Of a DNA stretch of 64,000 nt, positions 1 through 64,000 are shown one piece after another; the first letter of the stretch is position 1, and every line of letters begins with the position of its first letter. This stretch comes from Candidatus Bathyarchaeota archaeon. Its GTDB lineage: Archaea; Thermoproteota; Bathyarchaeia; Bathyarchaeales; Bathycorpusculaceae. The position numbers and the translations under genes were made by a program. The notes under the pieces are model-generated. The model was given only the letters and a program-made list of their open reading frames with translations. It did no database searches and was not told the origin of the DNA. The stretch lies in NCBI GenBank assembly GCA_026014545.1, contig JAOZIH010000001.1, positions 124,001-188,000 on the forward strand, read 5' to 3'.

Positions 1-93
1 GAAAAAGTCAGGCATCACAACTACGCGTGGCCTATTGACTTTGCCTTTTTCAAGAAAACTGAGGAGTTCCTTCTTGAGTTGTTTATGTGTCAT
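1..93 (-). CDS. N-terminal fragment of a PfkB/ribokinase-like sugar kinase (partial)
   Basis: An ATG at 93 opens a frame that runs off the left edge after 31 codons. The visible part has a charged helical stretch and then a beta strand ending VVVMPDFF. An N-terminal VxxxPDFF(L) element is seen in archaeal PfkB-family carbohydrate kinases, so that is my best guess, based on a short fragment. The remaining domains (sugar-binding G/D motif, ATP-binding region) lie outside the window. The gene reads away from the small membrane protein at 192, so the 100 bases between them hold both promoters. Confidence 0.5.
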   Translation of the reverse strand, partial: MTHKQLKKELLSFLEKGKVNRPRVVVMPDFF

Positions 94-191
94 ATAGTGC
101 GCCTGTATGGTTATTTTTCCGTAAAGCTAAAATAACATTTCCTCTATACCAGTAGGGTTTGCTGGAGATTTCGTGGTAAACTGGTTTAGAG

Positions 192-449
192 ATGAGAGGG
201 AGCATGAAGTTTAAAACTGAAATGTGCATGCTGGTGCTGGCGCTTGTGCTGTTCGGCGTAAGCGCCTTTCTATACTCATATCAAGCATCAAGTGGAGAGC
301 TTGCTGCCAGCGCGGCTTTGGGCAGCTATCCATATAGAAGCTATGCGTTAACGTTTGTGGGCTTTGGCTCGCTTTTGACCTTTGTTGCCTCGGTTTCTTT
401 CTCTAAGCGTAGCAGAAACTTGCAGCGAGATCGCCGACATAAGCTTTAG
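192..449 (+). CDS. small two-helix membrane protein, unknown function
   Basis: A protein of 85 residues with two hydrophobic segments (about residues 12-28 and 50-68) and a basic C-terminal tail rich in Arg and Lys. I recognise no family. Starts at 192 (ATG) and 204 (ATG) are both possible. It ends convergently with the prepilin peptidase gene, the two stop codons overlapping by 4 bases. Its only contextual hint is the adjacent pilus machinery; a role there is not shown by the sequence. Confidence 0.5.
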   Translation: MRGSMKFKTEMCMLVLALVLFGVSAFLYSYQASSGELAASAALGSYPYRSYALTFVGFGSLLTFVASVSFSKRSRNLQRDRRHKL

Positions 450-1261
450 CCTAGGATAAAGTTGATAAGCAACCATATGATGTCGCCGATTAGCAGCGCA
501 GCTATTAATCCCGCGGTTACAAAGATAAGCATAGGAAGCCCAGGCGTAGCCCACACATCAGCGCTTATTTTTCCCGTTTCAGCAGCTTTGGCAAGGCGCT
601 CAACAATCTGGTTGCGGCGTTCATCGTTTGGCACTATGACAAGCTTTCTTTTAAGCTCTGCTTCTTCCGCTTTGATGTCTTCCATGGGGTAGATGTGCCA
701 TATTTTCTGCAGCTTGGCTATTGGAAACTTGTGGCCTGTTATCAGCACCGCAAACTTTTTCCATGGGCTTTCCGCTGCGAGGGTGCCTTCAAAGAGCCGC
801 TGCTTGGTTCTTAAGCGCCAAGCGAAGTTGCGGATTAGCATGTAGATGCCGCTTGCCGCAGCGAACAGCACAGAGTTGCTGAAGATCGCGAGTGGAAAAA
901 GATTCTGCGCAAGGGGCGAAATCGCCGTGGCTACAATTGGCGTGAGTAGCGCTTCTGGGTAAAAGGGCAGTGCGAGGGCTATGCACATGAATGCTTTGGA
1001 GTCTGCGCCGCCGAATGCGCCTGTGTAGAATAGTAGCAGGGCGATGGCGGCGGTGGCGGCGAAGCTTATGGCGTAGGGCAGAAGCTTTGACGTGTCGTAT
1101 AGGCATAGTTCCGCGAGTGTTAGCGTAAGTGCGGCTGGCGCGTAGATTGCCCATGCGCGGTTGGTGACTTCTCGGGTTTTGTAGTCTCGCCATGACGCAT
1201 AAATTAGGATGACAAGAGAAATCGTGATTTTTGCTGCGATTATAGCCTGGAGGGGTTGCAA
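446..1261 (-). CDS. archaeal prepilin (class III signal) peptidase, A24 family
   Basis: Polytopic membrane aspartic protease that removes the short basic signal of archaellins and type IV pilins. The two catalytic aspartates of the A24 family are visible: D26 in a WRDYKTREV segment after the first membrane helix, and D87 in the motif GGAD, matching the GxGD signature. A hydrophilic region of about 90 residues follows, and the C-terminus has a further hydrophobic anchor. The start is a TTG at 1261. It is the last gene of the pilus region, separated from the pilin at 1367 by 105 bases, and presumably processes the pilin-like proteins encoded upstream of it. Confidence 0.88.
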   Translation of the reverse strand: MQPLQAIIAAKITISLVILIYASWRDYKTREVTNRAWAIYAPAALTLTLAELCLYDTSKLLPYAISFAATAAIALLLFYTGAFGGADSKAFMCIALALPFYPEALLTPIVATAISPLAQNLFPLAIFSNSVLFAAASGIYMLIRNFAWRLRTKQRLFEGTLAAESPWKKFAVLITGHKFPIAKLQKIWHIYPMEDIKAEEAELKRKLVIVPNDERRNQIVERLAKAAETGKISADVWATPGLPMLIFVTAGLIAALLIGDIIWLLINFILG

Positions 1262-1366
1262 TTTGCTTTCGCACCGTTGTGCTAGTTGTGGCGGGTTAAA
1301 TAAAAAGGTGTTTCGCGAGTTTAGCAGTTTTTGGGAAAATGTGAGGGTGGATGGGCTGGTAGGAGG

Positions 1367-1801
1367 TTAGGGTGCTTGTTCGGTGAAAGATAGCGTTGCG
1401 CCGCTGCTGGGCACCACTTTGAAGTAGTAGGTTTGTTTTGATTGCCAGTCGAAGTTTACTGTGAAGCTTACAACAGTGTTTGGCTCTATTGTTATTGTAG
1501 CTGGGTTGGTGTCGTAGGCTTGTGTGGTTGTAGGTGATTCGCCTATGTAGACTTTGACTATTTGTCCTGCGGCTGTTCCGGAGTTGCCGATGTCTATGGC
1601 TATCTGCTTCGTTGAGCCGTCGATGAAGTTTACGTTTGCTTTGTAGGGTATGAAGCTTGCTTGCTGGGTTGTGCTGCCCATGTAGGTGGTTATCCATGCG
1701 TAGGTTATTACGGTGGCTGCCACGGCGATTACTATAAGCAGTAGCGTGGCAAGTATGGGTGATATAGCTTTTTCATGGTTGAATCTTTTGTGTGTGTTCA
1801 T
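1367..1801 (-). CDS. archaeal type IV pilin with class III signal
   Basis: A protein of 144 residues with a short basic N-terminus followed by KAISPILATLLLIVIAVAA, the typical archaeal pilin/archaellin N-terminal domain (processing expected next to the Ala-Ile-Ser-Pro segment, then a hydrophobic polymerisation helix). The remaining 100 residues are beta-rich and Ser/Thr-rich with no cysteine, as in exported pilus subunits. It has its own promoter: on the minus strand a TTAAATA TATA-like box lies about 50 bases upstream of the ATG, so this pilin is probably transcribed apart from the operon further upstream. It is the best candidate for the major structural pilin of the locus, since it is the shortest conventional one. 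Confidence 0.85.
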   Translation of the reverse strand: MNTHKRFNHEKAISPILATLLLIVIAVAATVITYAWITTYMGSTTQQASFIPYKANVNFIDGSTKQIAIDIGNSGTAAGQIVKVYIGESPTTTQAYDTNPATITIEPNTVVSFTVNFDWQSKQTYYFKVVPSSGATLSFTEQAP

Positions 1802-1879
1802 GTTTTTCTCAGCCTTTCCTGTTTACTTATGGTGAATATGAATATTGTATTTAACTTGTATGAAGCTTGAATATGCATT

Positions 1880-1981
1880 ATGGATAATTCGGAAAACGAA
1901 CAGAAAAAGCGGGCTTTGCAATGGTGCGCGCGGCAAAGCTATAGCCTCTCCATAAATGAGTTTAACTTCCATGTGGTTTAG
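1880..1981 (+). CDS. possible 33-residue leaderless small ORF
   Basis: An ATG at 1880 opens 33 codons encoding a hydrophilic peptide (MDNSENEQKKRALQWCARQ at its start). A TATTTAA box at 1848-1854 sits about 28 bases upstream, the distance expected for a leaderless archaeal transcript, but the same AT-rich box also serves the divergent pilin gene, so it is weak evidence. No family recognised. It may be chance. Confidence 0.25.
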   Translation: MDNSENEQKKRALQWCARQSYSLSINEFNFHVV

Positions 1982-1997
1982 CGGCTGACATGGCGGC

Positions 1998-4900
1998 TTA
2001 GCCTGTCGTGGTTACTGTGACGGCTGGCGGATACTCAACGAGAAGCCACAAGCCACTTTCGTCGCTACTACGGTAGATAGGCGTTGTGCCATCAAAGGTA
2101 ACCACAGCGCCATGCCAACTAACATCCAAAGCGTAAGTGAAGCTAACTGAGCCACTTGCAACGGGGAGCAGCTCGATATTTTTGTTGGATTCAGTAATTC
2201 TAATGGCGCCCACTGAACTTCCGGCGATAGAGTTGAAGACATAAAGCATTTGATTTGCGCTGTCAGTGAACATTATTCCTGCACCTCTTGAACCAGCAAT
2301 TAGTTGGCTCCAGTGATGTGGTGTCCAGCCGCCGCTTGTGTAGTTGTAGAATGTTCCATTGCCGTTTGTTACTATTGGGAAGCCGCTTAATGTTCCGTTT
2401 TCAGTCATTGCAGTGGGTGAACTAGGCGATACAGTGAAGCTAATTGGACGTAATTCGGTTATTACCCGTGATTGAGCTGAATCTATGAACATTAATCGCA
2501 AGTTGTAGGTATAATATGTCACATTAGCGGGAAGCGTAATCACTATGTTAGCGTAAAGATTTGGACAATTGTCAGCGCCATCGCTCCATTCAGCCTCTTG
2601 TTGTATAATATCTCTAACCACGCCATGATGTATCACGTAGGCGGCTCCAGCACCGTAAACGCTGTTTTCGCCATTTATGCGCATGAAGTTTGCTGTACTA
2701 TTAGTGCTTGTGCCAATAACAATTGAGTTTACGCTAAAGCTTCCAATTTTAAGACGGATTTTGCCATTTTCTAATCTGTTATTATTTGGGTCATCTCCCG
2801 TGAAGTACGTGTTATTGTATGCCAATGATGTTTGGTTTGCTTCGTCGCGTCCATCCCACCATAGCGTAATCTTTGTTACGTGAACGTCTACTAGGAAGAC
2901 GATCATTTGTCGATTGCTGAACACCGTGGCATTATTCGTTAGGCCTTGTGGGACTCTGTATTCCGAGGCCCAGTCCTCAACTTGGAAGGGTACCTCTTCT
3001 TCCACGCCGTTTCTGGTCTGGTTCACGTGGATAGCCTTTACTGGGATAGGCGGAATAGGCAGCGTTTGCGTCGTGTTTCTCAGCGCTTGTCCAAGCCAGC
3101 GCATGGTGCCATTCTGCAGCAACTCCACAACTATAGTTGACTCCTCAAGGGTTGCTAGGAGAAAGCTTGGGTCTGGTTTAGGCTTAAGCAGTACAGCCTC
3201 TATGTACCAGTTGTCCTGTATTGGGTCTGTATTGTCGTTGCCGCCTTTGAAGCGGATAGTAAATGTTGGCGAGCTTATGTGTTGGGTCACTGAAACGTTA
3301 TTCCACATATTTGGCTGCAACGCGTTAATAATCGGTACCCAAGAGGAGCCGCTGCGAACCTCAACCTTCAATGGCTCTGAGCCCAGCGTTCCTGTTTTGA
3401 TGCAAAGGTCATAGCGAGGAGTGGTTGCGTTAACGTTTGCCCATTGCTCCTCAAGCTCAATTGCATAATTTGTAACATATGGGCTGAATCTTACGAGGTC
3501 AAATTTCATGTAAAATGGGGTTGATGTTGATTTCACGGCGGTAATTTTGATCTTCCAGTAGCCGCTACTGTTTCGGAAGTCTGTTGGATTAACTGTTATA
3601 GTCTGCGTTTTAAGCAGGTCAGTGGTGTTGCCTACTGTGTCCGTCATAAATCCGTCTCCGCTGGTTGAATATTGCCCCGTCGCAAAGTTGTAGAGTTGAA
3701 GTGTTAAGTTGACGTCTGAAGTTGTGGATCGTGCATCCACTGTCCATGTTAACTGTGTCCAATTCTGCGTGTCTGCGATTCCGGTGAATTCAACTTCACA
3801 GGCATATTGGCCTACAGGAGAGTACGTGCAGTAAATGCTGTACTTACGATTTTCATGTGTGAAGGAAGGCGAACTCGGCCAAGAGCCATAAGTTCGATCA
3901 ACACGATGACCTTGATTTGATGAGCCAATATCATATGGCACAGAAACGCTTCCACTTTTAGAGTCGGCCCATACTACTAGGATGTAGCTTGCGCCTGCAG
4001 TCAATGTTGGCTTAGGATCTGGAAAGTTGAAAGTGACCCAACCATCTGAATTAACTGTTTGTTCTTGCGTATCTGCAACAAAACTATGTGAACTTGTATA
4101 GATGGCACCTTTAACCTTGCGATTTGAAGCCCCGGAGGATAAGTCTATGTAAGCGGTTATGCTTTGAACTTCGCCATGGCCGAGTACGTTGAATTGGGAA
4201 CCCACAATATTATTTTCAATATTTTGTGTTGAACTGCCGATGTAGGAGTATCCAATCGTAGAATGGAGTTGCATATATTGTCCATTGTCACTTTGCAAGT
4301 CTGCAATTGTGCCCGACTCATAAGTTGTTGATCCTAGTCCTTTCCAATAATCGGGATAGTAGTTTTGTGGTGCAGTTCCTGAAGCCGCTTCAGTTAGCAT
4401 GTCAAATATGTCATCTGTATTCTGTTGTGCAGTAAAGTTGAGGCTGTCTCCCATAACTTCGGTGATGCCCTCAACATAGTAGGGAGTTTGAGTCGCATTG
4501 GGAGAGTTCCAGTCTAAGTTGATAATGTACTGGCTGAACGAGGCGGCAACAACAATTATTCCTCGTGAATCCTCAACGCGAATAACGTATGACGCGGGAT
4601 CTATTTCGGGCGGAACAGTGATTTCATATGTGCCATCCGCATAAATTATTGGTTCCTCGCTGGGGCTCACGTGCTCCCAAGTCAAATTAGAATAGCGATA
4701 ACGGTAAAATTTCAAACTTTGCTTTCCCAAATTTATTACTGGCTCGCCGTCATCTTTGGTTATGCGTATATGTGCTTGGTTACCTGAAGATGGCAAAACT
4801 TCTACATCTAATCCGCAAGAGGTTGAATAAGTCATGTCATAAATGCCTAGACCATTCAAATCATAATTGACGGAGAAATAGCCTGAACTATAACTGGCAT

Positions 4901-5261
4901 TAGTAAACCAGTAGGTACGCAAATCAAAATCGGTAATGCTGAACGAGGGGCTCCACTCTGGCCTGATGTCGCCGATGTTTTCTAATCCGCTACGTAGATA
5001 ATTTAAAGCAAGTTCCTTGGCGTATGTCGTATTTCCCGTAACCTGCAAGACTGAACCATAATAACCCACAGTGAAACCTAAAACATGCTTAAGCGCCAAA
5101 TTAATTTCGTCTACCGCACTTAGGATGCGTGGCTGCTCCTCAAACTCAGTGTACCGTATAGCAGAATAGGTAGTCATAACAGCTGCTATCAGAACAACAG
5201 CAATAAGCATCGCGGCAATAATAGTGAACTGACCTCTTCTACTCAATCTTAAACGGTGCAT
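1998..5261 (-). CDS. very large pilin-like surface protein (1087 residues), candidate pilus tip/adhesin subunit
   Basis: The N-terminus is a class III-type signal: a basic segment ending RRG, then QFTIIAAMLIAVVLIAAVM, the layout of archaeal pilins. The mature part would be over 1000 residues, far larger than a normal pilin (100-250). It is rich in Ser, Thr, Asn and aromatic residues with many N-x-S/T sequons. Around residues 340-480 there is a beta-sandwich-like stretch (SITAYIDLSSGASNRKVKGA onward) resembling repeats found in archaeal surface proteins. No C-terminal membrane anchor is evident, so the N-terminal helix is the only anchor. It is the last gene of the ATPase-led operon, with a 2-base gap to the gene before it. 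Inference: minor pilin carrying a large adhesive or sensing domain at the pilus tip. Confidence 0.75.
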   Translation of the reverse strand: MHRLRLSRRGQFTIIAAMLIAVVLIAAVMTTYSAIRYTEFEEQPRILSAVDEINLALKHVLGFTVGYYGSVLQVTGNTTYAKELALNYLRSGLENIGDIRPEWSPSFSITDFDLRTYWFTNASYSSGYFSVNYDLNGLGIYDMTYSTSCGLDVEVLPSSGNQAHIRITKDDGEPVINLGKQSLKFYRYRYSNLTWEHVSPSEEPIIYADGTYEITVPPEIDPASYVIRVEDSRGIIVVAASFSQYIINLDWNSPNATQTPYYVEGITEVMGDSLNFTAQQNTDDIFDMLTEAASGTAPQNYYPDYWKGLGSTTYESGTIADLQSDNGQYMQLHSTIGYSYIGSSTQNIENNIVGSQFNVLGHGEVQSITAYIDLSSGASNRKVKGAIYTSSHSFVADTQEQTVNSDGWVTFNFPDPKPTLTAGASYILVVWADSKSGSVSVPYDIGSSNQGHRVDRTYGSWPSSPSFTHENRKYSIYCTYSPVGQYACEVEFTGIADTQNWTQLTWTVDARSTTSDVNLTLQLYNFATGQYSTSGDGFMTDTVGNTTDLLKTQTITVNPTDFRNSSGYWKIKITAVKSTSTPFYMKFDLVRFSPYVTNYAIELEEQWANVNATTPRYDLCIKTGTLGSEPLKVEVRSGSSWVPIINALQPNMWNNVSVTQHISSPTFTIRFKGGNDNTDPIQDNWYIEAVLLKPKPDPSFLLATLEESTIVVELLQNGTMRWLGQALRNTTQTLPIPPIPVKAIHVNQTRNGVEEEVPFQVEDWASEYRVPQGLTNNATVFSNRQMIVFLVDVHVTKITLWWDGRDEANQTSLAYNNTYFTGDDPNNNRLENGKIRLKIGSFSVNSIVIGTSTNSTANFMRINGENSVYGAGAAYVIHHGVVRDIIQQEAEWSDGADNCPNLYANIVITLPANVTYYTYNLRLMFIDSAQSRVITELRPISFTVSPSSPTAMTENGTLSGFPIVTNGNGTFYNYTSGGWTPHHWSQLIAGSRGAGIMFTDSANQMLYVFNSIAGSSVGAIRITESNKNIELLPVASGSVSFTYALDVSWHGAVVTFDGTTPIYRSSDESGLWLLVEYPPAVTVTTTG

Positions 5262-5263
5262 GC

Positions 5264-6586
5264 TTAGACGCCTCCCACCAAGCCCAGTTGCAGAATAACC
5301 AGACGCGACGTCCCATAAGCCGTGTACTCCGAACGATAAAGACGAGGCTTATAATATGAAAGAAGACCAATAGCCGTAAGCCGAATGTCTGGAGTGCGTG
5401 TTAAACCTAAAGCCAAAAAAGACCCCGTAATTGTTGAGCTACCATGGAACACGTGATTATATAATGTTCCAGGATTATATCCGTCGGATGTGGGGTTTAG
5501 AATATGTATGCCCACAGTCAAGTTGTATGTTGCCCGTATTGAATCAGTAAGCGCTCTCGTGGATGTTTGATATACTGAAGGGTAAATTCCATAATAGTTA
5601 CATGCGTCAATCGCGGTTTGGGTAAGAGTAACGTTAGCTCTATCCTCGCGGTCAGTTACCGGGCTACCACGGGTATCATAAGTTTGGTTATCTAATCCTC
5701 TAAGAAACGCTATTGAACCGTTACCACCAGTTTGTACCATTCCATAAATGCCCCAACCATTTTGTGATCCAGCCAAATCCACAGTATTGCTTACATAGTA
5801 AAATGGATAACCAACTATGCTACACCAAGTCCAATTGTATTCTCTAACCTTTTCACCTAAGAAATAGAAATAACGCGCATATGAGTTGGCATTGTAAGGT
5901 GCTTGGCAGTAAGCAGAAGGTATGGGCACTGCTTCTCCGCATGTGTTTATTATCACCGCGTTCCTAACAGTTTCTCCCTGCAATGTCTGGTTATTCAATA
6001 TCCGCGCTAGTTGCTCTGTGTTCTGTACCATTACCGTGTTCACGAAATACGGCGACAAAAGCTTGTACAAGTCCTCTGCTAGACTATGCGCCGTATAGCC
6101 CGTGATCCACCATCCTGGCGCGTCGCTACAGTTTAGAATATACAGTGTGCCTCCGCCTTCGCGTTCGCCTATTTTTTCTGGGATGACGTTGAAGGTTACG
6201 TTTGAGGAGGCAACCATGTATGAGGAAGAATCTGTTGTTAAGCCTAGGCTTTCCGCGTTTGAAATAGACTTCTTTGGCACGTAAAGCTCAGAGCCATCCT
6301 CGCCGGTGCCCACCTCATAAACAGTTAAATTATACACAATGTTAGGCGGTAGCGACGCTGAAAGCGCAACTTGTAGGTCTCCCCAAAGCGAGGCGTTATC
6401 AACATCGAAGGCTGCTAAGCTCAAGGAATAATCTGAATCTAAAGTTTGCAACGTTGTTAACGCAAGCCGTTTAATATTCAGAGGTGAAACTTGACGTGGC
6501 CAAGGCAGAACAGCATAGAAAGAAGAGATGATAAAGGCTCCAGTGATGATAATTATAGCAATCAATACCTCAATCGTGCGCATCAT
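5264..6586 (-). CDS. pilin-like exported protein (about 440 residues)
   Basis: One N-terminal hydrophobic helix (TIEVLIAIIIITGAFIISS) directly after a short start resembles the polymerisation helix of pseudopilins, including a Glu near position 5. The rest is a large hydrophilic, sequon-rich extracellular domain. I place the start at the ATG at 6586, 2 bases after the preceding gene's TAA, with a GGTGAG Shine-Dalgarno-like sequence overlapping that gene's end; a longer TTG-initiated version from 6622 would put 12 extra residues before the helix. Part of the pilus operon. No specific enzymatic motif seen. Confidence 0.7.
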   Translation of the reverse strand: MMRTIEVLIAIIIITGAFIISSFYAVLPWPRQVSPLNIKRLALTTLQTLDSDYSLSLAAFDVDNASLWGDLQVALSASLPPNIVYNLTVYEVGTGEDGSELYVPKKSISNAESLGLTTDSSSYMVASSNVTFNVIPEKIGEREGGGTLYILNCSDAPGWWITGYTAHSLAEDLYKLLSPYFVNTVMVQNTEQLARILNNQTLQGETVRNAVIINTCGEAVPIPSAYCQAPYNANSYARYFYFLGEKVREYNWTWCSIVGYPFYYVSNTVDLAGSQNGWGIYGMVQTGGNGSIAFLRGLDNQTYDTRGSPVTDREDRANVTLTQTAIDACNYYGIYPSVYQTSTRALTDSIRATYNLTVGIHILNPTSDGYNPGTLYNHVFHGSSTITGSFLALGLTRTPDIRLTAIGLLSYYKPRLYRSEYTAYGTSRLVILQLGLVGGV

Positions 6587-6588
6587 CC

Positions 6589-7809
6589 TTAGCTCACCAC
6601 CTGATAGCCCTCTAAACTCCACAACGCCAACTTAGCCTGATATGCGACACCATTAACCAGAACTTGACGTGTGTCGGTTGACACCCACTCCTGCTTAGAT
6701 GGATCATCACCAAAAATGATATTGAAACCTAAAGAGCTAAGCCCCCAGGGCATCATAACAACACCACCTTCTTGGGCACTCTTTCTATATGTGACTATTA
6801 GAACACCAGGGTTATAGTTCGGAATCGCAATTTCGCCGTAAAGATAACCCTCGCCGTAATTCACCTTCCCAAAAGCATTTTCCAACTGAATTTCACGCAA
6901 AGTAAAATCCTCTGTAAGAACAACCAAAGTGGCATTATACGTCACTTCAGCGACTGGAGGCTCAAATTGGTGAACATCCCAGCTATGCGCTAGCAGAACC
7001 ATTTTTCCAGAAAGATCTCCAATAAATGGAATGATATAGTTGTTGCTAGAAGAACCACGCTGATGATAGCCCACTCCTCTCAACCCGCTGGCTTGCACAT
7101 AAGCAATAAAAGCGTAGCAAAGCTTTTCATCTGTTACTTCCGGAAACTCTATTGAAACGAAACCTTGCTCGTTAGTATAGCGTGTCCCATTCAAAACTTG
7201 ATAAGTGGGATATGCCCCTCCTCCAGAAAGAGAAACTAAAAATAGATAGTAGCTAACTTGGGCATTCGCAAGCGGAAAGCCGGTTCCAAAAACAGTAACA
7301 GACAATCTTAACGGATTTTTAGCTTGAGTCTCCGTTATTGAAACGTTTATCAGCGGAGTTATCGTGAGTTGAAAACCATATGTGCCACTTATCCCCAGCA
7401 ATCGTAACGTCGTGGAGTAGTTAAGAACCTCCGAGTAAGGCATTAATAAATAAGAGCCGAAGCCCATGGTAATGTTGCTGTAAGTCATTTTTGTCTTCTC
7501 ATAATAAACCGGCTCACCTGCGGAGTAGTTTAAGCGCATTAGCGCGAACGGACTTAGCCGATACTGCGTGAACTCTGGATCTTGCAGTCCAAATCCTGTA
7601 GGCTCTTCATCGCTTATGCTCCAGTTAGCTGGAATCCCCGGGTTCAGCAGTATGGTGTCCAGTAGGTCGCTGGCTTTGGTTGCAAGCGCCTTGTGCCGCT
7701 GATAAATCACACCTGTCTGGATCGTCTGGTTGAACAAGCCGATAAACAGCAGCGTCGCCGCCAGAAAAGCCATAACCGCGACCATATGGTCAATAGTTGA
7801 GCTAACCAT
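6589..7809 (-). CDS. pilin-like exported protein (406 residues)
   Basis: Begins with MVSSTIDHMVAVMAFLAAT, a short polar start followed by a hydrophobic helix, then an Arg/Lys-His boundary and a long extracellular region with many sequons. The central part (about residues 150-250) reads like an Ig- or Big-like beta domain (fragments such as LSVTVFGTGFPLANAQVSYY). It lies between two other pilin-like genes with a 9-base gap upstream and a 2-base gap downstream, clearly one transcription unit. Likely a minor pilin; its exact role cannot be read from the sequence. Confidence 0.7.
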   Translation of the reverse strand: MVSSTIDHMVAVMAFLAATLLFIGLFNQTIQTGVIYQRHKALATKASDLLDTILLNPGIPANWSISDEEPTGFGLQDPEFTQYRLSPFALMRLNYSAGEPVYYEKTKMTYSNITMGFGSYLLMPYSEVLNYSTTLRLLGISGTYGFQLTITPLINVSITETQAKNPLRLSVTVFGTGFPLANAQVSYYLFLVSLSGGGAYPTYQVLNGTRYTNEQGFVSIEFPEVTDEKLCYAFIAYVQASGLRGVGYHQRGSSSNNYIIPFIGDLSGKMVLLAHSWDVHQFEPPVAEVTYNATLVVLTEDFTLREIQLENAFGKVNYGEGYLYGEIAIPNYNPGVLIVTYRKSAQEGGVVMMPWGLSSLGFNIIFGDDPSKQEWVSTDTRQVLVNGVAYQAKLALWSLEGYQVVS

Positions 7810-7818
7810 CCGCGCCGC

Positions 7819-8304
7819 TCACCCCATAAAACGCATCAAAATCGTATTATTCTCAGCCAATTTTGTGGCAACAAGCTTTGCAGTGGGCGAGTTGCTCACA
7901 AACTCCGATGACTCCCACTTCACATCTGAGCCCAAAGTAACCGAGGCAGTCGCCTCCACATCGCTGTCCACGAACTTGACGGTGATATCCAGAATCTTGC
8001 TTGATTCAGATGAAGCCGCTGAGGTCTCCCGCAGAGTCGCATTTGCCACGTACACGTAACCCTCTATGAAAGTCGGCACGGCCATCTCATTGCTGACAGT
8101 GCCATTCGTTATCGACTCGTGGCTTAAAGCAGAATACAACTGGTGCACAGAGCTGCCAATGTGTCCAGCCACTTCCCGCAGCGCAAGCGTCTGCCGCGCC
8201 TCCGTCCACATCGTCATAATCCAGCCAACCGTCATAGGCAACAGAAAAATCAGCATAATCAACAACGGAACCATAATCATATACTCAATAGTTATCTGCG
8301 CCAA
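7819..8304 (-). CDS. TadE-like/minor pilin (161 residues)
   Basis: The N-terminus MAQITIEYMIMVPLLIMLIF combines a short leader with Glu at position 5 of the hydrophobic helix, the classical pilin/TadE arrangement, and continues into a long amphipathic helix (WTEARQTLALREVAGHIGSS). Initiated at a TTG at 8304 with a strong Shine-Dalgarno sequence (GGGAGGAG) upstream on the minus strand, which settles the start. The size fits bacterial TadE/TadF pseudopilins. It lies in the same operon as the ATPase and TadC-like platform. Confidence 0.75.
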   Translation of the reverse strand: MAQITIEYMIMVPLLIMLIFLLPMTVGWIMTMWTEARQTLALREVAGHIGSSVHQLYSALSHESITNGTVSNEMAVPTFIEGYVYVANATLRETSAASSESSKILDITVKFVDSDVEATASVTLGSDVKWESSEFVSNSPTAKLVATKLAENNTILMRFMG

Positions 8305-8327
8305 ACCGCATCTCCTCCCTTCATCCG

Positions 8328-9176
8328 CTACACATCTCCTATCTTAACGCTAACAGTGCCAACATAAAACTCAACAACAGAATTATCTGGCAATTCCATA
8401 GTTTCGCTGGTACCTTCAAATTGGAAGAAATCATTGTTAAAATCAGACTCCAAAAATTCAACATCAATCGTAACTTGGTTATCCCCGAGAACTGAATATT
8501 TGGTAACGTTTTCTCCAACCAGAGTCACAGACTGAGAAAGATAACGCTGCTCACTCGAGGGCACAAGCCTGGGCAAATAAAACTTGTAATAAGTAGTCGT
8601 TAAGCCGCCCTCCCTTGAAATTGTAGTGTTCATGAGTCTTATCGTGGGAACTAGGACAATACGCGTATAGCTGCCGTCGCTCATTGGAAGCTTCTCGACG
8701 CAAAGCACGTGACACGCCGAAGCTGAAGTTCCATTCTGCAGAATAGAATCGCTATGCGCTGGAACTACGCGCTCAAAGTAGCCGTTGCCAACCGAGTACG
8801 AGGGCACGGGCATGTTAAACATGAGAATTCCTGTGACGCCTATATCCTCACTGAAAAGTGGAGTGCCATCTACTGTAACCGTATACCGTATTACTGCTGG
8901 CTTGACGGCCATGGTGCCGTAGCGGCTTGAGTACCGAATTGTTTGCGTGCGCCCGATGGTCCATGCTATGTCGTCCAGCTGCAGCCCGGTGGTAAGCATG
9001 AATTGCTTGTTGGCGCTGTACTCGTTTTCTGCCAAGCGCTTATCCAGAAAAGTGCTTGCGTAGGTAGCCGCCACAAGAATCATCACTACAACAGCCGCGG
9101 TTAAGATAACCGTGGAAACGGCTGGCGCAACCGCATTCTTATCTCTCCGCAAACTTTCACGCTTACCATACCGCAT
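8328..9176 (-). CDS. archaeal pilin-like protein (282 residues)
   Basis: N-terminal motif NAVAPAVSTVILTAAVVVMI follows a basic segment (RESLRRDK); this is the archaeal pilin N-terminal pattern (A-x-S/P-x-V-x-T-x-x-L-x-hydrophobic). The helix is followed by about 230 residues of beta-rich extracellular sequence. It starts at an ATG at 9176, 14 bases after the platform gene's stop. The first pilin-like gene behind the assembly motor, which suggests it is expressed in step with the machinery. Confidence 0.78.
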   Translation of the reverse strand: MRYGKRESLRRDKNAVAPAVSTVILTAAVVVMILVAATYASTFLDKRLAENEYSANKQFMLTTGLQLDDIAWTIGRTQTIRYSSRYGTMAVKPAVIRYTVTVDGTPLFSEDIGVTGILMFNMPVPSYSVGNGYFERVVPAHSDSILQNGTSASACHVLCVEKLPMSDGSYTRIVLVPTIRLMNTTISREGGLTTTYYKFYLPRLVPSSEQRYLSQSVTLVGENVTKYSVLGDNQVTIDVEFLESDFNNDFFQFEGTSETMELPDNSVVEFYVGTVSVKIGDV

Positions 9177-9190
9177 GTCTTTTTCACTCC

Positions 9191-10903
9191 TTAGCCGAAG
9201 CTTACAAGCGAAGGCAGAATCTTCGCCGCCAACAAGGCAATTACAACCAGTATTGAAGCGTGCTTGAAGCCGGCGGCAACTGACTCCTCGCTGATTTTTC
9301 CAGCAACCAAGCCGATTAGGTAGCTGTGGAAGATGACTGAGGTTAGGAAGATGGTTTTCATGCCGCTGAAGTCTTTCGGCGCGCTTGTCGGCGATACTGT
9401 TCCAGCCACGCCTAGCGTGCCCGTGGTGAAGCTTAGCATCATAATTGTTGTGGCGACAAGCAGGAGCGAGGCGATGTAGGGCATCATGATGTAGGGGCGA
9501 ACAGCCATTTTCTTCTCCTTCTCAACCTCCTGTGTTAAACTGTTAAACCGTGCAAGCGACTCAATCATGGCTATGGTGCCGCCGCCCACGTCGATGGTTT
9601 CAACGAGAAGGAACATGACCAGCTGCGCCATCCAGCTCTTGGTGCGCGTGACAAATTGCATAATCACCTTTTTAACGGGTATACCCCAAGAAATCTCAGA
9701 GCTAATTTTGCGTAGCTCTTTAGTGAAGATGCCGTAGTCACGTTTAGACAAGCTTTCAATGCACTTCTCGGGCGACAAGCCTGTCTTCCGCACTTCAGTT
9801 AAGTCCCGCAGGAAGCTAGTGATACCCTGCTCCATACCTGCTTTTTCTTTCGCTAGTTTTATGTGCACAATCGCGGGGGGAAATGTTGCAACAGCTAAGG
9901 CTACGGCTATGGCCACAGGCAAATCAATTATCTCTGTGAGAGAGCTGAATAGGGGAAGAGGCACTAAACCCATGAAGTTTGTTAACAGCAGGAACAGGAC
10001 GATGCCGACTGCGCCGCAAATGCCATACACCTTATAGGGGCGCATGTCAATGACAGGGGTCTTCGGCTGCATGCTATGCGCCAAATAGATGAACATGAGC
10101 GACAGCAGAGGCGTGAAGAGATAAGTGTACAATATTATGCCCGAGGTTAAGGATACGCCAGTGCTGTAGATTGCGTCTACGCTGAATAGGATGTAGAAGC
10201 ACAGCGACATCATAACCATCACGATAATAAAGGTTTCCAGAAGCATGCCGAGACGCTCAGCCGCAGCCTTCACACGCAAAGCGCGGGTTTTGAAGATTTC
10301 TTCTGCTTTGCGCTCGAGGAAGTGCCCGATGTCTCCGCCGATAATAACCGTTGAGGCGTAGCCTGAAAGAAAATCTCTGAATACATCCAGCGGGTTCTTT
10401 TTCGAAGCCTGCTCCAACGCAGTCAGCGGGTCAATGCCGAATATTTCCACGTCTTTTATTACTTCTCTTGCTTCTCTGCGCATGGCAGGCAGCAATTCAA
10501 CTTCTGAGAGACGTTTAAAGCTGGTGTAGGGCGCAATGCCGCCCGAAGCCATAACGCTGATGTAGGCTGCCGCGAAGGGCATCTCGCGCTCTAAACCAGA
10601 AGCTCGGTCACTGGCTTTTGACAGAGGCGCTGCTAGGAAACCGGCCATGACATAGAAGGGAAGCGGCACAAGGAACAGTAAGGGTAGAAAACCGAATATT
10701 AGGAGGAGAATTGCGGCGATTACGGTTACCGGAATCGTTAACATCGCAACAAATAACATTAGGGATATGTAGGTTTCAGGGTAGATTTTGATCATAGCCT
10801 TTTCTAAGCTGTGCTTGCAGTTATAGACGCGCTTCAAGAAGAAGGGTGCTATGCCGCCGAAGAGGCGAAATGACCAACCCTCAAGAGTTTCGAGAAGCGG
10901 CAA
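9191..10903 (-). CDS. type IV pilus assembly platform protein (TadC/FlaJ/GspF family)
   Basis: Integral membrane platform that couples the secretion ATPase to pilin insertion. Its 570 residues contain two type II secretion F domains: a first cytoplasmic domain around residues 95-215 and a second around 365-470, each followed by hydrophobic helices. Archaeal FlaJ/TadC proteins have this duplicated arrangement. The TTG start at 10903 lies inside the end of the ATPase gene (23-base overlap), showing translational coupling with its partner. Seven or more hydrophobic segments are visible. Genes downstream encode the pilins it would handle. Confidence 0.88.
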   Translation of the reverse strand: MPLLETLEGWSFRLFGGIAPFFLKRVYNCKHSLEKAMIKIYPETYISLMLFVAMLTIPVTVIAAILLLIFGFLPLLFLVPLPFYVMAGFLAAPLSKASDRASGLEREMPFAAAYISVMASGGIAPYTSFKRLSEVELLPAMRREAREVIKDVEIFGIDPLTALEQASKKNPLDVFRDFLSGYASTVIIGGDIGHFLERKAEEIFKTRALRVKAAAERLGMLLETFIIVMVMMSLCFYILFSVDAIYSTGVSLTSGIILYTYLFTPLLSLMFIYLAHSMQPKTPVIDMRPYKVYGICGAVGIVLFLLLTNFMGLVPLPLFSSLTEIIDLPVAIAVALAVATFPPAIVHIKLAKEKAGMEQGITSFLRDLTEVRKTGLSPEKCIESLSKRDYGIFTKELRKISSEISWGIPVKKVIMQFVTRTKSWMAQLVMFLLVETIDVGGGTIAMIESLARFNSLTQEVEKEKKMAVRPYIMMPYIASLLLVATTIMMLSFTTGTLGVAGTVSPTSAPKDFSGMKTIFLTSVIFHSYLIGLVAGKISEESVAAGFKHASILVVIALLAAKILPSLVSFG

Positions 10904-12512
10904 CTGCTTTTACCTCCTCCCCTGCAAGTATTTTATCATAAATTTGCTTTGGTCGCGCATAATATTCTGCAATTATGGCGGCTACGTCCTTGTAGCTACG
11001 TATGTTCCGCTCTCGCATCCAATGCAAGACGTTTTTACGCCTTTCAAGTTCTTCAAGAAGCGTTTCCTTGGATATTCCTTGGCGCTCTGCAATGGACGAT
11101 AGCAATGTGCTTTCATCGAAATCGATTACATGCAAGTCTTTCGCTGGGTTCCACTTGCATGGAGCACGGTATTTTTCGTAATCTTCAATTTCGTTTACTG
11201 TAATAACTCGTCTGAAAGCCTTTCTTTCGTTGTTTTTGATGAGGTGAACGCGACGCACAGAGAGCACAATGTTCATCAGCGGGATGTACGCAGGAGAAAT
11301 GTCCATAGGCTTCTGTGTTAGACGCTTAACGGCTGAGTCCAGGTTTTCCGCGTGCATTGTGCACATGCCACCGTGGCCTGTGGCTAAAGCCTGGAAGAGC
11401 ACGTATGCTTCTTGGCCTCTTACCTCGCCTACGATCATGATGTCGGGGCGGTGCCGCATTGAAGTCTTCACAAGGTCAAATAAGGTGACTTCGCCAACGC
11501 CGCTTCCGCCTAAGCCGTAACTTTGGCGCGCGATAAGTGAAACCCAGTTTTCATGGGGCAGGTTAAGTTCGGCGGTTTCTTCGATTGTGATTATTTTGCT
11601 GCCTGGCTTTATTAGGCATGCCAGCGCGTTTAAGGCGGTTGTTTTGCCTGCGGCGGTTCCGCCTAAAACCATTATTGAGGCTCTGCTTTCGAGGCATATC
11701 CAGAAGTAAGCAGCCATTTCCTCGGAGAACGTGCCGATGTTTATTAGGTCTATGATTGAGTAGGGGTCTTCCCTGAATTTTCTGATCGTGAACGCGGTGC
11801 CGAAGGGTGTGATTTCGCGCCTGTAAGCGACTGCAAGGCGGTGTTTGCCTGGTAGCGAGGCGTCTACTATTGGGAAGGCTGAGCTTACGTGTTTGCCGGC
11901 CATGTGCACAAGCTTGACGACGAGGTTGTCGAGTGTTTCGTCGTCTGGGAATTGGAGGTTTGTTTCGATGCTTTCGTAGTTGCGGTGCCATACGTAAACG
12001 GGCTTGTTTACTCCATCGCATGAAATATCTTCGATGTTTGGGTCTCTCATCAGGGGGTCGATTTTTCCGAAGCCGACGAGGTCTCTTTCTGCGTGGTAGA
12101 GAATCTTGTACCATGAGACGTCAGGAAGCCAGCCGAGGCTGATGCGGTATTTGTCGACTATTTTTTTGGCTTCTTCGGCGAAGAATTTTCTTGGGTCGAG
12201 TATTTCCTCTTTTGGTGATTCTATTTCGGCGAGTAGGATTTCTAGGATGCGGTCGTAAACGCCTTTCTCAAGCTGGTCGAGTTGCAACTCGTCGAGGATG
12301 TATTTGTACTCGCCTGTTTTTGGGTTTTGAACTATTACAACATGTGCAAAGGGCTCGTATAAGGGGTATTTGTCAACTACTTTGAGCCCTCTGGGTATGG
12401 GTTTTGGTGGAGGTGGTGGAATTGGAAGTTGTTTCTCTTTTTTCTTTAAGCTTATGTTTATTTTGATTTTTTTCAAGCTGGTGAGTGGTGATTTGAAGTG
12501 TAAAGTGGGCAT
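10881..12512 (-). CDS. type II/IV secretion (pilus assembly) ATPase, TadA/FlaI/GspE family
   Basis: Cytoplasmic hexameric motor ATPase that powers pilus assembly. Walker A is GGTAAGKTT at residues 284-292, Asp box around IEETAEL (310-316), Walker B DIMIVGEVR (357-365) and the His box with HGGMCTMHAE (380-389). The N-terminal 45 residues are basic and then proline-rich (PPPPPKPIP), probably a linker. The ATG at 12512 is preceded by AAGGAG, a good Shine-Dalgarno site, and a TATA-like AATATTTAAT further upstream. It is the first gene of the pilus operon; a dyad element sits just upstream of the TATA box. Confidence 0.92.
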   Translation of the reverse strand: MPTLHFKSPLTSLKKIKINISLKKKEKQLPIPPPPPKPIPRGLKVVDKYPLYEPFAHVVIVQNPKTGEYKYILDELQLDQLEKGVYDRILEILLAEIESPKEEILDPRKFFAEEAKKIVDKYRISLGWLPDVSWYKILYHAERDLVGFGKIDPLMRDPNIEDISCDGVNKPVYVWHRNYESIETNLQFPDDETLDNLVVKLVHMAGKHVSSAFPIVDASLPGKHRLAVAYRREITPFGTAFTIRKFREDPYSIIDLINIGTFSEEMAAYFWICLESRASIMVLGGTAAGKTTALNALACLIKPGSKIITIEETAELNLPHENWVSLIARQSYGLGGSGVGEVTLFDLVKTSMRHRPDIMIVGEVRGQEAYVLFQALATGHGGMCTMHAENLDSAVKRLTQKPMDISPAYIPLMNIVLSVRRVHLIKNNERKAFRRVITVNEIEDYEKYRAPCKWNPAKDLHVIDFDESTLLSSIAERQGISKETLLEELERRKNVLHWMRERNIRSYKDVAAIIAEYYARPKQIYDKILAGEEVKAVAASRNS

Positions 12513-12552
12513 TTTGTGTCTCCTTATGTAGGATGGAAAGCACGTTCTATTA

Positions 12553-12602
12553 AATATTGTGTCTTAACAGACAATATTGTAAACATGTTAAACACAAATA
12601 CA
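12553..12602. promoter_or_regulatory. dyad-containing promoter element of the pilus operon
   Basis: Outer arms AATATTG (12553-12559) and CAATATT (12572-12578) flank inner arms TGTCT (12560-12564) and AGACA (12569-12573) around a TAAC centre; ACAATATTGT at 12571-12580 is itself a palindrome. The dyad overlaps the region just upstream of the minus-strand TATA box of the secretion ATPase, a usual place for an archaeal regulator. The stretch 12569-12602 matches 62440-62472 at 28 of 33 aligned positions with one gap, counted by eye. Confidence 0.5.
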
Positions 12603-12763
12603 GATCCACAATAAAGACCGCACCTAACAACTCATTAAACATTACTAAACTAACAAACCTGCCACAACAACTATAAGAAGCCAAAACAAAACTAAACCTA
12701 CTTTAGTCAGAAGACTTAGAAACACGCGGATACAGTAAAAAAAAGAAAAACGCTAATACTTCA
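12603..12763. other. G-poor intergenic stretch between pilus operon and ferredoxin gene
   Basis: No open frame of note. On the plus strand the first 120 bases contain very few G (about 8) but many C and A, unlike the coding DNA on either side. It lies between the pilus operon's promoter and the 3' end of the ferredoxin gene. No clear terminator hairpin seen. Confidence 0.4.
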
Positions 12764-13051
12764 CTACTTTTTAGTCTTCTTCAACGCCTGAATTATCTTT
12801 CGAGTCTCTTCTTCTGAGGGATGACTAATAGCGCCAACAGGGCATATTTCCTCGCAGCCACGGCAGAACACTACACAGTTGTACGGGTTTTTTACTATGG
12901 TTCGCCTTTTCCCGTCTTTTTCTTCAAAGTCAAAGGCGCGATTGTGACAAAACTCTACGCACTTGCCGCAAGTAATGCATTTCTCATAATCAATTATTGG
13001 ATACCAAGGTATCTTTCCGCGTGGAATCCCTTCGTAGGTTTCTTCCAACAT
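12764..13051 (-). CDS. 2[4Fe-4S] ferredoxin-type protein
   Basis: Small electron-transfer protein of 95 residues with two cluster motifs: CITCGKCVEFC (C-x2-C-x2-C-x3-C) and CVVFCRGCEEICP (C-x3-C-x2-C-x3-C-P). The spacer between them is longer than in clostridial ferredoxin. The ATG at 13051 is preceded by GGAGG at about 11 bases. It is divergently arranged to an ArsR gene, and both promoters have TATTTAAAT boxes, so the ferredoxin may be under the same metalloregulator and might donate electrons to an arsenic or redox enzyme; that partner is not identified. Confidence 0.85.
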   Translation of the reverse strand: MLEETYEGIPRGKIPWYPIIDYEKCITCGKCVEFCHNRAFDFEEKDGKRRTIVKNPYNCVVFCRGCEEICPVGAISHPSEEETRKIIQALKKTKK

Positions 13052-13087
13052 TTTTTAGTCGCCTCCATTAGTTTTCAAAACCAGAGA

Positions 13088-13190
13088 CGATAACAATATT
13101 TAAATTTTGCTATTATTTTCTATAGGAAAATATGGAAGAAGAGGCATAGAAAGGTCGCAGCATATAACAATATTTAAATATTCATTTCAC
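13088..13190. promoter_or_regulatory. divergent promoter region, ferredoxin / ArsR-1
   Basis: Two TATA-type elements face outward. ATATTTAAATTTT near 13096-13108 serves the minus-strand ferredoxin, and AATATTTAAATATT at 13169-13182 is a perfect 14-base palindrome whose centre is 28 bases from the ArsR ATG at 13204, so ArsR-1 is probably leaderless. A dimeric ArsR protein could bind the palindrome and block TBP; this is inference from its symmetry and position. Confidence 0.5.
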
Positions 13191-13203
13191 CTATTTTCGG
13201 CTG

Positions 13204-13527
13204 ATGCCTTCACAAATAAGCAATACAAACAAATTTAAGGCCAAAATTTTCAAGGCACTGTCAGATCCTGTACGCTTGAGCATACTGGAGTTTTTACGCG
13301 ACGGCGAGAAATGCGTGTGCGAAATCATCCCCCATGTCAAGCAGATACAGCCCGTAGTTTCCCGGCACTTGAAAATCCTCAAAGAGACAGGCATAGTCAT
13401 TGATCGAAAAGAAGGCAACAGAAGGTTATACTCAATAACCGACCCACAGATATTTCGAGTTATCGATGGATTAACACCCGAGCTCGTCAATGAGTTCACA
13501 AAGAAGATAATTGAACAAATCGCCTAA
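13204..13527 (+). CDS. ArsR-family metalloregulator 1
   Basis: A winged-helix repressor of 107 residues. Motif EKCVCEI (around residues 36-42) matches the ELCVCDL metal-binding box of ArsR/SmtB proteins, where the Cys pair binds As(III) or Sb(III) at the start of the recognition helix. The HTH follows (QPVVSRHLKILKETGIV) with a beta-hairpin wing containing RKEGNRRLY. It is followed without any gap by a small Cys-rich gene. Likely autoregulated through the palindromic TATA region just upstream and releasing DNA on binding arsenite. Confidence 0.9.
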   Translation: MPSQISNTNKFKAKIFKALSDPVRLSILEFLRDGEKCVCEIIPHVKQIQPVVSRHLKILKETGIVIDRKEGNRRLYSITDPQIFRVIDGLTPELVNEFTKKIIEQIA

Positions 13528-13722
13528 ATGAGAAGGCAAGCAGTAAAAGGTTGTGCAGTCGTGGATTATCCCGCATGTGAAGGCAAAACATGTATACATT
13601 GGGAAAATGGACGGTGCACCATAAAAAACCCCGAAAAAGAAAACGGTGCCTGCTTGCATTATGAAGATACAATGGACGCACTTAGACTGAAGGCAGACCC
13701 ACTAAAAGGTTCATTTGGCTGA
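13528..13722 (+). CDS. small cysteine-rich protein next to ArsR
   Basis: A protein of 64 residues with five cysteines (GCAVVDYPACEGKTCIH, then GRC and GAC). The ATG follows the ArsR TAA directly, so the two are co-translated. No family recognised; the spacing C-x7-C-x4-C-x7-C-x12-C is compatible with a metal-binding domain. A role in sensing, buffering or delivering arsenic or another soft metal is inferred only from its position and cysteine content. Confidence 0.65.
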   Translation: MRRQAVKGCAVVDYPACEGKTCIHWENGRCTIKNPEKENGACLHYEDTMDALRLKADPLKGSFG

Positions 13723-13746
13723 GTGCAAGCTATACTATGATGCGAA

Positions 13747-13923
13747 TTAGCCGTCACCACAAGCTAAACCGCTCATCGCTTCCACGTATTTCTGCGCATC
13801 TTCAATTGTTTTAAACGGGCCATAAACGAAGTCGTACTGTGGGTGGCTTTCTTTCGTAGGCGAGGTTTCTGACTTAAAAATTTCAGGTTTTGCCTTTTCT
13901 TTTATTCCTACGTAAACGTCCAT
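13747..13923 (-). CDS. 58-residue conserved-looking small protein
   Basis: Minus-strand frame with ATG at 13923, GGGAG about 10 bases upstream, and TAA at 13747-13749. The peptide starts MDVYVGIKEKAKPEIFKSE and includes SHPQYDFVYGPFKTIEDA, a pattern that reads as a compact alpha/beta protein, ending LACGDG. A TATA-like TTTATATTT (about 13953-13962) lies upstream, divergent from ArsR-2. Well-formed start signals and codon use argue it is real. Function unknown. Confidence 0.65.
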   Translation of the reverse strand: MDVYVGIKEKAKPEIFKSETSPTKESHPQYDFVYGPFKTIEDAQKYVEAMSGLACGDG

Positions 13924-13947
13924 CTGGCTTTGCTCCCTTTTGTTGGT

Positions 13948-13985
13948 GATTCAAAAATATAAACAATGTATTTAAATATGTTGTT
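13948..13985. promoter_or_regulatory. divergent promoter / probable ArsR-2 operator
   Basis: The sequence CAA-tg-TATTTAAATA-tg-TTG at 13964-13983 is palindromic except for the two tg pairs. Its central TATA lies 27 bases upstream of the ATG at 14000, giving a leaderless ArsR-2 transcript. The overlap of a dyad with the TATA box suggests repression by competition with TBP. A minus-strand TTTATATTT box at the left end serves the 58-residue gene. Confidence 0.5.
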
Positions 13986-13999
13986 AATAATTGATGCTT

Positions 14000-14392
14000 A
14001 TGAACGTTTCAAAAATTAACAAGAGATTAAGTCGATTGACGGAAACGGGAAGCTGCTCTTTTGAGAAGGCATCCGAGTATGCGGCTGAGTTGAAAGCGTT
14101 GGCGAATAAAGAAATGAGCATAGAAGAGGCAGAGGTTAAAAGTAAATTCTTTAAGGCTCTTGCTGACCCAACAAGATTGCGAATCCTTGGGTTGCTGCAA
14201 GCACGGGAGATGTGTGTTTGCGAGGTTATGGTGGCGCTGGAGTTGACGCAGCCCACAGCGTCTCATCACCTGGGAATTTTGGAAAACGTGGGTCTTGTAA
14301 AGAAAAGAAAAGAAGGAAAATGGGTCTTCTATAGCCTAGCGGGCTCGAAACAATTTGCGGCTATACTTGATGTGGCACTCAAGATAATGTAG
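14000..14392 (+). CDS. ArsR-family metalloregulator 2 with N-terminal extension
   Basis: A protein of 130 residues. The N-terminal 45 residues are a helical, charged extension not found in minimal ArsR proteins; the winged helix begins at SKFFKALADPTRLRILGLL and carries EMCVCEV, the As(III)-type Cys pair, followed by the recognition helix QPTASHHLGILENVGLV and wing KRKEGKWVFYS. I use the ATG at 14000 because the TATA box is 27 bases upstream; a TTG/ATG at 13991/13994 would start before the expected transcript. It probably controls the stress-protein and ACR3 genes that follow. Confidence 0.9.
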   Translation: MNVSKINKRLSRLTETGSCSFEKASEYAAELKALANKEMSIEEAEVKSKFFKALADPTRLRILGLLQAREMCVCEVMVALELTQPTASHHLGILENVGLVKKRKEGKWVFYSLAGSKQFAAILDVALKIM

Positions 14393-14393
14393 C

Positions 14394-14437
14394 AATAAAT
14401 TTAAATATTTCAATATATCTGCTCTTTAGCTTAAGGT
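14394..14437 (+). promoter_or_regulatory. promoter and ribosome site of the USP/ACR3 unit
   Basis: AATAAATTTAAATATTT at 14394-14410 is the TATA region, and AAGGTG at 14432-14437 is a Shine-Dalgarno sequence 9 bases before the TTG at 14447. The TATA core is similar to the arsR promoters, pointing to shared ArsR control. Confidence 0.45.
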
Positions 14438-14446
14438 GTAACAATC

Positions 14447-14835
14447 TTGGAAAAAATACTAGTAGGCATAGACGGATCAGAATACGCAAAAAAAGCGTTA
14501 AAAGAAGCCATCAAGCTTGCAAAAAAAAATTTGAATCAACACTCACGGTCGTCAACGTTTTTCACCCAGCACCTACACCTTCTGCTCATGAGTTTAGCCA
14601 CAAAATTCTCGAAGATGCTAAAGCATTTTTAGAAAGTGAGAAAGTGAAGTATGAACTTGTGTCGGTTACGGGAACTGATCCCGCAAAGGCTATTATAGAT
14701 ATGGCTGTGAAAGGCAAATACGATTTAATTGTAATCAGAAGCAGAGGTGTCGGCGCGGTTCATGCCTTAGTTTTAGGAAGCGTTTGCAACCGAATTTCTT
14801 GCGAATCACCCGTAAATGTGTTAATAGTAAAGTAA
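14447..14835 (+). pseudogene. universal stress protein (UspA family), interrupted by a one-base frameshift in an A9 run
   Basis: The first frame encodes MEKILVGIDGSEYAKKALKEAI, the USP N-terminus; a run of nine A at 14521-14529 then shifts translation out of frame. Adding one A restores a continuous protein of 129 residues through to the C-terminal RSRGVGAVHALVLGSV and SPVNVLIVK. USPs bind ATP through G-x2-G-x9-G-S/T; here the first Gly is Arg (RSRG), the rest is intact. The downstream part could otherwise start at GTG 14644. The break is exactly at a slippery homopolymer, so it may be a real mutation, an assembly error, or a site of transcriptional slippage. It lies between ArsR-2 and ACR3. 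Confidence 0.75.
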
Positions 14836-14860
14836 CAGCCAACAGCAAGAGGATGACACT

Positions 14861-15901
14861 TTGACAGAAGAGCAAGCTGTAAAGCACGAAGCATCTCTCG
14901 GCATTTTCGAGAAATACTTAACACTTTGGATAGCTATCTGCATAGTTATCGGCTTACTGCTTGGACGCTTTCTACCACAGTTCGGCCAATTTATGGATTC
15001 GCTCAAGTTTAACAAGCTATCCATTCCCATTGGAATCCTTCTGTTCTTTATGATGTACCCCACAGTCGTCGGTATACGCTTCAGCGACATAAAAAAAGCA
15101 GCACAACATCCGCAGCCTTTACTAGTCACAATAATAGCCAATTGGGTGGTGGCGCCCATCATAATGACTGTCTATGCCAACGTGCTTCTTGCTGGAAATC
15201 CAGAGTATATTGCCGGCGTCATCCTTCTCGGCTTGTCGCCTTGTACAGCCATGGTTATGTGGTGGATGTTCCTAGCTAAGGGCGACATGGCACAGGGCTT
15301 AATTAACACAGCCATCAACGCTCTCCTTATGCTTGCGCTTTACGCGCCGCTTGCAGCCTTCTACCTCGGCGTAAGCAGCATCCCCGTTCCATGGGATCTT
15401 ATCGCAACAAGCGTTCTGATTTTCATAGCGCTACCAGTTGCCGCTGGCGCAATATCAAGAAAAGTCATAATGAGCAAAAAAGGTGAAGAGTGGTTTAACA
15501 ACACATACATTCCAACGCTGGGGAAAATATCCATAGTTGCAATGCTAACCACGCTAATCGTTCTATTCTCATTCCAAGGCGAAATCATCCTTACCAATCC
15601 GCTGTTAGTGGCTTATCTTGCCGCGCCGAACTTGCTTCATTACGCTACAATGGTCGCATGGACCTATCCGCTAGGCTATTTCCTAGGCTGGAAGTACGAG
15701 TCAGCCGTTGACACCATGCTCATAGGCAGCAGCAGCCACTTCGAAGTCGCCATAGCAGTGGCCACAACACTTTACGGGATAAACTCTGGTGCAGCCTTAG
15801 CCACAGTCATTGGTCCGCTGATGGAAGTGCCGCTTATGCTGTCGCTTGTGAAGCTTGGTTTGCGAACCAGAAAATACTTTCCAAGAAAGAAAAAGCAATA
15901 G
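14861..15901 (+). CDS. acr3: ACR3-family arsenite efflux permease
   Basis: Membrane transporter with about ten helices that expels As(OH)3. Family signatures visible: MMYPTVVGIRF (about 64-74), and GLSPCTAMVMWWMFLAKGD with the conserved Cys128 used for arsenite translocation. The start is a TTG at 14861 about 25 bases after the stress-protein stop. Its 346 residues match the family. Coupled with two ArsR genes, it is the export arm of arsenic resistance; the methylation arm (ArsM) is at 30325. Confidence 0.93.
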   Translation: MTEEQAVKHEASLGIFEKYLTLWIAICIVIGLLLGRFLPQFGQFMDSLKFNKLSIPIGILLFFMMYPTVVGIRFSDIKKAAQHPQPLLVTIIANWVVAPIIMTVYANVLLAGNPEYIAGVILLGLSPCTAMVMWWMFLAKGDMAQGLINTAINALLMLALYAPLAAFYLGVSSIPVPWDLIATSVLIFIALPVAAGAISRKVIMSKKGEEWFNNTYIPTLGKISIVAMLTTLIVLFSFQGEIILTNPLLVAYLAAPNLLHYATMVAWTYPLGYFLGWKYESAVDTMLIGSSSHFEVAIAVATTLYGINSGAALATVIGPLMEVPLMLSLVKLGLRTRKYFPRKKKQ

Positions 15902-16083
15902 AAGGCAAGGGGTTATCGGAGTTGTGATAACCATGCCTATAAGGTAGTACGGCACTTTTGCTTTTTTAAAATGTGCATAAAGTTACGTCGAGGTTTGTTT
16001 TGCATGTGGTGAGATATCGGGCTCCAATGATATTCAACAATAAATTTAAATTTGTGAATATGTTTTGTTAATATGCGAATACA

Positions 16084-16227
16084 ATGAACATTAAAAACTC
16101 AGACAAGCCAACAGGTGAAGAATGCGATCACAAATGGGAACCCACGGAAAGAACACATCACGGCAGTCACCTTAAGCTTAAGTGTGCTAAATGCGGAGCA
16201 ACAAAAGAAATCGAACTATTTCCATAG
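16084..16227 (+). CDS. 47-residue zinc-finger-like peptide
   Basis: ATG at 16084, TAG at 16225-16227. The peptide has CDH near residue 14, paired histidines and CAKCG (C34, C37), a plausible Cys/His zinc-binding ribbon. A TATA region AATAAATTTAAATTTG at 16039-16054, closely similar to the stress-protein promoter at 14394, lies upstream, which suggests membership in the arsenic regulon. Function unknown; too short to place in a family with confidence. Confidence 0.6.
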   Translation: MNIKNSDKPTGEECDHKWEPTERTHHGSHLKLKCAKCGATKEIELFP

Positions 16228-16407
16228 TCATTATAAGGTGCTACTTAACTCTAATTAAGCGAAACATTATAGCATCTACAAAAGAGACGAAGCCGAACCG
16301 AGTATTTATCCAGTTGAGTCAAACAAAACGCATAATAGCCATAAGACTGTTATAACGGCAAGGCATTGTGGATAACGCTGGTGCATCTTAATACGGGAAA
16401 GCTTAGC

Positions 16408-16938
16408 ATGTTAGCCTATGACATTCTAATTCCAACATTTATAGCTCTGCTAATCGTTAGCATGGCAATGGCTTCATCGCCAGCTTTGTTAGGCCTCAAG
16501 TATTCTCTGCTAGAAGCAATACTCGTTGTAGGTATCCCTATGCTGCTGGGGCTTATTTGGAATAAATGGGCAGGCGGCGCCACTGGTTTTCTGCTAGGAA
16601 GCCTCTATTCCCTTTACTATGCAGATCAGTTATATGCAACTCAAGGCCACACAGATATTGCACTCGTTGGAAACTTGGCAAGCGCCATGCTTATAGGATA
16701 CATGGCAGGCGCGTTAAACAAGCGTTCAGAAGACTTTCGGAGAATGCTCATCTCAGGAGTAGTAGCCACAACAATAGGTGGAATTTTCCTCTTTGCGATA
16801 ATGCAGCTTTCGCCGTCGAATTTGATAACAGGGGTGGACGGATTTTTGATTACTGTGGCAACACGCACCGCCATGGGAGTTATAATTCCCATAATCGCAA
16901 AAGTTTTCATGTGGTACGGATTCGCCATGCACAAGTGA
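16408..16938 (+). CDS. polytopic membrane protein, possibly transporter S component-like
   Basis: About 176 residues with five or six hydrophobic helices and few charges, including YSLLEAILVVGIPMLLGLIW and a Gly-rich helix GGATGFLLGSLYS. The size and helix count resemble substrate-binding (S) components of ECF transporters, but no signature lets me assign a substrate. I favour ATG 16408 (GGGAA 8 bases upstream) over TTG 16366, since the extra 14 residues look unlike an N-terminus. Alternatively an uncharacterised archaeal membrane family. Confidence 0.6.
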   Translation: MLAYDILIPTFIALLIVSMAMASSPALLGLKYSLLEAILVVGIPMLLGLIWNKWAGGATGFLLGSLYSLYYADQLYATQGHTDIALVGNLASAMLIGYMAGALNKRSEDFRRMLISGVVATTIGGIFLFAIMQLSPSNLITGVDGFLITVATRTAMGVIIPIIAKVFMWYGFAMHK

Positions 16939-16980
16939 ATACATGCAGATGCATTTTCGTCGCGTATGCAACAGCGTGAG

Positions 16981-17586
16981 TTACAACCACTGTAAGAAGG
17001 GATTAAAGCGTTTTTCGTCACCTATCGTTGAAGCGGTGCCATGCCCAGGGTAAACCACATAATGCTCAGGAAGCGACAGTAGTTTTCTAAGGGAACAGCG
17101 CATATCCAAGTCAGAGCCGCCTGGAAAGTCTGTTCTACCGATTGATCCCGCGAATAAGGTGTCGCCAGTAAAGACCAAGCGCTCGCCAAGAAGAGATACA
17201 CTTCCAGGAGTATGCCCAGGCGTATGCAACACTTTTAGCGTTACCCTACCGAATCCCAGCAACATGCCATCTTCAAGCATAACATTGGCAGGCTGCGCCG
17301 CGGCATCCAAGCCATGAAGACAATGCGCGTCATATGGATGAATGCAAATGGGTGCGCCGTATTTCTTCTTTAGAAGGCTGTCGCCGCTGATGTGGTCTGG
17401 ATGCCCATGCGTGTTGACTATAAACTTCACTTTTAACAAGCCCTGTTCCACGTAATGGAATATTTGCTCAGCTTCGGCGGCAGACTCTAATCCAGGATCG
17501 ATTATAATAGCTTCTTTCGTCGCTTCACAGTTGACGACGTAGCAGTTGGTTGAGAGCATGCCAACGTTGAAGGCTTGAATCTGCAT
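16981..17586 (-). CDS. MBL-fold metallohydrolase (glyoxalase II-like)
   Basis: A metallo-beta-lactamase fold hydrolase of 201 residues. The binuclear metal motif NTHGHPDHISGD (H-x-H-x-D-H) is at about residues 59-70, a second ligand His is in LHTPGHTPGSVS, Asp in FTGDTLFAG and the last His in YPGHG, the full ligand set of the glyoxalase II/YcbL group. Typical substrates are thioesters such as S-lactoylglutathione or related, but the archaeal substrate is unknown. Stands alone between a membrane gene and a protease gene. A link with MgsA (45794) through methylglyoxal detoxification is speculative. Confidence 0.87.
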   Translation of the reverse strand: MQIQAFNVGMLSTNCYVVNCEATKEAIIIDPGLESAAEAEQIFHYVEQGLLKVKFIVNTHGHPDHISGDSLLKKKYGAPICIHPYDAHCLHGLDAAAQPANVMLEDGMLLGFGRVTLKVLHTPGHTPGSVSLLGERLVFTGDTLFAGSIGRTDFPGGSDLDMRCSLRKLLSLPEHYVVYPGHGTASTIGDEKRFNPFLQWL

Positions 17587-17766
17587 GAGCGTTCATTTTC
17601 TCGAATGGAGTTAAGGCAGATAAACTATTCGCACTTGTATTCTCCAAATTGAGGCTAGCGAGTACATGTACAGACTAGAAGCAGCGGCATGCACTATAGT
17701 ATGCCAATATCCTTTTTTACCTCGTGATAATTTCTAACACGAACAAAAGTAGGAAAGCATGCTGGT

Positions 17767-18855
17767 ATGAGCGACGTTTCAGAGGGCTTCGTGGGCACGC
17801 GTAGTTTTCAGCAGGCGGATTTCGAGAAAATAACGCAGCTGGTTACTGCAGAGTTTAAAATTCAAGAAGCCCTAATGGAGAATGGCATACCCACCTACTA
17901 CTTAACGTGGCCGCAGGAAACCAAGCAAGCCTTTCTGCGATTGCTTAAGGCGCTTGAGGGAATGGAGTTAATCGCCTTTCTCAGAAAAGTGGACGAACGC
18001 GTAGTGCTGAAGGTGGTTCCGAAGCCGCCTGTGAAACCCAATAACCCGCGCATAAATCTGATAATGCTTTTAGCCACAATATGCACTACTTTCATAACGG
18101 GCTATTTTATGCTTCCAGCCACAGCGGGAATCCCGCCGGTGATAAGCGGAATAATCTTTTCGGCTTCTATACTGACGGTGCTGGGCGTACACGAGATGGG
18201 TCATAAGTTGACAGCTAACAAGAAGCGGATGGATGCGACTGCGCCTTACTTTATTCCTGGGTTGCCGCCGCTGGGTACATGGGGCGCTGTGATAATGCAG
18301 AAGTCGCTTCCGCCGAACAGAGACGCGCTATTTGATGTTGGCGCGAATGGGCCGATAGCTGGCTTCATAATCGCCTTAATCTTCAGCGCAGTCGGCATGA
18401 CGCTTCTGATTCCAGGCGAGATTCCGCCAAGCGAGGTCAGTTTGGTGCCGGTAAGCTGGGTGCTTTTGATTAATGGCTTCGCGAGCCTAAATCTGATCCC
18501 GCCGCTTGCGCCGCCAAATAACGGCTGGTACATGCATCCAATAGGTTACGCGGGATGGGCGGGAACGGTTGTTACGATGCTTAATTTGCTGCCCGCGGCC
18601 ATGCTTGATGGCGGGCATGTGGCGCGCGCGGCGACGATAAGCGATAGACAGCGGTTCGTTTTGACCTTTGCGTCAGTGGCGATTTTGCTTTTCTCTGGTT
18701 CAGAGTTTATGCTTATGGCTTTTTTGATAGTGTTCATGTCAATGTTTAGGCATCCAGGCCCCTTGGATGATGTGTCGGGTTTATCGAAGAGTAGAAAATG
18801 GCTTATCGGCGCTTTAGTAGCGATTTTTGTGCTGTCATTCCCAATTAGAGTCTAA
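17767..18855 (+). CDS. site-2 protease (M50 family intramembrane metalloprotease)
   Basis: A multi-pass membrane metalloprotease of 362 residues. The zinc motif HEMGH is at residues 142-146 in a membrane helix, and the third ligand region NLLPAAMLDGGH around 270-282 matches the NxxPxxxxDGG signature. An N-terminal cytoplasmic domain of about 95 residues precedes the first helix and has the appearance of the small alpha/beta domain found in archaeal M50 proteins. Such proteases cut membrane-bound regulators or leftover signal peptides; two membrane-bound winged-helix proteins are encoded at 35385 and 39725, but any link is conjecture. Confidence 0.9.
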   Translation: MSDVSEGFVGTRSFQQADFEKITQLVTAEFKIQEALMENGIPTYYLTWPQETKQAFLRLLKALEGMELIAFLRKVDERVVLKVVPKPPVKPNNPRINLIMLLATICTTFITGYFMLPATAGIPPVISGIIFSASILTVLGVHEMGHKLTANKKRMDATAPYFIPGLPPLGTWGAVIMQKSLPPNRDALFDVGANGPIAGFIIALIFSAVGMTLLIPGEIPPSEVSLVPVSWVLLINGFASLNLIPPLAPPNNGWYMHPIGYAGWAGTVVTMLNLLPAAMLDGGHVARAATISDRQRFVLTFASVAILLFSGSEFMLMAFLIVFMSMFRHPGPLDDVSGLSKSRKWLIGALVAIFVLSFPIRV

Positions 18856-19032
18856 TTAGTAAAAGGGCTAATCCGTGCAGAGCGAGAAATAAGCGCGCGG
18901 CATTTCGATTTTTCTTGGTGCTGCATTCCGCTGAGGTTAGCATGAACAACCGCGTTGCCTATTGATGCTGTCAAGTGCTTGCGTATATCGGTTAAAAATT
19001 TGAATAAATGTTGTGTTGTGGCTGGCTGCAGT

Positions 19033-19275
19033 TTAAATGGCGGGTTGAAAACCAGTAAGCCTTGTGGTGCTTCCGCAGTTATTGCAGACTATGATGAGTT
19101 CCACGAGTTCGTCGTTGATTACTTTTGTATCCACGATTTTGTAGACTTCTTCTGACTCGTCTTCAGGGGAGATTACAGCGTCACATTTTGGGCAGGGAAA
19201 TGAGCCGTCACCATCAATCTTTGTGAGATCTATGGTGTAGGCAACGCTTTTTTTAGCCACTGCTTTTTTCATCAT
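19033..19275 (-). CDS. small zinc-ribbon protein
   Basis: A protein of 80 residues with two Cys pairs, CPKC (about residue 28) and CNNC (about 64), forming a zinc ribbon, and a preceding Lys-rich N-terminus. Start at ATG 19275 or the next Met. No enzymatic motif. Proteins like this often bind RNA or DNA or associate with larger complexes. Isolated minus-strand gene. Confidence 0.7.
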   Translation of the reverse strand: MMKKAVAKKSVAYTIDLTKIDGDGSFPCPKCDAVISPEDESEEVYKIVDTKVINDELVELIIVCNNCGSTTRLTGFQPAI

Positions 19276-19463
19276 GCTCTTTCACGTCTTAGTGAGTTTT
19301 CATGGATAGCAGTTTATAATTAACGATTATGAATCAGTAATCAGTATGCCAGATACATTTAAGAGTTAGCTTAATACCGCGGAAAAAAGCCTAGCGAAAT
19401 CAACTTTACAGTTGCTTGCGGGCTGAAGGTTGTGCTCAGCACAGTCTATAACCACTCATATAA

Positions 19464-19685
19464 AGCATAATACTTAAGAGCACTCCCGACCTCGTTGCGA
19501 AGGCATTGGTACTGGTGGACCTGGCGGTATCTATACTCAAATGGGTTCGAGTCCTTCTCGCTAAAAACTATAGGCAACTCAGAACTATTAGAGGACATGC
19601 TGTAGATATATGCGAGGGGTTTGCTGGAGCTCTGGGAAACCAACTAAAGGAAAAGAGAAGATTGCTAATTTGCTGCTGCAGCTGA
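19464..19685 (+). other. open frame without good start, possible decayed gene
   Basis: A frame free of stops from 19464 to 19685 (59 codons if started at the TTG at 19506) encodes an amphipathic helical peptide (LAVSILKWVRVLLAKNYRQL, later GHAVDICEGFAGALGNQL). Near 19650 a one-base shift would continue into KIANLLLQLKQVPEPIQ in the neighbouring frame. No Shine-Dalgarno or clear TATA. It could be a degenerate gene or chance. The rest of the interval 19276-19766 shows no gene. Confidence 0.22.
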
Positions 19686-19730
19686 AACAAGTCCCAGAAC
19701 CCATTCAGCCCACACCTTTCCCAATCACAC

Positions 19731-19754
19731 AAAAAAGGGGGAGGCAGAGTGCCT
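19731..19754 (-). terminator. hairpin-T terminator of the beta-propeller gene
   Basis: AGGCA (19742-19746) and TGCCT (19750-19754) form a 5-bp stem with a 3-base loop. On the minus strand it is followed by C5 and then T6 (19731-19736), 12 bases after the stop of the surface-protein gene. On the plus strand T5 also follows, so it might work both ways. Confidence 0.45.
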
Positions 19755-19766
19755 TTTTACGCGGTT

Positions 19767-22232
19767 TTACTGTCGCTTCCTAAGTAACAATACGCCAACA
19801 ACAGCAACAGCGACAATTATGGCAATCGTTGAAACAGCAAAGTAAGTTTCGACCGGCGCTTGAGGCGTCGGCGTGGCTTCCGGCGTAGCAGGCGGCGCCT
19901 CTTCTACGTATATGGCCGTTTCAGCATGCGAAGGCCAATAGCTCTTAGAGCCGGCGAATCTGGCTACGACAGTGTACTTCCCAGGCACAGGCGGATCAAA
20001 CGTGGCGCTGTAGAAGCCGCTGCCATCCGTAGTGGCTCTGGCAACCTCATAATAGTTGTTGTTCGGATCAAGCACCTCAATAATGACCTCAACGCCTTTC
20101 ACGTTTGCAGGACACGGCTTCTGCATGTATACATACTCCATCCATGCACTCATACTCTCATCGCTGACAACTGGCAACCCATTCGGGAAGCGTGCGGCCT
20201 GTACTTTTTCCATTGCACCTGATGCGATGTCGCTGACCGCTCCTCTAACAACTACCCTTTGACATAGAGGCACTGCAACTAATGGTGCTTCAACTGTTAT
20301 TTTGCTTGGACCCTTGCCGAAGCAATATATCCGCCCATCATAATAGTTAAACGCAACAGCATATCCATCAGCAATAACTGGGAACAAGCCCCAGAAAGAA
20401 ATGTTCCATAACGTCTGACCTGTAACAGCATCAATACAGTACATCTTTGAGCCACGATATAACGGCGAAGATGGTGAATGCTCGTTATTCACAGCATATA
20501 GTTTACCATCACAAATTGACATGGCACTGTCCTTGAACACATAATGACCATAGACAGTTTCTAGACCGCTTGAGCCCGTATGCCAATTCCAAATATTTTC
20601 GCCCGTTGTAATGTTGTACGCGTGTATCGTGCCATCGTAACCTGCCGCATAAAGAATGCCATTTGCAGATTGCCAATCAGCATACGGCTGATAGACACCC
20701 CAAGCGTTCTCGTATGGTTCGGTAGGTCCCCAAACCTGTGTGCCTGTTCTGACATTGAAGCCATACCACACCATCTTTTCTTTCACAAACATCGGCAGTA
20801 TATCGCTATCTATGAAGCCGTTAGTTATGCTACCCTCAAATGTGCGGTTTACCGGTCCCCACAGATTATTAATCGATGTTGGGTATTTTCCAGTTGCGTC
20901 CTTCTTGATCCTGTCAAAGCTAATGTCGTATGCCACATCACCGACTTTTGTTCCTCCTGGCGGGCCGTCAGTATATGTTGCTCTCGCATAGAGGACACCA
21001 TCTTTGATTCGCACTATTGCTTGGTTGCCTGGCATGTCGGGTACTGATACGTTCCATTCATAGCCTTTGTTGCCATCAATCACGGGTCCCACCGGTCTAA
21101 AGTACCAAACAGCGCTCATTGAGGAGTCTAAAGCTTTAGAAGAGTTCCATAGCGTTAACGTATTGGTTGCTCCATCAAGCCTATAAATGAGAAATTCACC
21201 GTTTGGCCCATAAAGCATTGTTCCTGAGCTGACATTTGCTATATCAAGTAGCCAATCACCAGTAAAGGCATCATACATTTTGTAGGTCGACCCAGAAACG
21301 CTCCAGAGAAATGGAATAACACCATGTAGATTAGGTGTTTGCCAGTTAACTAGCTGCCCGAAAGTTACTGTTGTGCCATTCTTGAACCATATTTCTTCCC
21401 CTGTCTGTAAATCAAGGCAGTAAAGGCCCTGCCACTTATCAACGCCCAAACGTTGGTTGAAGTAAAGCCGCCCATTCATTATAATGGGTGGTTGAAACTT
21501 GCGATCATATGTTTCTCCTGGGAAATAGTTGATGTCCTCTGTTGCCTCTCCCACGATTCCTCCAAAAGCAATCTCTCTGGTCCACATAATATGGGGCGCA
21601 TTCGGTGCTGTTCCGTACGGATTAAAGTTGCCATTCACATCGTAACTTCGCGGTCCATGTGGCCCAGCTGAGCCGCCTGCTAGCCAGTTGCTTCCTATTT
21701 GGTTCCAACCATGATTTTCAGCGTATATGGGTCTACTCCAATACTCCGTTGGCAGAGGATTGTAGGGTATAGCCTTTATTGGTTCTTCCTGCACTATTAA
21801 CGCAACTTTTGCGCTTTCAGATGGCTTGTAATAGTTCACTGTATTGCCTACTGTTATATTTTGCCCTGGAAAACTCAGTTTAAAGTAGTATGTTCCAGTT
21901 TGCTCGGGGGTATATCTTAAGTAGCCTGATGCAGCAGCATCTGAGGTACCTAAATCTATTGTTTCAACTCTTCCATCAGGTTTTGTGATTTCGATTTTCC
22001 AGCCTTGCCATCTATCGCCTAAGGGTCCGCTTGCTGTCGGAGGTACTTTGTCTAGCCAGTAAACAACAGAAACAGCTTGACCAACACCTGTGGGGTTTGG
22101 TGCTACACTAAGAAAGGAATAAGTAGGAATATCTGCAGCGTTAGCAGTTGGCAAAGCAAGCAACGTGACTGCAAAAGTTAACACCAGAAACGTTGCAAGT
22201 GCAATGACAGTTTTGCTTTTTCCAACCTTCAT
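19767..22232 (-). CDS. cell-surface PQQ-like beta-propeller protein with C-terminal anchor
   Basis: Secreted protein of 821 residues. It has a Sec signal peptide (KTVIALATFLVLTFAVTLLA, cleavage near TANAA), an N-terminal Ig-like beta domain (about 35-130), a central region (about 200-640) with repeats of the PQQ-like propeller type (LYCLDLQTGEEIWF, HAYNITTGENIW, YCIDAVTGQTLWN), another Ig-like domain (about 650-780), a Thr/Pro linker and a C-terminal transmembrane helix (AVSTIAIIVAVAVVGVLLL) ending RKRQ. No catalytic residues are apparent, so binding or scaffolding at the cell surface is more likely than PQQ enzymology. A TATA box lies near 22281-22290. Confidence 0.85.
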   Translation of the reverse strand: MKVGKSKTVIALATFLVLTFAVTLLALPTANAADIPTYSFLSVAPNPTGVGQAVSVVYWLDKVPPTASGPLGDRWQGWKIEITKPDGRVETIDLGTSDAAASGYLRYTPEQTGTYYFKLSFPGQNITVGNTVNYYKPSESAKVALIVQEEPIKAIPYNPLPTEYWSRPIYAENHGWNQIGSNWLAGGSAGPHGPRSYDVNGNFNPYGTAPNAPHIMWTREIAFGGIVGEATEDINYFPGETYDRKFQPPIIMNGRLYFNQRLGVDKWQGLYCLDLQTGEEIWFKNGTTVTFGQLVNWQTPNLHGVIPFLWSVSGSTYKMYDAFTGDWLLDIANVSSGTMLYGPNGEFLIYRLDGATNTLTLWNSSKALDSSMSAVWYFRPVGPVIDGNKGYEWNVSVPDMPGNQAIVRIKDGVLYARATYTDGPPGGTKVGDVAYDISFDRIKKDATGKYPTSINNLWGPVNRTFEGSITNGFIDSDILPMFVKEKMVWYGFNVRTGTQVWGPTEPYENAWGVYQPYADWQSANGILYAAGYDGTIHAYNITTGENIWNWHTGSSGLETVYGHYVFKDSAMSICDGKLYAVNNEHSPSSPLYRGSKMYCIDAVTGQTLWNISFWGLFPVIADGYAVAFNYYDGRIYCFGKGPSKITVEAPLVAVPLCQRVVVRGAVSDIASGAMEKVQAARFPNGLPVVSDESMSAWMEYVYMQKPCPANVKGVEVIIEVLDPNNNYYEVARATTDGSGFYSATFDPPVPGKYTVVARFAGSKSYWPSHAETAIYVEEAPPATPEATPTPQAPVETYFAVSTIAIIVAVAVVGVLLLRKRQ

Positions 22233-22631
22233 TTTTATTTCCCTTCTGAGATTCGGTGAATTAAAGATGCCGCAAACAAAATTTAAAAGTTATCTATTAC
22301 AAGGGTATTGCGAGAAGTCAAAAGAGTAAAATAAAATTTCATAGATCCGCATAATTACAGGTTGCTTCTAAATAGTGTTGCTTTCACCTGTTTATCTTTT
22401 AAAATGGAAAGAACTATATCAGAGTACATGGAACTCGCAGGTGTGCTTAAAGGATAAAAACTCATACAACCATCCACTCGTTATACGCGGCCTTACGCCA
22501 TTCATAAGAAACCGCAAAGTGGGTCAGCTATGCAGAAAAGTTCTGAATGGACACAAGCTGCAAAAACAGCGAAACGACCATATAACCAAAAAAGTTGGGA
22601 AACAAAAAATGGCAGATAACTTAACAAAAAG
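22233..22631. other. intergenic region upstream of the beta-propeller gene
   Basis: Contains the minus-strand promoter of the surface protein (ACTTTTAAAT at 22281-22290 and GAAGGG before the ATG). Beyond 22310 I see only an open plus-strand frame (22375-22653) with no start signals that runs into the antisense of the tRNA; I regard it as chance. No repeats noted. Confidence 0.4.
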
Positions 22632-22709
22632 TGGTGGACCGGGCGGGATTTGAACCCGCGGCTTCCGCCTTGCGAAGGCGGCGATCATACCAGACTGATC
22701 TACCGGCCC
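22632..22709 (-). tRNA. tRNA-Ala (anticodon CGC), CCA encoded
   Basis: Read on the minus strand: acceptor GGGCCGG pairs with CCGGTCC, giving the G3-U70 pair that identifies tRNA-Ala. The D arm has GATC stems, the anticodon arm is CCGCC-TTCGCAA-GGCGG with anticodon CGC, and the T arm is GCGGG-TTCAAAT-CCCGC. Discriminator A73 is at 22635 and CCA is encoded at 22632-22634. A TATA-like CTTTATTT lies about 33 bases upstream. No intron. It sits just before the IleRS gene's 3' end on the same strand. Confidence 0.96.
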
Positions 22710-22759
22710 CTTTTGGAAGTAGAACAGCGGCTGTGGAAATAAAGTGTTTTGGTTAAAGC

Positions 22760-25700
22760 TTAATGAATGTTTATGTAGATTTTTTTGCCGTCCAGTTCTG
22801 ACTCGTGCCATTCCGCTTGGGCTTCGCTGCGGCTGCGGTGCAAGTAGACTTTTCGGGTGCGCACCAGCTCCGCCATCTCCGCGAGGTAGGGTTCCAGCAG
22901 CCGTATGCTCTCGTTGTCCAGCTCGCTGATGTGCGCTGCGTCGAGGATGTCGGTGGGCTGGTAGCCAAGCTCTTTTCTTAGGGCTTGAACGCGGCGGGCT
23001 AAGTCGCGCATGATGCCTTCGCCGAGCAATCGCTCATCACGCTGTCCGCTTACGAGTACGTGTATGCCGCCTTCAGACGCTGAAACCCAATTTTCGCCTC
23101 CAGCATACTCTGGGATGCGGCTGGCGTACTCAGCGGCTTTAACGTTAACAAGCTCCAAGAAGAGTGCTTCGTGCTTTTGCAGGGCGCTGACTGTTTTTTC
23201 CGGCGCCGCCACAATTACCTTGCCGAGTGGCCATCTACGCTTGAGTTTCGCCTGTTGGCGGGCGGCGTAAACCAGCGAGGCGCACTTGAACAGGATATCA
23301 AACTCTTCCTCTAAGGCTTTGTCGCGCATTTTCTCGTCGGGTTCAGGCCAGCACTCAAGGTTTACGGACTCAGGCAGTTTCGCGTCGAGCTTACGGTAGA
23401 CGTTCTGGTAGAGTGCCTCGCTGAGATGCGGAGTTACTGGGTTAAAGAGCAACGTCACAGTCTTCAGCGTGTAGTGCAGCACAGCGTAGATTGTCTGCCG
23501 CCGTTCAAGGGTTTCAGGGTCATCCGTCCACAGCTCCTTCCGGATCATGGGCACGTAGAGGCGGCTAAGCGTCTCGATAACAAAGTTTTCAAGAATTGTC
23601 ATGGCCGCGTTGAATTCGCAGCGTTCCAGCTTAAGCGTGTACTCCGCTATCGCTTCCTGCAGCTTAGAAAGCACCCACCTGTCTGCGGGTTGCAACGGCA
23701 CCAAGACTCTGTCCAGCAAGATTTTATTGCCCACGAGCTGGTAGCGCTCCGGCGTGAACTCGTCGAAGAGGGCGTTCTGCAGGAAAAAGCGGCTAAGGTG
23801 ATAAAGCGTAGACAAAACCTGATAAGGCCGCTTACTGAGCTCCTGCAAGTCGAAGTTCATGAAGTCTATGGGTGAGCACTTGCGCATCATGTAGAAGCGG
23901 CAGAGGTCAGCGGAATACTTCTCCAGCAGCTTGCTTGTTTCCACCACGTTGCCGAGGCTTTTGCTCATCTTTCGGCCCTTAGCATCCTGTGTCAAGCCTT
24001 GGAACAAGAACGCGCGGTAGGGCGCCTCAGGCTTGCCTGTTAGTATGACGTATTCCAGCAGCAGCGAGTTTGCCCAGCCTCGGGTTTGGTCTATGCCTTC
24101 TGTGAGGAAGTCGGTGGGCACAAACTTGGCGAACTCCTCGTCCGTGAAGCGCGCGTAGGGCGAGGCGCCGCTGTTATGCCACGTATCCAGCACGTAGTCT
24201 TCTCGGCGCATTATGCCGCCGCATTTTCCGCACTTAAACGTGATGCGGTCAACCCATGGCTTGTGAAGCTCAAAGTTTTCCGGCACCTTCTCCAATGCGT
24301 CTTTTATTAGCTCGGCTTTGCTGGCGACTAAGCGCTTATTCCCGCATTGCTCGCATGTCCAAATTGGCAGCGGAGTGCCCCAGACGCGCTCGCGGGAAAT
24401 GCACCACGGCTTGCCTTCTTTGAGGAAGGAGAGGAAGCGGTTTTTGGGCTCGTCGAAGTAGTATTCAACTTTCTCCGCGGCTTCAAGCACCTTGCTGTTT
24501 ATCCTATCAGTTCTTAGGAAGTATTCTTTTCTGGCAAGCCACACGAGCTTGTGATGCGAACGCCAGCACGTGGGATACTCGTGCTTAACCTTCTTCAAAG
24601 CTACAAACGCGTTTCTATTGCGCAGTTCCTCAACCACCAAGTAGTCGGCGTCTCTGGCGAAAACGCCGTTGAACACGCCGGCGTCCCTTGTGAATTTGAC
24701 TTCGTCGTCGAAAGGCGCGAATACTGGCACGCCGCGTTTCTGCGCGGCCCAGAAGTCCTCCTCACCGTTTCCAGGTGAAAGGTGAACCACGCCCGTCGCG
24801 GTGTTAACGTCAACGAAGTCTTCGCATATAACTGTGTGAACAAGCGCGTGTTTAGTTTCAAGCTCTGCTTGCTTGGGAATTATATCCTTAAGTGGATACT
24901 CATAGCGTGTGCCCTCGAGGCGTTTACCCAGCATGGTTTCGATGATGGCGTATTTCTTTATCTCAAGCTCCTGCATCAAGGACTCGACACGCGGCTTCAC
25001 CATAATCCACACTTCATCGCCGACAGCGACTTTGGCGTACTCCGCATCTGGATGTACCGCCAGCATCGTGTCTGTTATGATGGTGAAGGGCATTGTTGTC
25101 CAGACAAGGAAGTACTCGTTTCGGCTGCCCGCCACCTTGAATTTGAAGTAAAGCGACGGATCCTCCACCTCCTTGTAGCTGCCCTCGTAGCCTACTTCGG
25201 CGCTGCTCAGCGAGGTTTGGCAGCCAGGGCAGTAAGCCACGACATAATAGCCCTCCTCAAGCAGGTTCTGCTCCCAAGCGCGCTTAAGGTACTGCCATTC
25301 CCTTTCGATGTACTCATCACGATAGGTCCAGTACGCTTTGTCCTGATTTATGAAAATGCCAAGGCGCTTATCAGCCTCCAGCCACTCGCGGTGATAGCGC
25401 ATTATGACCTTCTTGCATTCCTCAACGAACCGCTCTTGGCCCACGCGTTCAAGCAGTTCCCGCTTGTTATGCACGCCCAGAATCTTCTCAACTTCCAGCT
25501 CCACTGGCAAGCCTTGGCAGTCCCATCCAGCCCAGAAAGGCATGTAGTAGCCCTGCATGCTCTTCCAGCGATAGCGAATATCCTTCATGACGCGGCCTCT
25601 TGCGTGCCCAATATGCGGGATTCCATTAAGCGTAGGCGGGCCTTCCACGTAGCCTAAAATGCCCTTGTTATCCTTCAGCCTAAGATTTTCCAGCTTAGCG

Positions 25701-25810
25701 CGGGTCTGGCGTTTTTCCCAGAATTCCCGAATTTCCTTCTCAAGCTCCAGCGGACGGTACTCCGCGGCTAAACCAATTTCAGAGTTTTCCTTGCTTTTGG
25801 CAGACACCAT
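22760..25810 (-). CDS. ileS: isoleucyl-tRNA synthetase
   Basis: Class I synthetase of 1016 residues charging tRNA-Ile. HIGH motif PHIGHARG at 65-72, KMSKS motif RKMSKSLGN around 613-620, the CP1 editing domain between them, and four-Cys zinc elements (CEQCGNK and CGKCGG before the KMSKS part). The longer frame to 25942 adds a hydrophobic stretch that would overlap the divergent glycosyltransferase start; I choose the ATG at 25810 (MVSAKSKENS), which gives the length and N-terminus usual in archaea. Stands alone downstream of nothing in operon. Confidence 0.96.
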   Translation of the reverse strand: MVSAKSKENSEIGLAAEYRPLELEKEIREFWEKRQTRAKLENLRLKDNKGILGYVEGPPTLNGIPHIGHARGRVMKDIRYRWKSMQGYYMPFWAGWDCQGLPVELEVEKILGVHNKRELLERVGQERFVEECKKVIMRYHREWLEADKRLGIFINQDKAYWTYRDEYIEREWQYLKRAWEQNLLEEGYYVVAYCPGCQTSLSSAEVGYEGSYKEVEDPSLYFKFKVAGSRNEYFLVWTTMPFTIITDTMLAVHPDAEYAKVAVGDEVWIMVKPRVESLMQELEIKKYAIIETMLGKRLEGTRYEYPLKDIIPKQAELETKHALVHTVICEDFVDVNTATGVVHLSPGNGEEDFWAAQKRGVPVFAPFDDEVKFTRDAGVFNGVFARDADYLVVEELRNRNAFVALKKVKHEYPTCWRSHHKLVWLARKEYFLRTDRINSKVLEAAEKVEYYFDEPKNRFLSFLKEGKPWCISRERVWGTPLPIWTCEQCGNKRLVASKAELIKDALEKVPENFELHKPWVDRITFKCGKCGGIMRREDYVLDTWHNSGASPYARFTDEEFAKFVPTDFLTEGIDQTRGWANSLLLEYVILTGKPEAPYRAFLFQGLTQDAKGRKMSKSLGNVVETSKLLEKYSADLCRFYMMRKCSPIDFMNFDLQELSKRPYQVLSTLYHLSRFFLQNALFDEFTPERYQLVGNKILLDRVLVPLQPADRWVLSKLQEAIAEYTLKLERCEFNAAMTILENFVIETLSRLYVPMIRKELWTDDPETLERRQTIYAVLHYTLKTVTLLFNPVTPHLSEALYQNVYRKLDAKLPESVNLECWPEPDEKMRDKALEEEFDILFKCASLVYAARQQAKLKRRWPLGKVIVAAPEKTVSALQKHEALFLELVNVKAAEYASRIPEYAGGENWVSASEGGIHVLVSGQRDERLLGEGIMRDLARRVQALRKELGYQPTDILDAAHISELDNESIRLLEPYLAEMAELVRTRKVYLHRSRSEAQAEWHESELDGKKIYINIH

Positions 25811-25910
25811 GCATCCCAGCACATCCGCAAATACAAGAAGATAGTATATAAAAGCATTAGCGTTCTTAAAAGATAGACAAAAGCAATCGCGAAAATGGAA
25901 AAGTGTTCGC

Positions 25911-27116
25911 ATGAAAAAGTTGCGCTTAGCCGTTTTTAACACGCAGCCGCCGCACCTCTACTTTGGCGGTGTAGAACGCCGCATAATGGAAACGGCTAAG
26001 CTACTCCGCAATGACGTAGATATGACGGTTTACTGCGGCACGAAAGCAGGCTTCAAAACGCCCACGTGCCTCGACGGCGCCACAATCATACCCTGCTTCT
26101 CCACAGATACCGCATATCCATTGGATAACTGGTTTTTCAACCGAACCATCTCGGCTGCCGCAGAGGGCATTAAGGCGGATGTTTATGAGGCGCATGCGGT
26201 CAGCGGCTACGGCTTCTTGCAGGCGCTGAAAAAGCGAAAAATGAGAAAGCCGTTCATACAGACGGTGCACGGCGTCCTAGCAGACGAGTACATGAAGGCG
26301 CTTCAAGGTGGCGCGCTGACGTTGAGGGCGAGGCTTGCGAACCATTTCATGGGGCAACTCGCTCGGCTGGAGAAAGACGCATCGCAAAATGCTACGTTAG
26401 TAGTGACCGTTAGCAAATACTCCGCTCAAAAAATCACCCAATACTATAACGTGGATAGGGCGAAGATAAGAGTAGCATCCAACGGCGTCGACATCCAAAA
26501 ATTCAGACCCATGGAAAACCGTGAGGAAATCAGGCGGCAAATTGGCGTAGCGGACAGGCCATGCGTTCTTTTCGTGGGCAGATTAATCCCCAGAAAAGGG
26601 CTCTCCTTCCTGGTTGAAGCCGCCAAGCAAATAGTCAAGGAGTTCAAGGATGCTGTGTTCCTAATTGTCGGCGACGGCCCAATGCGCAGCCAGCTTTTGG
26701 CTTATCTGAAGGAAATAAACTTGTTGGGTAATTTCATTTTTCTCGGCGATGTAAATGAACAGCAGCTGCCCGCGTTGTATAATTGTGCGGATGTTTTTGT
26801 TTTGCCATCCATTCAAGAGGGCTTAGGCATAGTCCTGCTGGAGGCGCAAGCTACCGCGATACCAGTCGTCGCCTTCGATGTGGGCGGCGTAGACGAAGCG
26901 ATGAGGGCGGGGGAAACGGGTTTGTTGGTTAAACCTGATAGCCGCGAGTTAGCGGGCGCTATTCTGAAGCTTCTCTCAAATGTGCATTTAAGAGCGAAAA
27001 TGGGAGCGGAGGGCCGCAAGTTTGTCTCAAAGCACTTTTCTTGGCAAAGCTGCGCCCAAAAAATGCTGCAGGTTTACCGTGAAGCTTTAGCATTTGACGC
27101 CTACGGCTTTCGCTAG
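25911..27116 (+). CDS. glycosyltransferase family 4 (GT-B fold)
   Basis: A nucleotide-sugar-dependent glycosyltransferase of 401 residues. The N-terminal domain has FGGVERRI near residue 18, the usual Gly-rich GT4 start, and the C-terminal domain holds VLFVGRLIPRKGLSFLVEAA and the EX7E donor-site motif in PSIQEGLGIVLLEAQATAIP with VGGVDEAM after it. It likely acts in surface glycan or S-layer/pilin glycosylation; many exported sequon-rich proteins are encoded here, but the acceptor is not known. Divergent from ileS, overlapping the next gene's end by 30 bases. Confidence 0.9.
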   Translation: MKKLRLAVFNTQPPHLYFGGVERRIMETAKLLRNDVDMTVYCGTKAGFKTPTCLDGATIIPCFSTDTAYPLDNWFFNRTISAAAEGIKADVYEAHAVSGYGFLQALKKRKMRKPFIQTVHGVLADEYMKALQGGALTLRARLANHFMGQLARLEKDASQNATLVVTVSKYSAQKITQYYNVDRAKIRVASNGVDIQKFRPMENREEIRRQIGVADRPCVLFVGRLIPRKGLSFLVEAAKQIVKEFKDAVFLIVGDGPMRSQLLAYLKEINLLGNFIFLGDVNEQQLPALYNCADVFVLPSIQEGLGIVLLEAQATAIPVVAFDVGGVDEAMRAGETGLLVKPDSRELAGAILKLLSNVHLRAKMGAEGRKFVSKHFSWQSCAQKMLQVYREALAFDAYGFR

Positions 27117-27614
27117 GCGCTTAAGGTCGCTGTCGCTCATCCACTCAGTTTTCAAGTACTCGCAGATGCGCTTGTCGCTGAGCCCTAGCCGGCGTGCCTC
27201 CTGCACCGTATAGCGGTAAGCCTCAACCTCGGTCGGCCGGTCCACGTAGTTGTATCGGCTGTCAAAAAGCTCTCTGCCTTCTAGCCACTGCTTAACGTGG
27301 CATAGCTCATGAATTATATCTAAGTAGATGTCAACTTTATCGCCTGTGCTTAGGTAGCGTTTGCTTATCACGAGGTGCCCCGTGGCGCTGTCCACGTACA
27401 TGTAGCCGCCGAGCCATGTGAAGTCAACCTTGAGGTTGCAGAGAACCTCCACTGTTTTTTCGCCGAAAAGCCTTCTTACAGCCTCTACCTTCTCGAAGCC
27501 CCGAAAGTATTCTGTGAAACAGCATGTTGAAACGTTTAGCTGCAATGGCCTGTTTATGGGCAGTTTTCTGAAGAGCCGCGTTACTCTAAACACGAGGTAT
27601 TCAAGCCACTCCAC
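27087..27614 (-). CDS. putative zinc metalloprotease-like protein with HELCH motif
   Basis: A protein of 175 residues containing HELCHVKQWLEG, an HExxH-type motif at about residues 104-108, followed by DRPTEVEAYRYTVQEA where a conserved Glu could be the third zinc ligand. This layout resembles SprT/M48-like or gluzincin-type small metalloproteases. GTG start at 27614. It is the third gene of a minus-strand operon (15-base gap from the gene before) and ends overlapping the glycosyltransferase convergently. Whether it cuts proteins is unproven. Confidence 0.65.
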   Translation of the reverse strand: MEWLEYLVFRVTRLFRKLPINRPLQLNVSTCCFTEYFRGFEKVEAVRRLFGEKTVEVLCNLKVDFTWLGGYMYVDSATGHLVISKRYLSTGDKVDIYLDIIHELCHVKQWLEGRELFDSRYNYVDRPTEVEAYRYTVQEARRLGLSDKRICEYLKTEWMSDSDLKRLAKAVGVKC

Positions 27615-27629
27615 AGCCGTCTGCCGCTC

Positions 27630-28997
27630 CTACCTGAAAGCTGAAAGATACTCGAGTTTCATACCTCTCCGCGCTAACTCCGCGGGATTCTCTACGCAGC
27701 CGATGCTCGCGTCAATATTGCCGTGAATGGGATGGCGCCACATGCTTTCGGGCTTAAGATTAAACTGCAAGGGCACGTCCGTTTTCACGCCATATCGCTC
27801 AGTCAAATCTTTGAGCAGCTTCCCGTCGCGGATGCTATGGCGGATGGCTGTGTAGCTTTGTAAAAGTTTAGGCGCAGCAAAGGCGCCGATGCCATGCCAC
27901 AAAGCTGCATCTTCAGGCGAAGCCAACGAGTAAAGAAAGAACTGAGGCGAAGACGGCGTCTCCGAGAAACTATAATCGGTAAGCTGGGCCCCTTTTATTG
28001 TGAATCGGTCATCAGCCTTCGCGATGCTAACGTCATTGGAATCTATCTCGTTCGGGTAAAGCTGCGTGGTTTGATATGTGACGCTGACGCTTTCCAGCTT
28101 GGTGTCTGCAAAGTGGATTTTGCCTCGTGCAGCACGCTTAGAGCCATAGCCCTTCTTGGAGTGCGGCACAGTCAACAACGTCGTCCGGCTTGTCATACTT
28201 CGTCCCATGCAATTGTACGCTTGGCTTACCGACTTGTAATCCCTGTGCACGCCGCTGATTATGTAGTGCAGTAAGCCGTCTTTGGCTTCGGCCTGCAGCG
28301 TCGTCAGAGGCATGCGCAGCGTGTAAAGCGACAGATCCATTCCGAAGGTTTTGGAGAGTTCTTCCATCTGCGCGTATTTCACGGAGTCCACGAAGTCCAT
28401 GTAGGAGCCGCGGCAGCAGTTAAGTTGACGGCTGATGAGCTCAACCTCTTGCTTTGATATTAATTTGCCTTCATACTTGCGCACGAACTCCTGGTCGATT
28501 TTAAGGTGGTCTGTTTTGACGTAGGCCACGGGAAACGCGCTTTGCCCGCTTGCTACAATGGATTCACGCAGCGGGTTCATGGAGTAACGGTCAGCTTCTA
28601 TCTCGTCGGTATTAAGCAGAAAAGCCACTATTGGGCCCTCAGACGGCTTCTTCAGGGCTTCACAGATTTCGGCGATGTCCGCCGCGTCAGGCGTGTGCAA
28701 GCCATGATTGATGAAGTGGTTTCCGCAGGTTTCCAGCATACGTGCGCCTATGATGCCTTGAACTTCCTCCAGAGTTAACTGCGGATTCGAGTACTCAACT
28801 GAACCGCGCAGGAAAAAGTAGCTACCATCAAATGTTGAGCTAACTTTCTGGCCATTCCTAAACTTAAACAGGGAAACAGCTTTTCCAGACTTTTCCTCTC
28901 TGAAACCGCTGAGCCTTTCAACGAGTATTGTTAAGCATGGCCAGCAGGTTTTAAGGAAATCCTCTATGAGCAGGCGGCATAAATCATTATTATTCAT
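27630..28997 (-). CDS. uncharacterised protein of 455 residues
   Basis: Soluble protein, no signal peptide or membrane helix. I recognise no family. Notable stretches: an N-terminal helical segment with two Cys (KTCWPCLTIL), a Cys pair LNCCRGSYMD in the middle, the basic loop SKKGYGSKRAARGK and a C-terminal MWRHPIHGNID. ATG at 28997, six bases after the GNAT gene's stop and 15 before the metalloprotease-like gene, so the three form one operon. A substrate or target of the neighbouring acetyltransferase or protease would be a natural hypothesis. Confidence 0.6.
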   Translation of the reverse strand: MNNNDLCRLLIEDFLKTCWPCLTILVERLSGFREEKSGKAVSLFKFRNGQKVSSTFDGSYFFLRGSVEYSNPQLTLEEVQGIIGARMLETCGNHFINHGLHTPDAADIAEICEALKKPSEGPIVAFLLNTDEIEADRYSMNPLRESIVASGQSAFPVAYVKTDHLKIDQEFVRKYEGKLISKQEVELISRQLNCCRGSYMDFVDSVKYAQMEELSKTFGMDLSLYTLRMPLTTLQAEAKDGLLHYIISGVHRDYKSVSQAYNCMGRSMTSRTTLLTVPHSKKGYGSKRAARGKIHFADTKLESVSVTYQTTQLYPNEIDSNDVSIAKADDRFTIKGAQLTDYSFSETPSSPQFFLYSLASPEDAALWHGIGAFAAPKLLQSYTAIRHSIRDGKLLKDLTERYGVKTDVPLQFNLKPESMWRHPIHGNIDASIGCVENPAELARRGMKLEYLSAFR

Positions 28998-29003
28998 TAG
29001 GCA

Positions 29004-29846
29004 TTATCCTCGCTCTAAAGATTCTGCGATGTAAATGCATTTTTTAGCTAAAGCAGAACCTAAAAACATTCTCACTACACGAAACTTTTCTCTGAAGCCC
29101 GCCGCATGCAACAGATCAAGCAGCTCGGCCTCTTTTTTGGGTAGACAAACGGAAACGTTAAGTCCTCTTAGGCTGCTTAAAACGGTTTTCAGAAGCTTCT
29201 CCGCTGCCTCAACATGGTTCGCTAGGCATACAAGCGGCCCCACTTCAGCATCCGCGCCATAAACTTTCGCGGCAACATAACCCGAAATTCCATTGCTGTG
29301 AGGCACGATGTAGCATAAATTTTCCGCTTTAAGGATTATCGCTTCCAGCAACTTCTGCCTATCAGCGCCGAGAAACCTGCGGTCAAACTCTATTATTTTT
29401 TGAATATCCGAGTTCTGTGCCCGGCGCGCTGTGGAGTCTTCAGGTGGAAAAGCCGCTGGTTCCCCCTGCAAAACAAGGAATTCAATGTCAGGTTTAAAAC
29501 CGAAACTTGTGTAAAAACTTGTGAGATGCGGATAAGCGTAAAGCCCGATGGTTGCTACTTGCTTGCTTCGCAAGTATGCTATTGCTTGCTTTAACAGAAG
29601 GCTTCCAGCGCCCTCTTTCCGGTAAGCCTCTTTAACTATTAGGTTGCCTATCCACCCGAGGTTGCCGAAGCTGATTGCTGTGCATATACCCAATCGCTCG
29701 GCGCCGCTGAATAGGACGAAGCAGCCTTCAGGCTCAAGCTTCATAATGAATTCGAAATCTTCTACGGTCATGTTCCAACTCATTGTGTTGGAAAGCTGAA
29801 CAGCAAAAGGAAAATCGTCTGCGCTCATTTTTTCTACGTGCATCAT
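29004..29846 (-). CDS. two-domain GNAT acetyltransferase
   Basis: An N-terminal GNAT domain has the acetyl-CoA loop around VKEAYRKEGAGSLLLKQAI (about 72-90, an R/Q-x-x-G-x-G/A pattern). The C-terminal half (about 145-280) resembles the second GNAT-like domain of YitH/HolE-type proteins (RRFLGADRQKLLEAIILKAE). Length 280 fits that group. The substrate is unknown; small-molecule amines are typical. Heads the three-gene minus-strand operon ending at 27087. Confidence 0.82.
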   Translation of the reverse strand: MMHVEKMSADDFPFAVQLSNTMSWNMTVEDFEFIMKLEPEGCFVLFSGAERLGICTAISFGNLGWIGNLIVKEAYRKEGAGSLLLKQAIAYLRSKQVATIGLYAYPHLTSFYTSFGFKPDIEFLVLQGEPAAFPPEDSTARRAQNSDIQKIIEFDRRFLGADRQKLLEAIILKAENLCYIVPHSNGISGYVAAKVYGADAEVGPLVCLANHVEAAEKLLKTVLSSLRGLNVSVCLPKKEAELLDLLHAAGFREKFRVVRMFLGSALAKKCIYIAESLERG

Positions 29847-30005
29847 ATCGTGTTAATCTTTCGCGCTCTGAAACATAAGCCTATAGCCCAATGTTTTCGA
29901 GGATCCTTCAGCTTTTTCTCTGCGAAGCTTAGGGCGGCGGCAGAAGCAGCATGGCACAAGCAGGATTTATTCCTATTTTTCTGATTTTTCAGAATTTTAG
30001 GAAAA

Positions 30006-30016
30006 GTATAAATATT
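30006..30016 (+). promoter_or_regulatory. TATA box of the AbrB-like/arsM unit
   Basis: GTATAAATATT lies about 25-30 bases upstream of the expected transcript start near 30040, and thus downstream of an ATG at 29951 that would extend the gene. This argues for the shorter start at the TTG at 30053. Confidence 0.5.
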
Positions 30017-30052
30017 CCGAATCAATTCACTCCGTGCTATAGGGAAAGCAAA

Positions 30053-30319
30053 TTGTCCAGCGAAAAATGCTGCAAAATCGAAGCAGTAGTCACAGTAGAC
30101 GCCAAGGGACAGATAATTCTTCCAAAAGATTTAAGGGAAAAGGCAAAGCTCGCACCAAACGATAAGCTCGCAGTTATAGGCTGCGAGTGCAGCGGCGAAG
30201 TCTGCTGCTTTGTCATCGTTAAAGCTGATGCGCTTGGTAGCCAAGTGAAAAAGGTGCTTGGGCCAATTTTGCAGGAGGCCTTCCAAGGAGGTGAAGGAAA
30301 TTTAAGGAAGAAAAAGTAA
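30053..30319 (+). CDS. AbrB/SpoVT-type small Cys-containing protein (HgcAB-associated-like)
   Basis: A protein of 88 residues. The core EAVVTVDAKGQIILPKDLREKA is a swapped-hairpin AbrB DNA-binding domain. Unusually it carries Cys pairs: CC near the N-terminus and CEC with EVCC in the middle, as in a small archaeal/bacterial family that databases often label HgcAB-associated; that label is from memory and no hgcAB genes are here. The gene precedes arsM by 5 bases. It may be a metal-responsive regulator or a metallochaperone for the methylation step. Start chosen at TTG 30053 because of the TATA position. Confidence 0.75.
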   Translation: MSSEKCCKIEAVVTVDAKGQIILPKDLREKAKLAPNDKLAVIGCECSGEVCCFVIVKADALGSQVKKVLGPILQEAFQGGEGNLRKKK

Positions 30320-30324
30320 AGCAG

Positions 30325-31110
30325 ATGGTGCGTAAAGCCTACGGGGAAATAGCGAAGGCGGAAAAGTGCGGTTGCGGCTGCAGCTGCGACCCCAGCGTTA
30401 GCGAGAACGCAGGGTATAATCCAGAAGAATTGGGCAGTGTACCTGAAGGCGCAGACCTGAACTTGGGCTGCGGGAACCCTGTGGCTTTGGCGACGCTTAA
30501 GGAAGGCGAAACCGTGGTTGACTTCGGCTCAGGCGCAGGTTTAGACTGCTTCCTGGCAGCGAAAAAAGTAGGTGAAAAGGGACGCGTGATAGGCGTTGAC
30601 ATGACGCCTGAAATGCTTGACAAGGCACGGGAAAACTGCAGACGAAGCGGCTACAAAAACGTGGAATTTCGCTTGGGCGAAATAGAGAACCTGCCCGTTG
30701 CCGACAACACCGCGGACGTAGTAATCAGCAACTGCGTGATTAATCTGTCACCTAACAAGCAGCGAGTGTTCAACGAAGCCTTCCGCGTGCTTAAACCAGG
30801 CGGACGAATGATAATCTCGGACATGGTTCTGCTTAACGAGCTGCCCGAAGCCTTGAAGGAGAACGTGCAGGCGTACATAGGCTGCGTCTCAGGCGCAGAA
30901 ATGAAAACCGAATACCGCCGGCTAATAGAAAACGCAGGCTTCCAACGAGTCGAAGTCATTAAAGAAGCCCATTTGCCACTTGAACTCGTGCTTAGCGACG
31001 CTACTGCAAAAGCTATGGCAAAAAAACTAAAAACATCTGATTATAGCGCTAGGCAGCTTGCCAATTCTGTAGCAAGCGTAACAATTTCAGCGATAAAACC
31101 AAAAAAGTAA
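30325..31110 (+). CDS. arsM: arsenite S-adenosylmethionine methyltransferase
   Basis: A protein of 261 residues that methylates As(III) using SAM. SAM motif I is [11 protein letters not shown] (64-74). The two catalytic cysteines C137 (SNCVINLSP) and C187 (IGCVSGA) are 50 residues apart, as in characterised ArsM. The N-terminus is Cys-rich (KCGCGCSCD), as in many archaeal members. ATG at 30325, right after the AbrB-like gene, one operon. It complements the ACR3 exporter at 14861. Confidence 0.95.
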
Positions 31111-31147
31111 ATCATTCTTCCTTTTTTCGAATCAATCGCAGAAGTAG

Positions 31148-31228
31148 GGGGAATCCTGCCCCATAAGGGAGAAAGGAGAAGGGAGAGGGAGAATTTTTAG
31201 AAGGTGGAGCTTTGGGGCAGGATTCTCC
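31148..31228. repeat. 16-bp inverted repeat with purine-rich spacer
   Basis: The left arm GGGGAATCCTGCCCCA (31148-31163) and right arm TGGGGCAGGATTCTCC (31213-31228) pair at 15 of 16 positions. The 49-base spacer is nearly all purine on the plus strand (repeated GGGAGA/GGAGAA). It lies 38 bases after the arsM stop, too GC-rich and too long for a simple terminator. In RNA it would form a strong stem with a purine loop. It may be a structured 3' region, a remnant of a small mobile element, or a regulatory RNA. Confidence 0.55.
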
Positions 31229-31367
31229 AACTCTCGGCTTTTCATTTATCAGGGAGTATATAAAAGTTATATGAATCCAGAATCCATTTTATCATAAAAA
31301 ATGAATAAAACTATACATGAAAGCGGCACGAGTTATTTGTAGGAGAAACCTTTTTTAGGAGATAACC

Positions 31368-31427
31368 ATGAGCAAGCAGCATGGATGCATAGCTTATGTT
31401 GGGCGGACTGTTTGGCGTAGCCTCTAA
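31368..31427 (+). CDS. possible 19-codon leader ORF overlapping the PurF-like gene
   Basis: ATG at 31368 has the best ribosome site in the area (AGGAGAT, 5-6 bases upstream) and reads MSKQHGCIAYVGRTVWRSL before a TAA at 31425. It overlaps the first 32 bases of the following gene in another frame. It may be a leader peptide with translational coupling, or a sign of a one-base error near the start of the downstream gene. Confidence 0.3.
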   Translation: MSKQHGCIAYVGRTVWRSL

Positions 31428-32919
31428 AGATGATTGCGCAAAAGAACTGTTTTTCGGAACAGACTACCACACGCATCTTGGCACGGAAGTTGGCGGCTTA
31501 GCCCTACTTGACGGCGACATAACAATATTCTCCCACGACATCAGCAACAGCCAATTCAAATCAAAGTTCGGCAAGCACTACGGAAAACTGAAAGGCAAAC
31601 TCGGCATAGGCGTCATCAGCGACACAAAAGAGGAGCAACCAATCAAATTTGAGGCAAAAATCGGAAATTTCGCTCTCTGCACAATTGGTTTAATAAAAAA
31701 TTCGAAAGAACTCTATGCAGAACTTGTCAAAGAGGGTGCCACGTTCAAGAAATCAAGACAAAAGGCCGGCGCAACCATTCTCAACCAGACAGAAATTGTT
31801 GGCGAGCTCATATGCCGAGGCGCCAGCATAGCCGATGGCATAGCGAAAATGTACGAGAAAATTGAGGGGTCAATTTCTCTGCTTCTGCTCTCAGAGAACG
31901 AGCGCGCCATATACGCGGTCGGAGACACCTTTCCTTTGGTGGTCGGTTCGAAGGAGCAAAGCTGGGCAGTTGCCTCCGAAACCACGGGTTTCCCGAACTT
32001 GGGATATGAAGCCTTCAAGTTTCTCGATTACCGCGAAATCGTCTCATTTGACGAAAACGGCTTAAAAACTCGAGTGCCCACTCATGGCAAAAAGCGGTTT
32101 TGCCCATTTCTTCATGTGTACTCAGGCTTTCCAGCGTCGGATTTTTACGGCATAAACTCTGAAATCGTTAGAGAACGATGCGGCGGATTCTTAGCCGAAA
32201 ACGACAACGTAAAAGCCGACCTAGTCTTGGGCATTGCAGACTCAGGACTGCCGCACTCGGTTGGCTATGTTAAAAGAAAAATTGAGATAGCCAAAGAAAA
32301 AATCCGGGAATACCTCTCAGAATTCAAGCAAGGTAAAATCGCTTCAGAAGAACTTGAAAAAAGAGTAAACGCTATTCTAGAATTGGTTGCACCACTTAGA
32401 CGCCCGCTGATCAAATACACGCCCGGATGGGGCAGAAGCTACATTCCACCGGTTCAGCGTAAGCGAGAGCTTATTGCGAAATATAAGCAAGTGCCTAATC
32501 CGCAGATGATAAGGGGTAAGAGCATAATTCTGGTAGACGACTCGATAAGGCGGGGTACGCAGCTGCAGAATTTGTTGCGGGACAAGATTTTGCCCTTCAA
32601 GCCCAAAGAAATACATGGAAGAATAGCCTCGCCACCGCAGCTTCACCCTTGCATTTTCGACTTAACAACTAAAAACAGCGACTTGGCTACGCATAAAAGC
32701 CTAAACGGAATTGAGCAGGGCAGCGATTTTGCGGATTACATTGACCCATCAACCGAGAAATACAAGGGCATGGTGGAGGAGATAAGAAAGCGCATAGGAT
32801 TTACAACACTACGGTTCCTCACATTAGAAGAGATGATCCGAGCGGTAATTGAAGCGCCAAACAACCAGAACCTGAAAAGAGAAGACCTTTGCACCTACTG
32901 CTGGACAGGACGCTTTTGA
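31396..32919 (+). CDS. PurF-like amidophosphoribosyltransferase paralogue lacking the N-terminal Cys
   Basis: A protein of 507 residues with an N-terminal Ntn (class II glutamine amidotransferase-like) domain and a C-terminal phosphoribosyltransferase domain; the PRPP-binding motif IILVDDSIRRGTQ is at about residues 376-388. True PurF starts with Cys1 (CGxxG); here the start reads MLGGLFGVASKDDC, with Gly where the nucleophile should be, so glutamine hydrolysis by the usual mechanism is not possible. A conserved bacterial/archaeal subgroup with such a start exists to my knowledge. It may use ammonia or have another role. The C-terminus has CTYCWTG. The ATG at 31396 has no good Shine-Dalgarno of its own. 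Confidence 0.82.
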   Translation: MLGGLFGVASKDDCAKELFFGTDYHTHLGTEVGGLALLDGDITIFSHDISNSQFKSKFGKHYGKLKGKLGIGVISDTKEEQPIKFEAKIGNFALCTIGLIKNSKELYAELVKEGATFKKSRQKAGATILNQTEIVGELICRGASIADGIAKMYEKIEGSISLLLLSENERAIYAVGDTFPLVVGSKEQSWAVASETTGFPNLGYEAFKFLDYREIVSFDENGLKTRVPTHGKKRFCPFLHVYSGFPASDFYGINSEIVRERCGGFLAENDNVKADLVLGIADSGLPHSVGYVKRKIEIAKEKIREYLSEFKQGKIASEELEKRVNAILELVAPLRRPLIKYTPGWGRSYIPPVQRKRELIAKYKQVPNPQMIRGKSIILVDDSIRRGTQLQNLLRDKILPFKPKEIHGRIASPPQLHPCIFDLTTKNSDLATHKSLNGIEQGSDFADYIDPSTEKYKGMVEEIRKRIGFTTLRFLTLEEMIRAVIEAPNNQNLKREDLCTYCWTGRF

Positions 32920-33007
32920 TTAAATCAGCACCAATAGTGCAGATATGTAAAAGGATTATAGCAAGAACGCCCATTAGCCGTAATTCGTGGATAAGGCGAG
33001 TTCGCGC

Positions 33008-33670
33008 ATGTTGATTGCAGGCGTTGATGAAGCAGGCCGTGGCTGCGTTATCGGCCCGTTAGTTATTGCCGGCGTCATGGTGAAAGAAGAGCAGCTGCCC
33101 CTTCTAATTCAGTTGGGCGTAAAAGATTCAAAGCTTCTTTCTCCGAAAAAGCGTGAAGCACTCGCCGCCGAAATTACTCGCTTAGCAGAAAAATGCTTGA
33201 TCCTTAAGTTATCGCCAAGGGAAATCGATCAGGCAGTGGAATGCAAAAGAAGATTGTATAAACTGAACAGGCTGGAAGCGCAAACCATGGCGCAGATAAT
33301 AAACGCCTTGAAGCCGTGCATTGCTTACGTAGATGCAGCCGACGTAATAGAGGACCGCTTTAGGCAGCACATCCAAGAATGCTTAACCGTCAGAGCCGCA
33401 ATCATCTCGAGGCATAAGGCTGACAGAATTTATCCCATTGTTTCCGCGGCGTCCATTATAGCGAAAGTGGAACGTGACAGAGAAATCGAGGCTTTAAAAG
33501 CCGAGTACGGCGACTTTGGCAGCGGATACTTAGCAGATAAAAAAACAACGAAGTTTCTAAGAGAGTGGCTGAAAACCCATGGTGAATACGCGGACTGTGT
33601 TAGGAAATCATGGAAACCGGCGAAGCAGGTTAGAAGCGAAAATGATGCAGCTCAAAAGAAACTTGGCTAA
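33008..33670 (+). CDS. rnhB: ribonuclease HII
   Basis: Cleaves RNA in RNA/DNA hybrids, including single misincorporated ribonucleotides. The catalytic acidic residues are visible: IAGVDEAGRG (Asp, Glu), YVDAAD and a fourth Asp in HKADRIYPIVSAASI. About 220 residues from the ATG at 33008, which puts the GVDEAGRG motif five residues in, as in archaeal enzymes; a GTG at 32987 would add seven residues. Ends 4 bases into the convergent regulator gene. Confidence 0.93.
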   Translation: MLIAGVDEAGRGCVIGPLVIAGVMVKEEQLPLLIQLGVKDSKLLSPKKREALAAEITRLAEKCLILKLSPREIDQAVECKRRLYKLNRLEAQTMAQIINALKPCIAYVDAADVIEDRFRQHIQECLTVRAAIISRHKADRIYPIVSAASIIAKVERDREIEALKAEYGDFGSGYLADKKTTKFLREWLKTHGEYADCVRKSWKPAKQVRSENDAAQKKLG

Positions 33671-34635
33671 AAGCTGGCAATTAAGTCTTCAGGCGCGCGT
33701 ATTTCGGCTAATTCATCCATTCCAACGCAATGCACGTCCCTACCAGAGTGTTTTTGCCCATTTGTAATTAAAACTGGGTACGCGCAGACTACACGGCAGA
33801 TGCTTAAGAATTCGTCTATTCTGTTGTCCAAGTTCTTTTCGCCGTTAACGGTTACGCTTCCAACAATCGCATATCGCTCATTTGGAACATTTATGACAAA
33901 ATCAAAAGGTGCCTTTTCAACGGGAAAAATATCGCAGAAAGCGAATTTACTGAAAATTTTCTGAAGTTGCACTTTGCCAGCGAAATCATGTCTCATTTTT
34001 CTAGTGCGCCATCTGCGATGTTTCTTTGCATGTCCAAGAATATTGATGGGCTTTGCAACAGGAACCCCGAGAGTCTGAGCCAGCTTGTACGCTGACGCCA
34101 CTGACGCCCTAGCCATACCTCTCTCGTAACCATAAAGTGTTCTGCGAGAAACACCTATCATTGCCGCAAGTTTGCCAATGGAAAGACCAAGCTCCTTCCG
34201 TTTTTTCTCGATAAGCGTACCATCAATTTCAACGGTGTACCCGCCGGGTCCAGCGTAAACGAGCGGATTCGCGGTTTGGGACACTATGTTTTTCAAAGTT
34301 TTTGCTGTTATCACGAAAATCGAATACCGCGAGTACACTGTGTCATCTTCCAAGGGCTTGCCATGCGCATGCTGGCTAATTATCAAGGAAGCCGCAGAAA
34401 GACGATCAGCGATTACTCTGAGTTCCTGAGCGTCTTGGAAGGAAAAAGTGTCGGCGTCAAAGTTAACCTTTACTAGGAGAGTTTTATCGTTTTTTCTTGC
34501 TGCAAAATCGAAGCAGCTTGGGCGTGAACAGCATAATTGGGAAACCTGAAAGCCGGCTTCTTTCAGTTCGACGCCGACGTTGACCGCATCGGCAGTTTCC
34601 CGATGGTTCATTCCGCTGTCACGGCTAAATACCAA
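33667..34635 (-). CDS. archaeal XRE-type HTH regulator with N-terminal nuclease-like domain
   Basis: A protein of 322 residues. The middle part carries a Cro/C1-type HTH: LGLSIGKLAAMIGVSRRTLYGYERG (about 150-175). The N-terminal segment FDFAARKNDKTLLVKV resembles the core strands of restriction-endonuclease-like folds (D...x-x-K pattern). This architecture is that of a conserved archaeal family annotated as putative HTH-type transcriptional regulatory protein. The target is unknown. No operon partner; stop overlaps rnhB's end by 4 bases. Confidence 0.83.
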   Translation of the reverse strand: MVFSRDSGMNHRETADAVNVGVELKEAGFQVSQLCCSRPSCFDFAARKNDKTLLVKVNFDADTFSFQDAQELRVIADRLSAASLIISQHAHGKPLEDDTVYSRYSIFVITAKTLKNIVSQTANPLVYAGPGGYTVEIDGTLIEKKRKELGLSIGKLAAMIGVSRRTLYGYERGMARASVASAYKLAQTLGVPVAKPINILGHAKKHRRWRTRKMRHDFAGKVQLQKIFSKFAFCDIFPVEKAPFDFVINVPNERYAIVGSVTVNGEKNLDNRIDEFLSICRVVCAYPVLITNGQKHSGRDVHCVGMDELAEIRAPEDLIASF

Positions 34636-34732
34636 TTGCAGTGGAAAATATAAACAATGCTCTGATACTCTACAGTATTTCTCCTATAGGTTATGGGCTA
34701 AATAAAAAAAGGAGGGAGTTGGGGGTTGCGGT

Positions 34733-35263
34733 TTATGGAGGCGCTGCACTGCTGGTTGTTGTAAGTGCTGGGAATAGCACGTACTTTCCGTGGGATTGCC
34801 TTAAGCCGAACAGATATTCTGCTTTCCATGAACCATTGCAGTATTTGCCCCAGAAGAATATGCCATCATATAACCCAGCGAAGATGCCTCTTCCATATAT
34901 GCCCCAGCATCGCTTGCCAAGGTTGTCGGTGCCTACAAATGTGCCGTTGCCGTAGATGCCCCACATTATGTGTACGCCATCATTTGTCCACATTAGAAAT
35001 CTGTGCTTTACAGGATGGATGTTGCTCTCTGCTTCCTCGAGGGTTGCAGGCACTAGTTCTTTAAGCTGCTCTACATTTTCTGCTTGTTCTGGAGAAATGA
35101 TACTGCTGGTTTCCTGACTTATCGGTTTTACAGCTTCTATCGCGTTTGCCTTAACATTAGAGGTTACTACAGTAGACGTGGCAGCCATTACAAGATTTAC
35201 CGCCAAGACCGCAAGCATCAACGCAGCGACCGCAGCTATGGAGATCACCATTTTTTTCTGCAT
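34733..35263 (-). CDS. secreted protein with WGxYGxG repeats
   Basis: About 176 residues with a signal peptide (MVISIAAVAALMLAVLAVNL, Ala-rich cleavage site). The C-terminal half has imperfect repeats around MWGIYGNGTFVG, CWGIYGRGIFAG and FWGKYCNGSWKAEY, each a Trp-Gly-x-Tyr-x-x-Gly motif, likely stacked beta strands. Start at ATG 35263 with GGGGAT upstream. No anchor at the C-terminus, so it may be released or surface-bound. Not recognised beyond that. Confidence 0.65.
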   Translation of the reverse strand: MQKKMVISIAAVAALMLAVLAVNLVMAATSTVVTSNVKANAIEAVKPISQETSSIISPEQAENVEQLKELVPATLEEAESNIHPVKHRFLMWTNDGVHIMWGIYGNGTFVGTDNLGKRCWGIYGRGIFAGLYDGIFFWGKYCNGSWKAEYLFGLRQSHGKYVLFPALTTTSSAAPP

Positions 35264-35384
35264 TTTTATCCCCACAACCAAGTTGGCATGGGCTTACTTT
35301 AGGAAATCCGTGGAAAAACCTGGAAAAACTGTTCCAAAATGCAAATAAACGTGAATTTAGGCTTAAATTGGCGTTGGCTATGCA

Positions 35385-36278
35385 CTATTTTTTCAGGCAC
35401 TTCTTTCGAATTGAAATTATATTTTGTCTCCTTGACTTTTGTATATCCACTATCTCCATTTTTTCCAGTCTTTTCAAAAGGCGCCACATTGTCGTTCTTG
35501 GAAGACCCAGTTTCTCATAAAGCTCAGCTTCAAATGCAGTTCCATGTTTTTCAGCGAGAAAATGTATTGCCTGCACTTCCTCTGGCCTCAAATACTTCTC
35601 CCTTTCAAGTAGCTTATCGAGGTCTACTTCAGAAGCAGATTTCTTTAGTTGCAGCGGCTTTTTCCGTCTAATAAACCAAAGGGCAAGCACCCCAAACGCC
35701 GTAAGTGAAGATACTATTGGTATAAATTGCAATATTTCATAATTTGAGGTGGGTTGATGAAGACTGTGCTCGGCAATGTAGGTGATCTCTATTGTCCCTG
35801 AGGCCATAACTAGAGAAACTTGGCCGTTTGAACTTTCGATGAGTTCAGGCACATTGTTGAGGCTTATAATTGTCGCGTCTTCCGGCATAATAACCTTTGT
35901 GCTTATGGAAACGTTTGCGCCCAGAGTCCAGTATTTGCCGGTTTTAGATGTTAAATCTGGAGTAAAATAGGAAATTTTGATTTGAGTAGCGTTTAAACTG
36001 TAAATGGTTGCCTTGCCATCTACTACAGAATAATCCAACGGAAGGCCTTTTTCATCAACAACCAGAATATCCTTGTGTGCTTCGCCCAATAAGGTAATGT
36101 TGACTGAAGGGTAAGTTTGGTTAAGCTCTAATTCATGGTTAACGAGAACAAATCCATCAAGATATACGGTAAGGGCAAGAGTTTCTGAAACTACTGGAGT
36201 ACTTGCCAAGATTGGTGAAAAGCGCGGCGCTGTTAACAATAAGAGCAAAAAGCCCCAAATTGCTCCGGCTCTTTTCAC
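35385..36278 (-). CDS. membrane-anchored winged-helix regulator with extracellular domain
   Basis: About 297 residues: a signal peptide (AIWGFLLLLLTAPRFSPILA), an extracellular beta domain (about 30-185), one transmembrane helix (IVSSLTAFGVLALWFI, about 195-210), then RRKK and a cytoplasmic winged helix (about 225-298) with LGLPRTTMWRLLKRLEKM. This topology suggests outside-in signal transduction straight to DNA, known from several archaeal membrane regulators. GTG start at 36278 with AAGGTGG upstream. The neighbouring secreted proteins at 34733 and 36385 are possible targets or partners. Confidence 0.78.
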   Translation of the reverse strand: MKRAGAIWGFLLLLLTAPRFSPILASTPVVSETLALTVYLDGFVLVNHELELNQTYPSVNITLLGEAHKDILVVDEKGLPLDYSVVDGKATIYSLNATQIKISYFTPDLTSKTGKYWTLGANVSISTKVIMPEDATIISLNNVPELIESSNGQVSLVMASGTIEITYIAEHSLHQPTSNYEILQFIPIVSSLTAFGVLALWFIRRKKPLQLKKSASEVDLDKLLEREKYLRPEEVQAIHFLAEKHGTAFEAELYEKLGLPRTTMWRLLKRLEKMEIVDIQKSRRQNIISIRKKCLKK

Positions 36279-36384
36279 CAATCATCGCCACCTTTTTGCA
36301 GACATCCGATTTTTGGAGCATATGTATAAGCTTTGTTTGATTTTTTTTAGTTTATGCACCCCTTGCCTTCGCGGGTCTGCGGCT

Positions 36385-37338
36385 CTATGGAACTTGAACA
36401 GCAGTTGGCGCGCTACTTGAAGTGATATTCGCTGAAGACACTGTTGGTTTGAGATATTCAACAGCTTCTTCTTCGCTTGCCCTTGAGCTTGCGAGCGCGC
36501 TTAGGGTTTCATCTATTTGCTGCTTTTCCAAATACTCTTTGGCGTTGTTCAGGCTGGCCTCTGCATCATCCACAGCGGCAAGTGAAGCCAAGTTCGAGAG
36601 CGACCTCGCTGTTTCCTTTATTTCACCGAGACGTACTTCTGTTTGCGCTATGTACGCTTCCACTCTCTGAACTTTCAATTCAGCTGCGACTCTGGTGAGC
36701 GTATCAACTAACTTTTCGATTAAAACTTTGGCGTCGGCAAGATTAGCTGAGGCAATCTCTAAACGCCCTTCAGCCATGTTACTGGATGCGTTGTTTAACA
36801 GCGTCTTAATAGTTTGAATCTCTGTTTCTAGCGCAGTAGAATTATAGCCCACAGAAGCAGCAAAACGAGTCAGATTCACTAATTGCTGTAATTGCTCATA
36901 ATATCGGCTTATGGAGCTTTTCAATTGCGCCGTCCTTTCGAGGGCAAGCTCTGTTTCAGTTGGTTGCTCCGAGATGTTCGTGTAGACAGCTTTCAGAGCA
37001 TCTTTTAATTTTTGGAGAGCTTGGATGATTTTGCTTTCTGCTTCTGAATAGTTTCCTGCTTGCAGCAAGTTTTGCGCTTCATCGGCGAAGAGAGAAGCTT
37101 GATTCTGCTGCTCGATACATGCCGGGGGTATTTCAACATCCGTGGCTTCAAGTTGACTAAAAACCTTGGCGACAGTCACATTTGCTTTTTCAAAAAGCGT
37201 AAACAGCGAGACGGCTCTGTCTTTCAGGGTTGTTGCATCTTGAGTAGCGATGGCGGCGGAGGATAATATCACTGCCAAGAGAGTAATCACTATTAATGTC
37301 GAAATGGCAAGCTGCTTAAGTGCAAGTTTTAAGTGCAA
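36385..37338 (-). CDS. secreted or anchored helical (coiled-coil) protein
   Basis: About 317 residues with an N-terminal hydrophobic segment (LAISTLIVITLLAVILSSAA) acting as signal or anchor. The rest is almost all helical with heptad-like Leu/Ala spacing and Glu/Lys faces, such as LQKLKDALKAVYTN and SLNNAKEYLEKQQIDETLSA, so an extracellular coiled coil is likely. The C-terminal 25 residues are Ser/Thr/Ala-rich. TTG start at 37338; a TATA-like ATATATACC is close by upstream. Function unknown. Confidence 0.65.
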   Translation of the reverse strand: MHLKLALKQLAISTLIVITLLAVILSSAAIATQDATTLKDRAVSLFTLFEKANVTVAKVFSQLEATDVEIPPACIEQQNQASLFADEAQNLLQAGNYSEAESKIIQALQKLKDALKAVYTNISEQPTETELALERTAQLKSSISRYYEQLQQLVNLTRFAASVGYNSTALETEIQTIKTLLNNASSNMAEGRLEIASANLADAKVLIEKLVDTLTRVAAELKVQRVEAYIAQTEVRLGEIKETARSLSNLASLAAVDDAEASLNNAKEYLEKQQIDETLSALASSRASEEEAVEYLKPTVSSANITSSSAPTAVQVP

Positions 37339-37713
37339 CTCAATCTACCTAGCCCATAGTATCATTATTCAAGGTATATATGAGGAAATCCCTGAAAAAA
37401 AGTGAAAAAACAGTTCTAAGACGAAGAACTAAACGTAACAGCGGAGACTAATCCATACACGCGCTACGAAGCCATCATATTTGGCGCCTATCAGAGATTC
37501 ATTGCAGAAACCTATAGAGGGTCTACTCCGCGCGTTTCCTTTCAAGAGAGAAAAGTCGCAGAAAACAAGAGAAGCAGCGCCTCAGCGCGATATTAGCATC
37601 GGATTGCAAAACTAATACAGATATTGCCTTCAATAGGCGGTAAATTAAGCTAAATGTTTTTATTAGCGTGTGAAACTTAACTTCGACCCGTCAAATCAAA
37701 GGATGATGTTGTA
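37339..37713. other. intergenic region with a start-less open frame
   Basis: Holds the minus-strand promoter of the coiled-coil protein (about 37372-37380) and the plus-strand promoter of the FKBP gene. Between them, frame 37420-37596 is open for 58 codons and reads like protein (NPYTRYEAIIFGAYQRFIAE), but lacks any ATG, GTG or TTG. It may be a gene remnant or chance; the TRYE..GA piece faintly recalls RNA polymerase subunit K. Confidence 0.25.
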
Positions 37714-38457
37714 ATGGCCTTACAAAAAGGAGATTTCATACTAATCGATTACACGGCGAAAGTGAAGGAAACCAACGAAGTTTTTGAAACAACAAGTGAA
37801 GAAACCGCCAAGAAAGAGAAACTCTACAAAGAAGGCGAAATCTACGAGCCGAAACTCGTGGTTGTCGGCGAAGGCTGGGTGCTGAAGCCGCTGGATGAAA
37901 GTCTAATAAATATGGAAGTAGGCAAAGCAGCCACCGTAGAGATCCCGCCAGAAAAAGCCTTCGGACCAAGGGATCCAGAAAAAATCAGGCGAGTCCCGCT
38001 GAAGCAGTTAACAGCGAAAGGCGTAACTCCGGCCATCGGAATGCGCGTTGAATATAACGGGAAAATGGCTACTGTACGCTCAATCGGCGCTGGCCGCGTG
38101 CTCCTTGACTTTAACCCGCCACTAGCAGGAAAAACCCTTGTCTACGAAGTAACAGTTAGCAAAAAACTTGGAACCAACGAGGAGAAAATTGCCGCGTTAA
38201 TCCACCGCAGAATCCCCATGGTAGAGGCTGAAAAATTCAAATTTACCCTCCAAGAGAAAACCTTAACAATCGAAATGCCTGAAGACACCTTCTACGTCGA
38301 AGGCGTCCAAATCGCAAAAAGAGGCATAGCTCTAGATTTGCAAAGATACCTGCCGAAGATAGCGGAAATAAAGTTTGTGGAAACCTTCAAAAGCGAGCCG
38401 AAGACAGCAGCCAAACCTGAAGACAAAACTGAAACACAAGCAGAAACAAAAAGCTAA
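37714..38457 (+). CDS. FKBP-type peptidyl-prolyl isomerase, archaeal long form (SlyD-like)
   Basis: Folding catalyst and chaperone of 247 residues. The FKBP fold begins with GDFILIDYTAKVKETNEVFE; an insert-in-flap chaperone domain follows (PEKAFGPRDPEKIRRVPLKQL onward), and the C-terminal 90 residues form the extra domain of archaeal long FKBPs, ending in a Lys/Glu/Thr tail. ATG at 37714, about 100 bases after TATA-rich DNA. No operon. Confidence 0.92.
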   Translation: MALQKGDFILIDYTAKVKETNEVFETTSEETAKKEKLYKEGEIYEPKLVVVGEGWVLKPLDESLINMEVGKAATVEIPPEKAFGPRDPEKIRRVPLKQLTAKGVTPAIGMRVEYNGKMATVRSIGAGRVLLDFNPPLAGKTLVYEVTVSKKLGTNEEKIAALIHRRIPMVEAEKFKFTLQEKTLTIEMPEDTFYVEGVQIAKRGIALDLQRYLPKIAEIKFVETFKSEPKTAAKPEDKTETQAETKS

Positions 38458-38495
38458 ACCCTCATATTTTCCTACACAAAGCCAAGAGTAACTTT

Positions 38496-39563
38496 TCAGC
38501 TTATCACACCTGTTATCCTAGCGATTTTCTCGCATGCACCACGATCCAACCTAAGCTTATGGAAAATAGTGTACCTTTCAGGCCTTATGGACGCAGCTAT
38601 TTCCAAAGCATTAACCACATCCTCGTCTTTCACGCCTAATTCGCTTGCAGTAGTAGGCGCACCAATACGCTTAAGCGCATCGCGAATACGCCTCCAATTT
38701 GCTCGGTGAAGATAGGCAGCCAAAATTGAGCCGACACCGCACTGCTCTCCATGCATGCCATGCGGGCACTTCACCATGTCAAGAGCATGACTAAACAGGT
38801 GCTCCGAGCCACTACAGGGGCGGCTGCTGCCTGCAATGCTCATGGCAACGCCGCAGCTTATCAGAGCCTCCAAAAGCACCCTTAAGCCCTCGTCGTTCCC
38901 AGGCTTTATTAACTCAGCGTTCTTTATCACTAATCTGGCGCTCATTAGGGCAAGGCTGGCTGCGTATTCACCATAATACTCGCCTTTTTCAGCATGCGCC
39001 AGCTGCCAGTCCTTAACTGCTGTTAACTTTGCTATCGCGTCGCCGCATCCGCTTATGACAGAGCGCCATGGCGCTTGTGCTATTATGTCCGTATCCGCAA
39101 TTATTGCCAGAGGTGCTTGCGCCATAATCGAGTAGGGCTTGTCTGCGCCTTTAACCGAAGCAAGAGGACTTGCGATGCCATCATGAGAAAGCATGGTGGG
39201 CACACTGATGAAAGGGATACCTTGTTTGCTCGCGCTTAATTTTGCCACGTCAATTTTGGTTCCGCCGCCCACGCCGATAAGCACGCGAGGCTTCCACGCT
39301 TTTATCCTCTCCTCAACCATGGCTACGTCCTTTATTGTTGCAGTTTCAACCAGTAGTACATCCACAATCATGCCAGTCTGCGCAAGAAGGTCGCGAACCT
39401 GCTTTCCCGCAATCTCGTAGCTTTTTGCGCCTGCAATTATGAGGGCTGATCCGCTTAAGCCAAGCCTTTGCACTGCTTCCTTTATGCGGCTTAAGTTGCC
39501 TTTTCCAACGATGACCTCTCGTGGAAGCTGCATGTAATGATACGGCGAAGACAAATCAACCAC
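38496..39563 (-). CDS. egsA: sn-glycerol-1-phosphate dehydrogenase
   Basis: Forms the archaeal lipid backbone by reducing dihydroxyacetone phosphate to glycerol-1-phosphate with NAD(P)H. The NAD-binding segment VLIGVGGGTKIDVAK and the zinc ligands in SVPTMLSHDGIASPLAS (Asp/His), GSEHLFSHALD and CPHGMHGEQCGVG are all in place. The open frame extends to a GTG at 39641, but residues before MQLPREVIVG look non-conserved; I give the GTG at 39563, with ATG 39533 also possible. It supports the archaeal origin of the window. Confidence 0.93.
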   Translation of the reverse strand: MVDLSSPYHYMQLPREVIVGKGNLSRIKEAVQRLGLSGSALIIAGAKSYEIAGKQVRDLLAQTGMIVDVLLVETATIKDVAMVEERIKAWKPRVLIGVGGGTKIDVAKLSASKQGIPFISVPTMLSHDGIASPLASVKGADKPYSIMAQAPLAIIADTDIIAQAPWRSVISGCGDAIAKLTAVKDWQLAHAEKGEYYGEYAASLALMSARLVIKNAELIKPGNDEGLRVLLEALISCGVAMSIAGSSRPCSGSEHLFSHALDMVKCPHGMHGEQCGVGSILAAYLHRANWRRIRDALKRIGAPTTASELGVKDEDVVNALEIAASIRPERYTIFHKLRLDRGACEKIARITGVIS

Positions 39564-39724
39564 TTTTATCTGTGTAGTGATAAATTCACTTAAAGTTTTT
39601 TGGCTGCTAGTATTTGGCGAAGATTGAAATAAACCTTGCACTTTTGCTGTGAGTTGAAAAGGCTTTATTTACAGAAAGGATTTTATGCTGTAGACATAAA
39701 ACTGCGGCTAGATGGGAGGGCACA

Positions 39725-40165
39725 TTGGCTAAAACTGAGGATGTTGAAGACCAATTGAATGCTACTGCTTTTCACACGTATGTTTATCTGGTTAAGGCTG
39801 GAAAGCCTGTTGGTCCAAGGGAAGTGATGCGTGGCGCGAAGCTTACAAGCCCAAGCGTAGCGTATAGGAATTTGCAGAAACTCGTGGACCTAGGCTTGGT
39901 GCTGAAAGATAAATATGGCAATTACATCGCGAAGGAAAAAGTAGGACTTAAAGGCTATGTGTGGCTGGGAAAAACCATCGTTCCCCGCTTCGTTCTTTTC
40001 GGGTTTATTTTTCTGGGCATCCTAATCACGGAAGTGGCAATACTGATCCCCCACATGTTTTTCGGAACATCCATTGAAGGCTCATTCTGGCTTCTAACCA
40101 TAATAACGATTACTGCCGCAGCAATTTTTCTCGTTGAAGGCGCGCGATTCAGAAAACATGAGTGA
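39725..40165 (+). CDS. winged-helix domain fused to two membrane helices
   Basis: A protein of 146 residues: an N-terminal winged helix (about 8-75, PVGPREVMRGAKLTSPSVAY and a wing LVLKDKYGNYI) followed by two transmembrane helices (about 88-108 and 118-138). The DNA-binding part is cytoplasmic, so this is another membrane-bound regulator, with the opposite domain order from 35385. TTG start with GGGAGGG ribosome site. The next gene, a membrane protein at 40273, may be its partner. Confidence 0.75.
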   Translation: MAKTEDVEDQLNATAFHTYVYLVKAGKPVGPREVMRGAKLTSPSVAYRNLQKLVDLGLVLKDKYGNYIAKEKVGLKGYVWLGKTIVPRFVLFGFIFLGILITEVAILIPHMFFGTSIEGSFWLLTIITITAAAIFLVEGARFRKHE

Positions 40166-40272
40166 ATGCCCGGCTTTCGCCGCAGGATTTGTTCCAGTAA
40201 AGGAACAGCGTGTTCCTTGATTAGAACTAAATAGCCGCCAGCGCCAATTAAAAAGCGGAAAAGAGGCGACCA

Positions 40273-41304
40273 ATGATGGGAAAACGAAATTGGGGCTACA
40301 TAGGCTCCATTGAGTTCTGGATTTTCATTGTAGTCTGCGTTTACTTCGGCTACGCCATTTATTTTCTGATATATGGCTTAGGGTTCAGCATACAATTAGC
40401 CTCAGACGCTTACGTTTACAACTTGATATCGCAGAATCCCTGGTGGTGGGCTATTCTATACTACGGCAGTGAAAGCCTCGCCGGTGCAATCGGTCTAAGC
40501 CTACGAGTTACAGGCGGAGTTTTCGCTTTACATGCGGCTTATCTATTTTGGAGGGAAAAAGGCGCTGCACAACGAGAGATTAAGCGGAGAGCAAGCGCGG
40601 CTTTGCTTATGGAAGCCGGATTCTACCTTTCGTTTATTCCCTCGATAATTGCCGCTTTCGCCTACAATTTATCAACCGAGCACCTATTCTACTTTGATCA
40701 TACTCCGCCGCAGCTGCTGCTTTACGGTACAGCCATACCATGCTTGGCCATGGCTCTGATTATTCCATCATTTCTGCTGAAACTGCGGGCAAAGGTCATG
40801 CAGAACGCGCCAAGCGAAGAAATCGCTAAGTGGAGCTGCCTTGCATGCGTTGCCTACGTGTTTGCTGCTTTCTGGTTTAACTATTCCATGCTGTGGGCAG
40901 CCGCCATGGTGCCTTATCCGCATGCGCAAGCCAGATACGAGTTCGGCGCAGATTTCCTGTTTAAGCCAATAAACTTTGCAAGTTTCGCGGTAACCGTTTT
41001 CGGCCTCTTTGCAATAGCCACAGCGGCGCTGGCGACTACTCTACCAGTAATCAGAAAGCGTTCGACCGAACTAAGCCTCAGACGCATTGGCGCAGTAGTC
41101 ACGGCTTTCGGCGGCTACTTTCTATTCAATACACTTGTCTATTTTCTAACGGGCGGCTACGAAGCACATCCAAGCGTTTGGTACGAAGTGATAGGCCCAC
41201 TGCATAACCCAAATTTGTGGTGCACCGCGTTCATTTTCATAGGCATAGCGGCGCTGGTACACAGCAAAAAAGTTAGCAGTAACCTATCACAATGGAAAGT
41301 TTGA
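40273..41304 (+). CDS. polytopic membrane protein of unknown function
   Basis: A hydrophobic protein of 343 residues with about eight transmembrane helices and several conserved-looking polar residues inside helices (Trp/His-rich MLWAAAMVPYPHAQARYEFG, and YFDHTPPQLLLYG). It faintly resembles cytochrome-type membrane subunits because of its inner His and Trp, but I cannot assign it. GAGGCGA precedes the ATG. Follows the membrane-bound winged-helix gene by 107 bases. Confidence 0.55.
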   Translation: MMGKRNWGYIGSIEFWIFIVVCVYFGYAIYFLIYGLGFSIQLASDAYVYNLISQNPWWWAILYYGSESLAGAIGLSLRVTGGVFALHAAYLFWREKGAAQREIKRRASAALLMEAGFYLSFIPSIIAAFAYNLSTEHLFYFDHTPPQLLLYGTAIPCLAMALIIPSFLLKLRAKVMQNAPSEEIAKWSCLACVAYVFAAFWFNYSMLWAAAMVPYPHAQARYEFGADFLFKPINFASFAVTVFGLFAIATAALATTLPVIRKRSTELSLRRIGAVVTAFGGYFLFNTLVYFLTGGYEAHPSVWYEVIGPLHNPNLWCTAFIFIGIAALVHSKKVSSNLSQWKV

Positions 41305-41364
41305 GGCTAAGCCTTAATAGCTGCATTCTGCCTTACTTTTTCTTTACAAACGTGCGGATAATCA

Positions 41365-42639
41365 ATGGTGGACGTCTGGATTCACTACGGGAAAAGCGAA
41401 GTATGCGCCAGAATCCCCGCTCGAAACCTTCTCGGCTCAATCGAACCTAAAGAGCAAGCTGGCGTACCTGACGCAAGGGCGGAAATAGAAAGAGCTCTAA
41501 GAGAACCCATCGGCTCTAAGCGGCTAAGCGAAATCGCCAAGCCCGAGCATAAAGTCGCCATAGTGGTAGATGACTTCACTAGAAGCACACCCAGCCACGC
41601 CATGATTCTGCCAGTGCTGGCGGAGCTGAACTCGGCTGGCGTAAAGGATGAGAATGTTACGGTCATCTTTGGCTGCGGCACTCACAGGGCGGTTAAGCCT
41701 GAAGAAGCCGCAAGTTTGCTTGGCGAGGAAGCGCTGAAGCGTGTGAAGGCAATCAGCCACGACTGCAAGGCTCCAGACCTTGTGTACATAGGAAAAACCA
41801 AAACTCATGATAACAAGGTTTACTTGAACCGTGTTTTCGCTGAGGCGGATGTTAAAGTGCTGCTGGGCGATGTGGGCTTTCACTATTACGCGGGCTACGG
41901 AGGCGGGCGCAAAAGCGTCTTACCCGCTGTAGCAGGAGCGGAAACCATCCGGCACAACCACGCTATGCTTCTGCACGCCAGCGCAAGAACAGGCGTTTTG
42001 GAGGGCAACCCTGTTCATGTGGATATGACTGAGGCGGCGAGGCTGGCTAAAGTGGACTTCATCCTAAACGTAGTCACCAACAGCAAGGACGAGATTGTGA
42101 AGGCGTTCGCGGGGGACTTGGAGCTGGCGTTTAACGAGGCAGTTAAGCTTGTTGATGAGATGTACCGTGTGCCCGTGGACCAGCGCGCTGACATAGTGGT
42201 TGTGAGCGCAGGCGGCTACCCCGCCGACATAGACCTTTACCAAGCGTATAAGGCTGTGGATAATGCCTTAGAGGTTGTTAAGCGAAACGGCGTGATAATC
42301 CTAGTAGCAGAGTGCGTTGAGGGTCATGGCAACGCGGTTTTTTATGATTGGATGACCCGCTTAGGCGACTTGAAGAAGGTGGAACACGAGATAAAGCGTA
42401 ACTTTGTTATGGGCGGACATAAAGCGTATTACCTGCTCAGGGCGTTACAGCGGCACCAGATAATCTTAGTCTCTTCAATGCCCGATTACTACGCTACAAA
42501 TATCTTCAAATTGAAGACTGCACGCGCAGTCAATGACGCATTAAGCGAAGCTTTCAGGATGGCTGGCTCCGCAGCGAAGGTTTGGGTTATGCCCTACGGC
42601 GCCTTCACACTGCCAGAAGTTAAATCAATTAACGGGTAA
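41365..42639 (+). CDS. larA: nickel-dependent lactate racemase family (LarA)
   Basis: A protein of 424 residues. The active-site set of Lactiplantibacillus LarA (H108, H174, K184, H200) appears here one position earlier: H107 in GCGTHR, H173 in GDVGFHYYAGYGGGRKS, K183 in GGRKS, and H199 in RHNHAM. The Lys binds the nickel-pincer nucleotide. All residues for catalysis are thus present, but LarA relatives act on different 2-hydroxy acids, so lactate is only likely. The cofactor genes larB, larC and larE are not in the window. Confidence 0.88.
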   Translation: MVDVWIHYGKSEVCARIPARNLLGSIEPKEQAGVPDARAEIERALREPIGSKRLSEIAKPEHKVAIVVDDFTRSTPSHAMILPVLAELNSAGVKDENVTVIFGCGTHRAVKPEEAASLLGEEALKRVKAISHDCKAPDLVYIGKTKTHDNKVYLNRVFAEADVKVLLGDVGFHYYAGYGGGRKSVLPAVAGAETIRHNHAMLLHASARTGVLEGNPVHVDMTEAARLAKVDFILNVVTNSKDEIVKAFAGDLELAFNEAVKLVDEMYRVPVDQRADIVVVSAGGYPADIDLYQAYKAVDNALEVVKRNGVIILVAECVEGHGNAVFYDWMTRLGDLKKVEHEIKRNFVMGGHKAYYLLRALQRHQIILVSSMPDYYATNIFKLKTARAVNDALSEAFRMAGSAAKVWVMPYGAFTLPEVKSING

Positions 42640-42724
42640 GCAGGTTCCAGAGAAAGAAAACCTAAAACAGTCCGTGGGAAGGTTTTATAGCGGCCACTTC
42701 TAATTTGTACTACTGGTTATTGCT

Positions 42725-43469
42725 ATGAGATTGGCGGTTTCAGCAACCGCTATTCTAGTGACACTTTTTCTATCGGCGTCTTTAGCTCAATTTGGCGCTG
42801 TGGATGCAAATCCGAGCCCTCATTGTTTTTTTTAATGCTCCGAGAATAGGTAAAGTTTCACCTCGTCCTGGAAAAATCTATCCGGGAATAAATGTTCCCA
42901 TAAAAGTTGATGTCCTTACTTGGGGGTCAAATATAAGATTTGTTGACATTTACTATAGTTTAGATGGTGGTTCTAACATAACATTGAGCACCATTACATA
43001 TGAATCAAGCACGTCCATTTCCGGGATAGGCACTTTAGTTAACCTGACAGATGGCTACCATACATTGGAAGCGTATTCCACTGACGTGCAAGGAAACATA
43101 ATCTCGGATTCAATAACATTTCTAGTAAATGCTACAGCTCCAAAAATCACAAACCCCTCTATCAGCATCACAGACTCAGGTTACAGGTTGCTTAGTTTCA
43201 CTGTTGATACTGAGGCAAGTTGGGTTGGCTACAGTTTGGATAACCAAGCAAATGTGACAATTACAGGTGATATTATTTTAGGAGACTTGCCTTTTGGCCC
43301 TCATAATGTCACGATTTATGCGAATGATACTGCTGGAAACATGGGTGCTTCAGAAACACTTTTCTTTACTGTCGCGCCTTTCCCAATAATACCCGTCATA
43401 GTAGGAATAGGCGCAACAGCATGTGTCGGAGTAGTTATGTTGCGTTACTTCAAGAAACACAAGCGCTAA
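42725..43469 (+). pseudogene. anchored surface protein, frameshifted at a T8 run
   Basis: The ATG at 42725 encodes a clear signal peptide (MRLAVSATAILVTLFLSASL) and then ANPSPHCFF, but a run of eight T (42826-42833) brings a stop. With seven T the frame continues through an Ig-like domain (KIYPGINVPIKVDVLTWG onward), a second such domain and a C-terminal transmembrane helix (IPVIVGIGATACVGVVML) ending KKHKR, in all 247 residues. Without the correction the distal part starts only at a TTG inside the signal region and lacks a signal. The arrangement signal-ANPSP-Ig-anchor is a familiar archaeal exoprotein layout. Confidence 0.72.
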
Positions 43470-43827
43470 ACGGAAAATAGCCTCATCCTTTTAAGCAGCA
43501 ACCGCAGGATAGAACTTAGATTTATTTAAGCATTCTTTACCAGCAGCTTACGACCAAGTTGGCAAGTATGAAGGCGACTTCATCTACAATACAATAGTGC
43601 CAACAAAACAGCTACCACAAATTGATTTATTCCATCCTCTCCAATCTAACCGCACGAAAACGCCTTTCGCATCCCCAATTTTTTTCTTCCCGATTTATTC
43701 CCGCTCTATTATTTTGTAATCCGCTTGCCCTAATATTATTTAATATGGAAAAATCATTAAGTGTAATGGCGGGTTAAGCGCAAGATTTAAGTTTTATCTG
43801 GCTTTTTTCGTTTAAGAAGGCGAACTC
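43470..43827. other. intergenic stretch with a start-less open frame
   Basis: Frame 43513-43719 is open for 68 codons and includes protein-like sequence (SLPAAYDQVGKYEGDFIYNT) but has no usable initiator at its 5' side. It might be the remains of a gene. The last part holds TATA-like TAATATTATTTAATATGG (about 43731-43748), likely the promoter of rimI or of an upstream RNA. Confidence 0.25.
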
Positions 43828-44304
43828 ATGCAGCAGACATTCAAGTTGCGCAAATTCAAGCCAGACGACCTGCAAAGCGTAATGCAAATCAACCGCCTAT
43901 GCTTGCCAGAGAATTATACGGATTACTTCTTCATGGATCTGTATCAGCGGTTTCCTGAAACCTTCCTTGTCGCAGAAGAAAACGGGAAAATAATCGGCTA
44001 CATAATGTGCCGCATCGAAGTTGGCCTATCAAACCTCGGATTAGGAGGCTTAATACGGAAAGGACACGTAGTGTCGATTGCCGTTTTGCCTGAAGGCAGA
44101 CGCAAGGGCGTGGCGCAAGCGCTGATGACGGCGGCTATGGAGGGCATGCGCTACTATAAAGCGAAACAATGCTATTTAGAGGTTAGAGTGACTAATGTGG
44201 CGGGCATTTCACTTTACAAGAAGCTTGGATTTGAAATAAGCCGAATAATCGAAGGTTACTACTCAGACGGCGAAAACGCCTATTTAATGACAAAGAAACT
44301 ATAG
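43828..44304 (+). CDS. rimI: ribosomal-protein-alanine N-acetyltransferase family (archaeal RimI/Ard1)
   Basis: A GNAT N-terminal acetyltransferase of 158 residues. The acetyl-CoA loop is VLPEGRRKGVAQALMTAAM (R/Q-x-x-G-x-A), with the preceding strand HVVSIAV and following ECYLEVRVTN-like region CYLEVRVTNVAG. The N-terminal IRKFKPDDL-type start and overall length match the archaeal Ard1/RimI enzyme that acetylates the alpha-amino group of nascent proteins. AAGGCGA before the ATG. No operon. Confidence 0.9.
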   Translation: MQQTFKLRKFKPDDLQSVMQINRLCLPENYTDYFFMDLYQRFPETFLVAEENGKIIGYIMCRIEVGLSNLGLGGLIRKGHVVSIAVLPEGRRKGVAQALMTAAMEGMRYYKAKQCYLEVRVTNVAGISLYKKLGFEISRIIEGYYSDGENAYLMTKKL

Positions 44305-44462
44305 TTGCAGGCCAAAAGGAAACAACACTAAAATGCCTTAATTTATTGCTGCCCAATCTTCAGCCTAAAAAATGCGCAATTAATTCTATAACGTACACGC
44401 CTTTGTCTTCACTTCGGAACTTGCACGAAAGAAAAATATAGCTTAAAGTTGCCCTTAAGTAT

Positions 44463-45662
44463 ATGCCAGCCGACCCCGCCGTGTTCACACTTTTCCAAGT
44501 CGGGTTATTAATTGTCGTCGCCTCAATCTGCTCGGAACTATTTAGAAAAAGCAAGCTTCCAGGCGTAATCGGCGCCATCTTGGTCGGCCTTTTCATCGGC
44601 GGACCAGGCGGACTTGGGCTTATACGGGATGTCACGGTTATCAATTTACTTGCAAGCTTAGGCGCCATTCTAATACTTTTCACAACTGGCGTGCAGTTTG
44701 ACGCCTCATCCTTCTGGAAAGTAGGCAAAACAGCTTTTCTAATAACCACAATCGGAGTCATCCTATCCATTCTGCTAGGCTATGGCGTGGGTTTAGCATT
44801 GGGCTTCTCATGGCAAGCCGCCTTTCTTTTAGGAGCCGTTTTGGCGCCCAGTGGAACAAGCGTTGTAGCAGCAATACTCAGCTATGAGGGCATCGTTGAA
44901 ACAAAAATTGGCTCCACCTTGCTTACTGCAGTTATACTCGACGATATCGAAGGCATACTGATACTTACAATAGCCTTAAGCGCAATCGCTGAAGGCACCT
45001 TTTCCGCATCAAGCCTAATCAGCATCGCCGTTATCTCCTCATTGTTTATTTTAGTATCAATTTATATTGGCAGCAAAATCTTGCCCTTTGTGATAAAACG
45101 GCTACAGGGATTCGTCTCCGACGAGTTTCTCTTCATTATTCTTCTTGGTTTAGGCTTAATGCTGGCTTTTGCTGCAACCATGTTTGGCTTGGCTGCCATA
45201 ACAGGCGCTTTCATAATGGGCGCTATAATTCCCTATCCAAGAATTGGCGAAAAACTCGCAGAAAAAATCTCCATGATGAAAGAACTGTTCGCCGCCATAT
45301 TCTTCACAAGCATAGGCCTCGCAATCAGCCCAATAGGCATGGCGGCTGTCCTCCCAGTGGGCCTAATTATTCTTGGAACTGCTATTCTTGCACGATTAGT
45401 CGGCGGCTTAATCGGCGGCTACGCCGCGGGTTTTCGCGGCAAAACCTTATGGGCGATAACGGTTGGGCTTGCTGTGAGAGCGGAAATGTCATTCATAATC
45501 GCCTATGAAGGAGTAGCCATGGGAATAGTCGCTGCAGACTTCTTAACGCTAACAGCAATCGCGGTCATCGGCTCCATGATAATTGTTCTTCCACTTTTCT
45601 TAAAACTAATAAAAGATAATCAAGAACTAAAAGACCAGAAAGCAGAGTACATCCAGTATTAA
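44463..45662 (+). CDS. CPA2-family cation/proton antiporter (KefB/NapA-like)
   Basis: A protein of 399 residues with about 12 transmembrane helices and no C-terminal regulatory domain. The family hallmarks are present: a helix with GTSVVAAILSYEG and the paired acidic residues in AVILDDIEGILIL (DD of the ion-binding site, about residues 160-161). The N-terminal half has GAILVGLFIGGPGGLGL. It should exchange Na+ or K+ for H+. The lack of a TrkA-N or USP tail implies it is regulated differently from KefB/C. Confidence 0.88.
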   Translation: MPADPAVFTLFQVGLLIVVASICSELFRKSKLPGVIGAILVGLFIGGPGGLGLIRDVTVINLLASLGAILILFTTGVQFDASSFWKVGKTAFLITTIGVILSILLGYGVGLALGFSWQAAFLLGAVLAPSGTSVVAAILSYEGIVETKIGSTLLTAVILDDIEGILILTIALSAIAEGTFSASSLISIAVISSLFILVSIYIGSKILPFVIKRLQGFVSDEFLFIILLGLGLMLAFAATMFGLAAITGAFIMGAIIPYPRIGEKLAEKISMMKELFAAIFFTSIGLAISPIGMAAVLPVGLIILGTAILARLVGGLIGGYAAGFRGKTLWAITVGLAVRAEMSFIIAYEGVAMGIVAADFLTLTAIAVIGSMIIVLPLFLKLIKDNQELKDQKAEYIQY

Positions 45663-45793
45663 ACGCTTAGGCAATAACTTTTGAGAAGCGCTATTCGAGC
45701 ACACCACATCTGGATGGCAACTACATATTTTATAGGAGAAATCGTTATAGGCAGCGGCCAACACGCTAACGGTGAAGCGAGGGGCAAAAACAC

Positions 45794-46258
45794 ATGTCTC
45801 ATCGGATAGCATTAATGGGCCAGAAAAAGAGAATTGCGCTCATAGCACATGATAACAAGAAGGCAGATTTGCTTGAGTGGGTCAAGTTTAACAAGGGCAC
45901 CCTGCTTAAGCATGAGCTTTACGCTACAGGAACCACGGGTAAACTTTTAGAACAGGAGTTGGGGTCAAAAATCACCATTTTCGAAAGCGGCCCGTTAGGA
46001 GGCGACCAGCAAATAGGCGCACGCATAGCCGAAGGCACCATAGACTTTCTAATCTTCTTCTGGGATCCGCTGTCGCCGCTTCCGCATGACCCTGATGTTA
46101 AGGCGTTGCTGCGCATTGCTGTGGTTTGGAACATACCCATAGCATGTAACAGGGCATCCGCCGACTTTCTAATATCATCTCCGCTGATGAACCAGGAATA
46201 TCCACGAATTTTACCCGACTATGAAGGCTACAAGCGAAGATTCAAAAGCCAGATTTGA
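45794..46258 (+). CDS. mgsA: methylglyoxal synthase
   Basis: Converts dihydroxyacetone phosphate to methylglyoxal and phosphate. Residues match E. coli numbering: H19 in LIAHDNKK, D71 in [12 protein letters not shown]98 and D101 in [11 protein letters not shown]. Length 154 is typical. The start at ATG 45794 is backed by GAGGGG about 9 bases upstream. It ends overlapping the convergent rqcH by 17 bases. MgsA is not common in archaea, so transfer from bacteria is possible. Confidence 0.93.
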
Positions 46259-48299
46259 TTAATGCGCCTTTAGCGTAGGGCACAAACTCCCTGATCTGCT
46301 CAATCGAGACCTTGCCAATTTTTTCACGCTGCGCCTTCGGCAACTTGGTCATCAAAGCTTGTAGAACCTGCTTAAGAAATTCTTTTCCGGAAAAATCACC
46401 TGGTGCAATGATAACATAAGCTTTCGCTTGTGCCTTAATAGCGTCTAAGGGTCCGCCGATAAACCGGACGTCACTGTTGTCGTCAGCAACGCCTATGGCA
46501 ACTCGAAGTGGCACGCTCCGCATCCAGTTTCGCTTACCACTCACGGCAAAAGCTCCATGGGGCACGTACTCACCTGAAGGACCGCTCTTGCTTAGCTGGT
46601 CAGGCTTAACCCAATATACATCCACTGCCGCGGCGCCTTCACGCCAAGCCCGGGAAAACGCAGCCGCAAACTCGCTTGCCTCACGCAGCGCCGCCTCGCC
46701 TGGAACCTTGCCTTCGGTTTTAACCACGACGAATGGGGCGCCTGGGACATCAGCGTGGAACACGGCGTCGTCTGCGGCGGCGTATTTCTTGACGAGCACT
46801 TCGTTGCTCACGGCGTCTTTACCCGCTACGACCAAGAAGCCGTCAGAGGACCTGAACCAGCGGAACTTTTCATACCACTCTTTCCGCGTGGCTTTACGTT
46901 TAGCAAGCTCTTTTAGGGTTTCCTGCGGCTTAATGGCCTTAAGCATTTCAGCATCGCGAAGATTCTGCTCAAGCTCAGCTAATTTTTTGCGCGATTCCTC
47001 TAAAGCGGCTATGGCGCCGGCGGCCTTCTGCTTAGCCTTCTTTCCTCGCTCATAATACTCCGCCGCATTCTCAAACAGCGTTTTGCGCATGTTCAAACTG
47101 AATCTTAAGCCATCAATGCAGAGGGCAGCCGTAAGGTTACGCGCGTCAAAAGATTCAACGAATACCTCGGGGATTCTGCCCGCGGCTTTAGCAGCCAAAG
47201 CTTCCGCAATAAGCTCTTTAACGTCGCGACCTTCATTTTTCGCCTCCGTAAACTTCTCAAAAAGTTTTTGCAGCTCGTTTGAATGTGCATAAATCAAGTC
47301 GCCGATGCATCGGTCACGTTCCGCCGTAGCTTCAGCTTCATGTAAGGCTTGCTCTTGCTCGGCGATTATCCGTTTAAGCCGCTCCGTCTCCCGCCTTAGC
47401 TTCTCCATTTGAATGTCTGCTGCGGCCGCTTGCTCGGTTGCGGTGACTTTAAGGTAAAACTCGTCGAGCGCCTCGTTGAAACTGCTGTAAGCTTGAAACT
47501 TGTAAGCTTCATACTGCTTAAGCTTAAATGGTACAGCATCGATGTAGGTGCCATCTTCAGCTAAAACTATTATAGGCTCGGTTTTGGAGGCGGCAACAGC
47601 TGAAAGTAAATTTTGAAGAGCACCGTATATGGCTTCAAGTTCGGAAACTGCTAAGCCATTACAGCTTTTGGTTTTTTCAACATTCGCCCTAAGCAAGATT
47701 TCTTCTGCGTAGACGCCTCCGACGCCGAGAAAACGTGCCAGCGCCCTGACAACTTCCACATCACCAAAGCTTCTTATCGCTTGGGCAAGCTCGTCTTTTA
47801 CCACTTTAAACGGATTCTTACCGCTTGCAGGTGGAAACTGGAAAGGCTCGTTGCGGAGAATGTTGCGGTCGCGCATGCGCTTGAAAACGAGGGCTTGCAG
47901 TATCTCGCCTTTTTCGCCTATCAATATTATGTTGCCTTCGCCAAAAAGTTCCAGAACAAGCCGCATCAAACCGTCTTTGGTTCTGAAGTGGATTATGACG
48001 ATTCTTTCAAATTCATGCTGTTCCACATTGATTATCCATGCGCCGCGGAGATGTTTCCGCAATGCCATGCAGAAGGCTGGGGGAACTTGAGGCGGCTCAA
48101 AAACGTAAGAGGTTAAGTGCAACCTTTTACCCGCTTCGACAAGCAGGTGCAGCGGCTGCTGATCCGTTTTATGAAGCTTAAACAGCAATGTTTCTGCGTC
48201 AAACTGATATATGTTGTTAACTCGCGAGTTTATTATGACGTTTTTAAGCTCGTTAACTATAACTGCGACGTCGAAGCTTGAGAATTCCTTTTTACGCAA
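46242..48299 (-). CDS. rqcH: RqcH/NEMF/Tae2-family ribosome quality control protein
   Basis: About 685 residues. It binds stalled 50S-peptidyl-tRNA complexes and, in bacteria and eukaryotes, recruits tRNA-Ala or Thr for tailing. Layout: NFACT-N domain (1-~220, [20 protein letters not shown]), HhH-like part, a long coiled coil (about 290-470, Glu/Lys/Ala-rich) and the NFACT-R domain near 470-600 with [20 protein letters not shown] and [10 protein letters not shown]. The start at TTG 48299 has GGTGAG at a proper distance; 48308 is the alternative. Interestingly tRNA-Ala(CGC) is the only tRNA in the window. Confidence 0.9.
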
Positions 48300-48406
48300 A
48301 GAGTTCAACTCACCATAATCTGAAGTCTAAATGCGCGAACTACAAAATAAATTCGCTGATAAGAGATGCCCTCGAATTTGGTTGCGCATGAAAAAATGCG
48401 CGAGTG

Positions 48407-50104
48407 CTAATCCATTTTTGGCTCTATGGGCAAGGTTATTGTGAAGATTGTTCCCTTGTTTAGTTCGCTTTCCACAGAGATGGTGCCTCCATGCGCCTCG
48501 ACTATGCGCTTGCAGATGGATAACCCCAAGCCCATACCTCTTGCTTTCGTGGTAAAGAGCGGCTCGAAAATTCGATTAAGATGCTCTTCAGAGATGCCCA
48601 TGCCTGTGTCAGCGAAGACAAATTTTACTTCACCATTACTTTCTTCGCTGGTTATTGTTAGTTTTCCGCCGTTGGGCATGGCGTCAACGGCGTTTCTAAT
48701 CAGATTGATGAATACTCGTTTCATCTTGTCTACGTCAACCTTAATTTTTAGAGCGGCTTGTGTAGAGTCGATTAGCTTGATGTTTTTTGGAAAAGCAATA
48801 TGCGATAACGCTTCAGTAACCAATGACTTAGGCGTGGTTTCTCTTAGGTCCAGCCTAATTGTTGTGGAATATTCGAGCAAGTCGTTGATGATTTTGTTTG
48901 AGTATTGGACATCTTTTTCTATTACCTCAAGCATCTCGTGCCCTTTTTCATCCATAAGTGAACCGTATTTTCGCTTTAGATACTGCGCGGCGCCGGAAAT
49001 TCCAGTAAGTGGATTCCGTAAATCATGACCAACCATCGCAGCTAATGTTCTTATGGCTTTGATTCGTTCGTTCATCGTGTTATCTATTGCCTCTGCCAAA
49101 AGAGAAAGCTCATCTTTACCATTCCATGAAAGATGCTCAGAAAGATGCTCACTTTTTCCCAGCTGCTTTATGCTAGCAACAAGGCGTTCTATTCTGGACA
49201 GAAAGCCTCTTTCAATAATTAAAGTTGCGATGACAGCAATGAAAATTATGGAACTTGACAGAAATGCGACAAAGAAGAGTGTGCTATTCAAAGCTTGCTT
49301 ATAGAAGTCTCTTGGCGTGTCAACTCTCATTGTAAGTGCAAAGTTGCCATAGGCATCTTTTATCACAGCGTATCCTCCCATGTAGTCGGTGTTTATAGGC
49401 TGCGCAAAAACGGGTACATCTTCGAAGAATAAAGTGGAATGCAAGGATTGAAAGTCTATTTTTGTCGTTGAAGTATTGAAGGAGGTAATCGATAATGGAA
49501 GAAGCACCAAGTCCGCCAATTCTTTAATTGCCTCAGCATCGAGAAAACGGCCTATGATCAAGCCGCCTCGAATAGGGCCTTCGCGTTGGCTGGTTACTAT
49601 TGGGTGAGAAGCTATTAATAGAGGTGCTTCTTTCAAGTGGACTATTCCTGTTATGCTGCTCTCGGTGTCGGTGTGGTTCCATAGGAAGCCATTAACAGAA
49701 AGTAAATTCAAAAACTCTTGTGGAACAGGCATTTCACTTGATGCTGAAAGATTGAATGCTTTGCCATAGACGATTTGCCCATTAGAGTTTATGAAGATCA
49801 TTAGGTTAACTTCTAAATTGACAAAGGTTTCATCGACAAGATTGGATTCTTTGTATTTTTCGTTTGCATCCTGTATGAAGACATAAGTGTCATCCCATGC
49901 AGCCCAATCGCGTACCGTATTATCCAACTTGGACAGCCGATTTGCTAACGCGCTAAGGCCACGCTTAACATTCGATGCGGCTAACTGTTTTTCCATCGCC
50001 TCGAAATTGTCCAGCAGAATTAATTTTGCGCCAACAAGCATTACAACGATGAAAATTATTGGCGTAATTGTCATTGCAAACATTGTTTTCCTGCGCAGAT
50101 TCAT
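48407..50104 (-). CDS. sensor histidine kinase with CHASE4 domain
   Basis: A membrane-bound two-component sensor of 565 residues. Two transmembrane helices (about 10-27 and 275-297) enclose an extracellular CHASE4 domain with LDNTVRDWAAWDDTYVF. HAMP region about 300-345, then HisKA with the phosphorylated His in MVGHDLRNPLTG (about 365) and an HATPase domain with NAVDAMPNGG (N box), FADTGMGISEEH (G1) and TTKARGMGLGLSI (G2). The cognate response regulator is not encoded nearby; an orphan kinase. Confidence 0.92.
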   Translation of the reverse strand: MNLRRKTMFAMTITPIIFIVVMLVGAKLILLDNFEAMEKQLAASNVKRGLSALANRLSKLDNTVRDWAAWDDTYVFIQDANEKYKESNLVDETFVNLEVNLMIFINSNGQIVYGKAFNLSASSEMPVPQEFLNLLSVNGFLWNHTDTESSITGIVHLKEAPLLIASHPIVTSQREGPIRGGLIIGRFLDAEAIKELADLVLLPLSITSFNTSTTKIDFQSLHSTLFFEDVPVFAQPINTDYMGGYAVIKDAYGNFALTMRVDTPRDFYKQALNSTLFFVAFLSSSIIFIAVIATLIIERGFLSRIERLVASIKQLGKSEHLSEHLSWNGKDELSLLAEAIDNTMNERIKAIRTLAAMVGHDLRNPLTGISGAAQYLKRKYGSLMDEKGHEMLEVIEKDVQYSNKIINDLLEYSTTIRLDLRETTPKSLVTEALSHIAFPKNIKLIDSTQAALKIKVDVDKMKRVFINLIRNAVDAMPNGGKLTITSEESNGEVKFVFADTGMGISEEHLNRIFEPLFTTKARGMGLGLSICKRIVEAHGGTISVESELNKGTIFTITLPIEPKMD

Positions 50105-50316
50105 GATTAATTCGCCATACGCTACTCGTCATTTCACTTGGCTAAAGCATCCAAGTATTCAGAATTTCGTTATGAACTACTTTATAAAGCGTTTATGAAC
50201 AGTGGATAAATATTACAGCACATTGTACCGGGCATTACGTGGCAGAAACGATTTAATAAGATAGACAGCTTTTAATGTAGGTTCAAAAATATAGAGTCCG
50301 CGAGGTCGGGTGTTAC

Positions 50317-50607
50317 GTGAAACCACTAACGATAATCTACTGGAGTAGACTGGCTTTAGGCATAGTAGCCGCTGTAATCAGCGCGTTTGTAGCCACAATG
50401 CAAAACGCAACTTCATTAAGCGCCTTCATGAACGGCGTGACGATAGCGCTAATAGTCTACTTAACCACGTACTATGCGTTTAAAGCTAAATTTTACAATA
50501 AAGTGGAGAAGCAAACAAAAATCATGACGATGGGCATAGGAATATACTTCATGTCCTGGCTGGTTTTCTTTATATTAACCTACTCTATCATGAGCGGCCG
50601 ATTGTAG
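50317..50607 (+). CDS. small three-helix membrane protein (EMC6-like layout)
   Basis: A protein of 96 residues with three hydrophobic helices (about 9-27, 36-53 and 69-91) and a basic loop between the second and third. Size and helix pattern are like EMC6, a component of membrane insertases, but no signature residue confirms it. The start at 50317 is a GTG. Sits alone between the kinase and the radA operon. Confidence 0.55.
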   Translation: MKPLTIIYWSRLALGIVAAVISAFVATMQNATSLSAFMNGVTIALIVYLTTYYAFKAKFYNKVEKQTKIMTMGIGIYFMSWLVFFILTYSIMSGRL

Positions 50608-50619
50608 GCACTGGCAAGT

Positions 50620-51078
50620 TTATGCCTCTTTACCGTCTCGTAGAAAATTGGCGATCGTAGCTTGGTTCTTATCGCTCTTCAAAGTTTCAATTTTTACTTT
50701 CTCACTGCCAGCGCCGCCATTGCTCGGTGCACTTGAAATGTTCATTCGGCTTAGGATACGCATGCAGTCAGCCCAAGCGGAGAAGTAGCCGCGGTCAAAA
50801 TCGCCGTGAAGCCCGTTTCGCATGTGATCCAGAAATTCGCGCCTATATCTATGGAGGGCTTCCATGTCGCTTAAATCTAGCTTAGAAAAGAAAGCGTATG
50901 AGTCATCGTTGTTTTTCTTTGAAAGATACATGCCGTACAAGGCTCTGAAGTAGCCTCTGTTCCACTCAGTCTTCTGCATTTTTTGTTTAAGCCGCTCTAG
51001 CTCTCGCGCTGCTTCGGTGAATTGCCTATTAACCAGAAGCTGGAAGTACCTGGTGACTAAAGCTTGGGAGATGGGCAT
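50620..51078 (-). CDS. helical protein encoded downstream of radA
   Basis: A mostly helical protein of 152 residues with tetratricopeptide-like helices (FTEAARELERLKQK, YFRALYGMYLSK, YFSAWADCMRILSRM) and a low-complexity Gly/Ser/Asn stretch near 118-127. It starts two bases after the radA stop, thus in the same operon. No known family. A role in RadA function is possible by context only. Confidence 0.6.
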   Translation of the reverse strand: MPISQALVTRYFQLLVNRQFTEAARELERLKQKMQKTEWNRGYFRALYGMYLSKKNNDDSYAFFSKLDLSDMEALHRYRREFLDHMRNGLHGDFDRGYFSAWADCMRILSRMNISSAPSNGGAGSEKVKIETLKSDKNQATIANFLRDGKEA

Positions 51079-51080
51079 TT

Positions 51081-52112
51081 TTAATGATCACGGTGCTTGT
51101 TTGTTTTCTCCTCTTCTGAAACGTCCTCTATACCGTTTTCGGTTACTTTAAAGATTTCCTCGCCTTCAGGCAAATATGGACTTGACACCAGCCTTGCAAT
51201 GCGCACTGGACCTCGTGAGGCTCGCCGGAGGTAAAGGCGCGTGTGGCTTGTATGCCCAACAATGTGACCGCCGATGGGCGAGATGGCATCGCCGAAGAAC
51301 ACATCAGGTTTAGCCATAACCTGGTTAGTTACGACTGCTACGGCGTTGAAGGCTCTTGCTAAGCCGAGAAGTTTGTGCATGTGCTTGTTCAGCTTCTGCT
51401 GTCGGCTCGCCAGCATTTCCCGTCCAATATATTCGCTTCTGAAGTGCGCAGTTAAAGAGTCTATTATTATCAGTTTGATGTTGTTTGCTTTGATAACTTC
51501 GTCTGCGTTTTCCAGCAGAAACATCTGGTGATCTGAAGTGTATGCTTCAGCGTAGATAATGTTCTTAACTACTTGCTCAGGGTCAAGTCCCAGATGCTTT
51601 GCCATCTGCACAATACGTTCAAGTCTAAAAGTATTCTCCGTATCTACATACAACGCGCCGCCATTGAGCCCGCCGCGTTCTGGAGGTAACTGAACGTTTA
51701 CACATAACTGGTGGCAGATTTGGCTTTTTCCACTGCCATACTCGCCGTAGAATTCTGTTATAGTCTGTGTTTCTAAACCACCGTCTAGAATTCTATCCAA
51801 GGCTTTGCTGCCTGTGGTTAAACGCAAAACGTTCTGGCGCATTTTTAGAAGCTCGTCTGCGCGCACAAAAGAGAAGCCGATGGCGGAGCGCGCGGCTTCT
51901 ATCATCGCGAAAGCCTTTTTTTCACCGACGCCTATGGGCTCAAGTTCGCGGGCAGTAGCCATAGCCAGCGACTCAACTGTGTGATAGCCGAGGTCGCGCA
52001 GTTTTTGGGCGGTAGCAGGTCCAACACCTGGCAAATCCTCTATGAACTCGTACTTCTTTTTGGGTGGCGCTTCTCGGCTTTCGATGTTTTCTTCTTCTGA
52101 CATGCGGCTCAC
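51081..52112 (-). CDS. radA: DNA recombinase RadA
   Basis: Archaeal RecA/Rad51 homologue for strand exchange in recombination repair. An N-terminal helix-hairpin-helix domain (LPGVGPATAQKLRDLGYHTV, about 27-46), Walker A GEYGSGKSQ at 123-131, Walker B KLIIIDSLTAHFRSE and the loop with ISPIGGHIVGHTSHTRLYLR. 343 residues from the GTG at 52112; ATG 52103 is an alternative. A TATA box TTTTAAATA sits about 28 bases upstream of the GTG, consistent with a leaderless message. Confidence 0.95.
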   Translation of the reverse strand: MSRMSEEENIESREAPPKKKYEFIEDLPGVGPATAQKLRDLGYHTVESLAMATARELEPIGVGEKKAFAMIEAARSAIGFSFVRADELLKMRQNVLRLTTGSKALDRILDGGLETQTITEFYGEYGSGKSQICHQLCVNVQLPPERGGLNGGALYVDTENTFRLERIVQMAKHLGLDPEQVVKNIIYAEAYTSDHQMFLLENADEVIKANNIKLIIIDSLTAHFRSEYIGREMLASRQQKLNKHMHKLLGLARAFNAVAVVTNQVMAKPDVFFGDAISPIGGHIVGHTSHTRLYLRRASRGPVRIARLVSSPYLPEGEEIFKVTENGIEDVSEEEKTNKHRDH

Positions 52113-52329
52113 GTGTGGAAACAGTTGCAGAAAGCCATATTTAAAATGCGCGAAACATGTGCGCAGCTGATACTGGGAGAGGTTGGTTAAAGTGAAACTG
52201 GAGTTTCATGAGGCACGGCTGATCGCGGGAGTTTATGTTTGATTTCTGGTAATTACCTTAAATTCTGTTTTAACATTCTAAAAATTTATATTAACTCAGA
52301 CTTCATCCTGTTAAAGAGGCTAACCGCTA

Positions 52330-52698
52330 ATGCTAAAGAATTTTAGAGATAAAGTCGCCTTTTCAGGCATCACCGTCCTATTCATAGGTATAGCCCTTCT
52401 GATATTCACGTTCTTCAGCGCCTACGGCTTCCTAACAGAAAGCATCATGCCACTATCCGCAGAAGACCTCACGCAGACCTTCGGAGAAGCATTAGGGCCC
52501 TTAATCGCAGCGGCTATACACGTAATGTATCTGGGCGTCATGGGCTGGGTTGGTTCACTGATAACTATCCGAGGCGTTACGCTACTGATAAACGCGGCTA
52601 AGACCGAAGCTGCTACGCCAGCACCGCAAGCAACGCACGCATCTGAACAAAATAAGCAATCAGAGGCCCAATCCGAGAAAACAAAGCAGACTCAATAA
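52330..52698 (+). CDS. membrane protein with two helices and charged tail
   Basis: A protein of 122 residues with hydrophobic segments at about 11-37 and 60-88, then a Gln/Ala/Thr/Lys-rich hydrophilic tail of about 30 residues. No family recognised. It precedes two other membrane-protein genes on the same strand with a 34-base gap, likely one transcription unit (52330-53975). A TATA-like AAATTTATATT (about 52284-52294) lies upstream. Confidence 0.55.
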   Translation: MLKNFRDKVAFSGITVLFIGIALLIFTFFSAYGFLTESIMPLSAEDLTQTFGEALGPLIAAAIHVMYLGVMGWVGSLITIRGVTLLINAAKTEAATPAPQATHASEQNKQSEAQSEKTKQTQ

Positions 52699-52732
52699 GA
52701 ACTGCCAATAATCCATTAAAGAAGGGACATCG

Positions 52733-53521
52733 ATGAATGTGGCGATTCGCGCGTTAAGCTTAGCTACAACAATCTTTTGGATTCTTCTCATAGCCTTCAT
52801 TACCCTATCTGCATTTTCACTCAAAGATCTCAACTTTAGCCTAGATGAACCAAAATTCACTGTGACAGCAGAAGGTGAACTGCTTTTTTCTTTACCGCTG
52901 TCTATTGAAAATAGGGGATATTGCGACCTTAAAGATTTCCAGCTTGCAACCGTGTTTTCCGATGCTACAGGCAAAGTAATTTCTACGGCCAAATCTTCCG
53001 TTCCACTCATAGCGCACGGAGAAAGCGTAACGCTTGTGCACAATGCCACATTAAGCATGGACGACCTGCTTGAAAACGCAGGGCAGTACCTATTCAATGA
53101 CGCAAACCTCACCGCTCAAGTCGCGGCAGGCTTAACTTTCGCAGATTTCTTGCCCGCGCAGATTTCAACTAACTTCACGTTTCCATGGGGGGCGCCCTTA
53201 TACAACTTCGCTATCGATCAGCCAACCTTTGAGCCGTTTAACTCTACACATAGCCTTGTGGCCATGCCGATAAGTTTTGAAAATCACGCTGCCTTCGACC
53301 TTGAAGGCGCCATTCGAGTAATGCTCTTTGACAGCGCCGACTCGCTTATAGGCGAAAGCCAAACGCGTTTCCAAGCTCCAATGTACTCGCCCTACCGCGG
53401 AGATTTGACGTTTTACATTCCGTTAAACGCGGAATCTTCAGCTGCACAAAGAGGACACTGCGATGTTTACTTTTCCACGACACTTTTTGAGTACGGTCCC
53501 CTGGTGATTCCGTATGGTTGA
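52733..53521 (+). CDS. single-anchor exported beta-rich protein
   Basis: A protein of 262 residues with an N-terminal signal anchor (ATTIFWILLIAFITLSAFSL) and a tandem of two beta domains (about 35-135 and 150-260) each with IENRGYCDLKDF- and FENHAAFDLEGA-like starts; this looks like LEA-type or late-embryogenesis-like repeats (WHy domain). No catalytic motif. AGGGAC before ATG. Overlaps the next gene by 8 bases, hence co-translated with it. Confidence 0.6.
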   Translation: MNVAIRALSLATTIFWILLIAFITLSAFSLKDLNFSLDEPKFTVTAEGELLFSLPLSIENRGYCDLKDFQLATVFSDATGKVISTAKSSVPLIAHGESVTLVHNATLSMDDLLENAGQYLFNDANLTAQVAAGLTFADFLPAQISTNFTFPWGAPLYNFAIDQPTFEPFNSTHSLVAMPISFENHAAFDLEGAIRVMLFDSADSLIGESQTRFQAPMYSPYRGDLTFYIPLNAESSAAQRGHCDVYFSTTLFEYGPLVIPYG

Positions 53522-53975
53522 AGAGAAGAAAAGCAAAAACCTCATCAAAGACGTCTCATTCAGAATCGCAAAGGCCACGGTAAAAGCGATACTTGTTTAT
53601 CTAATCTATTTCCTTCTTGCGCCACTGTTGGCGCCGCTTTTCGAGCTTGTTCCAGGCATTATGGAATCCATCGAAGCATTCATTGCAATCTATATTGCGC
53701 TGATGATTATAGGCGATATCACGGCGCGCACAATTTTCGAGCATATCTTCCGAACAGCGAGAGCACTGTTCTTTATGGCTTACCTGCTTCTCTCGTTAGG
53801 CGACGGCGTAATCAGCACAAGCTACGAAAACTTTAGCTTAACCTTAGACTTAACAGCGTTTACCGCAATTGCTCTATCGCTTAGCCTTCTGAATGTGGCA
53901 GCGTCAATTCTACAAGCAATAAACTTCATGAGCGACAAGGCTGAAGCAGATAGCAATCTACAAACGCCTCGATGA
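53514..53975 (+). CDS. membrane protein, unknown function
   Basis: A protein of 153 residues with four hydrophobic segments, including LVYLIYFLLAPLLAPLF and IAIYIALMIIGDITA, and a basic N-terminus. Co-transcribed with the beta-rich exported protein (ATG overlaps its stop). No family assignment. Confidence 0.55.
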   Translation: MVEEKKSKNLIKDVSFRIAKATVKAILVYLIYFLLAPLLAPLFELVPGIMESIEAFIAIYIALMIIGDITARTIFEHIFRTARALFFMAYLLLSLGDGVISTSYENFSLTLDLTAFTAIALSLSLLNVAASILQAINFMSDKAEADSNLQTPR

Positions 53976-54055
53976 AACCCAAGGACACAGCGGTTCTGCA
54001 TTCACACGGCTTTCCAACTTTATATAAGGCGGGCTTATTCAGAAACCGCGTCTGA

Positions 54056-54562
54056 TTAATGCTCAGCCAATGTTTTGGCTAAGTTCCAGATTTTATCGCT
54101 TACAAAGTGCAGGTTCTTAACAACCGCACCATGCTTAACGTTCCGTGCAGTTTCGGAATCATGTAAGCTTTCTCCTAAAGCAAGCGCCTTTCCATGCTTC
54201 TCATCTATCACAAGTACAACATCGCCCTTGTTGAAATTGCCTTCGACTCGCACGATGCCAGGCGCCATGACATCGGCACCTTTACAGACGTAGGGAACAG
54301 CGCCCATGTCGACAACAACCTTAGGCGCTTGCTCGGTGAACTCTTGGAAAAGCAGCGTCGGCAGAGTCTTTCCGCCAACATTAAAGAATACGGGTTTTCC
54401 ATTTACAAGATAGATTTGGCCGAAATCCGCTTCGACCACTTCAACATTTGCTTTCGAACCAAAAAGCGCTTCAACGTTAACTTTCAGTCTCTCCGAAACC
54501 TCGCTTAGGATTGATTTGACATTTTTTGATTTCAAAGAATATCTTCGATACTTCTGAAACAT
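54056..54562 (-). CDS. PUA-domain RNA-binding protein
   Basis: About 168 residues. The C-terminal half (about 80-155) is a PUA domain with KVVVDMGAVPYVCKGADVMAPGI and the tail VVLVIDEKHGKALALGES, the pattern that binds RNA in tRNA/rRNA modification proteins. The N-terminal domain (LKSKNVKSILSEVSERL) matches archaeal stand-alone PUA proteins related to MCT-1/Tma20. I choose ATG 54562 over GTG 54571. Downstream of leuS by about 14 bases, same operon, a translation-related pair. Confidence 0.85.
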   Translation of the reverse strand: MFQKYRRYSLKSKNVKSILSEVSERLKVNVEALFGSKANVEVVEADFGQIYLVNGKPVFFNVGGKTLPTLLFQEFTEQAPKVVVDMGAVPYVCKGADVMAPGIVRVEGNFNKGDVVLVIDEKHGKALALGESLHDSETARNVKHGAVVKNLHFVSDKIWNLAKTLAEH

Positions 54563-54576
54563 AATGCCCACGTGAC

Positions 54577-57459
54577 TTATTCTATGTAGATTGCCGGTTG
54601 CCTAGGCAAAGCCAACGCTGCGCGCTGCTTAGGATCATAACGTGCTTTGTCTTCCTCGCTGTAAACAGCTACTTCAGCGTTAAAGCGTTCCTTCAAAAAG
54701 CCGCGTGCAGCCTCGATTATTTCTTTTTCATTGAAAGCTTCAATCTTTGTAATGCGAGCTTTTCTTTCATTAGGCAACTTGCTTATAGCCTTAATCACTT
54801 TAGGAACTAAACCGGCAACTGCTTTCATGTGCGCCTTTAAGCTTGGATCCTGCGCGAGCTCCTTCATGACTTCGTTGATTTTCACTTCTCCCTCAGCAGC
54901 TTTTGCCATTATGCGATGATAAACCTGTCGCTTCCAGCCTGAAGCAGTGTAATAGCATATTTGCTTAGGCGTAATCTTCGTGGCTTTCAAAACATTCAAT
55001 GTGTCCTCAATCAGGTCGATTATGAAGTTCTCTTGCTCCTCAGCTAACACATCTATTTTTGCCTCGTCAACTTGTGGCCACTCGGCTAAAGAGATAAACG
55101 TGCTTTTTCCCATGGCACTCCAGAGTTCTTCGCATATGTGCGGCGCAAACGGCGCAAGAAGTCGAAGCCACACGTCTAAAGCGTCCCGCGCTGCCTTTGC
55201 ATTTGCAGTTCCCTTTCTGCGAATGTACCAGCGGAAGTCATTCCAAACCTCGAACAGCGCGATTTCTAGGGCGCTTCGCGTTTTCAACTCTTCAAGATTC
55301 GCCGTAACATCCGCTATGCGCTGCTGCATCCTGCTAATGAGCCACCTCTCCAAATGTGTCATTTCATCGTTTTTAGCGGATTCAATTATGCCTAATGCGA
55401 AGTTGCGCAGCGCTTCCAACTTGCCACGTACGTCCGCCGCATTCTCGCTTCTCCAGTCAGGGTCATCCATGCCCTCTGCGCCAAGCAGCAAAGCGCATCT
55501 GGTTGCATCAGCGCCGTAGCGTTCAACAGCGTTTTTCATTGTAACGAAATTGCCCTTGGACTTATGCATCTGCTTGCCTTCAATCATCAACATGCCATTT
55601 ACGCCTATGGCTCTGGGCCAGTGCTCTGGCGGAAACAGCGCTACATGATGGAAAATGCAGAAGGACAAGTGATTCGGCACGAGCTCTTTGGCGGAAACTC
55701 TCAGGTCAAAAGGATACCAGTACAAGAATTCTGCACGCATATCCCGCAGCACTTCGACGTTTATGCCTACAGTCTTGCTAAGCGCCTCTGCGTCGCCTTT
55801 CCCATAGAAGATGTAATCGAAGACTTCAGGCGCAAGCTGCTCTGGCTTGACGCCGTACGCGCGTATGTGCTTGTTAATGGTGTAGAATGCCATGTAAATG
55901 GTGGAGTCGCTGAGGGTTTCAATTATCCAGCCCTTCCCCCATGGCAGCGGTGTTCCGAAGCCTGTGGTTCTGGCGCAAGCCCACTCCCTCAGCCAATCAA
56001 TAACCGTGACAAACCATTGCCTTGCGGTGTCAGGGTAAATCTTCATTTGGGCTATGGCAGCTTTGGCTTTCTTTTTCCACGCTGGGTCAGAGTAATTCAG
56101 GAACCACTGGTCAGACAGAATCTTTACTATGCACGGCGTCATGCAGCGGCAGACTACCGGCTGAGGCAAATCATACATGCTGTCCGCGACGCCTGCCCGC
56201 TTGAAGTCGCGTATAAGCGTGTCCTTAACGTCCCGCACAGTCCTGCCAGCATAAGGCCCACAGTTTTCCTTGAGCACGCCTGCATGGAATTCTTTCTTGT
56301 AGAGTATTTTTGTGGCTTCATCCGCCCGCGTGTCATGCTGATCCTTTATGCCCATCTGCGCGACAAGCTCAACAGCGGGGTAATCGCCGAAGCCTTCAAC
56401 CTTAATTATGGAAATCGGCTTAATCTGCTTCACCATATCAGCGCTTAAGCCAAAAGCTTTCAGAGCCTCCGGGTTTTCCTGCAAATCCTTCAGCGCCAGC
56501 CAGTCATAAGGCGCATGCGCGGGCACGCTGTAAACTACGCCTGTGGCCTGCTTCGGGTCAACAAACCAGCCTGGCAATATCGGAAACTTTTCTTTTGTAA
56601 GCGGATTCTCGAAGAGCTTTCCAATAAGCTCCTTACCCTTAAACACACGTTTTACTTCTACACGGCGCTCCTGCTCGCGGAGTTTTTCCGCCGCTTCACG
56701 GCTAATCACCCAGCGCTCGCCATTCACCGTGGCTTCTACGTAATCGGCGTCGGGGTTTATCCACATGTTAGTTACGCCATAGATCGTTTCAGGCCTGAAC
56801 GTGGCTGCGGGCAGGAAGACGCCCTCATCCAGCCTATACTTTATGAGCGTGTACTCCTCTGGCGTGACGCCTTCCCCTACTTGGCGGTCATGGTCGCCTG
56901 TGGGACTCTTGTCTTTTGGGCACCAGACAACCGGATGCGTGCCCTTCGTTACATAGCCCTTCTCTCTCAAGCGCGTGTACTGCCACTCGATAAACTTCTG
57001 GTAAGTGGGCATTACCGTGGTGAATTCGCGGCGCCAATCAATCGAGAAGCCTATGCGCTTCGCAGCCAAACGCCCCTCATTAGTGTAATACTGCGCCATA
57101 TACAGCGGATCAACAAAACGTTTAAGCTCCTCTTCGGGTACGCCGTCAATTTCACGCAAAACGCGTATGTATGCCTCGTCGCCTTTCGCCACGCGCTCGC
57201 TGGCGCCCAGCAGCGGCTGCCCAGTCCAATGCCAAGCCCACGGCCAAAGCACGTTGAAGCCCTGCATACGCTTGAAACGGGCATACGCATCTACACGTGT
57301 AGCCGTGAACGTGTGGCCCACGTGCAATGGGCCGTTCATGTAGGGATAAGGAAACGTGACCAGCAGCTTCTTACGTTTCGGATCTGGGTCAGCCTCGAAT
57401 ATGCGCGCGGCTTCCCAGCGGGCTTGCCATTTCTCCTCAATTTGCTTGAGTTGACTCAT
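54577..57459 (-). CDS. leuS: leucyl-tRNA synthetase, archaeal type
   Basis: Class I synthetase of 960 residues. HIGH variant GPLHVGHTFT with HVGH at 46-49, KMSKS variant MHKSKGN around 632, CP1 editing domain between, and the archaeal/eukaryotic-type C-terminal region. Starting at ATG 57459 (MSQLKQIEEKWQ) gives the normal N-terminus, as opposed to a TTG at 57480. Charges tRNA-Leu and edits misactivated Ile or Nva. Confidence 0.96.
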   Translation of the reverse strand: MSQLKQIEEKWQARWEAARIFEADPDPKRKKLLVTFPYPYMNGPLHVGHTFTATRVDAYARFKRMQGFNVLWPWAWHWTGQPLLGASERVAKGDEAYIRVLREIDGVPEEELKRFVDPLYMAQYYTNEGRLAAKRIGFSIDWRREFTTVMPTYQKFIEWQYTRLREKGYVTKGTHPVVWCPKDKSPTGDHDRQVGEGVTPEEYTLIKYRLDEGVFLPAATFRPETIYGVTNMWINPDADYVEATVNGERWVISREAAEKLREQERRVEVKRVFKGKELIGKLFENPLTKEKFPILPGWFVDPKQATGVVYSVPAHAPYDWLALKDLQENPEALKAFGLSADMVKQIKPISIIKVEGFGDYPAVELVAQMGIKDQHDTRADEATKILYKKEFHAGVLKENCGPYAGRTVRDVKDTLIRDFKRAGVADSMYDLPQPVVCRCMTPCIVKILSDQWFLNYSDPAWKKKAKAAIAQMKIYPDTARQWFVTVIDWLREWACARTTGFGTPLPWGKGWIIETLSDSTIYMAFYTINKHIRAYGVKPEQLAPEVFDYIFYGKGDAEALSKTVGINVEVLRDMRAEFLYWYPFDLRVSAKELVPNHLSFCIFHHVALFPPEHWPRAIGVNGMLMIEGKQMHKSKGNFVTMKNAVERYGADATRCALLLGAEGMDDPDWRSENAADVRGKLEALRNFALGIIESAKNDEMTHLERWLISRMQQRIADVTANLEELKTRSALEIALFEVWNDFRWYIRRKGTANAKAARDALDVWLRLLAPFAPHICEELWSAMGKSTFISLAEWPQVDEAKIDVLAEEQENFIIDLIEDTLNVLKATKITPKQICYYTASGWKRQVYHRIMAKAAEGEVKINEVMKELAQDPSLKAHMKAVAGLVPKVIKAISKLPNERKARITKIEAFNEKEIIEAARGFLKERFNAEVAVYSEEDKARYDPKQRAALALPRQPAIYIE

Positions 57460-57748
57460 GAAACTGTTGAATGAAGCCAAAAGCTATTAAGAGTTTTGCT
57501 TCCGCTTCTGAGGCTATTTACCCAAAAATAACAAATGCTGAACTGTCACCTATGAGAGTGTTAACAGGAAATGCCGACTAAAGAGGAACATATGAAGCAC
57601 ATTACAGCAGTTCTGTACTTTTCTTAAAAGCCAAAAAGACACCAAGGGAAGCATGTAAGTTTACAGGCTAACTCGAAAAGTAAATAAAACATAAAAGGTT
57701 GCCGTGCCGCACTAAAGGAACACAGAAGCGCCGAGAGCAATGTATAGT
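57460..57748. other. intergenic between leuS and the winged-helix gene
   Basis: About 290 bases with no convincing gene, hairpin or repeat. It holds the leuS promoter close to 57480-57520 and a few A-rich stretches (for example ATAAAACATAAAAGG near 57684) that could be plus-strand TATA boxes. Confidence 0.35.
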
Positions 57749-58024
57749 TTAGCCAGTTTTCTCGGCGTCGGAGATTATTTTAACCTGAGAATTCTTGCGT
57801 TTCCGCCATTTAAGTTGTCCGCCGATTTTTTCAACTAAACCCATCTTATGAAGAAGGGAAAGGCTTCGGTGAACTGAACTGTATTCTGGAGTTTTGTAAC
57901 GTACGTCTCTTGCCCATAAAATCACTGCAATATCCCTCGCGGTTAACTCTGGATATTTATCTAGAATCTCCAGAATTTTCCGCTGATTTTTGCTGAGGCG
58001 TTGACGCTTAGTCTTCTCAGCCAT
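57749..58024 (-). CDS. small winged-helix regulator
   Basis: A protein of 91 residues: SKNQRKILEILDKYPELTARDIAV, then YSSVHRSLSLLHKMGLVEKI with a short basic wing, a minimal MarR/PadR-like winged helix, with basic tail KWRKRKNS. No ligand domain or cysteine sensor. Divergently arranged to the prenyl-synthase-like gene. A palindrome at 59213-59229 in front of the MFS gene could be its site; that is a guess. Confidence 0.75.
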   Translation of the reverse strand: MAEKTKRQRLSKNQRKILEILDKYPELTARDIAVILWARDVRYKTPEYSSVHRSLSLLHKMGLVEKIGGQLKWRKRKNSQVKIISDAEKTG

Positions 58025-58145
58025 AAGTAATCACTTATAACTACAAAAAAAGAGACGCCAATTATAATTAAAAAGGTAACGCTGTTACTAATTGAAAACA
58101 TAGTCCGACTAAATCTTTTAAACAACAGAGTGAATAAGAATAGGT

Positions 58146-59132
58146 ATGCCGCCGAAAATGGGAAAGCGTATAGTTGCGGATCTCAAGAAAAGAAGCAAAA
58201 AAGGGCTCGAATATGCAAAACAGATATTGCAAGCAGAAAAAATAGACCATCCAAAACTGCGTGAGGCACTTGAACATTACCTTGCACATTGGGACGAATT
58301 CACGCATCCGGGTTTGTTCTCAATAGCATGCGAAGCCGTGGGAGGAGACCCAGATGACTTTGTGCCGACGCAAGCGGCAATAGCTATGATGGCGGCATCG
58401 CTTGATGTGCATGACGATATTATAGACAAATCTAAGGTGAAACACAAGGTTCCTACGGTTTATGGGAAGTTCGGCGCTGAAATGGCGCTTCTGCTCGGTA
58501 ACGCATTCCTAATAGAAGGCTTCAAACTTTTTGTTAATTCTACAGCAATGTTGCCAAAAGAAAAAGGAAAGATGGCACTTGAAACACTCAAGAAATTGTT
58601 GTTTGAGGTTGGCAATGCGCATGCCCTAGAAGTCGGCTTAAAGGAGAAAAAGGGCTTTTTTCCAGATGATTACATGAAGATTATGGAAATGAAGGCAGCA
58701 AGCCTCGAAGCAGACATGCACCTCGGTGCACTGTTTGGCGGCGGAGAAGCCGCTAAAGTTGAGGTCTTAGCAAAACTGGGAAGAACCCTTGGAATATTAG
58801 TTTTCCTTCGAGAAGAATTTATAGATGTTTTCGATATTGAAGAGCTTTGTCAACGAGTTGCTGTCCAAGACCTGCCTTTACCACTCTTGTTTGCAATGCA
58901 AGATCAAGAAGTTAAAGAAAAAATTGTGAATATAATCTCAAAACCCAAGATAACAAAAAGCGATGTTGCTGAGCTAGTTGATTTCACTCTCGAGGCCAAG
59001 CCTGTCGTAGAACTTAGAGGGAAAATGCAGCATCTAATAGAGAAAGGACTACTTTTAGCAAATAATTTCGCGAAGGCAGAGTTGTGGAATAGATTTAAAA
59101 CTCTTTTATCGTTTATGCTTGAAGACTTGTAG
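58146..59132 (+). CDS. polyprenyl synthetase-like protein with altered second Asp motif
   Basis: A protein of 328 residues of the all-helical prenyl synthase fold. The first Asp-rich motif is intact: HDDIID at about 89-94. The expected second motif (DDxxD) is replaced by REEFIDVFD at about 221-229, so Mg-diphosphate binding at that site is compromised. It may be a catalytically altered or regulatory subunit, or an enzyme with a different chemistry. Possibly works with lipid synthesis. ATG with no clear Shine-Dalgarno; TATA-like CTAAATCTTTTAAAC about 30 bases upstream suggests a near-leaderless transcript. Confidence 0.78.
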   Translation: MPPKMGKRIVADLKKRSKKGLEYAKQILQAEKIDHPKLREALEHYLAHWDEFTHPGLFSIACEAVGGDPDDFVPTQAAIAMMAASLDVHDDIIDKSKVKHKVPTVYGKFGAEMALLLGNAFLIEGFKLFVNSTAMLPKEKGKMALETLKKLLFEVGNAHALEVGLKEKKGFFPDDYMKIMEMKAASLEADMHLGALFGGGEAAKVEVLAKLGRTLGILVFLREEFIDVFDIEELCQRVAVQDLPLPLLFAMQDQEVKEKIVNIISKPKITKSDVAELVDFTLEAKPVVELRGKMQHLIEKGLLLANNFAKAELWNRFKTLLSFMLEDL

Positions 59133-59212
59133 CCTTCAACCCCATACTCGAACTGGCACGTCTTTCTTCTTTGCTCTCTTGGCCCTCATCCCTTATTCCC
59201 CTATGGTATTAG

Positions 59213-59229
59213 TGTAGAACATATCTACA
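59213..59229. promoter_or_regulatory. 6-bp inverted repeat, possible operator upstream of MFS gene
   Basis: TGTAGA (59213-59218) and TCTACA (59224-59229) are perfect inverted copies with a 5-base spacer, 3 to 8 bases from a TATA-like ATATAAGC. The position is about 90 bases before the MFS start, compatible with repression. Confidence 0.35.
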
Positions 59230-59314
59230 TATAAGCTTTTTGTTGAACAGAAATACAGAATGCTGCTTAACAATAGTTTTATCTTCAAAAACGCATTTAC
59301 TAATGAATTAAAGT

Positions 59315-60547
59315 ATGATTGGCATAAGAGCGCTTAGAGACAAAATTTCTTGGAAAACAACAGCGTCTTCCATTTTTCTAGTGTTTAACAGCTTCGTATG
59401 GTACCTGTTAACATACGCTATCTTTAATGTAATTGTAAATGGATTGCCTTTACCTGAGATAGAAAAAGTGGGTTTGTTCACTGCATATTTTGTTAGCATC
59501 ACGGTTTCGGCAGTAGTTGGGCCAAAGCTCTTCTTGCGTGCACGAGCCAGGTTTTTATATTTATGGGCATTCATAGGGGCAATTGCGACATTGCTTCTGG
59601 CTACGAGTTCTAGTAATAGCATATTAGTTAATACTTTGCTTGCCTTTTTTTTGGGCGCTTCGGTTGGAATAGGGTTACCTTCTTGTTTAAGTTATCTTGC
59701 CGATTCAACATATATCGAAAACCGCGGTCTTATAGGCGGGATAACATGGAGCGCCGTGGGATTCACTGTTTTAATTCTTGCTTTTTTAATAAGCATGCTT
59801 GGGCAATGGGAAACAATTATTGCAATAACAATTTGGCGACTTTTTGGCGGTGTCTGTTTTCCGGTTCTAAATAGAAAGCATGAGCAGCATGTTGCACAAA
59901 AATCACCCAACTATTTAGAACTTGTCCGCAAAAGAGAGATATTGCTTTACTTGTTTCCGTGGGTGATGTTTTCTCTTATAAATTTTGCAGAGGCGCCGAT
60001 GTTGGAAAGAGTCTTTAACACGATATTAGGCACAGATTTTTTTGCCTTTGTGCAACTTGCAGAGTTCGCTTTTATAGGAATTTTTGCGATTATAGGTGGT
60101 GTTATTGCTGATATTGTCGGAAGAAAACGAGTAGTTATTGCAGGCTTCGTCATGCTGGGTATTGAATACGCTGCAATGAGTGTCTTTTTTGACTCGCCTC
60201 TTACGTTATACTTGTTTTTAACATTGGACGGTATAACTTGGGGTTTGCTTTTTTCAGTCTTTTTCACAGCGCTCTGGGGGGATCTCGGTGAGAATTATGA
60301 AAAAGAAAAATACTATGTTTTGGGTGGGCTTCCTTATCTTCTTGCAAACTTTATGTACGTATTAATTAAACCCTATACTAGTGCTATTTCCCCAACAGCA
60401 GCTTTCTCTTTTGCAAGTTTCTTCCTTTTCTTAGCAGTCATTCCTCTGATGTATGCGCCTGAAACTTTGCCTGAAAAAACCATTAGAGAAAGAGAACTCA
60501 AGAATTACATTGAGAAGGCCAAAAAAGAAAAGGAAAAATACGCTTAA
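59315..60547 (+). CDS. major facilitator superfamily transporter
   Basis: A protein of 410 residues with about 12 hydrophobic segments in two halves. The loop between helices 8-9 has GGVIADIVGRKRV, the MFS loop motif (G-x-x-x-D-x-x-G-R-K/R). The N-terminal copy is degenerate. Substrate unknown. It ends 28 bases before the radical SAM gene, on the same strand, suggesting that it might export the product or import a substrate of that enzyme's pathway. Confidence 0.85.
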   Translation: MIGIRALRDKISWKTTASSIFLVFNSFVWYLLTYAIFNVIVNGLPLPEIEKVGLFTAYFVSITVSAVVGPKLFLRARARFLYLWAFIGAIATLLLATSSSNSILVNTLLAFFLGASVGIGLPSCLSYLADSTYIENRGLIGGITWSAVGFTVLILAFLISMLGQWETIIAITIWRLFGGVCFPVLNRKHEQHVAQKSPNYLELVRKREILLYLFPWVMFSLINFAEAPMLERVFNTILGTDFFAFVQLAEFAFIGIFAIIGGVIADIVGRKRVVIAGFVMLGIEYAAMSVFFDSPLTLYLFLTLDGITWGLLFSVFFTALWGDLGENYEKEKYYVLGGLPYLLANFMYVLIKPYTSAISPTAAFSFASFFLFLAVIPLMYAPETLPEKTIRERELKNYIEKAKKEKEKYA

Positions 60548-60575
60548 ATGAGTGTTCTCGCTTTAAGGGCAAAGC

Positions 60576-61697
60576 ATGTTCTTTCACGTGATGCTTACGA
60601 CGGAATGCAATTTGCAGTGCCGGTACTGCTTCGGCGAGGCAGTTGATGACTTTAGCGGTGACTTTGCAGATTTTGATGTGGACTATGATTTGCCCAGAAA
60701 AGCCGCTTATGACTTCGCTTTGTTGGCGGAGTTTTGCCGCAAAGACCCAGAATGCGTCTTGACTTTTTACGGTGGCGAACCGTTGCTCTGCGCTGACGCG
60801 ATCCGCCATATCATGAATTCTGCGAAGCCAAAGCATTTTATGATTCAAACGAACGGGGTGCTGCTTGACAGGCTGGAGCAGGAGTATGTTAACCGCTTCC
60901 ACACGATTCTGGTTTCCATAGACGGCGATGAAGCGCTAACTGACTACTACAGAGGCAAGGGCACGTTCCGCCGTGTCATCGATAACTTGCGGCTGATTAT
61001 ACAGAATGGCTTCCGCGGCGAATTAATTGCACGCATGACCGTTATGGAGCAAACAAACATTTACCGGCAAGTAACTTGGCTCTTAAATAACAGCGAGTTT
61101 CCGTTTTCTTCGGTTCATTGGCAGCTGAACGCGGGTTTCTGGGCAAACGATTACGCAAGGCGCAACTTCAAAGAGTGGAGCCAAACAAGCTACATGCCAG
61201 GCATAAAGCGGCTGGCGGAGTACTGGGTTGACTACATGAGAGAAAAGCACCGTGTACTACGGCTTTATCCGCTATTGGGAATTGCCCATTCGCTTCTGCA
61301 TAACGAGTCAAGTCTTCTCCGCTGCGGCGGCGGATGGATAAACTATGCCATACAAACTGATGGCACAATAATCCCATGTCCAACCATGTGGGGAATGAAG
61401 AAATACTATCTTGGCCACATAAGCCACACGAATCCGCTGGAGCTGAAGAAGATTTTTGTGGGCCCGCCATGCATCGAATGCGACATCTTTAGCGTCTGCG
61501 GCGGCCGCTGCTTGTACGCGAATGTAACCAGACGCTGGAGCAAAGAAGCATACGCCACGGTCTGCGACACTGTAAGAGGACTCGTAAACGCCGTAGCAAC
61601 AGAGCTTCCGCGAATCAGACAACTTATTGAGCAAAAGGCGATAAGCTTGGGCGATTTCGACTTCTTGAAATATAACGGCTGCGAGATAATCCCATAA
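60576..61697 (+). CDS. radical SAM/SPASM peptide-modifying enzyme (AF1577/CbpB-like)
   Basis: A protein of 373 residues. The N-terminal [4Fe-4S] motif CNLQCRYC (C11, C15, C18) binds SAM; GGEPLL follows at about 66-71. The C-terminal SPASM region has further cysteines in RCGGG, IIPCPTMWG and CIECDIFSVCGGRC with a last Cys near TVCDT, enough for one or two auxiliary clusters. The N-terminus MFFHVMLTTECNL and overall layout match an archaeal family named for AF1577, proposed to modify ribosomal peptides; assignment is from memory of the family. A 36-codon open frame starts 7 bases downstream. Confidence 0.85.
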   Translation: MFFHVMLTTECNLQCRYCFGEAVDDFSGDFADFDVDYDLPRKAAYDFALLAEFCRKDPECVLTFYGGEPLLCADAIRHIMNSAKPKHFMIQTNGVLLDRLEQEYVNRFHTILVSIDGDEALTDYYRGKGTFRRVIDNLRLIIQNGFRGELIARMTVMEQTNIYRQVTWLLNNSEFPFSSVHWQLNAGFWANDYARRNFKEWSQTSYMPGIKRLAEYWVDYMREKHRVLRLYPLLGIAHSLLHNESSLLRCGGGWINYAIQTDGTIIPCPTMWGMKKYYLGHISHTNPLELKKIFVGPPCIECDIFSVCGGRCLYANVTRRWSKEAYATVCDTVRGLVNAVATELPRIRQLIEQKAISLGDFDFLKYNGCEIIP

Positions 61698-61704
61698 ATT
61701 TTTA

Positions 61705-61815
61705 TTGCAGCCGCTAGAGGCTCTTTGGAACGGATATCCACCTGATAAATACTCTGAAGCTGGAGTGACCTATTATCGGAACATCGTTGGGCAGCGCCCT
61801 TTGATATTTTTTTAA
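61705..61815 (+). CDS. possible 36-residue peptide adjacent to the radical SAM enzyme
   Basis: TTG at 61705, TAA at 61813-61815, starting 7 bases after the radical SAM stop. It encodes a Tyr- and Pro-rich peptide with NGYPPDKYSEAG and VTYYRNIVG, without Cys. Immediate placement after a peptide-modifying enzyme makes it a candidate substrate. Against it: a TTG start, no clear Shine-Dalgarno, and no Gly-Gly leader. Confidence 0.3.
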   Translation: MQPLEALWNGYPPDKYSEAGVTYYRNIVGQRPLIFF

Positions 61816-61890
61816 GACTTATGGCTAACTCGAACCACTTAAATTTTTATTTACTGCCTTCCACATAGGCTTTTAGTGGAGAATTCTAAA

Positions 61891-62355
61891 ATGGTTGAGA
61901 AGGAATTGCGTGTATCTAAAATTAAGGACGGAACTGTTATTGATCACATAAGTGGCGGCTACGCCTTGGATGTTGTTAAGATTTTGGGGATAACGGGTCG
62001 CGAAAAGAGGGTTATGACCATAGCCATAAACGTTCCGAGTAAGCGGTTTAAGGTAAAGGATATTGTGAAAATTGAGGGACGAGCGCTGAACACTGAGGAG
62101 GTTAACAAAATTGCGTTAGTGGCGCCTCATGCAACTATTAACATTATTAGGGATTATTGTGTTGTGGAAAAGTTGGAGGTTAAATTGCCTAAAGTGATCG
62201 AGGGCATATTAAAGTGTGTAAATCCGGCGTGTATAAGCAACAGTAATGAGCCTGCTGTTTCTAAATTCTATGTGCAGAGTGAGGAGCCGCTGTTGTTGAA
62301 GTGTCATTATTGTGGATACCTTTTGGAAAGGGCGGATGTGCTACAGAATCTCTAA
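61891..62355 (+). CDS. pyrI: aspartate carbamoyltransferase regulatory subunit
   Basis: A protein of 154 residues that binds nucleotides and holds the catalytic trimers of ATCase together. N-terminal allosteric domain with KIKDGTVIDHISGGYALDVV, and a C-terminal zinc domain CVNPACISNSNEP ... CHYCGYLLE with the four zinc cysteines. ATG at 61891; GTGGAG just before it acts as the Shine-Dalgarno, so an earlier GTG at 61876 is part of this site. A TTAAATTTTTATT box lies 35-50 bases upstream. The catalytic gene pyrB is not adjacent. Confidence 0.94.
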   Translation: MVEKELRVSKIKDGTVIDHISGGYALDVVKILGITGREKRVMTIAINVPSKRFKVKDIVKIEGRALNTEEVNKIALVAPHATINIIRDYCVVEKLEVKLPKVIEGILKCVNPACISNSNEPAVSKFYVQSEEPLLLKCHYCGYLLERADVLQNL

Positions 62356-62407
62356 TATGTATCTGCTATTATTCGGAAGGTATAGTAAAGTTTATATCTT
62401 AAGATGT

Positions 62408-62472
62408 AATATTGTAGAATCAACAATATGTCTGTAAATAGACATATTGTACACCTGTAGAACAAAAATACA
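62408..62472 (+). promoter_or_regulatory. dyad array and promoter element shared with the pilus operon
   Basis: Perfect 10-bp arms CAATATGTCT (62424-62433) and AGACATATTG (62440-62449) surround a 6-base spacer. A further ATATTGT lies at 62409-62415, so ATATTGT occurs forward, inverted (62423-62429) and forward (62444-62450). Downstream to 62472 the DNA resembles 12569-12602. Located 30-80 bases ahead of the small membrane gene at 62487. Confidence 0.5.
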
Positions 62473-62486
62473 AAAAGGTGAAAAAC

Positions 62487-62801
62487 ATGATAATGATAAT
62501 AGCCCTATCCGCAACATGGATCTCCTTCACAGGCTATCTAATATGGTATGTAGCAGTAGCCAAACACAATGTACCAATCACTCATGAAGAAGCAAAAACA
62601 TTATGGAAAATCCACAAAAAAACCACACACTGCAACGGCCACAAATGGCGCCCCATCCCGCTTCGAAACGGCAAAATAGCCGGTTTCGAATGCGAATGCG
62701 GCTACAAATACAGACAAACTCGACCAATAGTATCAAGCACCAGAAAAGATATTTATGCCACCTACAGGAACCAAGCAGGATTTCCGGTCACAACCTATTA
62801 A
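62487..62801 (+). CDS. membrane-anchored small protein with Cys/His element
   Basis: About 104 residues: an N-terminal membrane helix (IMIIALSATWISFTGYLIWYVAVA) and a soluble part with THCNGHKW and FECECGYKY, giving Cys and His ligands for a metal site. AAGGTG 6 bases before ATG 62487 decides the start (a GTG at 62478 lies in this site). Its codons are C-ending and G-poor compared with neighbours, as is the DNA near 12600, so it may have been acquired. Function unknown. Confidence 0.65.
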   Translation: MIMIIALSATWISFTGYLIWYVAVAKHNVPITHEEAKTLWKIHKKTTHCNGHKWRPIPLRNGKIAGFECECGYKYRQTRPIVSSTRKDIYATYRNQAGFPVTTY

Positions 62802-62827
62802 GTAAACCATCTTTCACTCAAGGACGG

Positions 62828-63256
62828 TTACTGCTGCTTCCCCATTCTTAGACGCGCCAACCTAAACAACTTCTTGAAATAGTTTTTACTCAAAACAGCC
62901 CCTTTATTTATTCCCTTACATTCAGATGGGTAAAGAAACGTGTACCTTCCATCAGCGACGCATTTAAGTTCAAATGGATAAAACCTACAGATCAAGGGCC
63001 TTACCGAATAAATTCGGCAGCCGCAGTTTTCGAAAAAGACGCATTTCCCCTCTTTCTTTTTCATTTCGTAACTGTAAGGCTCTTTACCCTCAACTTTTAC
63101 GGCAAACTTCACAATCGATTGTGCAGTAGCCACGCCGATTTGCTCAGCTTCTTCGCTTAAAAGAAGAATGTGCCGTGTCTTCTTTTCAGTGTCACCGCAG
63201 CATACTCCGCATCTTATGCAGCGAAAACGCACCCCATCGGGGTAATCAAAGCTCAT
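62828..63256 (-). CDS. YkgJ-type cysteine-cluster protein
   Basis: About 142 residues with CIRCGVCCGD near the N-terminus and CVFFENCGCRIYSVRPLICRFYPFE in the middle, the eight-or-so-cysteine pattern of the YkgJ/CxxCxxCC family, thought to hold a zinc or Fe-S cluster. Function of the family is not settled. Start at ATG 63256 rather than a TTG at 63271. Single gene on the minus strand. Confidence 0.85.
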   Translation of the reverse strand: MSFDYPDGVRFRCIRCGVCCGDTEKKTRHILLLSEEAEQIGVATAQSIVKFAVKVEGKEPYSYEMKKKEGKCVFFENCGCRIYSVRPLICRFYPFELKCVADGRYTFLYPSECKGINKGAVLSKNYFKKLFRLARLRMGKQQ

Positions 63257-63411
63257 TCGACATCTCAGCAAACCTACAAATTGCTAAGCAGCAATAAAAA
63301 CTTAATAGCCACTGATGCCACGAAAGTATATATTGCAAAATTCGGAATAACGTGTTATTAGCTCTTGCACATAGCTATCTCAATGGGGAGAAAGCGAGAA
63401 GGCAGTTAAAC

Positions 63412-63516
63412 ATGAAATGTCCAGTTTGCAGTAACAAAGTAGATGTTGACATAAAACAGAAGGTAGCGCGATGCCACACATGCGGATGGCACAAGAGTTT
63501 CCTCAAAACAATCTAA
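63412..63516 (+). CDS. 34-residue zinc-ribbon peptide
   Basis: ATG at 63412 and TAA at 63514-63516. Two CxxC pairs (CPVC at 3-6, CHTC at 21-24) make a minimal zinc ribbon; His27 might also coordinate. Its stop overlaps the end of the MazG-like gene by 4 bases. Too small to assign a function, but the complete double-CxxC layout suggests a real protein. Confidence 0.6.
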   Translation: MKCPVCSNKVDVDIKQKVARCHTCGWHKSFLKTI

Positions 63517-63833
63517 CCATTCAGAAACTTTACTCTGTGTCCCTCACCGTACTGATATGGTCTGCTACGATTTTTGTCAAGCTTCTTCTTGAACATATCG
63601 TCCATGTTCACTGTTGGACACGCCAGTCGACTTGCATCTAAAATGTAAAATATGGTGTCAATGAGTTCCTCTGCTATTTTCTCTTCTGACTCGCCTTTTT
63701 TCCAAGCATCACTTGCTTCACCTAACTCAATGAAAGCAAAAAGGAGTTTTTTGGGAATGTCCTCTGGCTTGTTATAGAAGCCCTTTTCTATAACGAGCGA
63801 TTCTATTTCTTTTTTCATTTCTTCCAAATGCAT
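63513..63833 (-). CDS. MazG-like nucleotide pyrophosphohydrolase
   Basis: An all-alpha NTP pyrophosphatase-type protein of 106 residues. The Mg-binding pattern is visible: AFIELGEASDAWKKGESEEKIAEELIDTIFYILD, quoted in pieces: ELGEASDAW, then EELIDTIFYILD (E-x-x-E/D type). The C-terminus LDKNRSRPYQYGEGH matches small archaeal MazG-like proteins. I use ATG 63833 because AGGGGA lies about 9 bases upstream; ATG 63854 is the alternative. Likely removes non-canonical NTPs. Confidence 0.83.
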   Translation of the reverse strand: MHLEEMKKEIESLVIEKGFYNKPEDIPKKLLFAFIELGEASDAWKKGESEEKIAEELIDTIFYILDASRLACPTVNMDDMFKKKLDKNRSRPYQYGEGHRVKFLNG

Positions 63834-63873
63834 TTCAAACTTTCCCCTTAACATGATCAAATGATGTTTAGTG

Positions 63874-63886
63874 TTTTTATATACTT
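63874..63886 (-). promoter_or_regulatory. TATA box of the MazG-like gene
   Basis: On the minus strand AGTATATAAAAAC, a near-consensus archaeal TATA box, lies between the end of the gene to the right and the MazG-like start, predicting initiation near 63855. Confidence 0.55.
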
Positions 63887-63897
63887 TTTAGCAATTT

Positions 63898-64000
63898 TCA
63901 TAGATCAAGTTTATCCACGGCATTCTGCAATAAGCCTCTAAGGCTAAAAATGGCGAATTTTACGGATTTCTCTGCCTTACATGGCTTAATGCAAATGCCT
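63898..64000 (-). CDS. C-terminal end of an unidentified gene (partial)
   Basis: From the right edge a minus-strand frame is open until a TGA at 63898-63900, giving about 33 residues ending in AIFSLRGLLQNAVDKLDL. Its stop lies just before the MazG-like promoter, a layout that fits a real upstream gene. Too short to name. Confidence 0.4.
   Translation of the reverse strand, partial: GICIKPCKAEKSVKFAIFSLRGLLQNAVDKLDL

Follow-up and report, generated by a model that had tools for sequence, protein, structure and literature searches.

Does the radical SAM/SPASM enzyme encoded at a locus of Bathyarchaeia act on a small peptide encoded beside it, and if not, which peptide gene belongs to this locus? 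Very little is known of peptide signalling or of the chemistry of ribosomal peptides in archaea; the Bathyarchaeia are an abundant and hardly cultivated group. The window, that is, the whole 64-kb stretch of DNA analysed here, comes from a Bathyarchaeia metagenome-assembled genome (1.86 Mb, 41 contigs, 98% complete). A first-pass annotation of the window had placed an MFS transporter gene at 59315-60547 and a radical SAM/SPASM gene at 60576-61697, with a gap of 28 bases between them, followed 7 bases past the radical SAM stop by a 36-codon frame that opens with TTG (61705-61815). All of these coordinates were found to be correct, and both protein identities stand: the transporter matches PF07690, and the enzyme matches TIGR04084 (rSAM_AF0577) with 306.7 bits (E = 1.7e-91), above the curated cut-off of 225 bits. 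The annotation had further proposed a modified-peptide cluster with the 36-codon frame as the precursor. As described below, a peptide-processing cluster is supported, through a 17-codon gene on the other strand, while the 36-codon precursor is refuted.

Gene order at the locus

For family-level counts we used the window's own family, f1. In f1 the gene order is retained: a polyprenyl-synthetase-like gene, the MFS gene and the radical SAM gene. The radical SAM gene has the MFS gene upstream in 30 of the 31 f1 loci, the one exception lying at a contig edge, and the enzyme co-occurs with the synthase-like/MFS pair (Fisher p = 8e-6). The pair is also found without an adjacent radical SAM gene, namely in genomes G041, G060, G049, G020, G039, G048 and G058.

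The 36-codon frame behind the radical SAM gene

The Tyr-rich 36-codon frame on the plus strand (61705-61815) is open and lies 7 nt past the enzyme, and these two points speak for it as the precursor substrate of the radical SAM enzyme. Against this, no similar frame was found after the stop of 46 orthologous enzymes, and a search of 60 relatives returned only the window copy and chance matches. Its length is also that of chance. After dinucleotide shuffling of the 181-nt gap behind the radical SAM gene, 14.5% of the sequences had an equally long forward frame. The longest ATG frame of the gap has 15 codons. Of the 56 long ORFs in the window, 21 have a comparable frame within 40 nt of their stop. 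In addition, the TTG start falls in the flanking DNA on the 3' side of an integration site (see below). The first-pass annotation had itself let the proposal depend on conservation of the frame in relatives that have the enzyme, and in these it is unconserved. We therefore judge that the frame is no gene, and its being a precursor is improbable in the extreme. Reading the frame as a relic of an integrase C-terminus was likewise rejected, its local score being equalled by 104 of 500 shuffles.

A tiny gene on the opposite strand

When all small frames on both strands were clustered over the ortholog loci, a tiny frame surfaced between the synthase-like and MFS genes, on the strand opposite to both and in no annotation. 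In the window it occupies 59136-59189 of the minus strand (ATG at 59189, stop TGA), tail to tail with the polyprenyl-synthetase-like gene and 3 nt beyond the stop of the latter. Its DNA, from 59189 to 59136, reads ATGAGGGCC...GGGGTTGA, and its product is the 17-residue peptide MRAKRAKKKDVPVRVWG, with the tail VWG. Homologous frames in relatives encode MKKAKKRKVPVRYIIP, MRRKQKVPIRGWPAWGF, MKKPERKFRPIRRFWG, MKVRNRPKPIRPFPFTWW and MKKKSIRAVGGW, among others. It can be seen that the peptides of this family have 10-22 residues, with a K/R-rich head, a conserved (P)[V/I]R and a hypervariable tail.

In the first set of loci the tiny gene was present in 40 of 43 synthase/MFS pairs. From this set a strict rule was derived (opposite strand; stop at -30 to +70 nt from the synthase-like stop; 10-24 codons; a Shine-Dalgarno sequence; a basic head; an Arg and then 2-10 residues), and the rule was applied to 53 further loci obtained by a class-wide search. 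It was matched by 32 of the 53, or by 28 of the 49 that remained when near-repeats of the first set were taken out; as controls, 34 of 2120 shuffles (1.6%) and 13 of 577 3' ends of other genes (2.3%) matched. The resulting p-values, about 1e-37 against the shuffles and 1e-33 against the gene ends, overstate the independence of the loci because these are related. With the rule relaxed and the misses read by eye, about 12 more peptide genes were recognised, a matter of judgement in each case, with the Shine-Dalgarno sequence or the position outside the rule.

Codons and signals were then counted over 81 tiny genes for 80 different peptides. All six Arg codons occur at the conserved Arg and all four Pro codons at the Pro, and therefore the conservation is at the amino-acid level. 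Lys and Arg make up 42% of the heads and 5% of the tails. The tails, hypervariable and 2-11 residues long, contain Trp in 60 of the 81 peptides and any aromatic residue in 73; some end in GGW or GTW, and 21 are without Trp (for example VTG, AGP, ILG and IAP). The tails of the window's clade have just 2-4 residues and are often without aromatics. From the homologous frames, the codons and the signals, we are very nearly certain that the tiny peptide gene is real.

The tiny gene goes with the prenyl-synthase/MFS pair, also in genomes that lack the radical SAM enzyme or encode it at another place: most pairs without an adjacent radical SAM gene carry it (L183-L190). Since the gene is below ordinary annotation length limits, the whole peptide family may have been overlooked. 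A literature search covering open-licence papers gave no account of such a peptide family, which counts weakly towards novelty. A search for precursors is better extended to the entire conserved block on both strands than confined to the frame adjoining the radical SAM gene.

Promoter and predicted operators of the peptide gene

A Shine-Dalgarno-like AGGGG is located 8 nt upstream of the peptide start (59198-59202, minus strand). Such sequences are common across the loci, in 62 of 81 against 9.4 expected, a count that is partly built in because the Shine-Dalgarno sequence belonged to the strict rule by which some of the genes were found. That rule made no use of the TATA box, the palindrome or the codon usage. 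A TATA-box-like GCTTATATG is found at 59228-59236 (minus strand), and over the 81 loci TATA-like words are most frequent between -48 and -42 relative to the start codon. Between the TATA box and the peptide start lies a palindrome, the predicted operator TGTAGAACA (59213-59221), and a second predicted copy, TGTTGAACA, matches the palindrome upstream of the TATA box (59241-59249). The palindrome TGTWNWACA occurs no more than 50 nt from the start in 55 of the 81 loci, against 0.56 expected. In the window the two operators flank the TATA box with a 19-nt spacer, and the genome has no second pair with this spacing and a perfect match. These TGTWSWACA palindromes on either side of the TATA box would indicate a dedicated local control of the peptide gene, as in a pheromone or bacteriocin circuit.

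The only other TGTWSWACA of the 64-kb window is at 62456-62464, just upstream of a small gene (62478-62801), the 107-aa product of which has a hydrophobic segment at its N-terminus and a cluster of Cys and His residues. This gene could be in the same regulon as the peptide gene. In 13 relatives (L065-L080) a PadR-type regulator, assigned by eye, is encoded upstream of the synthase-like gene, and it is a candidate binder of the palindromes; in the window a different, winged-helix-like gene is present instead (57749-58024, minus strand).

The polyprenyl-synthetase-like protein and the MFS transporter

The gene at 58146-59132 (plus strand) encodes a divergent polyprenyl-synthetase-like protein of 328 aa, which we propose as a peptide prenyltransferase. 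It matches PF00348 (E = 1.1e-19), and NCBIfam synthase models score far below their cut-off. Its motifs were compared by alignment with the genome's own canonical synthase (contig C36). The first Asp-rich motif (FARM), DDIID, is kept. The IPP-binding GGKRxRP is lost, both in this protein and in the aligned family members, and the second Asp-rich motif reads R[D/E][E/D]xxD, in forms such as LREEFID and IRDEFID, compared with QMQDDILD in the canonical synthase. The Gln before the second motif is absent from the family as well, the position being F, T, A, L, S and similar. In short, GGKRxRP together with two Asp-rich motifs and the Gln is present in the C36 paralogue and missing from the 58146-59132 protein. 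The AF2 model (pLDDT 88) has the isoprenoid synthase fold with PhGGPPS as the best match; the Trp prenyltransferase Ord1 is at rank 16 by structure and also among the top profile matches.

Judged by these motifs, the protein would not be a canonical chain-elongating synthase. Because the first Asp-rich motif is kept and GGKRxRP is lost, a transferase with another acceptor is expected, and it is proposed that the protein works like the trans-IDS-like peptide prenyltransferases. We did not file it as a member of that group (ComQ, PalQ, ChrPC), since the Gln is absent and a quarter of the tails are without Trp. Another reading of the cluster, as one of lipid biosynthesis with a geranylgeranyl-reductase-like gene, was rejected, as that gene is present in three loci only.

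The MFS gene (59315-60547, plus strand) is the conserved partner of the prenyl-synthase-like gene and is transcribed divergently from the peptide gene. Its product, 410 aa and the proposed exporter, matches PF07690 with E = 1.5e-12 and has a conserved C-terminal tail, APETLPEKxIkeReLkxYxeKA.

The radical SAM/SPASM enzyme

The enzyme encoded at 60576-61697 (plus strand, 373 aa) is a member of TIGR04084 (AF1577/AF0577), which stands here behind a prenyl-synthase-like/MFS pair. Of 300 genomes sampled from the phylum, 138 have TIGR04084, nearly all of them in single copy, and among the controls it is also present in Sulfolobus acidocaldarius. The CxxxCxxC and six SPASM Cys are invariant in (nearly) all of 84 orthologs, and a seventh Cys is present in 77. 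With anSME and the PapB/CteB maturases the enzyme shares the radical SAM plus SPASM architecture; the closest fold to its AF2 model (pLDDT 79) is anSME, and CteB is the closest by sequence profile. Unlike CteB, however, it opens directly with the radical SAM core, without an N-terminal recognition domain. All 84 orthologs end exactly with E-[IVLA]-[IVM]-P-COOH, the Glu and the Pro being invariant, an ending that was noted here in TIGR04084 only, in the comparison with anSME and PapB/CteB. This suggests that the free C-terminus matters for structure or catalysis; the AF2 model gives no confident prediction of this end.

Outside f1, no neighbour gene of TIGR04084 was found to be conserved across the phylum. 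Small-ORF clustering over the TIGR04084 ortholog loci, those of other Thermoproteota included, gave no conserved peptide tied to the enzyme, and the idea of a RiPP-type precursor lying beside a radical SAM maturase was not borne out. A LeuRS gene is directly behind TIGR04084 in the distant loci L141 and L142 and further upstream in Bathyarchaeia; this adjacency was not taken as meaningful, and a phylum-wide operon partner was not found. Also set aside was a Gms-type lipid enzyme. Gms proteins exceed 420 aa and carry a helical domain at the N-terminus (PMC11186832), which the 373-aa protein does not have. In the literature searched, no published substrate for the TIGR04084 family was found.

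The 3' end of the enzyme gene

The 3' end of the TIGR04084 gene (61680-61722 in the window) is a recurrent integration site in relatives, and because of this the DNA downstream of the radical SAM gene is unconserved. In relatives a flank TTTTTATTGCAKCCG recurs, separating the enzyme stop from a convergent tyrosine integrase, and the stop of the integrase is usually 20-42 nt from that of the enzyme. The integrase is intact in G034 and G058 and is left as a C-terminal remnant in about a dozen others. The DNA of G034 and G058 is 89% identical over 4.5 kb, starting within the last codons of the enzyme gene. G058 has a second copy of the enzyme gene 3' end plus integrase tail 11.76 kb downstream, and G032 has a 20-bp copy of the 3' end 3.3 kb downstream. 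Both copies are direct repeats of the gene's final codons, placed at the far end of the elements. The window flank, ATTTTTATTGCAGCCGCTAGAGGCT (61698-61722), resembles the relatives' flank between the enzyme stop and the convergent integrase or remnant. No integrase remnant was recognised in the window flank, and from the flank alone we infer that an element may formerly have been present in the window itself. The convergent tyrosine recombinases at the TIGR04084 3' ends of L068, L077, L131/L182 and L132 are zinc-ribbon-bearing.

Comparison with ComQX and PalQX

ComQ and PalQ are trans-IDS-like Trp prenyltransferases in which the first motif is kept and the second is changed or repurposed for Trp; a Gln upstream of the second motif is the named Trp-recognition residue of ComQ, PalQ and Ord1, and PalQ prefers a terminal W, GW or GGW (PMC10853753, PMC13290415). 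As in ComQ/ComX of the Bacillus ComQXPA system, a trans-isoprenyl-diphosphate-synthase-like protein is encoded here beside a small gene for a hypervariable peptide, Trp is usually near the C-terminus, and the first Asp-rich motif is kept and the second altered. However, the peptide gene here is on the opposite strand, Trp is not universal, the host is archaeal, an MFS gene is present, a histidine kinase/response regulator was not found, and the Gln before the second motif is absent. ComX, at about 55-73 aa, is far longer than the peptides of 10-22 aa described here. In PalQ/PalX of Paenibacillus alvei, too, the trans-IDS-like enzyme is accompanied by a peptide whose core is aromatic and lies at the C-terminus; in sequence, the PalX core DNVRRFFW may be compared with PIRRFWG, KPMRIFFW and RAVGGW here. 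In contrast to PalX, the precursors here are far shorter, without an NHLP-type leader and in many cases with a residue other than Trp at the end, and the putative Trp-contact Gln is absent. The system would be remotely like ComQX or PalQX.

Proposed mechanism and alternatives

The cluster around the 17-residue gene looks like an archaeal peptide-signal or peptide-antibiotic system. From what was observed, namely the peptide gene, its conservation and signals, the gene order and the enzyme motifs, we infer a scheme of prenylation, cleavage, export and signalling. The precursor from the 17-codon minus-strand gene would have a K/R-rich head that ends in (P)[V/I]R, followed by a short hydrophobic tail. 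The synthase-like protein, with the allylic-diphosphate site kept and the IPP site lost, would transfer an isoprenoid onto the peptide; cleavage behind the conserved Arg may precede export; and the MFS protein would export the product, which, locally regulated, may be a signal or an antibiotic. In f1 the peptide may, or may not, also be a substrate of the radical SAM enzyme. The prenyl-transferase-like enzyme is the likeliest to act on it, because the peptide tracks the synthase/MFS pair without radical SAM; Trp prenylation cannot be universal, because about a quarter of the tails are without Trp. That the peptide is a processed precursor, prenylated by the synthase-like protein and exported by the MFS protein, seems to us to have somewhat less than an even chance. 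Held more tentatively is the wider reading, that Bathyarchaeia possess a new class of lipidated short-peptide signals, prenylated, MFS-exported and self-regulated via the paired palindromes, an archaeal counterpart of ComQX, with radical SAM tailoring possible in one family. No receptor gene for the peptide was identified. The peptide system is directly testable because it is strictly linked to a prenyl-transfer-like enzyme and an exporter, and about 80 distinct native peptide/enzyme pairs are now available.

Two other readings of the tiny gene have to be weighed against the processed and prenylated precursor. The 17-residue peptide might be a small toxin or a cationic, Trp-bearing antimicrobial peptide; the MFS protein would then export it or give immunity, and the synthase-like protein would lipidate it. 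The K/R-rich heads and aromatic tails, the hypervariability of these tails and the predicted operator control of the promoter fit this; yet the tails of the window's clade, short and often without aromatics, do not, and an immunity protein was not found. We consider this reading unlikely. Equally unlikely in our estimate is that the product is a small regulatory protein or a protein cofactor, whose partner could be the MFS protein or the synthase-like protein, and no processed precursor. A cofactor could explain the conserved basic head and (P)[V/I]R and the tight linkage with both genes, but a hypervariable, length-variable tail with conserved aromatic character would be unusual for it.

As for the radical SAM enzyme, it probably has an unlinked substrate, a conserved Thermoproteota protein or a small molecule, and in f1 would only be co-transcribed with the MFS gene. 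This is the more likely since the enzyme is phylum-wide without the peptide; its single copy without a conserved neighbour outside f1, its lack of a recognition domain and its anSME-like fold, that of a type of enzyme modifying proteins in trans, point the same way. Its regular position behind the MFS gene in f1 and its co-occurrence with the synthase-like/MFS pair argue against an unlinked substrate. A role of the enzyme in peptide maturation is made less likely by the loci (L183-L190) that keep the peptide while having the radical SAM gene at another place or not at all.

Two minor observations concern the sampled genomes. Contigs G003:C38 and G058:C7, from different families, share a 2.8-kb stretch that is 100% identical; one is probably a misbinned contig, and therefore horizontal transfer is not argued from this identical DNA. 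In G028 (L195 and L196; contigs C46 and C2) there are four synthase-like and six MFS copies, as if the module had multiplied.
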